Positions 1 to 44,210 of a DNA stretch of 44,210 nucleotides are shown in pieces; position 1 is the first letter of the stretch; every line of letters begins with the position of its first letter. The DNA is taken from positions 1 to 44,210 of the forward strand of contig JANQNJ010000038.1 in assembly GCA_028279645.1 (NCBI GenBank). The letters run 5' to 3'. The notes under the pieces were generated by a model. It made no database searches and was not told where the DNA came from. It was given only the letters and a program-made list of their open reading frames with translations. The stretch comes from Thermoplasmatota archaeon. GTDB taxonomy: Archaea > Thermoplasmatota > JAKEGO01 > JANQNJ01. Both the position numbers and the translations under genes were made by a program.

Positions 1-111
1 ATAGATCACTGCCACGACGCGTCGAGGGTCGTCGTCCTGATCGTCGAGCCTCTTCATGATCAGTCGGGTCGCCGCCTCGAAGCCGTCTATGAAATCCTCG
101 GTCATTACCAT
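1..111 (-). CDS. Partial small hypothetical protein (3' end beyond window)
   Basis: An open minus-strand frame begins at an ATG at 111 (a second in-frame ATG lies at 105) and runs off the left edge, giving at least 37 residues. The start MVMTEDF is followed by an acidic, helix-prone stretch rich in D, E and R. A GGAAGG ribosome binding site lies just before it, spaced better for the ATG at 105. It follows a 49-residue ORF by 12 bases, so the two are probably co-transcribed. I recognise no family. The reading frame is plausible; the function is unknown. Confidence 0.4.
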   Translation of the reverse strand, partial: MVMTEDFIDGFEAATRLIMKRLDDQDDDPRRVVAVIY

Positions 112-123
112 CGCCTTCCGATA

Positions 124-273
124 TCAGTAGTAGGGGTTCCTCTCCGCGATCAAGGCCTTCCGGGGAAGTGTCGTCGGGAGCGTCCCGTTGCTCATCTCAT
201 CCGCCAGCGTGTTCCTCCACACCATTATCCGCCTGTGGTTCTCGGGCCATCCATTGAATTCGGTATCACTCAT
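124..273 (-). CDS. Small hypothetical protein, 49 aa
   Basis: A complete short ORF of 49 residues opens with MSDTEFNGWPENHRR and ends in ERNPYY. An AAGGTGAT ribosome binding site sits about 5 nt before the ATG and overlaps the end of the upstream mini-ORF, which argues for translation in a shared transcript. The opening FNGW followed by an aromatic and basic stretch recalls small phage-type proteins that start with NGW, but the likeness is too short to assign a family. It lies in a group of three tiny minus-strand ORFs at the window edge, a typical accessory-gene pattern. Confidence 0.45.
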   Translation of the reverse strand: MSDTEFNGWPENHRRIMVWRNTLADEMSNGTLPTTLPRKALIAERNPYY

Positions 274-284
274 TATAATCACCT

Positions 285-383
285 TCACTCTATGACAGGG
301 AGGAGCCTGTTCCCGCAGAGCATATAGCGCTTCAGGGGCGTCAACCGGAAATCGAGGGCGTCGAAGTTCTTGTCGTTCACCAT
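285..383 (-). CDS. Small hypothetical protein, about 32 aa (start uncertain)
   Basis: The frame can be extended upstream to 542 (85 residues), but a TATA-like element on the minus strand near 476-487 would place the transcript start near 455, inside that longer frame. The ATG at 383 has a GGTGA motif about 7 nt before it and gives a 32-residue peptide, MVNDKNF to LLPVIE. Its stop overlaps the ribosome binding site of the next ORF, as expected in an operon. No family is recognised. It may be a real small gene or only a remnant. Confidence 0.3.
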   Translation of the reverse strand: MVNDKNFDALDFRLTPLKRYMLCGNRLLPVIE

Positions 384-900
384 GTTCATCACCGTTCTAG
401 GGAGATTCGGGGGCTTCTCTCTAAGTAGAACTACCGCCAGCGGGGTATAAAAGAAGGTTCGAACCGGAGTTGAACTCATATTTAAGCTTTGTGCTACGAG
501 ATCTTCACTATATGATTCTTTAAACGCATCTATTATGTGCATTTATTGGGTTTAGAGGCGGTTTTAGGATTGTTTAAGAGATGGATGATCGGCCTACCGA
601 TGATTCTTAAGAATTCCCTCTCTGAAAGCCCCCCACGCTTTTGCAAGGATTGGGTCTAAGAAAGAAGGGGAAAGATCCATGACATTAGATCCAAACTAGT
701 CCTCTTCGTCGAAATGATGATCAATGACACACTGTCCCCCATACATGATCTAGCGTCGGGGGGCCGTCACGGAAGGGTACCCCCCAGACAGCTTACAATG
801 CTCAATGCTCCCCAGGGTTTGAAATGCTAGCACCCACGCTTGAAGACCGTTGGCACCCAGCCAGCGGCGATCAAATATGAAAACAGGATGGGCCATTCGC
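384..900. other. Intergenic stretch with no convincing gene
   Basis: About 500 bp separate the left-edge small ORFs from the Usp-like gene. The only track-length frame (750-944, minus) overlaps the end of the Usp gene and looks unlike a protein of this genome. A TATA-like CTTAAATATG on the minus strand near 477-487 could serve the small ORFs. A short self-complementary piece, GGTTCGAACC, resembles a tRNA T-loop, but no matching acceptor or anticodon arms were found. I see nothing else supportable; decayed DNA is possible. Confidence 0.4.
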
Positions 901-1812
901 TCAGATAACAAGAACGTTCTTCCTGAAGGCCAATGAAATCTCATGGGTGTGATCGAACCGCGCCGCCCTGCTGGCGGCGCCCCTTGTCCTTCCTATTATC
1001 ATCAGGTCGGAATCCCTGACCCTGGGGATCTGGAGGACCGTGTCCATGGGATCGGTCATGATGTGGGCGTCAACATCTGGTCCGAGCTTCTTCTTCAGCG
1101 AGGAGAATAACCTGCGGGCCCTGACCTTGTGCTTTTCCGCCTCGGGGGACGGACCGATGAAGTAGATGACCGTGAGCTCTGCCTCGTATGAGGTAGCCAG
1201 TAATCTGGCGATCTCGGGAAGCCGGCTTACACGTGTCTCGTCGGAGAGGACGAGCGTGATCGAGGCGATGTCCTCTCCGGTCCGCTCCAGCCACAGTGGT
1301 ATTGCGGACTCTCTCAGGAGGCGCGAGCGGACCATCGGTCGCAGCTCGTCCTCCCATATCAGGACCTTGCCGCGGGACCGTCCGATCTCACGTCTTACGT
1401 TGCGGAAGGTCAGCTTGCGGAGGACGGTCTTGTCGTATCTGACATCGGCGTCGAATATCTCCTCCTCGGCGCGGAAGAGGTTCTGCTGGCACGTCTTCTC
1501 GTCGATCTCGTTGAGGGCCTTCTCCATCTGGTCCAGCTGATGATCGGTGAGGATGTACTCGGCCGTGCGCTTCATCGCCCTGGTGCCGGTCCGGTTCTGG
1601 GAATACAGGAAGTGGACCTCCATGTCGAACCGATGTACAAGGTCATGAAGCCTGCTCATTGCGCGGCAGGGATAATGTTCCGCGGAGATCGGGAGGACCA
1701 ACTGCTGGAGAGGGCCAGGGTCGAGCGCCGGAGGGACCGGCTCGGCCCCTTCCTCAGGTCCGTTGGCCTGTGCATCGGCGTCCGTCAACGGTATCTCGTG
1801 TGTCTCTCTCAT
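901..1812 (-). CDS. Universal stress protein-like, two-domain
   Basis: A 303-residue protein with an acidic, proline-rich first 35 residues, then two alpha/beta Usp-like halves (about 36-165 and 180-303). The second half shows the expected pattern: strand SITLVLSDE, helix, strand AELTVIYFIG, and near the end SDLMIIGRTRG, a variant of the Usp nucleotide-loop G-x2-G-x9-G-S/T, followed by a final strand NVLVI. Tandem Usp proteins often accompany membrane transporters. Here the gene follows the DASS transporter by 47 nt on the same strand and is the last gene of the sulfate cluster, so a role in modulating the transporter is a fair inference. Whether it binds ATP cannot be told, because the G-loop is divergent. 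Confidence 0.7.
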   Translation of the reverse strand: MRETHEIPLTDADAQANGPEEGAEPVPPALDPGPLQQLVLPISAEHYPCRAMSRLHDLVHRFDMEVHFLYSQNRTGTRAMKRTAEYILTDHQLDQMEKALNEIDEKTCQQNLFRAEEEIFDADVRYDKTVLRKLTFRNVRREIGRSRGKVLIWEDELRPMVRSRLLRESAIPLWLERTGEDIASITLVLSDETRVSRLPEIARLLATSYEAELTVIYFIGPSPEAEKHKVRARRLFSSLKKKLGPDVDAHIMTDPMDTVLQIPRVRDSDLMIIGRTRGAASRAARFDHTHEISLAFRKNVLVI

Positions 1813-1859
1813 GTCATCAATTCCGTCCCTTGGTCAGGCTCGGTCCGGGTGCACCCCGA

Positions 1860-3443
1860 TCAGCTTCCAAGGCCGATCATCTCCCAGTAAGTAACCGCCA
1901 CCAGGAATATAACACCTATGCAGGTGACTGTGGCGATGATACCCGCCTTGAGGAAGTCGCGGGTCGAAACATAGCCTGACGAATATACTATGGCATTGCC
2001 CGGAGTGGCGATGACGAATATGAACGCAAGGCCGCCGCTCAGGCTGATCACGAAGGATGCGACCAGCTCGGACATGCCGGCGCTTGCGAACATCGCGCCG
2101 CCGATGGGCAGAAGGGCCGCGACCGCGGCCGTGTTGCTCATCACGTTGGTGAGCAGGATCGTTATGATGATGGTGAGGAGGACCAGCATGTACGGATCTG
2201 ACCCGGCGACCTCGATGATGTTCTCCGAGAGCCATTCTGCGGCACCGGTGTTCTGAAGGCTGATGCCCAGGGTGATGGCACCTCCGTACAGGAGTATGAT
2301 ACCCCACTGCATCCTCCGTTCCACGTCCCTCCAGTCGAGGGTCTTTGTGATGAACAGCAGGATGCACCCGATGAGGGCGATGATCGCCACCGAGATGGTT
2401 GTGGATAGGAACACCCACATCAGGACGGTGATGGCCAGGATGAACAGGACCTTGATCTCGCCATGCGAGTAACCACCGAGCTGCTGTACCTCGGACTCTA
2501 GGATCACCTTGGCCCTGCTGATCTCCACCTTCTCCAGGGGGAAGACCCTGGTCAGGATGATCCATACCAGGGGAGCGCAGATCAGGACTATCGGCCAGGA
2601 GATATAGGTCCACTCCAGGAATGAGACCTCCTTGTCCAGGTGTTCGCTCAGGTATGCGATGGTCAGCGGGTTCCGCGCGCCGCCGATGATCGTTCCCAGG
2701 CTGCCGATGCTCGCACCGTAGGTTATCGAGAGGAGGCTGACCTTGGCGAAGTTGGACCTGCCGGGTTCGAGACCCATGGATATGATCAGGAGCATGGCGA
2801 TGGGAAGCAGGAGTATGACGACGCCGTGCTCCGGCATAAGGAACGGCATGAAGACGCTTAGAAGGAAGATCCCGAGGGTGAGCTTCGCCGGCGACCCCTC
2901 GAAGGTCTTTAGGATCTTCAATGCGAGCCGCTTGTGGGCGTTGTGCTTCTCTATAGCGACGGCGAGCATCAGGGCGCCGATGAGGAAGAAGACAGCGGAG
3001 TTGCCGAAGGATGCGAAGATCTCCTTCTCATACGGCGTTTCCGACGCGGTCTGGAGGAGCAGGGGCTGGAGCATGATGATGAGCAGGCCGGTGACCGCAA
3101 GTGGTACCGCTTCGGAGACCCATAGGATGACGGCCATCAGCAGGAGGCCGATGACGATCACTCCGTCGTTGGTCAGTCCGTCCGGTTTCTCTCCGTACCA
3201 TGAGATATAGATGGCGATGAGGAGGATGATCGTGGCCGTGACCATGCTGGCCAGCTGGAGGTTCCCGTAGCCTGGAACGAGCTTCCTGCCCGCACCGCCC
3301 TTGAAGATATAGCTCTCCTCTGATGCTTCCTCGTCCTCTGTGGAAGCCTGGTCTTCATCTTCGGTCTGACGTTCCTTGGCAGGATCGAGACCTTCCGGTG
3401 AACGTTTGCGGCGAACCCTCTCTGATCTCCCTTCTTCTGCCAT
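1860..3443 (-). CDS. DASS/SLC13 family sodium:anion symporter (probable sulfate importer)
   Basis: A 527-residue polytopic membrane protein with a charged cytoplasmic N-terminal tail of about 60 residues and then roughly 11-12 hydrophobic segments. The C-terminal half holds the family's SNT sodium/substrate motif in TNVMSNTAAVAALLP. The N-terminal half has the matching re-entrant region, GASIGSLGTIIGGARNP, in which the usual SNT is replaced. DASS proteins carry sulfate, phosphate or dicarboxylates with Na+. Placement 106 nt after APS kinase in the ATP sulfurylase cluster makes sulfate the likely substrate, by inference. The ATG at 3443 has an AGGGAAG ribosome binding site. The acidic tail is longer than in most bacterial members and might contact the Usp-like partner encoded next. 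Confidence 0.85.
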   Translation of the reverse strand: MAEEGRSERVRRKRSPEGLDPAKERQTEDEDQASTEDEEASEESYIFKGGAGRKLVPGYGNLQLASMVTATIILLIAIYISWYGEKPDGLTNDGVIVIGLLLMAVILWVSEAVPLAVTGLLIIMLQPLLLQTASETPYEKEIFASFGNSAVFFLIGALMLAVAIEKHNAHKRLALKILKTFEGSPAKLTLGIFLLSVFMPFLMPEHGVVILLLPIAMLLIISMGLEPGRSNFAKVSLLSITYGASIGSLGTIIGGARNPLTIAYLSEHLDKEVSFLEWTYISWPIVLICAPLVWIILTRVFPLEKVEISRAKVILESEVQQLGGYSHGEIKVLFILAITVLMWVFLSTTISVAIIALIGCILLFITKTLDWRDVERRMQWGIILLYGGAITLGISLQNTGAAEWLSENIIEVAGSDPYMLVLLTIIITILLTNVMSNTAAVAALLPIGGAMFASAGMSELVASFVISLSGGLAFIFVIATPGNAIVYSSGYVSTRDFLKAGIIATVTCIGVIFLVAVTYWEMIGLGS

Positions 3444-3549
3444 GTTCTTCCCTGCGAATCCTTATCACGGCTGTACCTAGCGCGCAGGTTCACCCTATCC
3501 GTTCAGTACGCCGTTCATAGCGGCCTTGCGAGCCGCCTATTGCCCTGCC

Positions 3550-4083
3550 TCAGACGAAGCCGGCGCCCTTGAGGTAGTCGAGGACCTTCTGGGTCGACTC
3601 CTCGACGGTCTCGGCCTCGGTATCGATGACGAGCTCGGGGCTCGGGGGCTCCTCGTAGGGGTCGTCGACGCCGGTGAAGTCCTTGATCTCGCCGGCGAAG
3701 GCCTTGGCGTACATCCCCTTCACATCGCGGCGGGCGCACTCCTCCACGGAGCACTTGGTGAAGACCTCCACGAAGGAGCTGTCCTCGCTGACCTCCTCCC
3801 TGGTCTGGTCGCGCCTGGCGATGTACGGCGAGACGAAGGTGCAGAGCACGATGACGCCGTTCCTCGATAGGAGCTTCGTCACGAAGGTCACGCGCTCGAT
3901 GTTCTTGTTCCTGTCCTCCTTGGAGAAGCCCAGGTCCCTGGTGAGGCCCTGCCGGACGATGTCGCCGTCGAGCCTCTCGACCCTGTGTCCCTCGTTCTTC
4001 AGGATGTCCGCTACCTTGTCCGCTACCGTGGTCTTCCCGCAGCAGGGAAGGCCGGTGAACCAAACTGTCACTCCGTTTTCCAT
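3550..4083 (-). CDS. cysC: Adenylylsulfate (APS) kinase
   Basis: A 177-residue protein, the usual size for free-standing APS kinase, which phosphorylates APS at the 3' position with ATP to give PAPS, the universal sulfate donor. The P-loop is GLPCCGKTT at residues 11-19, an unusual double-cysteine form of the common GLSGAGKS/T. It is followed by LDGDIVRQGLTRDLGF and SKEDRNKNIERV, which match the APS-binding DGD and R-x2-N-I-x-R motifs, and by a lid region with FVEVFTKCSVEECARRD. The ATG at 4083 has an AGGTGA ribosome binding site. It lies 37 nt after the phosphohydrolase gene. With ATP sulfurylase in the same cluster and no PAPS reductase in the window, its product may serve sulfotransferases. 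Confidence 0.95.
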   Translation of the reverse strand: MENGVTVWFTGLPCCGKTTVADKVADILKNEGHRVERLDGDIVRQGLTRDLGFSKEDRNKNIERVTFVTKLLSRNGVIVLCTFVSPYIARRDQTREEVSEDSSFVEVFTKCSVEECARRDVKGMYAKAFAGEIKDFTGVDDPYEEPPSPELVIDTEAETVEESTQKVLDYLKGAGFV

Positions 4084-4120
4084 GTCTTTTCACCTCTCTG
4101 GATCGTTATCTCGTTATCTC

Positions 4121-5515
4121 TCATTCCTTGAGAGGGATCGGTTCTCCCTCCATATCCTCCGGAACATCGATCCCCAGCCAAGTGAGTGCGGTGGGTGCGA
4201 TGTCCAGGATGTTCGCTCTTCGCTCCACCTCGCCGTCGAAGGCGGGGTTGTACAGGATGAAGATACCGTCCCAGTCGTGTACGGCATCGTCGGGGCCGGT
4301 GTCGTTCTCGAACAGGTACTTGGTCCCGTGGCCGATGGTGCCGGCGGCCCTCCAGTAGAGGTCGTCGAGGAATACCATCAGGTCGGGAGGAGCCCCGTTG
4401 CAGACCGGATAGATGTCCTCCGGCCTGTGTACGAAGGTCTTCCACTCCTCGCCGTTCGGGCCCCGGATGGCCTTTAGCTTCTCGATGAACTCGGTCCTGT
4501 AGGTCTCGAGCTCCTCCGGCTCTATGACGCCGGTGGCCTCGCGGCCCTTGACGTTGAAGAATATCCGGGAGTAGTAGCCGCCCCACCCCCACACCTTGGT
4601 CCGCTCCCAGTCGACGTTGAGCTTGGAGATGGACCTGACATCACCCTCCGGATGGGGCTCCTTGAGCACGAGGTAGCCCTGTTCGATGAGCCACTCGTTG
4701 ATACAGAAAGCGCCCTTCATCCTCTTGGCGCCGTGGTCGGACACGACCATGACCAGGGTGTCGTCGTCGGTCTGCTCCAGAAGCCTGCCGATCCATTCGT
4801 CCACGAACTTGAAGTAGTCGAGGATCGAGTCGGCGAACTTGTGGCCGGGCTCGTAGAGATGATGCTCGGTGTCGAAGTACTTCCAGTAGGCGTGCTCGAT
4901 CCTGTCGACGCCGATGCAGACGAACTTGGTGATATCCCAGTCGCCCTTCTTCATCAGATGCTCGACCACCTTGAACCTCTTGTCGGCCATCTCGGTCATC
5001 TCGTCGAGCAGGCCCTCCTTGTCCTCCACCCTGAAGGGGAGGTCGAAGATATACTCGCCCACGAGGTCCCTGATCTCCGCCCTGAGCCCGTCGGGATGGG
5101 CGAACCCTTCCGACTCGTCATCAGGCGTGATGATGCACGATACCATGTTCCCGTTGATCGGCTTGGCCGGATATGTCGGGGGAACGCCGACGATGTTGGC
5201 CCTGAGGCCGGACCGTCCGGCGATCTCCCAGTAGGTCGGCTCCTTTATGGAGAACGACGTGGGGATGGTGATATCCCTGTAATCGTTGTTCTTCCTGTGG
5301 CGGAACCCGTACAGTCCCAGCTTCCCCGGCGACTTCCCCGTCGACATGGCCATCCACGCAGGGATGGTGATAGGGGGGGTGATGCTCCTGAGGGGTCCGT
5401 GGACACCGTTCTCGAGCATGCGGGAAAGGTTCGGCAACTGGTCCCTGAACTGGTCGAAGACGAGCGCGGGCGGGGCCGCGTCGAGCCCTATGACAAGCAG
5501 TTTCCTTCTGGTCAT
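4121..5515 (-). CDS. Alkaline phosphatase superfamily phosphohydrolase/phosphodiesterase
   Basis: The start is placed at the ATG at 5515 (MTRRKLLVIGLDAAPP), where AAGGAG lies about 9-10 nt upstream; an earlier in-frame ATG at 5557 lacks support. The resulting 464 residues carry the metal-site pattern of this superfamily: D12 in VIGLDAAPP, a Thr nucleophile candidate near residue 50 in PPITIPAW, D-x3-H in GVDRIEHAYW near 204-208, SDHG near 260, and a late His in GHGTKY near 398. It belongs with the type I phosphodiesterase/nucleotide pyrophosphatase and predicted phosphomutase group. No signal peptide is evident, so it should be cytoplasmic. Its place between the DHH gene and cysC suggests a substrate in sulfur-nucleotide metabolism, such as APS, PAPS or a sulfate ester. 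The exact reaction is unknown. Confidence 0.8.
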   Translation of the reverse strand: MTRRKLLVIGLDAAPPALVFDQFRDQLPNLSRMLENGVHGPLRSITPPITIPAWMAMSTGKSPGKLGLYGFRHRKNNDYRDITIPTSFSIKEPTYWEIAGRSGLRANIVGVPPTYPAKPINGNMVSCIITPDDESEGFAHPDGLRAEIRDLVGEYIFDLPFRVEDKEGLLDEMTEMADKRFKVVEHLMKKGDWDITKFVCIGVDRIEHAYWKYFDTEHHLYEPGHKFADSILDYFKFVDEWIGRLLEQTDDDTLVMVVSDHGAKRMKGAFCINEWLIEQGYLVLKEPHPEGDVRSISKLNVDWERTKVWGWGGYYSRIFFNVKGREATGVIEPEELETYRTEFIEKLKAIRGPNGEEWKTFVHRPEDIYPVCNGAPPDLMVFLDDLYWRAAGTIGHGTKYLFENDTGPDDAVHDWDGIFILYNPAFDGEVERRANILDIAPTALTWLGIDVPEDMEGEPIPLKE

Positions 5516-5567
5516 CTGTGATCTCTCCTTTGATCTTATAACATGATCCTGATGCATCTTTCGATCC

Positions 5568-6626
5568 TCATCCCAGGCTGGCCTGGACCTTCGGGACCAG
5601 CTCGGACATGAACTCCTCGCGCTCCTCCTTGGGGACGACGGCGCCGAGGACCTCCTTCTTGCCGCCGGCGGAAGCGAGCCTTCCTTTGGCCCACTTGACG
5701 GCGTCGGTGAGATCGCCGTCGCCGGAGAGGCGTACGTAGACCTGGTCGTTGGGACCGGGCTTGCTGTTGTAGACGATGGAGGCCCCCTCGGTCCTGGACC
5801 AGGCGAGCTTACGGGTGACGGCGGAGATGATCTCCATACCGGTGTCCATCTCGAGCATCACTAGGCCGCTTCCGAGGTCCTTAAGGGGTCTTTCGAGCAC
5901 AGAGTCGATCTCGGCGTCGATCCTCTTCAGGTTCTCCGCCCACTGGCCGAAGGTCCTAACGTCGGAGAGGTCGGCGCCGCAGGGTTTGACGATGGACGGA
6001 GCGGCTGTGACGCCGCCCCGATCGCCCACCTTGTACGAGGAGTCGATCAGGTCGACGGCCGACTGGACCGTCTCCAGGTCCTCGCTGTGTTCATCCATGA
6101 CCCTCTGGACCTTGGCCCAGACCTCGGGGCTCTTCCTGAGCTTCTTGCCCAGGTCGCCGACGGCTCCGAGGACCGACAGGAGATCGAGCTCCCGGTCCAG
6201 ATACCTGCTGACCACGAACGTGGTCGCGGGGTTGTTGTCCTGGGAGTCGCCCTTCACGACCGGGTTGAGATGCTCCACCCGCGGATCCTCGATGAGGGGT
6301 CCTACGTGATGATCGAGGATCACGACCGAACCGGCCTGGTCCGCCATGAACAGGATGTCCCTCGGAGGGAACGACATGTCAACGACGATGACAAGGTCGT
6401 GGCCGCCCGATGCGATCTCCTCCCTTTCCGGATCGGTCAGGAAGAAGTTGCCCATGGGGGGCGTGAACCGCTTCGGCAGCGGGGTTCCGGTCGCCTCGAA
6501 CAGCTCCATCTCGACGATGGCCGCCGAACAGATGCCGTCAGTGTCCCAGTGGTGGACGAGCAGGGTGTTGCCGGCCGCCTTGACCTTCTCACGCAGTTCG
6601 TCCAGTGCCGGAGGTGCCAGGGTCAT
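5568..6626 (-). CDS. DHH-family phosphoesterase (candidate PAP phosphatase/nanoRNase)
   Basis: A 352-residue cytoplasmic protein with the DHH-superfamily Mn2+ motifs in order: HHWDTDG (D28, D30), VVDMS (D83), LDHH (D105-H107), and a fourth acidic site in GAVGD. The C-terminal part has a DHHA1-like substrate domain with a glycine-rich SAGGKKEVLGAVV. NrnA-type members hydrolyse short oligonucleotides and 3'-phosphoadenosine 5'-phosphate (PAP). Lying between ATP sulfurylase and APS kinase, it is a natural candidate for removing PAP left by sulfotransfer. AGGAGAG precedes the ATG at 6626 and the gene follows sat by 61 nt. Other DHH activities, such as cyclic dinucleotide hydrolysis, cannot be excluded. 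Confidence 0.8.
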   Translation of the reverse strand: MTLAPPALDELREKVKAAGNTLLVHHWDTDGICSAAIVEMELFEATGTPLPKRFTPPMGNFFLTDPEREEIASGGHDLVIVVDMSFPPRDILFMADQAGSVVILDHHVGPLIEDPRVEHLNPVVKGDSQDNNPATTFVVSRYLDRELDLLSVLGAVGDLGKKLRKSPEVWAKVQRVMDEHSEDLETVQSAVDLIDSSYKVGDRGGVTAAPSIVKPCGADLSDVRTFGQWAENLKRIDAEIDSVLERPLKDLGSGLVMLEMDTGMEIISAVTRKLAWSRTEGASIVYNSKPGPNDQVYVRLSGDGDLTDAVKWAKGRLASAGGKKEVLGAVVPKEEREEFMSELVPKVQASLG

Positions 6627-6687
6627 GATCGGTCTCTCCTAGGATGGATCGATGATCAGGAGATGATGTGGGGGGGTGTCGGTACCC

Positions 6688-7830
6688 TTACTGTACGAAG
6701 GGCACCTCTGCGGCCTTGATGACCTCGGCCACCTCGGCGCGCATCATCTCGGGCGGCGGTATCGCGCCCTCGTTCACGATCTTCCTGACCATTGTCCCGG
6801 CGAAGTTCGTTATCTTCTCGTCCGGGTGCGGGCAGGTCTTCTCGTTGACCACCGACATGCACGCATGGCAGTACTTGAACGACCTGAAGAAGAACGGCTT
6901 GATCTCCAGGTCTGCGAACTCGCTGAAGATCTCCTGGGCGGCGAACGGTTCGTAATAGTTGCCCACGCCGGCGTGGTCGCGGCCCACGATGAAATGGGTG
7001 CAGCCGAAGTTCTTCCTGATGATCGAGTGGTGGATGGCCTCCCTCGGGCCTGCATAGCGCATGACCATCTGGAGGGTGGAAAGGACCACGCGGTCCTTGG
7101 GATAGTAATGGTCGATGAGGGCGTCGTACGAGTCCAGGATGACCCTGTCGGTGAAATCGCCCTGCTTCTTCCTGCCGATCACCGGGTTGATCAGAAGGCC
7201 GTCGGTCATGGTAAGAGCGGTCTTCTGGAGGTACTCGTGGCCGACGTGCGGCGGGTTCCTGGTCTGGAACGCCACAACGGTCTCCCAGCCGCGCTCCTGG
7301 AAGAGCACCCTTGTCTCGGCCGGCTTGAGGTGATAGGTCGGGAACGGGGATTCCATCTCGTTGAGCAGCCATATCTCGCCCCCGAGGACGCGCTTTCCGT
7401 ACTCGTTGACAACGGCCACGCCGGGATGCTCCGGGTCCGTGGTACCGAAGACGGCCTGCGAATGGCGGGCCGGATCGAGCTCGAACTCCTCCTCGATCTT
7501 CATTACCGCCATGTTCCTGCCGTTGTGCCTCAGGATCAGGTCGTCGCCCTCGCCGGCGCTGACAGCGCCCTCCGGCACGGGCAGTATGATCGGGATGGTC
7601 CAGGGGACGTCGTTCTCCAGCCGCATGTGCTCGAGGACGTTGTCGTAGTCGTTCCTCGTCATGAAGCCGGTCAATGGACTGTAGTTCCCATCCGCGATGT
7701 TCTGAAGGTCGCTCGCGATATCGTTGTCGATATCGAAGACCGGGATGTCCTGGGGGTCGACAGCGAGCCGCTCCCTTGCCGGTCCTTCCATGTTCCTATC
7801 GATGAGTTCTCCGCCGTGTGGATTGATCAT
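6688..7830 (-). CDS. sat: Sulfate adenylyltransferase (ATP sulfurylase)
   Basis: A 380-residue monofunctional ATP sulfurylase, which makes APS and pyrophosphate from ATP and sulfate. Visible motifs are QTRNPPHVGHEY near residue 189 (the Q-x-R-N-P-x-H-x2-H active site), GRDHAG near 283, and FAGTMVR near the C-terminus. A CHAC...CPHP cluster before the last motif resembles the zinc site of some prokaryotic ATP sulfurylases. No APS kinase domain is fused; cysC is separate, three genes downstream. The ATG at 7830 has AAGGTGAT 6 nt upstream. It follows the RHH regulator gene by 41 nt, so the two probably share the promoter near 8126-8138. Confidence 0.96.
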   Translation of the reverse strand: MINPHGGELIDRNMEGPARERLAVDPQDIPVFDIDNDIASDLQNIADGNYSPLTGFMTRNDYDNVLEHMRLENDVPWTIPIILPVPEGAVSAGEGDDLILRHNGRNMAVMKIEEEFELDPARHSQAVFGTTDPEHPGVAVVNEYGKRVLGGEIWLLNEMESPFPTYHLKPAETRVLFQERGWETVVAFQTRNPPHVGHEYLQKTALTMTDGLLINPVIGRKKQGDFTDRVILDSYDALIDHYYPKDRVVLSTLQMVMRYAGPREAIHHSIIRKNFGCTHFIVGRDHAGVGNYYEPFAAQEIFSEFADLEIKPFFFRSFKYCHACMSVVNEKTCPHPDEKITNFAGTMVRKIVNEGAIPPPEMMRAEVAEVIKAAEVPFVQ

Positions 7831-7871
7831 GTTGTATCACCTTGATGTGAGAATGGGGTTCGTATTCGTGT

Positions 7872-8105
7872 TCAGTCCAGGTACCCCAGGGACCTGAGCC
7901 GTTCCTTGATCTTCTCCTCGTCCTCCTTGGAGAAGACATCCCCCTCGTCCTTGGGTTCGTCCTGGGAGATGACCTGCCTGAGAACATATGTGACATAGCT
8001 TGAGACGGAGTTGAAGCCCGTCCCGTCGATCCTCCCCTTGATCTTGTCGAACAGGGGCTTCGGGATCGATATGGTGCTATATTTCTTATCGCCATTATCG
8101 GTCAT
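7872..8105 (-). CDS. Ribbon-helix-helix (CopG-type) regulator of the sulfate cluster
   Basis: A 77-residue protein. Residues 8-52 fit the RHH fold: a short strand KKYSTISIPKPLF, helix A with FDKIKGRIDG, the turn GFNSVSSY, and helix B VTYVLRQVIS. RHH proteins bind DNA as dimers by inserting the beta ribbon in the major groove. The acidic and basic tail (about 53-77) may be an oligomerisation or ligand part. It is the first gene of the sat cluster. The TATA box at about 8126-8138 lies some 25 nt before the ATG, so the transcript may be nearly leaderless. TCATTA/TAATGA repeats directly upstream (8141-8172) are candidate operators, suggesting self-control and control of sulfate genes. Confidence 0.85.
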   Translation of the reverse strand: MTDNGDKKYSTISIPKPLFDKIKGRIDGTGFNSVSSYVTYVLRQVISQDEPKDEGDVFSKEDEEKIKERLRSLGYLD

Positions 8106-8125
8106 GATAATTAGATAAAACGGGT

Positions 8126-8138
8126 ATTATATATAGTT
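8126..8138 (-). promoter_or_regulatory. TATA box of the RHH-sat cluster
   Basis: The minus strand reads TATATATAATAC about 25 nt ahead of the RHH start codon. This fits an archaeal TATA element and a very short 5' leader. Confidence 0.6.
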
Positions 8139-8140
8139 TT

Positions 8141-8172
8141 TCATTAGAATGGTAATGAAATCTCATTAGAAT
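8141..8172. promoter_or_regulatory. Candidate RHH operator: repeated TCATTA/TAATGA
   Basis: Three copies of one six-base element sit just upstream of the sat-cluster TATA box: TCATTA at 8141-8146, its inverse TAATGA at 8153-8158, and TCATTA again at 8163-8168. The two direct copies extend to TCATTAGAAT and start 22 bp apart, about two helical turns. This layout suits cooperative binding of RHH dimers. Binding by the adjacent regulator is inferred. Confidence 0.5.
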
Positions 8173-8221
8173 ACATGATTTTTCCGATGCGGTGCATCAG
8201 GCGCAATGCCGGGAAAACGTT

Positions 8222-8317
8222 GTATATATTTATAGATTGCCATATGAAACCGGTAGTTCCGACCACCATCGAGCAGGGGATCCATCGATAATCGGTCGGC
8301 TGGAACACGGGCTTTTT
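8222..8317 (+). ncRNA. Possible small structured RNA with its own TATA box
   Basis: In the divergent gap, a strong plus-strand TATA-like element (GTATATATTTATAG, about 8222-8234) is not placed for the ligase gene, which has its own TATA at 8355-8365. Downstream, GTTCCGACC at 8256-8264 can pair with GGTCGG...GGAAC at 8294-8306, and a T-rich GGGCTTTTTAG follows at 8309-8317, as for a short RNA with a U-tract end. No known RNA family is recognised, and the stem has a bulge. Treat as a candidate only. Confidence 0.25.
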
Positions 8318-8354
8318 AGCAGATCAGTGGGAGAGAGGGGTTCTGCTCGGTAAA

Positions 8355-8365
8355 GATATTTAAAC
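8355..8365 (+). promoter_or_regulatory. TATA box of the CoA ligase gene
   Basis: GATATTTAAAC lies about 38 nt before the ATG at 8398, predicting a transcript start near 8386 and a short leader containing the GGGGAC ribosome binding site. Confidence 0.6.
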
Positions 8366-8397
8366 ACGGTGTCCTTAACCATCTCCGAGGGGACGTA

Positions 8398-9702
8398 ATG
8401 ACAGGTACCTTCTTCAGCGAAGAGATCGAGACGATGCCGTTGAACGATATGAGGGAGCTTCAGCTAAAGAGGCTCAAGTGGGTCGTTGACCATGCGTACA
8501 GGAACAACAGCACCTACAACGCGCGGTTCAAGGAGGCGGGGGTCTCGCCCGACGACATAAAGAGCCTGGACGACATCACCAAGCTGCCCGTTCTGGCGAA
8601 GGAGGACCTCAGGGAGACCTATCCCTTCGGGCTCACCTGCACGCCGAGCGATTCCTGGGTCGAGCTCCACAGCTCCTCAGGTACTACCGGCAAGCCGGTC
8701 GTGAAGGTCTACACCCAGAAGGACATCGAGACCTGGAGCGAGGTAATGGCGCGAGGCCTCTTTGCTGGAGGCATGAGGGCATCCGACAGGATGCAGTGCG
8801 CCTACGGACTCGGCCTGTTCACAGGCGGTTTCGGATTCTATTACGGAGCGATGAAGCTGGGAGCGATGACGATCCCGACCAGCTCCGGCAACACGAAACG
8901 CCAGATCCTGCTCATGAAGGACTTTGGATCGACCGCGCTGGGAGCCACACCCAGCTACGGTCTGTATCTGGCCGAGGTGGCCAAGGAGATGGGGTTCGAC
9001 CCTGCCAACGATTTCGACCTGAAGATGGGATTCTTCGGGGCGGAGGCCTGGAGTGAGGAGATACGGACCAAGCTGGAGGATGCATGGGGCGATTTCACGG
9101 CACATGAGGCGTTCGGTCTCACCGAGGTGGGCGGTCCTGGCACAAGCTTCGACTGCAAGGAGCGCTGCGGCCTCCACATCAACTCTGACCACTATCTGGT
9201 CGAGTGCGTCGACGAGGAGATGCAGCCGGTCGCCCCGGGCGAGGAGGGGGAGCTGATCATCACGACCCTGACCCATGAGGGGTTCCCCGCGATACGGTTC
9301 CGGACGAAGGACCTGTCGAAGATCGAAGAGGACGCATGTGCTTGCGGAAGGCACCTTGCCAGACATTCCAGGATCCTTGGTCGAAGGGACGATATGATGA
9401 AGATCAAGGGCGTCATCACCTTCCCGAAGCAGATCGAGGAGGCTATTCTGTCTGTTGAGGGTTCCTCCGAGAACTACCAGATCATCAAGTTCAAGGCCGG
9501 CGTCTTCACAGACCTCAAGGTCGAGGTGGAGCCGACGACTGAGAGGTTCGCCCAGGGCAGCCTGGACCAGCTCTCGTCGGCGATATCGGCCGAGATCCAG
9601 TCGATAATCGGCTTGAGGCTCGGTGTGGAGATCGTACCCCCGGGGACGATACCCAGGAGCGAGGGGAAGGCGAAGCGCGTCATCGATATGACCGGCGAGT
9701 GA
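8398..9702 (+). CDS. Phenylacetate-CoA ligase family (AMP-forming)
   Basis: A 434-residue member of the PaaK branch of adenylate-forming enzymes, which activate an aryl acid with ATP and CoA. Motifs in order: the nucleotide loop HSSSGTTGKP near residues 91-100, AFGLTEVGGPG (adenine-site region) near 240, RFRTKDL near 300, the hinge GRRDDMMKIKGV near 330, and a C-terminal RSEGKAKRVID typical of PaaK. Cysteines in CKERC and CACGRH are in the positions often cited for a structural metal site in this family. Archaeal members commonly work on indole- or phenylacetate made from aromatic amino acids, but no partner oxidoreductase is present here. The start has GGGGAC just upstream. Confidence 0.88.
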   Translation: MTGTFFSEEIETMPLNDMRELQLKRLKWVVDHAYRNNSTYNARFKEAGVSPDDIKSLDDITKLPVLAKEDLRETYPFGLTCTPSDSWVELHSSSGTTGKPVVKVYTQKDIETWSEVMARGLFAGGMRASDRMQCAYGLGLFTGGFGFYYGAMKLGAMTIPTSSGNTKRQILLMKDFGSTALGATPSYGLYLAEVAKEMGFDPANDFDLKMGFFGAEAWSEEIRTKLEDAWGDFTAHEAFGLTEVGGPGTSFDCKERCGLHINSDHYLVECVDEEMQPVAPGEEGELIITTLTHEGFPAIRFRTKDLSKIEEDACACGRHLARHSRILGRRDDMMKIKGVITFPKQIEEAILSVEGSSENYQIIKFKAGVFTDLKVEVEPTTERFAQGSLDQLSSAISAEIQSIIGLRLGVEIVPPGTIPRSEGKAKRVIDMTGE

Positions 9703-9781
9703 GGACACGATCCCGATAGGGTTGGGTCAACCGGCCGTTCGGCTCGTATGTTCCGTTGCCTAGATTTACCACAAATGGAAC

Positions 9782-9792
9782 ATTATTTATCC
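9782..9792 (+). promoter_or_regulatory. TATA box of serS
   Basis: ATTATTTATCC about 45-50 nt before the GTG start at 9834 predicts a transcript start near 9811. This makes the longer upstream reading frame from 9756 unlikely to be translated in full. Confidence 0.55.
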
Positions 9793-9833
9793 CTGAAGCG
9801 ATTTGTTCAACGACCCGAAAAGGGGGTATCACC

Positions 9834-11123
9834 GTGCTTGACATCAGGTACATAAGAGAGAACACAGAAGAGGCCAGAAGGCGATTGCTCGGAAGGGGCG
9901 AGGAGTGGGCAGGACCGTTCGACGAGCTCCTGTCGACAGACGAGAGTTGGAGGGGCGCCCTGACCGAGGTCAACGAGCTCAGACAGCGCAGGAACGAGGC
10001 CTCTCGATCGATACCCAAGATGGATGACGGGGACGAGAAGAAGAAGCTGATCGAGGAGGTTCGCGAGCTCAAGGAGAGGATGGACGGCCTCGAGGACGAC
10101 CTGAAGAAGCTCGAGGAGAAGAGGACCGACCTCCTACTCAACATCCCGAACCTCCCTGTTGAGAACGTTCCCGTCGGGAGCGACGAGGCCGACAACGAGA
10201 TCGTCAGGACCTGGGGCGAGCCCAAGGAGCACGAATTCGATGCGAAGGGCCACGAAGAGATCGGTGAATCCTTGGGCATCATCGACTTCGAGAGGGGAGT
10301 AAAGATATCCGGTTCCGGATTCTATGCGCTGAGAGGCGACGGGGCCAAGCTCGAGAGGGCGCTCATCTGCTTCATGCTGGACCTGCACGCCGAGCAGGGG
10401 TACGAGGAGATATTCCCCACGATCATCGTCAACGAGAAGGCGATGATAGGCACCGGCCAGCTGCCCAAGTTCAAGGACGACATGTACTGGATCGAGAGCG
10501 ACAACATGTTCCTTGTTCCCACCGCCGAGGTCCCGCTCACCAATATGCTCATGGACGAGATCCTGGACGAGGACTCCCTGCCCATATGGTTCAACGCCTA
10601 CACGCCGTGCTTCCGGAGGGAGGCGGGCCGCCATGCGGACACCAAGGGGATAATCAGGGTGCATCAGTTCAACAAGGTGGAGCTGGTCAAGTTCTCCACA
10701 CCTGAGAGCTCGTTCGACGAGCTTGAGGGGTTGACAGCGGATGCAGAAGAGGTCCTGAAGAGGCTGAAGATACCGTACCGCGTATCGCTCCTCTGCACAG
10801 GCGATCTCGGATTCTCCTCAGCTAAGACCTACGATCTGGAAGCTTACCTTCCATCAAGGAACGATTACGTCGAGATATCGAGCTGTTCCGATTTCACCGA
10901 CTATCAGGCCAGGAGGGCCAACATCAGGTACAGGCCTAAGGGCGAGAGCAAGCCGAGGATCCTGCACACGCTGAACGGCTCCGGCATCGCCATCGGTCGA
11001 ACGATGGTCGCCATCCTGGACAACTACCAGCAGGCGGACGGTACCGTCGTCGTCCCCGAGGTCCTCAGACCGTATATGGGCATAGATGTCATCGAGAAGC
11101 AGCCGTTATGGAGACCTATCTGA
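9834..11123 (+). CDS. serS: Seryl-tRNA synthetase
   Basis: A class II synthetase that charges tRNA-Ser. I place the start at the GTG at 9834 (protein [10 protein letters not shown], 429 residues), because this matches the universal SerRS N-terminus and follows AGGGGGTAT. The frame opens earlier at 9756, but a TATA box lies inside that extension. Residues about 30-105 form the long tRNA-binding coiled coil, rich in K/E. Class II motif 2 is [20 protein letters not shown], and motif 3 is [18 protein letters not shown] near the end. This is the common SerRS type, not the rare methanogenic form. It follows the CoA ligase gene but has its own promoter. Confidence 0.96.
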
Positions 11124-11200
11124 ACAAGAAGGTACAGGACACCCATCCTTGGACCTGTCGGACCTCCCTCTATACTTGTAGATGTTGTCCATTAGGGACA

Positions 11201-11210
11201 TTATTATATA
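11201..11210 (+). promoter_or_regulatory. TATA box of the secreted clostripain-like gene
   Basis: TTATTATATA lies 36-45 nt before the ATG at 11246, with GAGGGATG between it and the start serving as ribosome binding region. Confidence 0.55.
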
Positions 11211-11245
11211 GGTGAGCCAAACATCAGGCTCCGAGGGATGACAAG

Positions 11246-14200
11246 ATGCCTAGGACATCACTTGTTAGATCGATAGGATTACTCATGGCAATGCTTGCGG
11301 TCGCGATACTCGCGTTCGCAGCTGCGGCAGCGGCCGATGACGGTTACGAGGAGAACGACAACAGCCTCACCGCGGCCTGGATCGACCCGGGAGTGTTCGC
11401 GGACCTCTCCTCCGAGGACGACGACTATTACAAGGTCAACCTGTCCGCATCGGACGACGTTAGAGTGACGGTTTGGTACGAGACCAGCTCGGCCGGCCAG
11501 GGGCTCTACCTGTACAACTCGACCATGGTCCTCGTTGACTCCTCCACGGATGCCGATGGTGAGGAGATGGTCAACGGCACCGGACTCGATGCGGGTGTGT
11601 ACTACATCCTTGTCGATCACGGCACATCCAACTCCGACTATCACATGGCAGTGGTTAACATGGGCGGAGTCGCCGATCAGTGGCTCTTCCTGGTCTACCT
11701 TGATGCGGACAACGACCTGGAGTCTGCAGGTGACGAGGACGTGGTCGAGATGGAGCAGGTCGGTTCCGGTGACGGGCTGTGGATCCTAGCACTCCATGAT
11801 CGATGGGATTCCAATGATACGACAATCAAGTTCATCAGGGACGGCGACAACGTCTCGCTCCCGATATGGGTGGTGAACAGATCATGGACCGATGAGGCGA
11901 ACATGGGCAACGCCTCTACCCTCATCGAGTGGTACGACTGGTGCATGAGGTCCTTCGCCCTTAGCACGAACGTCATGCTGGACCTATGGGACCATGGCGG
12001 AGGACACTGGGGAGTATGCTGGGACGACACGGACGGTCACGACAACCTGGGGGTTGTGGAGCTCGGCTGGGCCTTGAACCAGATCGAGGACCAGCACGGT
12101 GTGATAGAGCTGTTCGGCCTGGACGCGTGCCTCATGGCCATGGTGGAGGTCGCCCTGGAGGCGAACGGGACCGCCAACTACTTCCTGGCATCGGAGGAGA
12201 CGGAACCGGGCGACGGCTGGGAATACCAGCTCTTCCTGGATGACCTTCGCAACAACGTCACGACCTGGAACGGCTCCCATCTGGCACAGAAGATCATCGA
12301 GACCTACATGGTTAGGTATGCGGGCTACGGGGATGTCACCCTTTCGTACATCGACATGATGAACTCGCCGGACACAGTTGCGAAAAAGGTGGATGACCTC
12401 GCCGACGCGCTTATGGTGAACATATCGGAGCACAACGACGATGTTGCGACCGCACGAGGCAACAGCCAGGAATATCACGACGATGACATAATCGATCTGT
12501 ACGACTTCGCCTGGTCGCTGTTCAACGAGAGCGCCAACGCAACCATCGACCTGCTCTGCGCCGGTGTCATGGATGCGATCAATGACACCGTTCTATACGA
12601 GGACCATGGGTCTGCTCTGCCAGGCAGCTACGGACTCTCCATCTACTATCCTGACACCTATTCGAGCATCTATGACGATTTCGCGTTCACCTGGACCGAT
12701 TGGGATGAGCTGATACAGGCGGTCAACGGGTCAGGAGTTGACAACGATACCGATGACAGCTTCGAGGAGAACGATGACAGCGGATCTGCTGCGGAGATCG
12801 ATTTCGGCTATTACGTTAACCTCACCTGCGCTGACGACGATTGGTACAAGGTCTACCTGACGGCGGGCGACATGATCGGAGTCAACATCTTCTTCGACAA
12901 CGGCTCCGCTGACCTTGACCTCTTCCTATACGACCCGTCCCTGCTTGAGATGAACGCTTCAGAATCGTACAGGTCGTGGGAGGGCTTGGAGAACGTGGCC
13001 TCCACCACAGGCTGGCACTATATCGAGGTCTATCTGTACGAGAACGGCACCCAATACGAGATGAGCGTCAGGACCGATGACGAGTTCGAGGAGAACGACG
13101 ATCAGGGTTCTGCGGCTGCCATCACGGCCGGCAACAGGACAGGCCTGGAGTGCTTCGACAACGATTACTACAAGGTCTTCCTGTGGGTGGGCGAGGAGAT
13201 CAACGCCACGATCTGGTTCAACAACACGCTGGCCGACATAGACCTCTCCCTGTATGATACGAACGGATCATCGCTGGACGAGTCCGAGTCGGTCTCAGGG
13301 AGCGAGTCTGTCACCGGGACGGCAACGGTCACCGGCTGGTATTACATCAATGTGTACAACTACACCAATGCGACGACATACGACATGTACATTGTGATCG
13401 ACAGAGCCTACGGCGGCAGCATCGTAGTTGACGACGACGTGGGATGGTGGACCGACTTCACCTCGATCCAGGACGCAGTGTACGCCGCCGATAACGGGAC
13501 GACCATCTTCGTATATACAGGCAATTATTCCGAGGAGGTCCTTGTGAATCTCACAGTATCGTTCGTCGGGAACGGCACGGACATGACCTTCGTTACCGGC
13601 TGGAACATCTCCGACGTGTTCAATGTAACTGGGGCATGGGTGAACTTCACGGGTCTGAACATATCTAACGGTAACAGCTCCGGCATCATCTTCTACTACA
13701 CATGGAACGGCACTGTCGCCAACTGCAACGTGAGCAACAACAACCGTACCGGGATCAGGATCGAGTATTCCGACAACATGACCATCACCAACTCGTATAT
13801 CTGCAACAACGGGGATGGCATCTTTATCAACGGAACGAACAACACCTTGATCCAGCATTGTACCTTCCTGAACAACACCGGTGGCGGAGGCAACTACAAC
13901 GATGGGGTCAGAGGGAAATGGAACGTATCGAACTTGACCGTCTTCGACAACTACTTCGCCAAGAACTCGTACGGGGTGGACCTCGACTCCTGGGATGAGC
14001 TCACGAACTTCTGGAATATCGAGATATCGTACAACGAAATGTACGACCATTCCGATGAAGGTATATGGGCCAGCCACCTCGCGAACTCGTCGATCCACAA
14101 TAACACCTTCAACTTCAACTATGGTGGAATGTACTTAGACATGAGCAGCGATCTCACTATAGCGAACAACGATGTCTCCTGGGGCGACGAGGGGATGGTC

Positions 14201-14812
14201 TTCTACAATTGCGACGGGCTTGGGATCCTGAACAACACGGTGAGCTACAACAATGACGTGGCGATCTTCACCCACGGCGGTACGGGGTTCTCATACATCT
14301 GGTGGAACTACATCCATAATAATTCATGTAGCGGTCTTAACCTGGCCAATGGCGAGTACATTGAGGTCATCAACAACAGCTTGATGCATAATGCCGAGAA
14401 CGGCACCTCCCTCTGGAACGTCTCGAACACCGAGATAGCCTACAACGAGATCATGAACAACACCGGCTATGGTGTCAGCCTGTTCAACTCCTCGGTCTGC
14501 ATGGTCCACAACAACAACTTCCTCTGGAACGGCGGAAACACCTCCCAGGGATACGATAATGCGTTCTCGAACCAGTGGGACAACGGCACCCACGGGAACT
14601 GGTGGGGCGACTACAACGGAACCGACTCCAATGGTGACGGGATAGGTGATTCCCCGTACGGCATCGAAGGGACAACGACCGCCGACGACTACCCGCTGGT
14701 CAACACAACGAACACTACAGCACCAGAGAAGGTACCAGAGCTTACCGTGCTCCTGGGAAGCGCCGGCATGGTCGCCATGTTCGCCATCTTCCGAAGGAAG
14801 CGTAGGTTCTAG
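11246..14812 (+). CDS. Secreted clostripain-like (C11) protease with PPC domains, beta-helix and C-terminal anchor
   Basis: An 1,188-residue surface protein. Residues 1-30 are a signal peptide ending in AAAAADD. A pre-peptidase C-terminal (PPC)-like beta domain follows (about 30-132, opening YEENDNS). Residues about 140-490 match clostripain/C11 peptidases: VYLDADNDLE, the catalytic His in LWDHGGG (H250), and the catalytic Cys in GLDACLMA (C295). Two more PPC-like domains (about 505-605 and 607-705) each open with FEENDD. Residues about 720-1150 form a NosD-type right-handed beta-helix with many N-x-S/T sequons and repeated NNT/NNS turns. The tail VPELTVLLG, a hydrophobic segment and RRKRRF resemble archaeal sorting/anchor tails. 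C11 enzymes cleave after Arg or Lys and often self-process. The fusion with a beta-helix suggests a glycan-facing, heavily glycosylated protein. Confidence 0.85.
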   Translation: MPRTSLVRSIGLLMAMLAVAILAFAAAAAADDGYEENDNSLTAAWIDPGVFADLSSEDDDYYKVNLSASDDVRVTVWYETSSAGQGLYLYNSTMVLVDSSTDADGEEMVNGTGLDAGVYYILVDHGTSNSDYHMAVVNMGGVADQWLFLVYLDADNDLESAGDEDVVEMEQVGSGDGLWILALHDRWDSNDTTIKFIRDGDNVSLPIWVVNRSWTDEANMGNASTLIEWYDWCMRSFALSTNVMLDLWDHGGGHWGVCWDDTDGHDNLGVVELGWALNQIEDQHGVIELFGLDACLMAMVEVALEANGTANYFLASEETEPGDGWEYQLFLDDLRNNVTTWNGSHLAQKIIETYMVRYAGYGDVTLSYIDMMNSPDTVAKKVDDLADALMVNISEHNDDVATARGNSQEYHDDDIIDLYDFAWSLFNESANATIDLLCAGVMDAINDTVLYEDHGSALPGSYGLSIYYPDTYSSIYDDFAFTWTDWDELIQAVNGSGVDNDTDDSFEENDDSGSAAEIDFGYYVNLTCADDDWYKVYLTAGDMIGVNIFFDNGSADLDLFLYDPSLLEMNASESYRSWEGLENVASTTGWHYIEVYLYENGTQYEMSVRTDDEFEENDDQGSAAAITAGNRTGLECFDNDYYKVFLWVGEEINATIWFNNTLADIDLSLYDTNGSSLDESESVSGSESVTGTATVTGWYYINVYNYTNATTYDMYIVIDRAYGGSIVVDDDVGWWTDFTSIQDAVYAADNGTTIFVYTGNYSEEVLVNLTVSFVGNGTDMTFVTGWNISDVFNVTGAWVNFTGLNISNGNSSGIIFYYTWNGTVANCNVSNNNRTGIRIEYSDNMTITNSYICNNGDGIFINGTNNTLIQHCTFLNNTGGGGNYNDGVRGKWNVSNLTVFDNYFAKNSYGVDLDSWDELTNFWNIEISYNEMYDHSDEGIWASHLANSSIHNNTFNFNYGGMYLDMSSDLTIANNDVSWGDEGMVFYNCDGLGILNNTVSYNNDVAIFTHGGTGFSYIWWNYIHNNSCSGLNLANGEYIEVINNSLMHNAENGTSLWNVSNTEIAYNEIMNNTGYGVSLFNSSVCMVHNNNFLWNGGNTSQGYDNAFSNQWDNGTHGNWWGDYNGTDSNGDGIGDSPYGIEGTTTADDYPLVNTTNTTAPEKVPELTVLLGSAGMVAMFAIFRRKRRF

Positions 14813-14939
14813 ATCAACTGTGGAACGATATCGATGCGGACCGGGCATCCAGGCCGGTCCGCAATGTTAATTATCAACAGCGAAAGCACTGGACGCAAAG
14901 GTGTGGCACTGAACGGTAGAAGGGTGGGTTCAGGGATGA

Positions 14940-15137
14940 TCAGAGATCGAACTCCGACTTGAGCAGCGTGCTGGCGCTCTTGAACATGCCCTCGGCGCCG
15001 CCCATCTCCTTGAATATCTCGGGGTCGAGATCATCGGTGGATATCTGGGACTTGCAGATATCACATCTAGTGAAGCCATCCTCCATTATCGCTAGAACAT
15101 CGATCTCTATGATCTCATCGCAGAACGGGCATATCAC
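14940..15137 (-). CDS. Small zinc-ribbon protein, about 65 aa
   Basis: The frame is open much further upstream, but that part is a shadow of the 588-residue gene. I place the start at the GTG at 15137, which follows GGGGAG by about 9 nt. The protein begins MICPFCDEIIEIDV and has a second pair, CDIC, about 32 residues on, so two CxxC knuckles should bind one zinc. The rest is acidic and helical (DDLDPEIFKEMGG) and ends in LLKSEFDL. A TATA-like CATAAATCCC near 15170-15180 would start transcription close by. Such ribbons often act as adaptors or nucleic acid binders; no partner is evident. Confidence 0.55.
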   Translation of the reverse strand: MICPFCDEIIEIDVLAIMEDGFTRCDICKSQISTDDLDPEIFKEMGGAEGMFKSASTLLKSEFDL

Positions 15138-15202
15138 CTGCAAGGTCTCCCCGTTGAGAAATCGAGATAGGGATTTATGAACCTTTCTATGGAAATTACA
15201 TC

Positions 15203-16969
15203 CTATCGTTGGATAGGCGGACCTCTCCTTACCCCGTGGTCGGCTCTGCCCGGGGGATCCTGACGCCTGTTCCGGAGATCCGTGGAGCGGGCTGCAGGCT
15301 TGCTCTCGCCCTTCCTCCGGGTGACCTTGATGAGCACGACGAACACGGCAGCGGCTACGGCCAGCAAGAGCTGCTGGACGACGCTGCCTATAGGGAGGAT
15401 GTCGAAGACCTCGCTCTCGAGGAAGACCTCGATCTCGGAGGTCGAGAAAGTCGGGTCGTGATAGATGTTCTTCCCCGTGGGGTAGACGAATCCGCCGAGA
15501 ACGTAGATGCCCGAAAAGATCCCATCCTCCGTCCGGTTGAACACCCTCCTGATGCCGTTCACACCGAACAGGACAGGCACCCTGGTCCCGTCGACCTTCG
15601 CATGGTCGACCCATTCGAAGGTACCCCTCTCGGCCCAGTTGTCGTGGAAGCCGATATGTTTGACAGGCTTGTACGGGGTCGGTAGCGTCTTGTTGGCCGA
15701 TGAGGCGTTATCCGGTGATGCTCCGGCATTGGAGGCGGTCCCCTGCCGTTTTGCTGTATCTGCTTTCTGCTGGTCGCGATCGTCCTGTTTGGAGCTGGAA
15801 TCGCGCTTGACGACGACCGAGTCGGTGTTGCCGTCCTTGAAGACCACGCCTCCGTCGCCGCTCACCTGGTTGCCGGTAAGGAGCGGAAGTAGGTCGCCCT
15901 TGATGTGTCGGAGGAACTCCTTCTGAACCTGATAACCGAAGAAGGTAGAGGTGAGCAGAACGAGCTTGGTCTGGGCCATGCCGTGGGTGGGCCATCCGAT
16001 GATCTCGATGTCGTACTTGAAGTCGGCGGATACCACGGTGCCGGTGTAGGACTGGGACTTCTTCTTTGTGACGCTGGTGACCTTGTTGTCATCCTGTTTA
16101 TTCAGCTCGATCTCGTACCACGGGATGCCGTCGATGGTCTCAGTGGACCGGGACATATTGAGACGAATGGTGAACGCCACCAAGTCCACCGTCCTGAGAG
16201 ATCCCTTCACCGGGATGTCCTCGGCCCATAACCTGACGACGAACTGGCCCGAGGCCACATTCCCCTGGACCAAGGTGAAGTTCCATGCCGTTCTGAGGCT
16301 GGCATACCTGTGAATCTTCTCGTGGTGCTTCTGGCCGGTCTGGTTCGTGGTCCGTTTGAAGGCGTTGTCCGGGCTGTCGAAGTCCCTGGAATCGAATAGG
16401 CCGTTCCCGTTCTCGTCGGTGAACTCCAGGATCCCGAGGAAGCGCTGGATGGATATCCCGTCCACGACCAGGGAGCGGGTTCCTATTGTGACACCGTTCT
16501 CGTCGACTATGTCCGCACCGCCCACCGATCTTGTGGTCTTCGCGTAAAGCAGAGGGAAGTTGGCCTGCTGCTGGGTGCCGTGGATGACGCCGAACCTGCT
16601 CTTGTTGTTCAGCGTGCCGACGGAGGCGATGCTCCCGCCTCCCCAGTCGACGATGCTGTTCATGTCGAGGTCGGAGCTGGGAGCGTGCTTCTTCTGAGCG
16701 TTGTTGCCCAGCGGTGCCATCGCTCCTACCTGGACAGTGATGATCGGGAGGAGCGCAAGGGTCAGGAACATGACCGCGACGAAAACCGGTATCAATGCTC
16801 TGGATCCACGCAGGTAAAGGAGCAGCATCCCCGAGAGGTCCCTATTGGTATTGAGACTGAGCGTAGCCGGAGGCCGGCGATCATGATCTATCGATAGATA
16901 ACGATGGCTGCATGGGGAGGAGCTGCCGGCCCCTTTGCCAGACCTTCCGGGGATGCTGCCGTGTTTCAT
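15203..16969 (-). CDS. Membrane-anchored surface protein, paralogue of the upstream gene
   Basis: A 588-residue protein of unknown function. The ATG at 16969 follows AAGGTGTGAACG and lies 3 nt after the stop of the 469-residue paralogue, so translation is likely coupled. A basic N-terminal tail of about 55 residues precedes a membrane segment (LIPVFVAVMFLTLALLPIITV). The outside part shares landmarks with the upstream protein: FGVIHGT (FGVIYGT there), YAKTTR (YSRMAR), and near the C-terminus FVYPTGKNIYHDP (FNYPAGERIYHDP). A Ser/Asp/Lys-rich linker near 395-440 is unique to this copy. A second membrane segment near 535-555 is followed by an Arg/Pro-rich cytoplasmic tail. I know of no named family; it is a tandem duplication that has diverged. 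Confidence 0.7.
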   Translation of the reverse strand: MKHGSIPGRSGKGAGSSSPCSHRYLSIDHDRRPPATLSLNTNRDLSGMLLLYLRGSRALIPVFVAVMFLTLALLPIITVQVGAMAPLGNNAQKKHAPSSDLDMNSIVDWGGGSIASVGTLNNKSRFGVIHGTQQQANFPLLYAKTTRSVGGADIVDENGVTIGTRSLVVDGISIQRFLGILEFTDENGNGLFDSRDFDSPDNAFKRTTNQTGQKHHEKIHRYASLRTAWNFTLVQGNVASGQFVVRLWAEDIPVKGSLRTVDLVAFTIRLNMSRSTETIDGIPWYEIELNKQDDNKVTSVTKKKSQSYTGTVVSADFKYDIEIIGWPTHGMAQTKLVLLTSTFFGYQVQKEFLRHIKGDLLPLLTGNQVSGDGGVVFKDGNTDSVVVKRDSSSKQDDRDQQKADTAKRQGTASNAGASPDNASSANKTLPTPYKPVKHIGFHDNWAERGTFEWVDHAKVDGTRVPVLFGVNGIRRVFNRTEDGIFSGIYVLGGFVYPTGKNIYHDPTFSTSEIEVFLESEVFDILPIGSVVQQLLLAVAAAVFVVLIKVTRRKGESKPAARSTDLRNRRQDPPGRADHGVRRGPPIQR

Positions 16970-16972
16970 CGT

Positions 16973-18382
16973 TCACACCTTCTTGATCAGTACAACGCCG
17001 AAGGTCACGGCCATTATCAGCACCATGAACACAATGGGGATGAACAGGGCCAGCCCGGCTCCCGAGATCCCCTCGTCCTCCTCCTCCTCGCCCAGGAAGC
17101 CCTGGCTCTCGACGCCGGGATCATGATAGATCCTCTCACCGGCGGGGTAGTTGAATCCTGCTGCCATGAGGAGGCCGGCTGCCATCCGCTCGCCGTCCTT
17201 GAACGCGAAGGCCTTCCCGCCCTGGACCTGATAGGTCATCTCCTCTGTGGTGGTGGTGTTACCATCGGTGATCTCCACATCCTTGATCCAGGTCAGCCTG
17301 CCCGAGCGCTCCCATTCGTCGGAGATGTCCATCCTGGGATGGACCACCCTTCTGGGCTTCGTCTGCTGATAACCGGTGCCGAGTCCCTCTGTCTGCAGGG
17401 TCTCGTTCCCCTTGTCCCCGTTGAACCGGATCCCGCCCTCGCGCTTGAGGGCGCGGAGAGTGTTCATGTGGTACCACTTGCCGGGCTTGCTGGGGACAGA
17501 GGTGGCGCTCAACACCAGGTTCTCGAGCATGAGCGAGGCGTTGGCGTTGTTCTCCTGGAAGTCCCAGCCCCGGATGTCGTGGTCGACCTTCGATCCGTAT
17601 CGGACAACATTGCCGGTGACGTTCTTGGTGGTCTTGGTGACCGTTCCGTCCGCCTTCCATGTCCCAGCAGCACCGCCTGCGCCGGCTTTAACTGTGATGT
17701 TGTAGATCGGGACCAGGACCTTCGTCCTGTTCACATGAGCGGTGAGCTTGAACGTGAACGTGACGCTGTCAAGCACGTCCGACGCGTTGGGCGGGGCCGT
17801 GCCTCCTGTAAGATCGATATAGCCAAGGTTCCTGGCCGTCAGGGAGAACTGGTAGGAGGCCCACTTCGCGGAGTTGTTCTTCTCCTTGGTGACCTCGGAG
17901 AGCTCCCATGACGCGTTCAGGTTCACGGCCTTGAACACCTGGTCCACAGCAGTGAAGGACGCCTTGTCTACATTCCCCCCCTTTCTGAGGAGGTGGCAGA
18001 TCCCGTCGCCGTCGGTATCGTTGTACTCGACCAGTGAGTTCATGCGCATTCCGAGGAACGTCCACGCCTTGATCGGCGTTCTCGATGCCAGCTGCTTTCC
18101 GGCGCCGGTCTTAACGTTGGACATCCCAAGATATCTAGCCATCCTCGAGTATATGATGACCGAATTGGGGTCCTTGTCTGTGCCGTATATCACGCCGAAC
18201 CATGCGTCGTTCCCGAACCTGATCGCGACATAGTCTCCGCCGCCCATCAGATCCGTGGTCCCCGTCGCCTTGTGTATCTTAGCCGGAACGGACCCGTCCT
18301 CATCGCCGGCCGCGACCAGCGGCAGGGTGGCGACAAGGAGCAGTCCTATGGCCAACGTAGCAAATCCTTTCCTGGAGTTCAA
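16973..18382 (-). CDS. Secreted membrane-anchored protein of unknown family (first tandem paralogue)
   Basis: A 469-residue protein starting at a TTG at 18382, chosen because GAGGTGATC lies 4 nt upstream and the product opens with a clean signal peptide (MNSRKGFATLAIGLLLVATLPLVAAGD). The mature part is beta-rich with several N-x-S/T sites and the paired landmarks WFGVIYGT (about 57-64) and NYPAGERIYHDP (about 405-416). A short acidic EEEEDE linker leads to a C-terminal membrane helix (LALFIPIVFMVLIMAVTFGVVLI) and KKV. The acidic, sequon-bearing middle implies an extracytoplasmic location. No enzyme motif is seen. It forms a two-gene unit with the downstream paralogue; a TATA-like element on the minus strand near 18432-18444 is suitably placed. 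Confidence 0.75.
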   Translation of the reverse strand: MNSRKGFATLAIGLLLVATLPLVAAGDEDGSVPAKIHKATGTTDLMGGGDYVAIRFGNDAWFGVIYGTDKDPNSVIIYSRMARYLGMSNVKTGAGKQLASRTPIKAWTFLGMRMNSLVEYNDTDGDGICHLLRKGGNVDKASFTAVDQVFKAVNLNASWELSEVTKEKNNSAKWASYQFSLTARNLGYIDLTGGTAPPNASDVLDSVTFTFKLTAHVNRTKVLVPIYNITVKAGAGGAAGTWKADGTVTKTTKNVTGNVVRYGSKVDHDIRGWDFQENNANASLMLENLVLSATSVPSKPGKWYHMNTLRALKREGGIRFNGDKGNETLQTEGLGTGYQQTKPRRVVHPRMDISDEWERSGRLTWIKDVEITDGNTTTTEEMTYQVQGGKAFAFKDGERMAAGLLMAAGFNYPAGERIYHDPGVESQGFLGEEEEDEGISGAGLALFIPIVFMVLIMAVTFGVVLIKKV

Positions 18383-18431
18383 AGGATCACCTCAAATGCA
18401 CGCATCCGTGTGCTTGTGATAGTAAGTGATG

Positions 18432-18444
18432 TGGATATAAAAAA
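18432..18444 (-). promoter_or_regulatory. TATA box of the paralogue pair
   Basis: The minus strand reads TTTTTTATATCC about 50-60 nt before the TTG start at 18382, giving a predicted start near 18410. Confidence 0.5.
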
Positions 18445-18451
18445 TGAATCA

Positions 18452-18509
18452 CTGCACCCGGGTCCGCAGGGTCCCGAGTGCAGCGCCTTTTCGGCCGCTC
18501 CTTGCGGCC
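18452..18509 (-). terminator. Two stem-loops between the repeat-protein gene and the paralogue pair
   Basis: GGCCGC at 18493-18498 pairs perfectly with GCGGCC at 18504-18509 around a 5-nt loop. Next to it, CTGCAC (18452-18457) pairs with GTGCAG (18478-18483), extended by CGGG/CCCG after one mismatch. They lie just after the stop of the repeat-protein gene on the minus strand. No U-tract follows, so they could be 3' end processing or stability elements and not a true terminator. Confidence 0.4.
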
Positions 18510-18561
18510 TTCGTTCGATCTTCGTCGTAGCGTAGAGGGGGATCATACCCTCGACCTATCC

Positions 18562-19602
18562 TCAGGCCTCGGCCCTCGGGGTTGCCTTGTCGACCTCGCG
18601 GAAGGGCATCCAGCGGCCCTTGATGGAGCCGCTGTTGCCGTTGAGGCACTGGTAGGAACCCTCGAAGCTGTTGTTCCCGATCTCGCCCTTGAGGTAGCCG
18701 CCGAGCCTTCCGCCTGGGAGCTTCCAGAAGCCGACGAACACGTCGCCGTTGTGGAAGCCGAACATCCTGCCAGCGCGGCCGCCGTCGGCGGGCCTCCAGG
18801 ACCCCCTGAAGGCTCCGATGCTGTGGTTCCTGGAGATGTAGAGCCTTCCATAGGTTCCCTTCAACCTGCCGTCCGCGGACGGGGCTGCGTCGGTCTTCTC
18901 TGCGTCGTTCCCATCCTCTGTATCGGTCTCATCCTGGGCCTCCACATCGTCCTTGTAGTAGAGACCATTGTAGACGCCCTTGGGTACGTACTTGACCCGG
19001 GACGTGAATCGGCCCTTTAACTGGCCGGTGGCGCCGGTGGCGTCATCCAGCCACCTGCCCTCGAAGTAGTTCATGGTCCCGTCGGTCCTGTAGTGTCCGC
19101 CGAGCTTGCCATAATGGTCGCCATCGACTGAGCTGAACCGGCCGTAGAACTTGTGGCCAACGATCCGTCCATGGATATAGCCCTCGACACCATCCTGGGT
19201 GTAGAGGCCGATGAACTGTCCCTTGGCCCGTCCGTTGCTGCTCTTCACCAGTCGATAGACGCCGATGATCCGTCCGGAGATATCGTCATCGGGATCCGTA
19301 GCGTCCTGGGTTCCGGATTCGACATTGGTCTCGTCCGTTTCGCCGGTCTCTTCGGCCGCCACGTCCGTTGCTGGATCTTCGTCAAGGGTCCACTGCCCGA
19401 GCATAAGTCCGCGCTCAAATCTGAACTTGTAGACAGTGTCCTTCTCAAAAGCATACTCGTTGGTCATGTATCTCTTCGTGTTCTTCTTTCGTGCATCGCT
19501 CTGGTCCTGCTCGTTGTCCGCCGCGACTGACAGCGTCGAAACGACCATCAGGGCCACCATGAAGATCGCGAGGACACCCGCGATCGTCGTTCTCTTCATC
19601 AT
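18562..19602 (-). CDS. Secreted glycine-rich repeat protein (MORN-like strands)
   Basis: Start placed at the ATG at 19602 (MMKRTTIAGV), where AAGGTGG lies 4 nt upstream; an earlier in-frame ATG at 19674 has no support and lies in the operator region. The 346 residues begin with a signal peptide ending near SVAADN. After an acidic segment come many short beta-type units of the form G-x-hydrophobic-x-G-x-F/W/Y, such as GRIIGVYRL, GQFIGLY, GRIVGHKFYGRF, FEGRW, GQLKGRF, FRGSW, VGFWKL, FEGSY and IKGRW, interrupted by an acidic DETDTEDGND stretch. The pattern recalls MORN or antifreeze-like beta-solenoid strands, but the period is irregular. There is no C-terminal anchor. A perfect palindrome covers its predicted transcript start, so tight regulation is likely. 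Confidence 0.7.
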   Translation of the reverse strand: MMKRTTIAGVLAIFMVALMVVSTLSVAADNEQDQSDARKKNTKRYMTNEYAFEKDTVYKFRFERGLMLGQWTLDEDPATDVAAEETGETDETNVESGTQDATDPDDDISGRIIGVYRLVKSSNGRAKGQFIGLYTQDGVEGYIHGRIVGHKFYGRFSSVDGDHYGKLGGHYRTDGTMNYFEGRWLDDATGATGQLKGRFTSRVKYVPKGVYNGLYYKDDVEAQDETDTEDGNDAEKTDAAPSADGRLKGTYGRLYISRNHSIGAFRGSWRPADGGRAGRMFGFHNGDVFVGFWKLPGGRLGGYLKGEIGNNSFEGSYQCLNGNSGSIKGRWMPFREVDKATPRAEA

Positions 19603-19894
19603 TTTTCCACCTTCTCTCTCGGTTCTATATCGCCCCGCCAAACACATAGGGAGGCAATGTGCATATCCGTGCAAAGCACCTAGTAATACTAGGTATCCAA
19701 AGTATTTATAGTTTGCCTATATAGAATATTTAGATATTGGCATAAATAAATAGAATTGGCGTCAATTCGTCAATATCTCGCGGCGATCGGCCTCAGGCGA
19801 TCGCCATCGCTGAGTATTATCGTTCATCGATGCAGGAATGAGGGGGCGTGTAAGGAGCAAAGGATTTAATGATGTAGCTGTTACCAGAGGAACG
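19603..19894. promoter_or_regulatory. AT-rich divergent promoter region
   Basis: This gap serves the repeat-protein gene (minus) and the presenilin-like gene (plus). It holds the minus-strand TATA box at 19703-19710, the palindrome at 19678-19694, several further AT-rich runs (about 19715-19755), and a weaker plus-strand TATA-like GGATTTAAT near 19862-19870, about 25-30 nt before the ATG at 19895. No gene is seen in it. Confidence 0.5.
19678..19694. promoter_or_regulatory. Perfect 17-bp palindrome at the predicted transcript start
   Basis: ACCTAGTA-A-TACTAGGT is an exact inverted repeat around one central base. The minus-strand TATA box TATAAATA at 19703-19710 places the transcript start of the glycine-rich repeat gene at about 19680, inside this palindrome. 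A dimeric repressor site is the simplest reading. Confidence 0.55.
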
Positions 19895-21910
19895 ATGAGC
19901 GATTCCACGAGGAAGCCTCTCTTTACAATGGCGCTTATGTTCATAGCGGTACAGCTGATCGCAATATCGGTCACACCCCTCTACGAGGCTTCCGGGATGA
20001 AGGCATTCGAGGACGAGGACAACATCTGGAACCCCATCTGCTACATCGTCATGATAATCGTCTTTACCTTCCTTATATTGTTCATTATTAAGAAAGGGCG
20101 CAAGAACCTCATTAATTACATCTTGTTAGGTGCTGTGTTCATTACCATCTCCTACGTGGTCTATCCCTTCTTCAACGAGGCGATGGGCTACAACCCGGAG
20201 GATTCAGAATGGAAGGTGCGGGACTTCGGATATATCACGGATATTGACTTCCTGGACCTGAACAGCGACGGGATGGACGAGATCGTACTGGTCAGGAATA
20301 ACAGGACCATCATCATACTGGATGAAGGATTCAACGTACTCGCGAAATACGATGCATTGACGGAGAACGATTACATCAACGACGGAGAGGCTGAACCGGC
20401 ACCATTCCCCCCTTGGAACTCTTCCGGGAACCGGATATATGACATGTGGACCATTCAGGGGACAAAATATGCCTATATCTATTACATTGACAGCACGGGA
20501 ACATACTACAGAGGATTCAAGCTTGATCCAGCGAACGGCACCTATCCAACCCTTGAAGACCTGAAGTTCGGAATGAAAAAGACAGGGAAGAACTCATCAG
20601 CGTACATCGGCGAGGCTTACTACCCGAATCTGAAGACGTTTGCTCGTTCCTATTGGGGTAATCTGACATCAAGCCTTCACATTGTAAATTATACACAGAT
20701 AGTGGATGCTCCTCAGGCACCTCACTTCATGCCGGGTCACGCAACATTCGTGGATAATGTTGGACCATCGATGGCAGTGGCATGGAACAAGTTCATCATG
20801 CACACAGGTGATGAGCTACTCCTATACAAGAAAGAACCACCCAGGAACGAGGACACTAATGGTACCTTAGTAAGAACTGTTGATTTCGAGGACATGTTGG
20901 GTATGGAGATCGTTCCGAAAGGCCTCAAGTTCGACAAAGGCAAAGGCTCCTTGGTCGCCTGGAACAGCTCTAAGATAGTCGTATACGACGAGGACCTGAA
21001 CAAGCTCTGGTCGGCGAAGCATGCCAGGATCAAGGACGTCGAAGCCGCCAACCTATGGGGAACCGATATTCCTGAGCTCGTTGTAAGAACCGGCAACCGG
21101 ATCCAGATCTACAACGGAGAGGAGCTTCAGGCCCGCTGGGACCTCGACGTCGACGTCGGGTTCATCGATTCCGGCGGAAGCGGCATAGCCATAGGCGAGA
21201 CCGACGGCGATCCGGATACCAAGGTCCTGATGCTGGGAACCGGGAACGGTATCAACTACGAGCGGATCGAAGAGGGCGAATACAGGCTCATCACTCCCCC
21301 CAAGATCCTCGCTCTGGTCGTCGCCATCCTTCTCACTTTCGCGCTCATGAAATGGCCGGAATGGTACGTGGTGGACAGCGTCGGGATCATGGTCGCCGCA
21401 GGCGCCGCATCACTGTTCGGTCTATCCTTCTCCATTCTTCCGACGATCATACTCCTGTCGATCCTGCTGATATACGATGCGATATCCGTTTACAAAACGA
21501 AGCACATGGTGGACCTAGCCGACAACGTCGTCGAGATGCATCTACCGTTGCTCGTGGTCGTGCCCAAGGACAAGGACTACAGCTTCAAGGAGCAAGGGTC
21601 GATCAAGGAGCAGATCGATAAAGGCGAGGAACGAGAGGCGATGTTCATGGGCCTGGGCGATCTCATCGTTCCGTCTATCCTCGTGGTCTCCTCCTACAGG
21701 TACCTGGCCCAGAACGAATGGATGTTCGGTCTGACCACAAATATGATCGTGGCACTGGCAGTATCAATAGGGATCCTGTGCGGATACGGCGTCCTCTCAT
21801 ATTATGTTGCTAAAGGCAAACCGCAGGCCGGCCTGCCGTTCCTGAACTCCGGTGCCATGGCAGGATACTTCATAGCCGTGGTCATACTGTACGGCAACGT
21901 TGGCTTCTAG
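19895..21910 (+). CDS. Presenilin-type (A22) intramembrane aspartyl protease with a large extracytoplasmic insertion
   Basis: Start set at the ATG at 19895 (MSDSTRKPLF), preceded by GAGGAACG; the frame opens earlier at 19838 without a good site. The 671 residues show nine membrane helices as in presenilin: three at about 9-93, then an insert of roughly 390 residues, then six at about 490-671. Catalytic Asp528 lies in LLIYDAISVY (helix 6) and Asp589 in MGLGDLIVP (helix 7, the GxGD motif). QAGLPFLN at 644-650 stands where the PAL motif is expected. With the presenilin topology, the helix 3-4 insert is outside the cell. It contains DIDFLDLNSDGMDEIVL and ELVVRTGNRIQIYNGEEL, which look like FG-GAP/VCBS propeller repeats with a calcium-type DxNxDG. 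Archaeal homologues are usually about 300 residues, so this form is unusual. Confidence 0.85.
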   Translation: MSDSTRKPLFTMALMFIAVQLIAISVTPLYEASGMKAFEDEDNIWNPICYIVMIIVFTFLILFIIKKGRKNLINYILLGAVFITISYVVYPFFNEAMGYNPEDSEWKVRDFGYITDIDFLDLNSDGMDEIVLVRNNRTIIILDEGFNVLAKYDALTENDYINDGEAEPAPFPPWNSSGNRIYDMWTIQGTKYAYIYYIDSTGTYYRGFKLDPANGTYPTLEDLKFGMKKTGKNSSAYIGEAYYPNLKTFARSYWGNLTSSLHIVNYTQIVDAPQAPHFMPGHATFVDNVGPSMAVAWNKFIMHTGDELLLYKKEPPRNEDTNGTLVRTVDFEDMLGMEIVPKGLKFDKGKGSLVAWNSSKIVVYDEDLNKLWSAKHARIKDVEAANLWGTDIPELVVRTGNRIQIYNGEELQARWDLDVDVGFIDSGGSGIAIGETDGDPDTKVLMLGTGNGINYERIEEGEYRLITPPKILALVVAILLTFALMKWPEWYVVDSVGIMVAAGAASLFGLSFSILPTIILLSILLIYDAISVYKTKHMVDLADNVVEMHLPLLVVVPKDKDYSFKEQGSIKEQIDKGEEREAMFMGLGDLIVPSILVVSSYRYLAQNEWMFGLTTNMIVALAVSIGILCGYGVLSYYVAKGKPQAGLPFLNSGAMAGYFIAVVILYGNVGF

Positions 21911-21956
21911 GTGCCAGGCCAAACATTTCAAATATCCTGGCGGACATTCACAGACC

Positions 21957-22853
21957 GTGTGCATCCAACCCCTTGACGTCATTCGATTGATGTTCGGCGG
22001 AGGCCTGCTGCTGTACGCATCCTGGTCCGATCTAAAGACCAGGAGGGTTACCAACATATTGTGGGCAGAGGTCATATTCTTCGGAATGCTGTTCATGGGA
22101 GGGGACATGATAGGCAGGGGGGAATACGCAGAGCTCCTGATCCTCGTACCGATAGCGACCATCGGGATGATCATGTTCTTCGAGGGGGGCAAGAGGACCA
22201 ATTTGAAGGAGAACCAGATCGCCACGCCGATATGGATCGTCATGTTCATTGCATCTATAGCCAGCGTTGCTGGATTGAGGATGATGATCGACGACGTCTG
22301 GGACTTCTTCGAGCTTGCCCAGATACCGCTGCTCATGCTGGTCTTCTTCGGCATGTGGGCGGTCGGCTTCTTCGGCGGAGGGGATGCAAAGTGCCTGATG
22401 AGCATGGCCGTACTGGTTCCAGGCCACCTCCTCTCGTCCGAGCTGCCGCGCTTCGGTACCGAGAACCCGGCCTTCCCGTTCGTCGTGACGATGTTGATGA
22501 ACGCTGCGATCCTGTTCGCATTCTATCCCGTCTGTCTGTTCTTCGTCAATCTGGCCAGGCGCAAGTTCGGGCTCCCGGAGATGTTCCTCGGACTGAGGAT
22601 GCCATTGGAGAAGGCGAAGAAGAGCTTCATGTGGCCCATGGAGCGCATCGTCGACGGCCAGCACGCCCTCTTCCTGTTCCCGAGCAAGAAGATGGACATC
22701 AAGAAGGAGCTTCGTCTGCTGGAGAAGGAGGGGATCGACGAGATCTGGGTCTCGCCGAAGATCCCGTTCGTCATCGGTCTGACAGCAGGATTCATCGTGG
22801 CCGGCCTGTTCGGAGACATCATCTGGACATTGATGATGAACCTCGTCGGATGA
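21957..22853 (+). CDS. A24-family preflagellin/prepilin peptidase (FlaK/PibD-like)
   Basis: A membrane aspartyl protease that removes class III signal peptides from archaellins and pilins. I place the start at the GTG at 21957, giving 298 residues; a TTG at 21900 is possible but overlaps the preceding gene, and a TATA-like element near 21926-21936 suggests a leaderless GTG. Catalytic Asp25 is in SWSDLKTRRV and Asp143 in FFGGGDAKC, the GxGD motif. After about six helices comes a soluble segment (MDIKKELRLLEKEGIDEIW) and VSPKIPFVIGLTAG with a last helix, the layout of the archaeal type II A24 C-terminal domain. It directly follows another GxGD protease. No archaellin operon is present in the window. 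Confidence 0.9.
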   Translation: MCIQPLDVIRLMFGGGLLLYASWSDLKTRRVTNILWAEVIFFGMLFMGGDMIGRGEYAELLILVPIATIGMIMFFEGGKRTNLKENQIATPIWIVMFIASIASVAGLRMMIDDVWDFFELAQIPLLMLVFFGMWAVGFFGGGDAKCLMSMAVLVPGHLLSSELPRFGTENPAFPFVVTMLMNAAILFAFYPVCLFFVNLARRKFGLPEMFLGLRMPLEKAKKSFMWPMERIVDGQHALFLFPSKKMDIKKELRLLEKEGIDEIWVSPKIPFVIGLTAGFIVAGLFGDIIWTLMMNLVG

Positions 22854-22956
22854 GCGTTCGATCCTGCCTTGAGCAATGTTGTTGATATCAGCTCGAGCCA
22901 ATGCTATTTAGGATTTGATATCAGGATAGAAAAACGGGGATGGGGGTCTGGGCCGG

Positions 22957-23460
22957 TTATGGTATGAACCGTTCCACCCGATGACCCCTTAACTCAAGAA
23001 GCGACGACCTTTTGATGAGGCTCTTCAGCTTGATAGGGGAGATGTCCTCGCTCTCCTGGATCTTGCCGAGGAAGATCCCGTTCTCTCCCACCTGCTCGTA
23101 TATCCTCGCCTCCATCTTCTCGAACTCGGCCTCGTCCAGCATCGCGACGTTAAAGATGTCGAGGACCTCGTTCACCGGGGCTGAGGTATTGATGTGGAAG
23201 GATGTATAATAGGTATGGTAGGCCTTGACCGGCTTGGATTTGCCCTCGGCCTGCTGCCATCGGGCCTCCACCAGCTTGGTCTTCTCGAAGAGGATGAGAG
23301 CCTTCTTTCCCTCGTCGCCGAACTCGGTCTGAATCCCCTCCAGAGTGACCCACTCTTCAGAAAGCTTCTGGAAGACCCTGTACTTGACATCGCTGTCCAT
23401 GGCCCTCAGGATGGGGACAAGTTCAGTTGGTTCATTAATGACCTTGATCCTCCTCATCAC
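22957..23460 (-). CDS. Winged-helix (ArsR-like) transcriptional regulator
   Basis: A 167-residue protein starting at a GTG at 23460 or the ATG right after it, behind AGAGGC. Residues 8-85 fit a winged helix: EPTELVPILRAMDSDVKYRVFQKL (helix 1), VTLEGIQTEF and GKKALILFEKTKLVEARW (helices 2-3), then a wing KSKPVKAYHTYYTSFHINTS. The C-terminal half (about 95-165) is helical and charged and includes FEKMEARIYEQVGENG. ArsR-type proteins with this aromatic wing are frequent in Thermoplasmatota and other euryarchaea. It stands alone, divergent from pheS, and a minus-strand T5 run just after its stop (about 22929-22933) may end the transcript. Its target is unknown. Confidence 0.75.
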   Translation of the reverse strand: MMRRIKVINEPTELVPILRAMDSDVKYRVFQKLSEEWVTLEGIQTEFGDEGKKALILFEKTKLVEARWQQAEGKSKPVKAYHTYYTSFHINTSAPVNEVLDIFNVAMLDEAEFEKMEARIYEQVGENGIFLGKIQESEDISPIKLKSLIKRSSLLELRGHRVERFIP

Positions 23461-23664
23461 GAATGCCTCTTAATGGGTAACGATTTAAGGGGATAATAAA
23501 CTTGTTGTTAATTACTGGACAAAAAAACAGCCCCTGTGAGCGTATTCGCGCCTATTTCGAGCTTTTTATCAAGATGGGCATGTTGATATCATGAACCGGT
23601 CATGAACGGAAGCGGTCCGGACACCATCTTATCGAGAATCTTTAATAACCGGAAGGCAGTACCA

Positions 23665-25185
23665 ATGGCCATGGAAGTCCCCGAGCTCAACAACGCCGAG
23701 AAGAGGGTGCTTCTCCTGCTCAGGGAGGAGAGCCCGCAGCCGCTTGACAGGTTGATGCAGGGGACCGGCTTCGAGCAGGTCGAGCTGATGAACGCGGCCT
23801 CCTGGCTCCGGTCCAAGGGGCTTGTTGAGATCGAGGAATCGGTAAGGGTAAGCTACAGCCTGGATGCAGAGGGGGAGCAGTTCCTAGAGGAGGGTTTTCC
23901 CGAGCTGAGGCTGCTCAAGGCAATTCCGGATGGACCGATAGCCATGAACGACCTGAAGGCCGCTTCCGGGCTTGACCAGTCAGGGTTCTCCATAGGGATA
24001 GGCTGGCTGAAGAGGACGCGGTTGATAGATATCGAGAAGGGGAACGTGGTCCTCACTGATGACGGACGCTCCTACGATGAGAGCGATAACGCCCAGCTGA
24101 CAGCGCTGAAGTGGATCGCCGAGGATCCTGGGACTGAGCTGGAAGGGATCCCCGATACCGAGCGAAAGGCGGTCGGGGAGCTCGAGAAGCGAGGGAAGGT
24201 CCTGAGGAAGAAGGAGACCATCGAGAGGACCCTCAACATCACAGAGAAGGGATCATCCATCCCGGAGGACGCACTCGAGCTCATCGATACCATAGGCCAG
24301 CTCACACCGGAGATCATCGCTTCCGAGAAATGGAAGGATGTGGAGATGAGGAGATATGACATCTACTCCTTCTCTCCCATGGCCAAACCTGGCCGGAAAC
24401 ACCCTCTCCAGGTCATAATCGAGGAGGTCAGGGAGATCTTCGTCCAGATGGGTTTCACGGAGATCACGGGCGAGTTCGTCGAGAGCGCCTTCTGGAACAT
24501 GGACATGCTGTTCATCCCACAGGACCATCCAGCCAGGGATATGCAGGATACCTTTTACCTGGCCCAGCCGGCCGCCGCCGACCTCTCGAGAGAGCCGCTC
24601 GTCGAGGTGGTCAGGGGGGTCCATGAGGATGGCTGGGGCGGGGGCGTCGGCTGGGGGGCAGGGTGGACGCTGGACAACGCCCAGAGGATGCTTTTACGAA
24701 CGCATACCACCGTCAGCACGATCCGATACCTGTCGGACCACCCGGACCCGCCGGTCAAGGTCTTCTCCATAGAGAAGGTCTTCAGGAAGGAGGCCGTGGA
24801 TTCGACCCATCTGCCGGAGTTCCTTCATATCGAGGGGATAATCCTGGAGGAGAACGCCTCGTTCAGGATGCTGAAAGGGGTCCTGGAGGAGTTCTACAGG
24901 AGAATGGGGATCGACGAGATCAGGATCAGACCGGGATATTTCCCGTACACCGAGCCCTCACTCGAGGTGGAGGTGCTCTTCGAGGGGAGTTGGCTCGAGA
25001 TGGGCGGAGCAGGGATATTCCGGCCTGAGGTGACCGAACCGCTGGGTGTGAAGCATCCTGTACTCGCCTGGGGCCTCGGACTGGATAGGTTGGCCATGCT
25101 GAGGCTCGGCCTGTCCGACATCAGGGACCTCTACCTCAGCGATATCGAGTGGCTGCAGGGCGGTGGAGCAGGGAAAAAGGCCTGA
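23665..25185 (+). CDS. pheS: Phenylalanyl-tRNA synthetase alpha subunit
   Basis: Start placed at the ATG at 23665 (MAMEVPELNN) with GGAAGG 8 nt upstream, giving 506 residues; the frame extends to 23602. This is the archaeal/eukaryotic-type alpha subunit: three winged-helix-like modules in the first ~200 residues bind tRNA, followed by the class II catalytic core. Visible core pieces include FWNMDMLFIPQDHPARDMQDTF (motif 1 to substrate loop), VFRKEAVDSTHLPEFLHIEG (motif 2), YFPYTEPSLEVEV, and GLGLDRLAMLRLG (motif 3). The beta subunit gene pheT is not next to it in the window; aIF1A and Rio1 follow instead. Confidence 0.95.
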   Translation: MAMEVPELNNAEKRVLLLLREESPQPLDRLMQGTGFEQVELMNAASWLRSKGLVEIEESVRVSYSLDAEGEQFLEEGFPELRLLKAIPDGPIAMNDLKAASGLDQSGFSIGIGWLKRTRLIDIEKGNVVLTDDGRSYDESDNAQLTALKWIAEDPGTELEGIPDTERKAVGELEKRGKVLRKKETIERTLNITEKGSSIPEDALELIDTIGQLTPEIIASEKWKDVEMRRYDIYSFSPMAKPGRKHPLQVIIEEVREIFVQMGFTEITGEFVESAFWNMDMLFIPQDHPARDMQDTFYLAQPAAADLSREPLVEVVRGVHEDGWGGGVGWGAGWTLDNAQRMLLRTHTTVSTIRYLSDHPDPPVKVFSIEKVFRKEAVDSTHLPEFLHIEGIILEENASFRMLKGVLEEFYRRMGIDEIRIRPGYFPYTEPSLEVEVLFEGSWLEMGGAGIFRPEVTEPLGVKHPVLAWGLGLDRLAMLRLGLSDIRDLYLSDIEWLQGGGAGKKA

Positions 25186-25278
25186 AACGGCGAAAAAGGC
25201 GGATTGAAAAGATTTTTAAACGACCCGGCCTTATCTGACGGTATCGGGCATTGGGATGTTCCGCAGCAGGGACCAGAG

Positions 25279-25629
25279 GTGCGCCGAGCGAGAGGTGTGA
25301 ACCTGCCGTACCGTAGATACAACAACAGCTCCGACACCGAGTTCAGACTCCGCCTTCCAAAGAGGCAGAAGGGCGAGATGTTCGCCATAGCCGACAAGCT
25401 CCATGGAGCCTCACACATCACTGCCGTATGCGAGGATGGAAAGGCCCGAATGGGCCGTATCCCCGGGAAGCTCCGGAAGAGGATGTGGATAAGGGAGGGG
25501 GACCTGCTCATCGTCAAGCCGTGGGAGTTCCAGGACGAGAAGGCCGACATCACCTGGAGATACACGCAAACGCAGGCTCATCATCTTCAGAAGAGAGGCA
25601 AGCTCCCGGACGAGCTGGAGAAGTTCTGA
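25279..25629 (+). CDS. Translation initiation factor aIF1A
   Basis: The S1/OB-fold factor that with aIF1 and aIF2 sets up the initiation complex. The conserved body runs from RLRLPKRQKGEMFAIADKLHG through RMGRIPGKLRKRMWIREGD to KPWEFQDEKADITWRYT, which is characteristic. The start is uncertain: GTG at 25279 (MRRARGVNLP, 116 residues, GGGA 6 nt upstream) or GTG at 25297 (MNLPYRR). The frame opens at 25204, but a TATA-like GATTTTTAAAC at about 25211-25221 lies inside that extension, so I reject it. The gene sits 13 nt before the Rio1 gene; the pairing is usual in archaea and suggests co-transcription. Confidence 0.93.
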   Translation: MRRARGVNLPYRRYNNSSDTEFRLRLPKRQKGEMFAIADKLHGASHITAVCEDGKARMGRIPGKLRKRMWIREGDLLIVKPWEFQDEKADITWRYTQTQAHHLQKRGKLPDELEKF

Positions 25630-25642
25630 GGTGGCCGCCCCC

Positions 25643-26485
25643 ATGAGGGTGAAAGGCAGGCTCACCGATAAACAGCTTGAGTTCCTAGATTCAAGGATCC
25701 AGCCATCGGGCCGCAGGATCCAGGATGCCGACAACAGGAAGGTCCTGGACGAGGTCTTCGATCAGTTCACTCTACTGCTTCTGTACAAGTTGATCTCCAA
25801 CGGCTGGATCGAGAGCCTGGAGTATCCGATATCCACCGGCAAGGAGGCCAACATCTTCCTGGCGCATACCGTAGACCCCGAGGTCCTGGAGATGACGGGC
25901 CAGGAGGATGTGGATGTCGAGGACGACGAGGTCGGCTTCCTGGCTGTGAAGATCTACAGGACCACCAACGCCGAGTTCCGGAACGTAGCCAGATACATCA
26001 ACGGCGACCCCAGGTTCTCGCAGGTGAAGAAGGGCAGGGAGATGATATTCCAGTGGGCCAGGAAGGAGTACAGGAACCTGGAGATCATGACAAGGCTCGA
26101 TATCCCGGTCCCGGTTCCCGTCCATTGTGTGAAGAACATCCTGCTGATGGAGCTGATCATGGACGGAGACCATCCGGCGCCGAAGTTGAAGCAATGCGCT
26201 CTGGAGGACCCCGAGGCGACCATGGACGCCGTGCTGGCCCACATGCGGAAGATGTTGACGGAAGCAAAGCTGGTCCACTCCGATCTCAGCGAGTACAACA
26301 TGCTGATAAGGGACGGAGAGCCGGTGATCATCGACGCCGCACAGGGTGTGCTGACAGCGCATCCGGAGGCCGGAGAGTTCCTCAGAAGGGATGTGGCCAA
26401 CGTCGTCAGGTTCTTCAAGAGCAAGGGTGTGAAGAGGGACCTGGAGGAGACCGTCCGCTACGTCGCCGGTGGAGATAAGAAGTAA
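25643..26485 (+). CDS. rio1: Rio1-type atypical serine/threonine kinase
   Basis: A 280-residue RIO kinase, which acts in small ribosomal subunit maturation. The ATG at 25643 follows GAGGTGG by 8 nt; a GTG at 25631 is the alternative. The RIO ATP loop is STGKEA (64-69), the phosphate-binding Lys is in AVKIYR (K103), and the catalytic loop is VHSDLSEYN with D214 and N219. The metal-binding Asp is D231 in IIDAAQGV. The N-terminal RIO extension and the flexible acidic loop EDVDVEDDEVG between strands are typical for Rio1. It follows aIF1A by 13 nt, linking initiation and subunit maturation. Confidence 0.95.
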   Translation: MRVKGRLTDKQLEFLDSRIQPSGRRIQDADNRKVLDEVFDQFTLLLLYKLISNGWIESLEYPISTGKEANIFLAHTVDPEVLEMTGQEDVDVEDDEVGFLAVKIYRTTNAEFRNVARYINGDPRFSQVKKGREMIFQWARKEYRNLEIMTRLDIPVPVPVHCVKNILLMELIMDGDHPAPKLKQCALEDPEATMDAVLAHMRKMLTEAKLVHSDLSEYNMLIRDGEPVIIDAAQGVLTAHPEAGEFLRRDVANVVRFFKSKGVKRDLEETVRYVAGGDKK

Positions 26486-26510
26486 TGAATTCCCTAAAGC
26501 CGAACAGGAT

Positions 26511-27752
26511 CTAGATCAGGTACTTTTCGAGGATCGCATCCGTCAGCCGGACCGCTCTTGCAGCCGCCCTGACATCGTGAACGCGGATGATATCCGCACC
26601 CTTCATTATCGCAGCGACATTCGAGGCCAGTGTACCTTCCAGCCTCTTCTCGACGGGCAGGTCCAGGACCTTGCCTATGAACGATTTCGAGGAGGTTCCG
26701 ATGAGCAGGGGCTGATGCATACCCTTGAACGAAGCCAGCTCCCGGAGGATCTCAAGATTGTGCTCCAACGTCTTGCCGAAACCGATCCCGGGATCGACGA
26801 TGATCCTGTCCCTTTCGATCCCCGCCTCAAGTGCGAGGTCCCTCCTCTCCTGGAGGAAGCCGTAGATATCGGGTATCAGGTCGCTATACTCCGGCCTGTC
26901 CTGCATTGTGCCAGGGGTTCCCTGCATGTGCATGAGCACGATGGCCGCTCCTGTCTCCGCGACTACGTCGGCCATCCGCGGATCTCCCATTGCCGTGATA
27001 TCGTTCACCATGTGGGCACCGGCTTCGATGGCGGTCCTGGCAACCTCGGATTTGCAGGTGTCCACGGATATCGTGATGTCGAGCTCGGCCGCCGCCTCGA
27101 TCACGGGGATCACCCTTCGAAGCTCCTCTTCGACCGATACTGGCTCCGCTCCAGGACGGCTCGACTCACCGCCGATGTCAACGATGGCGGCGCCCTCCTC
27201 GATCATCCTCTGGACCCAGGCGAAGGCCGAGTCCCTATCGAGGTACCTCCCGCCGTCTGAGAAGGAGTCCGGAGTGACGTTGAGAACGCCCATGATCGCG
27301 GTCCTTCCCAGATCGAGCCCGCGGTCCCGTGCCCCGAGACCTGTGACCTCATCCATAGCGAGAAGGTCGTTCAGGGCATCGGCAAGATCACCGAGCCTGT
27401 AGGGCTGGATCCGGAGCTTGGGGATGATCCGGTCCAGCTGGGACCTGGTCGCCATGATGAGGACATCGGTGGGATCGTCCTTGAACATGGTCACATTCAG
27501 TGAGACCGCAGCCTCGCCGCCGGCGGCCAGCATCTCCTGCTTCAGGATGTTTGCTGCCCTTGCAGCGAGGTCCTTTACCAGGATCATGTGGAAATCGCCC
27601 TTGGTGGCCATGATCTCGATGCCTGGCTCGGTGACCCCGATGGAGCTCATGCGCCTCCGGATGCCGCCCGGACTGGAAGATATAAACGGTACGACGAGGG
27701 GTCGTCCGGAATTCTTCACCGTTCCCGGGTCCTTATCCTGTTCTTCTGCCAC
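26511..27752 (-). CDS. folP: Dihydropteroate synthase with N-terminal accessory domain
   Basis: The enzyme joins a pterin diphosphate with p-aminobenzoate (or a related arylamine in methanopterin synthesis). The TIM-barrel core starts near residue 150 with MGVLNVTPDSFSDGG, followed by VDIGGESSRPGA, ISVDTCKSEVA, VNDITAMGD, VLMHMQGTP, VDPGIGFGKT and LIGTSSKSF, and ends with RVHDVRAA, all family signatures. The first ~140 residues are an extra alpha/beta domain (RAANILKQEMLAAGGEAAV...DVLIMATRSQLDRI) also seen in some bacterial enzymes. The start is best at the GTG at 27752 (MAEEQDKD), behind GGTGGT; a TTG at 27758 is 2 codons earlier. It lies 17 nt after AlaX on the same strand, probably one transcript. 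Confidence 0.95.
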   Translation of the reverse strand: MAEEQDKDPGTVKNSGRPLVVPFISSSPGGIRRRMSSIGVTEPGIEIMATKGDFHMILVKDLAARAANILKQEMLAAGGEAAVSLNVTMFKDDPTDVLIMATRSQLDRIIPKLRIQPYRLGDLADALNDLLAMDEVTGLGARDRGLDLGRTAIMGVLNVTPDSFSDGGRYLDRDSAFAWVQRMIEEGAAIVDIGGESSRPGAEPVSVEEELRRVIPVIEAAAELDITISVDTCKSEVARTAIEAGAHMVNDITAMGDPRMADVVAETGAAIVLMHMQGTPGTMQDRPEYSDLIPDIYGFLQERRDLALEAGIERDRIIVDPGIGFGKTLEHNLEILRELASFKGMHQPLLIGTSSKSFIGKVLDLPVEKRLEGTLASNVAAIMKGADIIRVHDVRAAARAVRLTDAILEKYLI

Positions 27753-27769
27753 TGTCAACCACCGTCATT

Positions 27770-28540
27770 CTACTCGAGGACGTAGGTTATCCTCTCCTTG
27801 TCCTTCCCCTTGCTCTCCTTCTTGATGATCCGGATATGTCCGAGCTCCTCGGTGCTGGCCACATGGGTTCCGGCACATGGGCAGAGATCGTCCTCACCTA
27901 TGGTCACGACCCTCAGCTCGGTTATGAACTTGGGCAGAAGGTCCAGGTTGCACCGCTGGCCAATGCCCATGGCCTCGATGGAATCCCGGGTCCGATTCCT
28001 TATCTCCACCTCTATCGTTCCGTCGATGATCTCGTTGGCCAGGCGCTCGATCTCCGAGATATCCTCATCTGTGAACTTCACAGGATGGAAGTCGACCCTT
28101 GACCGGTCGGCATGGATCTGGTTGCCGACGGTGGGAGCTCCGAAATTATCGTAGACCACGGCAGATATGATGTGCTGGGAGGTGTGCATCCGCATGTGGG
28201 CGTATCTGCGATCCCAGTCGATGACGGCCTTCACTCCCGATGTCTCCTCCGGGAGGGGTCTGTCCAGGATATGTCGAACGTTGTTCCCCTTCTTGACGAC
28301 GTGGACGACGTTGAAAACACCTTCCGGACCTGGTACGGGCTCCCCATCATCACCTACAAGCCGAAGTGTCCCCACATCCGATGGCTGTCCGCCGCCTTCC
28401 GGATAGAAGGCGGTGCGATCCAGTATCACGTACGGCCGAGGCGGTTCGGAGCCGTCCATGGAGGCTTTCGAGACCACGGCCTCGAACTCCCTGACATAGT
28501 TGGAGCCGATGTCGTCCATGTAGAGGATCTCGGTTCCCAT
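27770..28540 (-). CDS. alaX: Alanyl-tRNA editing protein AlaX
   Basis: A free-standing trans-editing hydrolase that removes Ser (or Gly) wrongly joined to tRNA-Ala. The start is placed at the ATG at 28540 (MGTEILYMDD, 256 residues); a minus-strand TATA box ATTAAAAAC near 28562-28570 sits 25 nt before it, so the message is nearly leaderless, and the longer frame to 28633 is unlikely. The N-terminal beta-barrel includes TAFYPEGGGQPSD, typical of AlaX-M and AlaRS editing domains. The zinc ligands are H119 and H123 in MHTSQH and C222 and H226 in CAGTH. It is divergent from aglB. Confidence 0.93.
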   Translation of the reverse strand: MGTEILYMDDIGSNYVREFEAVVSKASMDGSEPPRPYVILDRTAFYPEGGGQPSDVGTLRLVGDDGEPVPGPEGVFNVVHVVKKGNNVRHILDRPLPEETSGVKAVIDWDRRYAHMRMHTSQHIISAVVYDNFGAPTVGNQIHADRSRVDFHPVKFTDEDISEIERLANEIIDGTIEVEIRNRTRDSIEAMGIGQRCNLDLLPKFITELRVVTIGEDDLCPCAGTHVASTEELGHIRIIKKESKGKDKERITYVLE

Positions 28541-28672
28541 GGCCCTTCGAACGTGGTCATCGTTTTTAATCCTGCCGTATCCTACCAGGCGCTGCAAAGG
28601 GCCTGCGGAATACCGCATGAAAACGCCTTCCAATGGAGGTAGGGCCTATATAGCCTATAATAACTAGAATAT

Positions 28673-28686
28673 AAAGATATATAAGG
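28673..28686 (+). promoter_or_regulatory. TATA box of aglB
   Basis: AAAGATATATAAGG lies about 50 nt before the GTG at 28733, in the gap divergent from alaX. AAGGTGA is the ribosome binding site, 5 nt before the start. Confidence 0.6.
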
Positions 28687-28732
28687 GATGAGGTATTAGA
28701 GGGTTCCTACTATCCACTGGTAAGGTGAAATA

Positions 28733-31700
28733 GTGAAGATGGGTAAGTCGAAAGAACGGACCACACTGGAAGAGATTGGAAGGGTGATCCGCCGGAAGCG
28801 GTGGACCATCCTGACGTTGACCGTTATTTTCTTCCTGGCACTCTTCCTCCGGGCGTATTTCTACTACGAACCCGCCGTGGAGGACGGTGTCAGGCTGTCG
28901 GGTAACGACCCGTACTATCACAAGAGAGTGATCGATCATGTCCAGGAGGACCATACCCATCTTCTAGAGGACCCCATGATCGGTTACCCCGGAACTGGTT
29001 CCGATCCGGGTAACCCGCGTCCCCCTCTCTTCGACTGGTCGATAGCCGTGATAGGGTTGATACTCGCGCCGATATTCGGCGGCGATGTGGTGACGTCCAC
29101 GAACCTCGTCACCATATTCACCCCCTCCTTCTGGAGCGCGTTAACTGTCTTTCCGGTCTACTTCTTCACGCGGGAGTATTTCGGCAAGAAGGCGGGGATC
29201 ACAGCGGCGCTGCTGTTAGCAATAATGCCGGCTCACATCGACCGTTCTACCTTGGGGTTCGCGGACCACGACTCCTTCGTCGTGTTCTTCTCCGTCGTAA
29301 CCTTCTTCTTCTATGCCAGGGCCCTGCGCACCATGCGTACGGGGACCTGGGTGAAGAACTGGCGCTCGATCAAGGAGATACGTAAGGGGTTGAGCAGATA
29401 TGCGGAATCCAACCGTATCAGTTTGGGATACGCCTTCCTATCGGCGTTCTCTTTGGCTACGATAGCCCTCGCCTGGAAAGGGTTCAGCTACGTGCTCGCC
29501 ATTCTTCTCATATACTACTTCATTCAGCTGCTGATCAACGCCTTCAAACACGACGATTCGCTGCCTATAGCGGCGATAACGCTGATCGTCTTCGCTATAC
29601 CGCTGTTCCTTTCGATACCAGCGTACGATGCCATGGGCTTCCTCAAATCGAGCTGGGGCCTCAAACCGGTGTTCTACCTGTTCATGGGCGTCGTCGGGCT
29701 GACGATACTGTTCGTCCCCACAAGGGACGTTCCATGGTTACTCCTGCTGCCCAGCATAGCGTTGATCGGCATCATCACCTATCTGGTGATGCTGCTGATA
29801 TCGCCTGAATCCGCAGATCTGCTGTTCAGCGGTGCGGGTTACTTCGTGAAAACGAAACGTTTCTCGACGATCGCAGAGGCTCAGGCGCCAATTCTCAGCC
29901 GGCTCATAGTGAGCTACGGGGTGACAACGTTCTTCCTTGCGCTCATAGGGATCGTCTTCGCCGGTCTCGAGTTCAAGAAGAAGTGGCAGGCGGACGAGCT
30001 GTTCATCGTCGTATGGGCCTTCGTCGCCATATTCATGGCGATCTCGGCCATACGTTTCATGTTCAACGCGTCCCCCGTGTTCGCGATCCTGCAGGGATAC
30101 ATACTGTTCTGGATAATCAAGAAGACCAACTTCAGAAGCATCACCAACGCTTTGCGGGGCTTCAAAGGAAGCACCATCTACGCCCTTCGCAAGGGGACGA
30201 AGGTCCGGCACATCGTGGTCGGCCTCTTCGTGGCCTTCCTGGTCATCCTCCCGAACGTCTGGTTCGCGGTTGACGCCGGGATACCCTTCGAGGACAAGCA
30301 GGAATACGACGAGAAGATCTACAACGCAATGCCGGAATGGATCCGACCCGACGACTACGAGCGCGGCCGGACCGTCTGGTATCTCGGCGCCTTCGGCCAA
30401 GGCTTCCCATCGGAGTACTGGCAGAAAGGTTTCGAATGGTTATCCGAACAGGACAACGATCTCGAACCTGAGGACCGTCCAGCCTTCCTGAGCTGGTGGG
30501 ACTATGGTATGTGGTGCGTCAAGATCGGCGACCATCCCACTGTTGCGGACAACTTCATGAACGGGCACGAGATGGCCGGTAACTTCATCGCCGCGGAAGG
30601 CGAGGAGGAGGCCGTCGCCCTGCTCGTCGTGAGGATCACGGAGAAGAAGGTCCGCACCGAGAAGAACGTCAGAGCCCTCATCGCCGACTACATCGGCGAG
30701 GACGAGATGAAGACGTACGTGGATGCGATCAAGAACAGCGGAGACTACATCGACGAGATCAACGAGCATCCGGAGACCTACGGAAGGAAGGAAGGCCTCA
30801 GAAAGGGGAACGCCAAGTACACCATGGCCACAGAGGTCCTGATGAGGAACCTCGACCTGGAGGAGCTCGTCTCCCTCCTGGCGGATGCCGAGGAGATCAC
30901 GGGCTACGCCATCAGGTACTTCGGGGTAGATTCCAGGATGTTCCCGTTCTCGTACTACAACACCGGTATCTTCTATGCTCCCATCACACTGGCGGACCAC
31001 TACGTGGACGACTTCCTCCAGACCATGATCGTTGTCGACGGCGAGGTCATAACACCCGAGGAGTTCGAGCAGCGTCTGGCCCTCGATCCGGAGCTCCAGG
31101 CGGAGAACCTGGTACTCGCCTACACCGACAAGTTCTACAACACGATGTTCTACAAGACGTACATCGGATACAACTACCAGGACCTCGGCATGGATGAGTT
31201 CAACGGGATACCCGGAATGTCCGGCCAGCTGGCCCAGTATCCGTCCCTGCAGGGATGGGGAATGAAGCACTTCAGGCTGATCTACAAGACCGCCTACTGG
31301 AACCCGAGGAACTCCACCGACCTCCTCTTCGACGAGAAGGACTGGCAGGTCGTGTCCTACGACGACGCACTGGAATATGCCGAGCAGGAGAAGGGGACCG
31401 TCGACCTGAACAGCGGCCTCAGCTCCGGCGTGATGATGGTCAAGTACTATCACGGCGCCATCATCTCTGGCCAGGTCGCCACCGACGAGGGCGTCGGCAT
31501 CGAGGGCGCGACGGTCACCGTTTATGACGAGTACATGATCGCCCACGACTCGACCACCACCGAGGCCGACGGCAGCTATTCCCTGATCTCGCCTCCTGGC
31601 GAGAACGTGACCCTGGTGGCCTCCAAGGGCGGACAGTTCAACCCCCTGGACAAGAGCTTCGAGACGAAGCTCCACGAGGAGAACTTCACCATCACTGAGG

Positions 31701-34700
31701 ACCAGGCAGAGCGGAGGAAGATCGACAGTGACGGCGACGGCATCCACGATTACCTGATCACGAAGGACATCACAGTGGATTCCACCACCATCAACGGCAC
31801 CCTGTTCTGGGACACCAACCACAACTCCAAGGTCGGAAAGAGCGAGGAGCTCATAGCCAACACCGAGGTCAGGCTCACAGGGCCGAACAACCTCACCGCA
31901 ATCACCAACGATACCGGCTTCTTCAGCACCGGCTCGCTCCTCGAGGGCGAGTACACTGTGTCCATCGAGCTGGACGGAGTTGAGATCCAGCTGACCGAGA
32001 CCATCGAATCCGACGGAGCGGACCCGATCACGAAGGACCTTCCCCTCCAGGGAGCCACTGTCGACGGGTCTGTCACCGACACCGAGAACGCGGAAGCTGC
32101 CGATATCGAGGTGCGGCTGACCGACCAGGAGGACGATACCGTCTACAGCGCGACCACGAACGAGGATGGAGAGTACACCATCAACGACGTCCTTCCGGGG
32201 AGATACTCGCTGTGTCCGAAGGTGGAGGGAAACACCTCCTCACCAGTCTTCCTTGACCTGCAACTTGGCGACAGACAGACATCGGACTTCGTTCTCACCT
32301 CCACCGAACAGGTCGAGGGAACGGTCTGGATAGACCGGAACGAGGACGACAAGAGGTCGGTGGATGAGGGCGCGGCCGGCGCCAGGGTCCTGTTCTACGG
32401 AAAGAACGGGGATCAGGACGTCGTGTACACCGTCGTCGCCGACGAGGACGGTGTTTTCAAGGGCGATGTCCCCGATGATACCTACACTGTCAGCGTTGCT
32501 TACTACGAGGACGGCTCGAGCTACATATCGGACAGCATCGTCGACACTTCCTCGACGGACGATCTCGAGATCGAGCTGCTAGGCTCCGTCACCCTCAGAG
32601 GCCATATTTTCATCGAGACCATGATCGGTTCGAACGTCGAACTGGTCGGGGTCCCGGCGGACCTTTACATCGATTCGGGCGACAAGACCTGGACCGGCCA
32701 GGCCAACAAACGCGGCAACTTCAGCTTCGAGCTCACCAAGGGCGATTACATCTTCAGGGCGGAGCATACCGAGGGCAACAAGTCCTTTGCTCTCTCCCTT
32801 GACCTTTCCCTCACCGAGGACATGGTGCTCGATGAGCAGATGAACGAGGCGAAGGAGTTCGTCGGAAGGGCCTACTGGGACAAGGACAGGGACAACATCA
32901 TGGACGAGGACGAGGGGATGGCCGGAGTGACCATCACCTTCGAGTCCAGCTCCAGGACGTTCCAGACCGTCACCGACAGCAGCTACTGGTACCGAATAGC
33001 CATTCCAAAGGACGACTACACGATATCGGTGGAGAACGCCCCGGCTATCGAGCTGGAGGCATCCAGCTTCTCCCTGGGCGATCTCAAGTTCAAGCCCGAG
33101 GAGGTGACCGTGCGCGGCACAGTGTGGTGGGACGGCGACTTCAACATGAACATGAGCAACGACGAGATCGCCGGCTCCGATCTGGTCATACAGTTCGTTC
33201 CGTCGAACACCACCACCGAGATAGAGATCGACACCGAGGACGGATCGTTCGAACTGGACCTGTCGCCCGGCGCGTACAAGTTAGTGATCAACGCGACCGA
33301 TGCAGACGACCACCAGTACTTCTACGAGGGTTCGATGTTCATCCCTTACGGGACCGCCGAGATGGAGGTGGACCTCCTGGCGATCAAGATGGTCTACTTC
33401 GACCCGGTCCTGACGAAGGACGGAGTACCCATCGATCCCGACGACGTCAACGAGGACGGCTTCTTCAGGGTGTTCGATCCCTACGGACCCGACGATAAGA
33501 GCATACCTCTCGACAACGAGTTCGTCGAGGACTGGATCAACGGAGGGTTCATCTTCCCGGGTACGTATACCATCTGGGCTGCCTACGACGGCGAGGTCTA
33601 TCTGGGCTCACACGACATACACGATTCGGAGGAGCGGACCTTCGAGCTGGTCCCCGCGACGACCTACCAGGGCGAGATCCTCATGAAGCTCAGAGAGGAC
33701 ACGGAGGACTCCGTGGACTTCGAAAGCTTCCTGATCGACTTCATCTCCGAGGAAGGCGGGACGGCCAAGTTCTCGACCGAGTTCGACCATATCAACGACG
33801 GTTACAACTATTCGGTGATCCTGCCCACGGGCGGCACATATACCGCCTCCACCAACTTCACCTCCACCGAGGATGACCACGTCTACGTTATCGACCAGGA
33901 GATATCGCCGTTCGACGACCTGGTCCTCGAGAGATACTGGCGGTTCCGCGGGACGGTCTTCTACGACTGGAACGACGATGACGACGATGCCGGCGAGGAG
34001 GTCGTGGGCGTCGAGCTGACCATGTCCAACGAGGAGGACTCGTTCACCATCGTGACGGATGCCGATGGGAAGTTCACCGAGTACATGCCCTATGGGGCCG
34101 ATGGAAGGTACAACATCACCGTTGGGACCCCGGGCTACTCGGAGAGACCCAACACGGGCAGGATATTCGTCTCCGAGCTAAGGGAGAACATAGAGCTCGC
34201 AGCGGACAATGTGACCGTGACCGGGACGATATTCGTCGACGAGAACGTTGACGGGCTCCTGGACGATGATGAGGAGCCGACCTCGATCCAGGTGCAGTAC
34301 ACCAGGATCTCCGAGGAGAACGAGCACGATCCGATCCCTGTGACCCTCAACGGGTCAGGGGAGACCGGCAGGTACTGGATATCGCTCGAGCCCGGTAATT
34401 ACGAGGTCACCACCGACCACGGCACCTACAGCACCCTCGAGAAGACGAAGGTCAGGATCCAGGAGAGCGGAAAGCAGGAGAGCAACGTCCCGCTGGCCAC
34501 CAAGGCCAATGTACGCGGAAACCTGTACTATGTCAACGTATCGGGTGAATACGTGCAGCTCGATCCGGACACGTTCACCAACGAGCTGATCTTCAAGACC
34601 GAGGAGAAGCTCGAGGCATCGCCCGACATCCACGGAGCGTTCTACTCGCTCGACATCCCGCTGGGAAACTACTCGATCAACGGCAGGATAGAGACCGAGG

Positions 34701-35953
34701 AGTACGGCATGGACATCGAGTACAGGGTGAACGAGCAGGTAGAGCTCACCGAGGACACGGTACTTGACCTGAAGTTCCAGCAGATCGTCGACAAGAGCTT
34801 CGATCTGAAATGGCTGGAGAAGAAGGATGACACCGCCAGAAGGGACGTCAATACCAGCATCCTCTACAATATCCGCCTGATCAACAACGCTAACATCCTT
34901 GAGAACACCATCGAGCTGTCCATGGACGATGGACCGGACGGATGGGAGCTCCAGTTCGAGGAGGACGAGATCGTCCTCGGCCTCGAGGAGAAGCGCGACC
35001 TCTGGGTCAGGGTGAACATCTCGGAGAGATCGCCTGCCGGAGAGCAGGAGGTCGAGGTGAAGGCCCGGGCGACCGGAGAGGACAGCGTCACCGAGACCAC
35101 GGACCTCAAGGTCGTCGTCAACGAGTACTATAACATGATCATGGACGCTCCGGCACCAGAGAGAGGGATGCTCAAGGGAACGACCATCCCCATGGACATC
35201 ATGTTCATCAACGACGGCAACAACCCGGACACCTTCGACATCTATCTTCCCGACGCCCCGGAAGGCTTCAACTACACGCTGACGGACGATGCGGGAGAAC
35301 CGTTGGAGGACACCAACAACAATACGATCCTGGACACAGGCGAGCTCGAGGCATACATCAACAAGCTGATCTTCGTTAACGTTACAGCGGACGACGAGGC
35401 TGCAGGAAACCACACCATCCAGGTGTCGGGCGTCAACGAGATCGGGCTGGAAACTTCGAAGACCCTCACGGTCTCGGTCACAACGCCCGACATCACTGTA
35501 GGCGATCTGTCGGTGAAACAGCGCATCGACGACGACATCAACAGGACGGTCTTCCTCAACGTCACTATATACAACAACGGAAGCTTGAGAGCCGAGGACA
35601 TGGACCTCCGGTTCACGAGGGACGGTAAGGACATAGTGTACGATCGTGCAGCCCTTCTCATGGATGGAGAGCCCCTGGAGGACCGCGACATCGTCATCGA
35701 GATCCCGAGTGCGAGGACCTTCTCCCTGAAGATCAACATGACCGGCGACGGTTACCACACCTTCGGGCTCAAGGTCTCACTGATAAACTCAACCGATTCA
35801 AAGAGGAGCGATAACTACGTGGAGACCACGGCGTTCGTGGGCGAGAAGGGCACGGAAGAGGCCGAAGAGGGCTCACCGGTCCTTGTGGGGATCATCGTGA
35901 TCCTGGTCCTGCTCGTGATCTACATGTTCTACAGGCGAAGACGCAGATGGTAG
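28733..35953 (+). CDS. aglB: Giant STT3/AglB oligosaccharyltransferase with about 1,500-residue surface repeat extension
   Basis: A 2,406-residue protein; usual AglB are about 800-1,000. It moves lipid-linked glycans to Asn in N-x-S/T sites on the outer membrane face. The N-terminal ~530 residues hold about 13 helices, D59 in SGNDPYYH (metal-binding first outer loop), DHD at 178-180, and TIAE at 379-382. The sequon-binding WWDYG is at 588-592. From about residue 908 it continues as beta-sandwich modules: a carboxypeptidase-regulatory-like unit, then units about 90 residues apart that open like SdrD-B repeats, e.g. GTLFWDTNHN (~1020), GTVWIDRNED (~1193), GRAYWDKDRD (~1376), GTVWWDGDFN (~1459), GTVFYDWNDD (~1738) and GTIFVDENVD (~1827). 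Two NEW3-like units and a CARDB-like unit (~2020-2370) precede a final membrane helix and RRRRRW. The GTG start has AAGGTGA before it. Confidence 0.9.
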   Translation: MKMGKSKERTTLEEIGRVIRRKRWTILTLTVIFFLALFLRAYFYYEPAVEDGVRLSGNDPYYHKRVIDHVQEDHTHLLEDPMIGYPGTGSDPGNPRPPLFDWSIAVIGLILAPIFGGDVVTSTNLVTIFTPSFWSALTVFPVYFFTREYFGKKAGITAALLLAIMPAHIDRSTLGFADHDSFVVFFSVVTFFFYARALRTMRTGTWVKNWRSIKEIRKGLSRYAESNRISLGYAFLSAFSLATIALAWKGFSYVLAILLIYYFIQLLINAFKHDDSLPIAAITLIVFAIPLFLSIPAYDAMGFLKSSWGLKPVFYLFMGVVGLTILFVPTRDVPWLLLLPSIALIGIITYLVMLLISPESADLLFSGAGYFVKTKRFSTIAEAQAPILSRLIVSYGVTTFFLALIGIVFAGLEFKKKWQADELFIVVWAFVAIFMAISAIRFMFNASPVFAILQGYILFWIIKKTNFRSITNALRGFKGSTIYALRKGTKVRHIVVGLFVAFLVILPNVWFAVDAGIPFEDKQEYDEKIYNAMPEWIRPDDYERGRTVWYLGAFGQGFPSEYWQKGFEWLSEQDNDLEPEDRPAFLSWWDYGMWCVKIGDHPTVADNFMNGHEMAGNFIAAEGEEEAVALLVVRITEKKVRTEKNVRALIADYIGEDEMKTYVDAIKNSGDYIDEINEHPETYGRKEGLRKGNAKYTMATEVLMRNLDLEELVSLLADAEEITGYAIRYFGVDSRMFPFSYYNTGIFYAPITLADHYVDDFLQTMIVVDGEVITPEEFEQRLALDPELQAENLVLAYTDKFYNTMFYKTYIGYNYQDLGMDEFNGIPGMSGQLAQYPSLQGWGMKHFRLIYKTAYWNPRNSTDLLFDEKDWQVVSYDDALEYAEQEKGTVDLNSGLSSGVMMVKYYHGAIISGQVATDEGVGIEGATVTVYDEYMIAHDSTTTEADGSYSLISPPGENVTLVASKGGQFNPLDKSFETKLHEENFTITEDQAERRKIDSDGDGIHDYLITKDITVDSTTINGTLFWDTNHNSKVGKSEELIANTEVRLTGPNNLTAITNDTGFFSTGSLLEGEYTVSIELDGVEIQLTETIESDGADPITKDLPLQGATVDGSVTDTENAEAADIEVRLTDQEDDTVYSATTNEDGEYTINDVLPGRYSLCPKVEGNTSSPVFLDLQLGDRQTSDFVLTSTEQVEGTVWIDRNEDDKRSVDEGAAGARVLFYGKNGDQDVVYTVVADEDGVFKGDVPDDTYTVSVAYYEDGSSYISDSIVDTSSTDDLEIELLGSVTLRGHIFIETMIGSNVELVGVPADLYIDSGDKTWTGQANKRGNFSFELTKGDYIFRAEHTEGNKSFALSLDLSLTEDMVLDEQMNEAKEFVGRAYWDKDRDNIMDEDEGMAGVTITFESSSRTFQTVTDSSYWYRIAIPKDDYTISVENAPAIELEASSFSLGDLKFKPEEVTVRGTVWWDGDFNMNMSNDEIAGSDLVIQFVPSNTTTEIEIDTEDGSFELDLSPGAYKLVINATDADDHQYFYEGSMFIPYGTAEMEVDLLAIKMVYFDPVLTKDGVPIDPDDVNEDGFFRVFDPYGPDDKSIPLDNEFVEDWINGGFIFPGTYTIWAAYDGEVYLGSHDIHDSEERTFELVPATTYQGEILMKLREDTEDSVDFESFLIDFISEEGGTAKFSTEFDHINDGYNYSVILPTGGTYTASTNFTSTEDDHVYVIDQEISPFDDLVLERYWRFRGTVFYDWNDDDDDAGEEVVGVELTMSNEEDSFTIVTDADGKFTEYMPYGADGRYNITVGTPGYSERPNTGRIFVSELRENIELAADNVTVTGTIFVDENVDGLLDDDEEPTSIQVQYTRISEENEHDPIPVTLNGSGETGRYWISLEPGNYEVTTDHGTYSTLEKTKVRIQESGKQESNVPLATKANVRGNLYYVNVSGEYVQLDPDTFTNELIFKTEEKLEASPDIHGAFYSLDIPLGNYSINGRIETEEYGMDIEYRVNEQVELTEDTVLDLKFQQIVDKSFDLKWLEKKDDTARRDVNTSILYNIRLINNANILENTIELSMDDGPDGWELQFEEDEIVLGLEEKRDLWVRVNISERSPAGEQEVEVKARATGEDSVTETTDLKVVVNEYYNMIMDAPAPERGMLKGTTIPMDIMFINDGNNPDTFDIYLPDAPEGFNYTLTDDAGEPLEDTNNNTILDTGELEAYINKLIFVNVTADDEAAGNHTIQVSGVNEIGLETSKTLTVSVTTPDITVGDLSVKQRIDDDINRTVFLNVTIYNNGSLRAEDMDLRFTRDGKDIVYDRAALLMDGEPLEDRDIVIEIPSARTFSLKINMTGDGYHTFGLKVSLINSTDSKRSDNYVETTAFVGEKGTEEAEEGSPVLVGIIVILVLLVIYMFYRRRRRW

Positions 35954-36061
35954 GTCCAGAGGCGTTTGCATAGCCATCTCCAAGGGGCATTTCGTTCCAG
36001 ATGCAGTTAGATCACAGTTGAACGAGCGGACGCGCTCAATGGCCCCTTTCCGCTCGAACGG

Positions 36062-36114
36062 AAAAAAAATGTTGGGGCAGGTCGGCGCTACACGGAGATG
36101 ATATCGACCTGCCC
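36062..36114 (-). terminator. Hairpin plus U8 terminator of vapBC
   Basis: On the minus strand, GGGCAGGTCG (36114 down to 36105) pairs perfectly over 10 bp with CGACCTGCCC (36084 down to 36075), and a run of eight T follows at 36069-36062. The loop holds the vapC stop codon. This looks like a bacterial-style intrinsic terminator overlapping the end of the coding region. Confidence 0.65.
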
Positions 36115-36477
36115 GGATAGCTCTCTGAAGTGCGCGCATCCCGAAACCACCTTAGCTCCCTTATCCCTGGCGCTGGCGTAGATCAATGAATCGGATGTCG
36201 GCAGTGTGAACTGGCGTCTCAGCTCGGTCCCGGCCAGTGCGTGCTCCTCGGTCAGGTCCACCACGTTGAAATGGGTGATTATCGACCTGACGTAGTCGCA
36301 GGCCTGCTCCAGGCCGACGAGCCTCTCGAGGAAGGTCCCTGTCTCGTAGAGGGAGATGGCGGAGATGTAGACGTCCGGGTCATCGAGCATCAGGGATCTG
36401 ACCTTCTCTCCCCGCGGAGTGCCGCGGAAGAGCTCGATCACGGCGTGTGAATCAATCATCAGAGCCATGGCCATCAT
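36088..36477 (-). CDS. vapC: VapC-type PIN-domain toxin
   Basis: A 129-residue PIN endoribonuclease, the toxin of a VapBC pair; such enzymes cut tRNA or rRNA. Acidic active-site residues are visible as D9 in LMIDSHAVIE, E45 in SLYETGTF and D96 in TSDSLIYASA, with VVSGCAHF near the end where VapC usually has a fourth acidic position (V-T/S-x-D), so that residue appears changed. Translation may begin at the first ATG (36477) or at the third in-frame one (36468), which is better spaced from GAGG. The start overlaps the antitoxin gene by 26 bp, as is usual for coupled expression. Confidence 0.9.
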   Translation of the reverse strand: MMAMALMIDSHAVIELFRGTPRGEKVRSLMLDDPDVYISAISLYETGTFLERLVGLEQACDYVRSIITHFNVVDLTEEHALAGTELRRQFTLPTSDSLIYASARDKGAKVVSGCAHFRELSGQVDIISV

Positions 36478-36670
36478 CCTCGATCCTCTGGACCTCTGCG
36501 TCGTCGACCTCGGAAAGCGTCCCGTACAGGTCCAGAGGCGTCCTGATCGGGATCAGTTCGACCACTCCGTCCACCATCTGGACCTGGAACTCCTCGGTAT
36601 CAAGCTGGCTTCTAACCGACTTTGGTATGAATATCTTACCATATTTGTCAAGTTTTACCGTTATTGCCAA
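36452..36670 (-). CDS. vapB: VapB-type (AbrB/SpoVT fold) antitoxin
   Basis: A 72-residue protein starting at a TTG at 36670 (MAITVKLDKYGKIFIPKSVR). Residues 1-45 are a swapped-hairpin AbrB domain: VKLDKYGKIFIPKSVRSQL is the classic pattern, followed by FQVQMVDGVVELIPI. The acidic C-terminal tail (SEVDDAEVQRIEDDGHGSDD) should wrap and inhibit the PIN toxin encoded immediately after it. VapB dimers usually repress their own promoter. The inverted repeats at 36679-36701 lie at the predicted transcript start and are the likely operator. Confidence 0.88.
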   Translation of the reverse strand: MAITVKLDKYGKIFIPKSVRSQLDTEEFQVQMVDGVVELIPIRTPLDLYGTLSEVDDAEVQRIEDDGHGSDD

Positions 36671-36678
36671 TTCTAACC

Positions 36679-36701
36679 ACTATACCACCGTTATAGTATA
36701 G
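36679..36701. promoter_or_regulatory. Probable VapB operator
   Basis: Nested inverted repeats: ACTATA at 36679-36684 with TATAGT at 36692-36697, and CTATAC at 36680-36685 with GTATAG at 36696-36701. The minus-strand TATA box (GGTATAAATAC, about 36706-36716) lies just upstream, so the repeats cover the transcript start region. Confidence 0.55.
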
Positions 36702-36848
36702 TTCTGTATTTATACCTTTTGTATAATTCTTACCAAAATGAAGATATTCAGGTAATCAGTGGCCAAGATATCGATCGCCGGCCCTCCTGAGCGCTATCAC
36801 CGTTTTCAGGAACAGCGTTAATATACCTCCGGGACCGAGTTTCATGAG

Positions 36849-37289
36849 GTGACAGGGAAGGTCGAGAACAGATCGACGGTCTTCATGATCGGCATCATCG
36901 CGGTGATATTGTTCCTATACATGTGGTTCGGAGGGGACCCCTGCTGCGGGGACGATGCCGGCCCGAGAGGGATCGCGGAGGTGTCGATGGACCCTGACGG
37001 GAACTTCACCGTGACCATGACAGCGATAGAGCCGGTGGTGGAGGCGGATGACATCAGGTTGATCGTACGTAACTCCACCGACAGGGTGTTCTCCGGCAGA
37101 TTATCGCGTCTGGACCCGACGGTTGGTCGGTTCAACGACACCAACGACGACGGACGGCTCGGTAAAGGGGACTCTGTACGGCTCATTGCACTCTCATATG
37201 GCGGTATCGTAGACACAGGGATGACAATATCTGTTCTACATACCCCCACCGGAGAGCGGGTGTTGGTCGAGCCCCTCCCGTTCCCTTGA
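36849..37289 (+). CDS. Small single-pass membrane protein, archaeal pilin-like
   Basis: A 146-residue protein that starts at a GTG at 36849; a TATA-like GTTAATATACC near 36814-36824 makes a leaderless message likely. One membrane helix (VFMIGIIAVILFLYMWF, residues 11-28) follows a short polar N-terminus. The outer part is beta-rich with VTMTAIEPVVEADDIRLIVRN and then FNDTNDDGRLGKGDSVRLI. The D-x-D-x-DG...GD pattern is common in archaeal type IV pilin-like proteins of the DUF1628/Pilin_N group. The usual class III signal cleavage motif is not clear, so pilin identity is tentative. If it is a pilin-like substrate, the A24 peptidase in this window could be relevant. Confidence 0.55.
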   Translation: MTGKVENRSTVFMIGIIAVILFLYMWFGGDPCCGDDAGPRGIAEVSMDPDGNFTVTMTAIEPVVEADDIRLIVRNSTDRVFSGRLSRLDPTVGRFNDTNDDGRLGKGDSVRLIALSYGGIVDTGMTISVLHTPTGERVLVEPLPFP

Positions 37290-37380
37290 TATCGTCGGAA
37301 CCCTCAGCTCCGTGCCTGTAACGAATTCCTCAGTAACCTTTATCCAAGGGACATCCTTTTAGGTGGACGACGGTGAGGCG

Positions 37381-38712
37381 ATGACGCTCATTCCCAATCG
37401 ACACGCTGTGGACGAGATGCTCGAGGTAATAGGCCTGGACAGCATCGAGGACCTGTTCGGCGACATACCATCCAGCGTCCGGAGGGAGCTGGACCTGCAT
37501 CCCCAGCTGACGGAGTGGGAGGTCGAGGAGAGGATCATACGGCTCCATGACTCCAACGTCCTCAGATCGGTCCCAACCTTCAGGGGAGGCGGCGTCTATG
37601 CCCATCACGTTCCGGCGGCGGTCCTCGAGATCATGGGCCGGAACGAGTTCTATACTTCCTACACGCCCTACCAGCCCGAGCTGAGCCAGGGGATGCTGCA
37701 GACGATCTTCGAGTACCAGTCGCTCATGTCGAGGCTCCTCAACATGGACGTTGTGAACGCGTCTATGTATGACGGGGCAACTGCTCTGGGCGAAGCGGCG
37801 AGAATGGCCCTGAGGATATCCAAGAAGAGGAACACGATCCTGGTCCCGGAGAACATCGCCCCCGGCAAGGCGTCGGTGCTGGAGAACTACCTGAAGGGAA
37901 CGGGCGCGGAGCTCGTGAAGGTCCCGTTCGACGGTCGGACAGGGATGCTTGACACCGAAGCGTTGACCAAGGTCGTCACCGAGGATACAGCGGCGCTCTA
38001 CGTGGAGAGCCCGAACAGGTTCGGCGTCCTAGAGGGATCGCTTCCCGAACTGCGTTCGATGCTGGATAAGGCGCTCCTGATCGTCGGTGTCGATCCCTTC
38101 AGCCTCGGACTCCTGGCTCCGCCCGGCGATTTCGAGGCGGACATGGTCATAGGCGAGGGACAGCCACTCGGCCTGCCCATGAACTTCGGCGGTCCTCTCC
38201 TGGGTATCTTCGCTGCCAGGAAGAAATATGCACGGCAGATGCCCGGAAGGCTCGTAGGGATGACCGAGGACCGGGCGGGGAAGAGGGCGTTCTGCATGAC
38301 GCTTATGACCAGGGAGCAGCATATCAGGCGGCACAGGGCGACCTCGAACATCTGCTCCAATGAGGGCCTCTGCTCGGTGGCGGCGGCCGTATATATGTCC
38401 CTTATCGGACCGAGGCTCAGGGACCTCGCATTACAGAGCTACGATAACGCTCACTATCTCGCATCCCAGCTTGCCGGCATCGATGGTATCGGATCGCCGG
38501 CATATTCCGGGAGCTTCTTCAACGAGTTCACTGTCTCCTGCGGTACCGATCCGGAGGCCGTCGTCAAGAGGATGAAGGACCGGGGGATCGACCCGGGTAT
38601 ACCGATCACCACACCTGATCAAGGCGACCTTATGCTGGTGGCCGCCACAGAGCTGCACACGAGGGAGCACCTTGACCACTATATCGAGGCATTCAGGGAG
38701 GTGGTGTCTTGA
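37381..38712 (+). CDS. gcvPA: Glycine dehydrogenase (decarboxylating) subunit 1
   Basis: A 443-residue subunit of the two-part P-protein of the glycine cleavage system, which decarboxylates glycine with pyridoxal phosphate and passes the aminomethyl group to lipoyl-H protein. The start is the ATG at 37381 behind GGTGAGGCG; an in-frame GTG at 37363 is less likely. Recognisable pieces are FRGGGVYAHHVPAAV, YTSYTPYQPELSQGMLQTIFEYQS, MYDGATALGEAARMA, and RRHRATSNICSNEGLCSVAAAVYM. Subunit 1 lacks the PLP lysine, which is on subunit 2. It overlaps gcvPB by 4 bp. Genes for the H, T and L proteins are not in the window. Confidence 0.95.
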   Translation: MTLIPNRHAVDEMLEVIGLDSIEDLFGDIPSSVRRELDLHPQLTEWEVEERIIRLHDSNVLRSVPTFRGGGVYAHHVPAAVLEIMGRNEFYTSYTPYQPELSQGMLQTIFEYQSLMSRLLNMDVVNASMYDGATALGEAARMALRISKKRNTILVPENIAPGKASVLENYLKGTGAELVKVPFDGRTGMLDTEALTKVVTEDTAALYVESPNRFGVLEGSLPELRSMLDKALLIVGVDPFSLGLLAPPGDFEADMVIGEGQPLGLPMNFGGPLLGIFAARKKYARQMPGRLVGMTEDRAGKRAFCMTLMTREQHIRRHRATSNICSNEGLCSVAAAVYMSLIGPRLRDLALQSYDNAHYLASQLAGIDGIGSPAYSGSFFNEFTVSCGTDPEAVVKRMKDRGIDPGIPITTPDQGDLMLVAATELHTREHLDHYIEAFREVVS

Positions 38713-40196
38713 CCTTCAGGCAGGCCACCCATGACGAACCAACAGTCTTCGAGCACGGACGGTTCTGGAAGGATGCTGAAGCCCTGAAGGACCTCGTCGA
38801 TCGGATCGGCGACGGCATCCCCGACGCGCTGTTAAGAAAGGACCTTGACCTGCCTTCGATGACCGAGGGCGAGGTCGTGAGGCACTTCGTCAAGCTGAGC
38901 CAGATGAACCATGGTGTCGATACCGGATTCTATCCGCTGGGCTCCTGCACGATGAAGTACAATCCCAAGGTCTCCGAGCGGCTAGCCGGCCTTCCCGGCT
39001 TCACATCGCTCCATCCAGATCAGACCGACGAGGAGGTCCAGGGCGCCCTCGAGCTTATGCACAGGTTGGAGGAACAGCTCTGCATCATCGGTGGGGTGGA
39101 TGCGGTCTCGCTCCAGCCTGCTGCCGGCGCCCACGGTGAGTTCCTCGGTATGCTCGTGGCCAGGGCATATCACGAGAGCATCGGCGAGGGCCCGGAAATG
39201 GACGGCACCGGCCGGCACGAGGTGATCGTGCCGGACACTGCCCATGGAACGAACCCCGCCAGCGCGGCCATGGCCGGTTACGACGTCGTCGAGATCCGCT
39301 CGAACGAGGATGGGACCGTGGACCTCGATGCACTACAGGCCGCGCTCGGCCCGAGCACGGCTGCATTCATGCTCACGAACCCCAACACTCTGGGGATATT
39401 CGAACCCGATGTGGAGCGGATCGCGGCCATGGTCCACGAGGCAGGCGCCCTGCTCTACTACGACGGAGCGAACCTCAACGCAATAATGGGGAAGACGACC
39501 CCGGGCGCCATGGGCTTCGACATCGTCCACTTTAACCTTCACAAGACCTTCGGAACGCCCCACGGTGGAGGCGGGCCAGGCTCCGGCCCTGTCGGGGTCA
39601 CCTCGAAACTGGAGAGGTTCCTGCCGGTCCCGAGGATCGTAAAGAAGGACGGACTGTTCCGCCGGGACTGGGACTGCCCGGAGAGCGTCGGGAAGATACA
39701 CTCCTACCTGGGCAACTTCGGGATCCTCCTGAGGGCCCACGTCTATATAGAGCTTTTCGGCAACGACCTGGAGAAGGTCTCCGAGATGGCGGTACTCAAC
39801 TCGAACTACCTCGCCGCCAGGCTCAAGGAGGCCTATCCAATGCCCTTCAAGGAGCTCAGGAAGCACGAGTTCGTCCTGAGCGGCTCCCGATTGAAGGAAT
39901 GCGGCGCGCGCACCATCGACCTGGCGAAACACCTAGCCGACGAGGGGTTCCACCCGCCAACGGTCTATTTCCCGCTGATAGTCGACGAAGCGATAATGAT
40001 AGAACCGACCGAGACCGAGTCGCTCGAGACCCTCGACGCCTTCGCCGAGACGATGATACGGTTCGCCGGCGACGATGAGTGCAAGACGATGAAGGACACC
40101 CCGAAGATGACCTCGGTACAGCGTGTAGACGAGGTGAAGGCGGCCAAGGAGATGGTCCTGACCTGGGATCTCAGGAAGGACGCAGATAACGAGTGA
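38709..40196 (+). CDS. gcvPB: Glycine dehydrogenase (decarboxylating) subunit 2
   Basis: The 495-residue PLP-bearing subunit of the split glycine decarboxylase. It begins at a TTG at 38709 that overlaps the gcvPA stop; GGAGGTGGTG supplies the ribosome binding site, so translation is coupled. Signatures include GFYPLGSCTMKYNPK, LQPAAGAHGEFLGM, DTAHGTNPASAAMAGY, LTNPNTLGIFE, and NLHKTFGTPHGGGGPG with the Schiff-base lysine K279. Length and motifs match archaeal and thermophile GcvPB. The gene is followed by a 280-bp gap with strong hairpins, convergent to the membrane regulator. Confidence 0.96.
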   Translation: MTFRQATHDEPTVFEHGRFWKDAEALKDLVDRIGDGIPDALLRKDLDLPSMTEGEVVRHFVKLSQMNHGVDTGFYPLGSCTMKYNPKVSERLAGLPGFTSLHPDQTDEEVQGALELMHRLEEQLCIIGGVDAVSLQPAAGAHGEFLGMLVARAYHESIGEGPEMDGTGRHEVIVPDTAHGTNPASAAMAGYDVVEIRSNEDGTVDLDALQAALGPSTAAFMLTNPNTLGIFEPDVERIAAMVHEAGALLYYDGANLNAIMGKTTPGAMGFDIVHFNLHKTFGTPHGGGGPGSGPVGVTSKLERFLPVPRIVKKDGLFRRDWDCPESVGKIHSYLGNFGILLRAHVYIELFGNDLEKVSEMAVLNSNYLAARLKEAYPMPFKELRKHEFVLSGSRLKECGARTIDLAKHLADEGFHPPTVYFPLIVDEAIMIEPTETESLETLDAFAETMIRFAGDDECKTMKDTPKMTSVQRVDEVKAAKEMVLTWDLRKDADNE

Positions 40197-40252
40197 CACC
40201 ATCGTCTGCATTTTCCCAGCGGGTGGGTGTAAGCTGCATGCATGCGTGGATG

Positions 40253-40313
40253 GAGAAACTGTGGTTTCTCTAAGGAGAAGCCGGTTATGAATATTGAACG
40301 GCCCGGCTTCTCC
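40253..40313. repeat. Two adjacent perfect hairpins between convergent genes
   Basis: GAGAAAC (40253-40259) pairs with GTTTCTC (40264-40270) around TGTG. Four bases later GGAGAAGCCGG (40274-40284) pairs over 11 bp with CCGGCTTCTCC (40303-40313) around an 18-nt loop. The pair is flanked by 10-bp direct copies of TTTTCCCAGC at 40211-40220 and 40322-40331. A role at the 3' end of the gcvP message, a small RNA or a decayed miniature element are all possible. No U-tract follows, and no terminal inverted repeats were found beside the direct repeats. Confidence 0.4.
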
Positions 40314-40476
40314 CGCAAGCGTTTTCCCAGCCTGGACCGTCCAGTTACATGTATCACTTCTACAGCGATCCCTTCCCGAACAACCCCTCCCAACGCTTTC
40401 CCATGGATTGGGACAAAGAAAAAGTTCAGGCAACCGACGGAGCAGATACCATCACCTGTTTAAGATGTGTATCGAT

Positions 40477-43239
40477 CTAATTGAACTCGAGATTTCTCCT
40501 GTTGAGATAACACTGGCTGCTCCGGCCCTGCTTCACGAGCTCGACAACGTCGTCCTTGGCCAGGACCTTGATGTGGTAGTTCACCAGCCTGCGGCTCTCG
40601 CCGATGCTGGTAGCGATCTTGCTCTGGGAGATACCGGGATTGAGGCTGATCACGGAGATGATCTTCGCACGGACGTTGCTGAGGACGTTGGGGTTCACCT
40701 TCGTTCCCGTCAGATAGTAGCGGCGGTATACTCCGTCGCGGACGGACTTCAGGAACTCCTCCCTCTCGAGGACGGACAAGTGGTACGTCAACGTACCGTT
40801 GTTTAGCTTGAAATGATCGAGCAGTTCGGAGTAATTGGTGCCGGGATTCAGCCGGATATACTCGTATATCTGACCCCTCATGAAATGGTCGAGGACCTTC
40901 TCCTTCTTGATCCGGGCATACAGCGGAAGGACGATCGCCAGCATCGACAGCTTTGCGATCTCCACGCGGCTCGCTCCAAGGAGGCCTCCGAGAACGGAGG
41001 CGGATACGATGATCGAGATCGTGGTCGTGTTCCAGGGGATACCGATGAACTTCGAGGATCCCGGGTTCGACTGCTTCACCAGGAAGGTGGCGTTGTCCTG
41101 GGCGAGCCCCTTCAGGGTAACTACCATTGTGTAGTCATCGAAGGGAAGATACTCTTGCTCCTGGGTGTGATTGAAGTAGTATGACCTCGTCTCGCCGCCG
41201 GGAACGACGACGTATGGATCGCTCAGATCGATGTCTCCTGATTCGGAGGTGTAGAACACGTTGCCGCTCCTCGTGATCTTGTATGTGAGGATCTCGGACG
41301 GATAGAGGACAACTGCAGGCTCGTCGTTTGGATTGATGACATCGACCCTGAACGGAAGGTCGGAGCCCTCGAACTTGGAAACGAAGAGCGGTTCCACCTC
41401 GAGCTCGACATAGGAGCTGTACAGGTCGAACTCGATCCGGCCCAGCCATTTCTTGACGTTGGTGATTATCTGGTAATCGATGATGCCGTGGCCTGTGTCC
41501 CAGGACGATGTGTCCAGGTCGAGATCGATGAGCGTCGAGAGATCGCCGATGTTGAGCACAGGGTCAAGCTGCTTGTTGTAGACCTCATCGCCATTCATAT
41601 GAACGGTAAGGTTCCCCTTGGAGGCCAGCTCCCGGAGGCTGCTTGCACGTTCGACCTGGATCAGTATGTCCAGGTCCTCTCCCTGCTGGAACACGATCCG
41701 GTCGGCGGTGAACGACGGATCGATAACGATGTCGGGGATCCCGTCGGATGTGACGGTCTTCGTGGCGCTGTAGACCTTGTCGAAGTCGATCTCGACGGTG
41801 ATCGTCCTGTCGCCGGTCCCGACGTTCTCCACCGTGAACCGTCCGTTGGAGTTGGTCACTCCCTTCAGGACCGTATCGAGATATATCCGGGCATCCTCAA
41901 GATCCTCCACATGATCGTGGACCTCGAGATCGAAGTCGTCGAGGTAGCCGTCCCCGTCGGTGTCGGTGGGCGTCGCCGTTACCGTCATCACGTAACTGCC
42001 GATCCCTTCCGAATCGAACTCCAGGTCGTAGGGGATCGATACGCCGTTGATCAGTAGATGGATGTCCGAGGTGCCCTCCGAAATGTCCTCGATGGTCGCG
42101 TATCCGGAGGGGGAGGTTTCGTCGGAGTAGCTTCCGATCCTTACGGTAATGTTGTCCATTGGATCTGAATCGTGCTCGACATAGACCCTGGCGTCGTCGA
42201 GGAACGGAGTGTCCATGCGTACGGCCTGGACGGAAGCGGTGACCAGGTCGGGATAGTACGGACCGAACGATCCTATCCGGGTCGTGTTCACCACTTCGAC
42301 ATCGTCTATCTCGATGGTGAACTCCAGGGTGTGGATGCCGGCAGGGAGGTCGTAGATCTCGACCTCGTACTCCGATCCGGATCCTGAGGTGTCGAAGCCG
42401 ATCCGGGTCCCGTTGCCCATCAACAGGTCGAGGAAGTCGAAGTCAGAGCCAGCCTTGAGGAGGATGGTCGCATCGTTGAGACCGTTGTCATCGTGGTCCT
42501 CGAGGGTCGAATAGATACCGAGCCAGTAAAGCTCCGGGTCCTCGATGAAGAAGTCGGTTGTGTCGTTGAAGGCGTTGTACTCTGCGCGGACGTAGTGGTC
42601 TCCCTTGGTGTTGTTGACGCTGATGAGAACACCGGTCTCGTTGGTGGTCCCCATGTAGACATCGTCGATATAGATCTCGGATCCCTCGATCTCGTTGCCT
42701 GAGGAGTTGTCCGTGACAGTGATCTGGACATCGTCGATGAACCCTCCCTCGTCGTGATCGAGCGGCATCGCCTCGACATTGATACCGGGTGACCCCTCGG
42801 AGGCGCTTACCGTGATCGTCGTGCTCCCCTCGATCTCGTAGTTCTCGCTGGAAACGACTATATCGATGGGGAAGGAGCCGCGAACGTGGAACGGCACCAT
42901 GATGTCGAGGACGACGAGGACCTCCTGGTCCACGTCGAGGGTGAAGCTCGAAGGATCCGCCAGTACCGTAAGGAACGATTCCGTACTGATCTCCACGAAG
43001 CGGGCGTCTCCCTCGATGAGGGACACGAACACTGGATGCCTGACGACGACGACATCGCTCGCCGGCTCCTCGACCGATATGATGACGTCGATCTGATCGG
43101 TATGGGACCAGACCCTGGCGGTCGGGTCGTTGCCCTGATCGGGTTGGAACTCAGAAATGACACCGCCTGAGAAGAGAAGCAGGAAAGCACTGATGGCGAG
43201 GAGCGTGAAAGCCATACCCCTGAGATGACCACCTCTCAT
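40477..43239 (-). CDS. Membrane-spanning one-component regulator: large outside sensor-like region plus two cytoplasmic winged helices
   Basis: A 920-residue protein. Residues 1-30 are a signal peptide or first membrane helix. About 30-730 are outside the cell: tandem Ig/CARDB-like beta domains with calcium-type acidic loops (MPLDHDEGGFIDD, EDHDDNGLNDA, TPTDTDGDGYLDDFDLEVHDH) and many N-x-S/T sites. Membrane helices near 735-775 (TTTISIIVSASVLGGLLG and LSMLAIVLPLY) lead inside. There, two winged helices follow: GQIYEYIRLNPGTNYSELLDHF...LTYHLSVLEREEF (~785-845) and AKIISVISLNPGISQSKIATSIG...VNYHIKVLAKDDV (~850-915), both ending in YYL/CYL wings. The layout implies that an outside signal is passed directly to DNA. 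A TATA box ACTTAAATATG near 43265-43275 favours a leaderless ATG at 43239. Confidence 0.8.
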   Translation of the reverse strand: MRGGHLRGMAFTLLAISAFLLLFSGGVISEFQPDQGNDPTARVWSHTDQIDVIISVEEPASDVVVVRHPVFVSLIEGDARFVEISTESFLTVLADPSSFTLDVDQEVLVVLDIMVPFHVRGSFPIDIVVSSENYEIEGSTTITVSASEGSPGINVEAMPLDHDEGGFIDDVQITVTDNSSGNEIEGSEIYIDDVYMGTTNETGVLISVNNTKGDHYVRAEYNAFNDTTDFFIEDPELYWLGIYSTLEDHDDNGLNDATILLKAGSDFDFLDLLMGNGTRIGFDTSGSGSEYEVEIYDLPAGIHTLEFTIEIDDVEVVNTTRIGSFGPYYPDLVTASVQAVRMDTPFLDDARVYVEHDSDPMDNITVRIGSYSDETSPSGYATIEDISEGTSDIHLLINGVSIPYDLEFDSEGIGSYVMTVTATPTDTDGDGYLDDFDLEVHDHVEDLEDARIYLDTVLKGVTNSNGRFTVENVGTGDRTITVEIDFDKVYSATKTVTSDGIPDIVIDPSFTADRIVFQQGEDLDILIQVERASSLRELASKGNLTVHMNGDEVYNKQLDPVLNIGDLSTLIDLDLDTSSWDTGHGIIDYQIITNVKKWLGRIEFDLYSSYVELEVEPLFVSKFEGSDLPFRVDVINPNDEPAVVLYPSEILTYKITRSGNVFYTSESGDIDLSDPYVVVPGGETRSYYFNHTQEQEYLPFDDYTMVVTLKGLAQDNATFLVKQSNPGSSKFIGIPWNTTTISIIVSASVLGGLLGASRVEIAKLSMLAIVLPLYARIKKEKVLDHFMRGQIYEYIRLNPGTNYSELLDHFKLNNGTLTYHLSVLEREEFLKSVRDGVYRRYYLTGTKVNPNVLSNVRAKIISVISLNPGISQSKIATSIGESRRLVNYHIKVLAKDDVVELVKQGRSSQCYLNRRNLEFN

Positions 43240-43386
43240 AGATACATAATATCCCGGGAATTCATATTTAAGTATATTGAAACGATTGTTACAATATCAG
43301 CGGCCAACATCGTCCATCAACGACATCGACCAGGGGTATCCAGACCCGGCATTAACGGCCGTTGTATCCGTTGTTCAACGTTGTGG

Positions 43387-44172
43387 TCAGTTTATACCGA
43401 TCACGTGGAAGGAGGCCGGAATAGCGGCCATGAGGTAGTCCGGCAGGCTGTGGACGTTCAGCTCGATCTCCGACAGGTAAGCCTTCCCGTGTCCGTTCAC
43501 GCTGCCTACCCCGGCGCCGTCCCCGTTCATGATCGAGCCCGAGATGGTGAAGCCGCCGGGGCCCGACTCGATATCGGCCTCGATGGACATGAGGACCTTC
43601 TCGTTGGGGTCGGCGAAGAGGAAGTTCCTCGTCTTGCCGCCCAGCTTCTCGTAGAAGATGCCGAGATAGATCCCCTTGGCATCGTAGTACTTGAGGATCA
43701 CGAGGTGCGGATCGAGGATCTTGATCTCCACCAGGGGCTCGCCCCTCCGGCCGTAGATGTCGATGACCTCGGGCGTTGGCTGTTTGGCCCTGAACTGCCC
43801 CTGCGGCGATGTCAGCTCGAACACCGACCTGTCGCCCTCGATCTGGGCAGATGAGAAGATGTTGACGAGGCTTTCCTCGAAGAAGCCAGTGCTCTGTGGC
43901 ACAGCCTCGGGTGTGACGATGTGGAATACGTTCTCCCCCTCCTTGACGGGCCAGACCGACGGAGGCTGACCTTCAGAAGAGGCGGGCTGCATCGGAGGCG
44001 CCTGCGGGGGTTGCGGTGCCTGCGCTGCCGAGCCCTCCTGGCCGACGGGGCGCATCACGATGAACTTCTGCGGTTCCGCGGGCTCCTGCGGCCTCTGGGG
44101 GGCCTGCTGTTGAGGAAGCGAGGTCACCTGCGGCCGCTGGCCGGTGCGATGAGAGTATGATGATGATGACAT
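43387..44172 (-). CDS. Proline/glutamine-rich protein with a possible tubby/LURP-one-like domain
   Basis: A 261-residue protein. Residues 1-80 are disordered and rich in P, Q, A and S (SLPQQQAPQRPQEPAEPQ, PQPPQAPPMQP). Residues about 95-261 look like a beta-barrel of repeated strands: FELTSPQGQFRAKQ, VIDIYGRRGEPLVEIKIL, YLGIFYEKLGGKTRNFLFADPNEKVLMSIEADI, and a closing hydrophobic helix (LPDYLMAAIPASFHVIGIN). Alternating strands naming ligand-like turns, ending in a buried hydrophobic helix, recall the LURP-one/tubby/scramblase fold, but I assign this weakly. No signal peptide is seen, so it should be cytoplasmic or membrane-associated. It lies 147 nt before the transmembrane regulator on the same strand, each with its own promoter. 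Confidence 0.55.
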   Translation of the reverse strand: MSSSSYSHRTGQRPQVTSLPQQQAPQRPQEPAEPQKFIVMRPVGQEGSAAQAPQPPQAPPMQPASSEGQPPSVWPVKEGENVFHIVTPEAVPQSTGFFEESLVNIFSSAQIEGDRSVFELTSPQGQFRAKQPTPEVIDIYGRRGEPLVEIKILDPHLVILKYYDAKGIYLGIFYEKLGGKTRNFLFADPNEKVLMSIEADIESGPGGFTISGSIMNGDGAGVGSVNGHGKAYLSEIELNVHSLPDYLMAAIPASFHVIGIN

Positions 44173-44210
44173 AGGGATCTCAGACGGGTGCTTGCCGTGG
44201 GCATGATGGT

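Follow-up and report, generated by a model that had tools for sequence, protein, structure and literature searches.

A presenilin homologue of a Thermoplasmatota archaeon with a predicted β-propeller ectodomain between transmembrane helices 3 and 4

Introduction

Archaeal presenilin homologues (PSH), such as that of Methanoculleus marisnigri (MCMJR1; PDB 4HYC/4HYG/4Y6K), are the standard simple model of presenilin. They have no ectodomain, and control of substrate entry by an outer domain can therefore be studied only in the four-subunit γ-secretase, where presenilin-1 is accompanied by nicastrin, a subunit in its own right whose fold is bilobed and aminopeptidase-like. Signal peptide peptidase and the SPPL proteins (Peptidase_A22B; SPPL2a, 9K92) have a related catalytic core. 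Their membrane orientation is opposite to that of the presenilin type, and SPPL2 proteins too have an ectodomain, an N-terminal PA domain.

The protein described here, from a Thermoplasmatota archaeon, shares with PSH the nine-helix core, the YD, GxGD and GLP/PAL motifs and a presenilin-like charge pattern, but has ∼ 370 residues in place of the 16-residue TM3–TM4 segment (91–106) of PSH. With presenilin-1 and nicastrin it has in common the catalytic fold and a large ectodomain on the outer face, glycosylated in γ-secretase and predicted to be so here; unlike nicastrin, the outer domain appears to be a propeller and belongs to the same chain. FG-GAP/VCBS and BBS1/BBS2/ITFG2 propellers resemble it in their seven blades and DxDxDG loops, but none of the matched proteins carries its propeller inserted in a protease or polytopic membrane protein. 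In the literature searched, which did not include the work of Raut, Glass and Lieberman (Proteins 2021; cited in PMC9263693), reportedly on the archaeal roots of presenilin/SPP-type proteases, we found no presenilin described as bearing a propeller.

Gene and protease core

The window, by which we mean the whole stretch of DNA analysed (44,210 nucleotides), holds an open reading frame at 19838–21910 (+) of 690 aa. Counted from the ATG at 19895 the protein has 671 aa, and this is the likely start because an AGAGGA sequence lies just upstream; a start at 19838 is possible but less likely. The features of the gene are as follows.

19886..19891, +: AGAGGA, Shine-Dalgarno-like; read directly
19895..21910, +: presenilin/SPP homologue of 671 aa, ectodomain inserted; matches to PF06550 and PSH 4HYC
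19916..20185, +: predicted transmembrane helices 1–3, residues 8–97; AlphaFold2 (AF2) model, alignment to PSH 8–90
20186..21295, +: inserted domain, residues 98–467, predicted to lie outside and to be an FG-GAP-type β-propeller; all-β AF2 model, iterative link to the propellers of L053, L075 and L073
20255..20272, +: DLNSDG calcium-type loop, residues 121–126; read in the sequence, motif count
21296..21892, +: predicted transmembrane helices 4–9, residues 468–666; AF2 pLDDT mostly > 84, alignment to PSH 107–291
21476..21478, +: putative catalytic D528, YD motif, helix 6; invariant in 38 homologues
21659..21661, +: putative catalytic D589, GLGD motif, helix 7; nearly invariant in 38 homologues, invariant in alignment A4
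21830..21838, +: GLP, PAL-equivalent, residues 646–648; nearly invariant in 38 homologues, invariant in alignment A4

Pfam family PF06550 matches the 671-aa protein in two pieces (E 2.4e-69) with a score of 234 bits against a curated cut-off of 23.9, which places it in the family. The closest solved structure is PSH 4HYC (total E 6.7e-59 by sequence alignment). Residues 8–90 align to PSH 8–90 and residues 473–663 to PSH 107–291, so that ∼ 370 residues stand where PSH has residues 91–106. The GLP at 646–648 lines up with the GLP in helix 9 of PSH, the PAL-like position. AF2, run with 33 sequences, gave a nine-helix core with pLDDT mostly 84–98, the helices spanning residues 3–32, 45–66 and 70–97, then, after the insert, 468–486, 490–511, 514–534, 587–603, 615–639 and 646–666. 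Foldseek matched this model to PSH 4HYG (E 3.6e-8) and also to PS1 of γ-secretase. We conclude that the window protein is a PSH-type intramembrane aspartyl protease of the presenilin/SPP family (A22), predicted to be active. A preliminary description had named a presenilin/SPP-type protease with nine helices on the strength of D528 in YD, D589 in GxGD and the GLP, and had put an insertion between helices 3 and 4; the family match, the conserved motifs and the predicted structure bear out the former, and the split PSH alignment and the order of the AF2 helices the latter.

Both PF06550 pieces lie in one frame, uninterrupted by any stop or frameshift. This single open frame, together with the same domain at the same site in many independent genomes (see below), rules out a frameshift, chimera or misassembly as the origin of the insert.

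The inserted domain

In the window protein itself (P0001) the fold is modelled with partial confidence. Residues 107–153 and 370–460 form β strands of moderate confidence, and the middle of the insert (157–371) has pLDDT < 50 and no confident fold. Foldseek matches of this insert to propellers were weak, and in a Pfam search none of the propeller families reached E ≤ 1 on P0001.

The identity of the domain comes from its relatives. In L075 (Thermoplasmata bin33) the insert matches BBS2_Mid (8.5e-13; 48.8 bits, cut-off 27) and FG-GAP (1.2e-4; 22.3 bits, cut-off 22.1), as well as FG-GAP_3 and ITFG2; a sequence comparison with the PDB likewise brought up BBS2 (1.8e-4). FG-GAP_3 is found again in the L073 insert (2.7e-5). 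From residue 131 to residue 433 the L075 model (pLDDT 81) has 28 strands, which make up seven blades of four strands each, and Foldseek aligns it on the BBS1 propeller with a target TM of 0.78. The insert of P0001 is linked directly to the inserts of family f2 (6.7e-9) and to L053 (1.2e-4). An iterative search extends the link to L075 (1.1e-9), L073 and the inserts of Poseidoniales; no decoy in that small database did better than 0.043. FG-GAP-type motifs are in excess over the homologous inserts, with 25 observed against 4.6 expected in shuffles. From the family matches of L075 and L073, the L075 model, the iterative links and the motif excess we assign the P0001 insert by homology, with moderate-to-high confidence, as an FG-GAP-type propeller. 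The propeller-like fold first proposed is thus supported, best in the relatives, with seven blades in L075, and is modelled only in part in P0001 itself; the insert comes to ∼ 370 rather than ∼ 390 residues, and the DLNSDG loop, beginning at D121, lies within it as described. Nicastrin was absent from the Pfam matches and from the 50 Foldseek matches listed, and we rejected a nicastrin fold for the insert. In L042 (G001), a relative of the same order, the insert is shorter (237 aa) and perhaps has fewer blades.

Loops of the DLNSDG type raise the idea that the outer loop is a sensor. The propeller would then bind calcium or a ligand and thereby turn the enzyme on or off, by analogy with regulated intramembrane proteolysis. 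We consider this very improbable: such loops are structural in most FG-GAP domains, there are few of them per propeller, and we identified no conserved ligand pocket.

Membrane side and glycosylation

Over 33 homologues, the number of K and R per 100 residues is 19 at the N-terminus, 52 in loop 2–3, 17 in loop 6–7 and 25 in loop 8–9, all assigned to the inside. Values on the outside are 3.5 in loop 1–2, 5.3 in loop 3–4 (which contains the insert), 2.4 in loop 7–8 and 0.8 at the C-terminus. The very short loop 4–5 (WPEW) is an exception, being K/R-poor yet inside by the charge count. NxS/T sequons number 194 in 30 inserts compared with 106 for the reversed motif, an excess that does not represent 194 independent events because the insert sequences are related. 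Charge bias and sequon enrichment agree in pointing to an insert outside the cell, where it had been placed by presenilin topology; the predicted orientation is therefore that of presenilin, with the N-terminus inside. The insert is probably N-glycosylated. A gene for an oligosaccharyltransferase is found in the same window.

28733–35953, +: STT3/AglB oligosaccharyltransferase gene

Its product (2406 aa) has a very long tail with CarboxypepD_reg/NOMO-like β domains.

Distribution of the insert

A single-protein query of genome contigs returned no match, but an alignment-based scan succeeded. Of the 390 Thermoplasmatota genomes sampled, at least 84, most of them Poseidoniales (marine group II), carry the insert at this very position; a profile of the f16 and f25 inserts alone finds 79 of the 390, and adding families f1, f2, f26 and f33 brings the count to at least 84. 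The families with the same-site insert are f1 (that of the window protein), f2, f26, f33, f16 (which includes L150 = UBA82, Candidatus Poseidoniales in the NCBI taxonomy) and part of f25, and across them the insert is conserved as a single unit at a single site. It is borne by many marine and sediment Thermoplasmatota, and recurrence in so many Thermoplasmatota genomes rules out a novelty confined to the window protein. Outside Thermoplasmatota no insert was seen among the 80 best named loci, where Methanosarcinales, Methanomicrobiales, Bathyarchaeota and others have 2–25 aa where measurable. The first view, that archaeal homologues typically have no domain of this kind, holds for archaea at large, but in Thermoplasmatota, above all Poseidoniales, the domain is widespread. 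Families f10 and probably f28 have inserts of 280–340 aa at the TM3–TM4 loop; neither hhalign nor iterative search linked these to the P0001 insert.

The f16/f25 profile also bears on what the propeller does. FG-GAP/VCBS/BBS-type propellers are generic protein-binding platforms, so the domain could instead be a docking device that has no part in substrate choice but positions the protease by binding the S-layer, a surface glycan, another protein of the envelope or the machinery of secretion or glycosylation. The genome's many other large FG-GAP proteins and the STT3/AglB gene inside the window would fit such a role. In the 390 genomes, however, matches to the profile always lie in a PSH frame, at one site beside the substrate groove, and never form a free domain; a portable module for docking would not have to be so restricted. 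We regard docking as possible but doubtful.

In a tree built from the core alone, the insert labels need four changes, one of them a loss nested in f25. Sister lineages have a loop of 10–25 aa at the site, and one clade has lost the propeller, so the protease can manage without this domain, as PSH does. Other material is accommodated at the same place. L072 (877–2028), from an unrelated lineage, carries DUF11, an Ig-like domain, in this loop (3.4e-7), and in L068 (frame 548–1879, +), which has a loop of remnant length, the propeller is replaced by ∼ 62 aa that include two additional hydrophobic helices. With a propeller, DUF11 or two extra helices found there, the TM3–TM4 loop is a hot spot for insertion. 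These substitutions, the many lineages with nothing in the loop and the loss within f25 would also suit a tolerated cargo, an outer loop that takes up domains and leaves the protease largely unaffected. Every sampled f16 genus, however, keeps the propeller at a near-constant length (345–416 aa), which speaks for selection, and we think mere tolerance unlikely.

Genomic neighbourhood

The next gene, 21900–22853 (+), is probably co-transcribed with the presenilin homologue; its product, a type IV prepilin peptidase of the archaeal kind (PF01478/PF06847), is likewise an aspartyl protease with a GxGD motif. This pairing was not seen in the flanks of the relatives, in which tblastn found no conserved neighbours of the presenilin homologue. 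In Poseidoniales, seryl-tRNA synthetase adjoins the PSH homologue, with no evident link. Elsewhere in the window, 11246–14812 (+) encodes a clostripain-family (C11) protease with PPC and NosD/right-handed β-helix domains (1188 aa), and two secreted-looking proteins (ORFs of 469 and 370 aa; no Pfam match) lie upstream of the protease and divergent from it at 16973–19674 (−).

Discussion

Our preferred reading, to which we give a probability of about 0.5, is an active protease with an outer seven-blade propeller, probably N-glycosylated, that selects or gates substrates in cis. Helices 6 and 7 hold the catalytic aspartates of the PSH-type intramembrane protease. The FG-GAP-type β-propeller, hung outside the membrane between the third and fourth helices, would cover the outer mouth of the substrate groove, where it could select, or sterically gate, the membrane-anchored stubs that reach the active site. 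Its role would be that of the separate subunit nicastrin in γ-secretase, which limits, by steric hindrance, substrates whose ectodomains are long (review PMC7248309, citing Bolduc 2016). The substrate pocket of γ-secretase is formed by helices 2, 3, 5, 6 and 7, with helix 3 helping to line it (PMC7248309), and an outer domain between helices 3 and 4 would be well placed for gating because it would sit beside the groove. By this analogy, gating or selection in cis by the propeller, whose fold differs from that of nicastrin, is plausible.

A wider proposal can be put forward only tentatively, and we would not yet bet on it: a single-chain presenilin with its own outer gate, acting by size or by sequence, may have evolved independently of nicastrin, with the outer loop serving as a socket into which a propeller, DUF11 or extra helices could be set to retarget the protease.

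The finding points to a protease of abundant marine archaea, the Poseidoniales, in which one protein may do the job of presenilin and of the separate outer subunit nicastrin, and suggests that gating by an ectodomain evolved on more than one occasion. A single-chain presenilin with an ectodomain and close relatives that have lost it form a matched pair, with and without, that could show whether an ectodomain alone imposes substrate selection.
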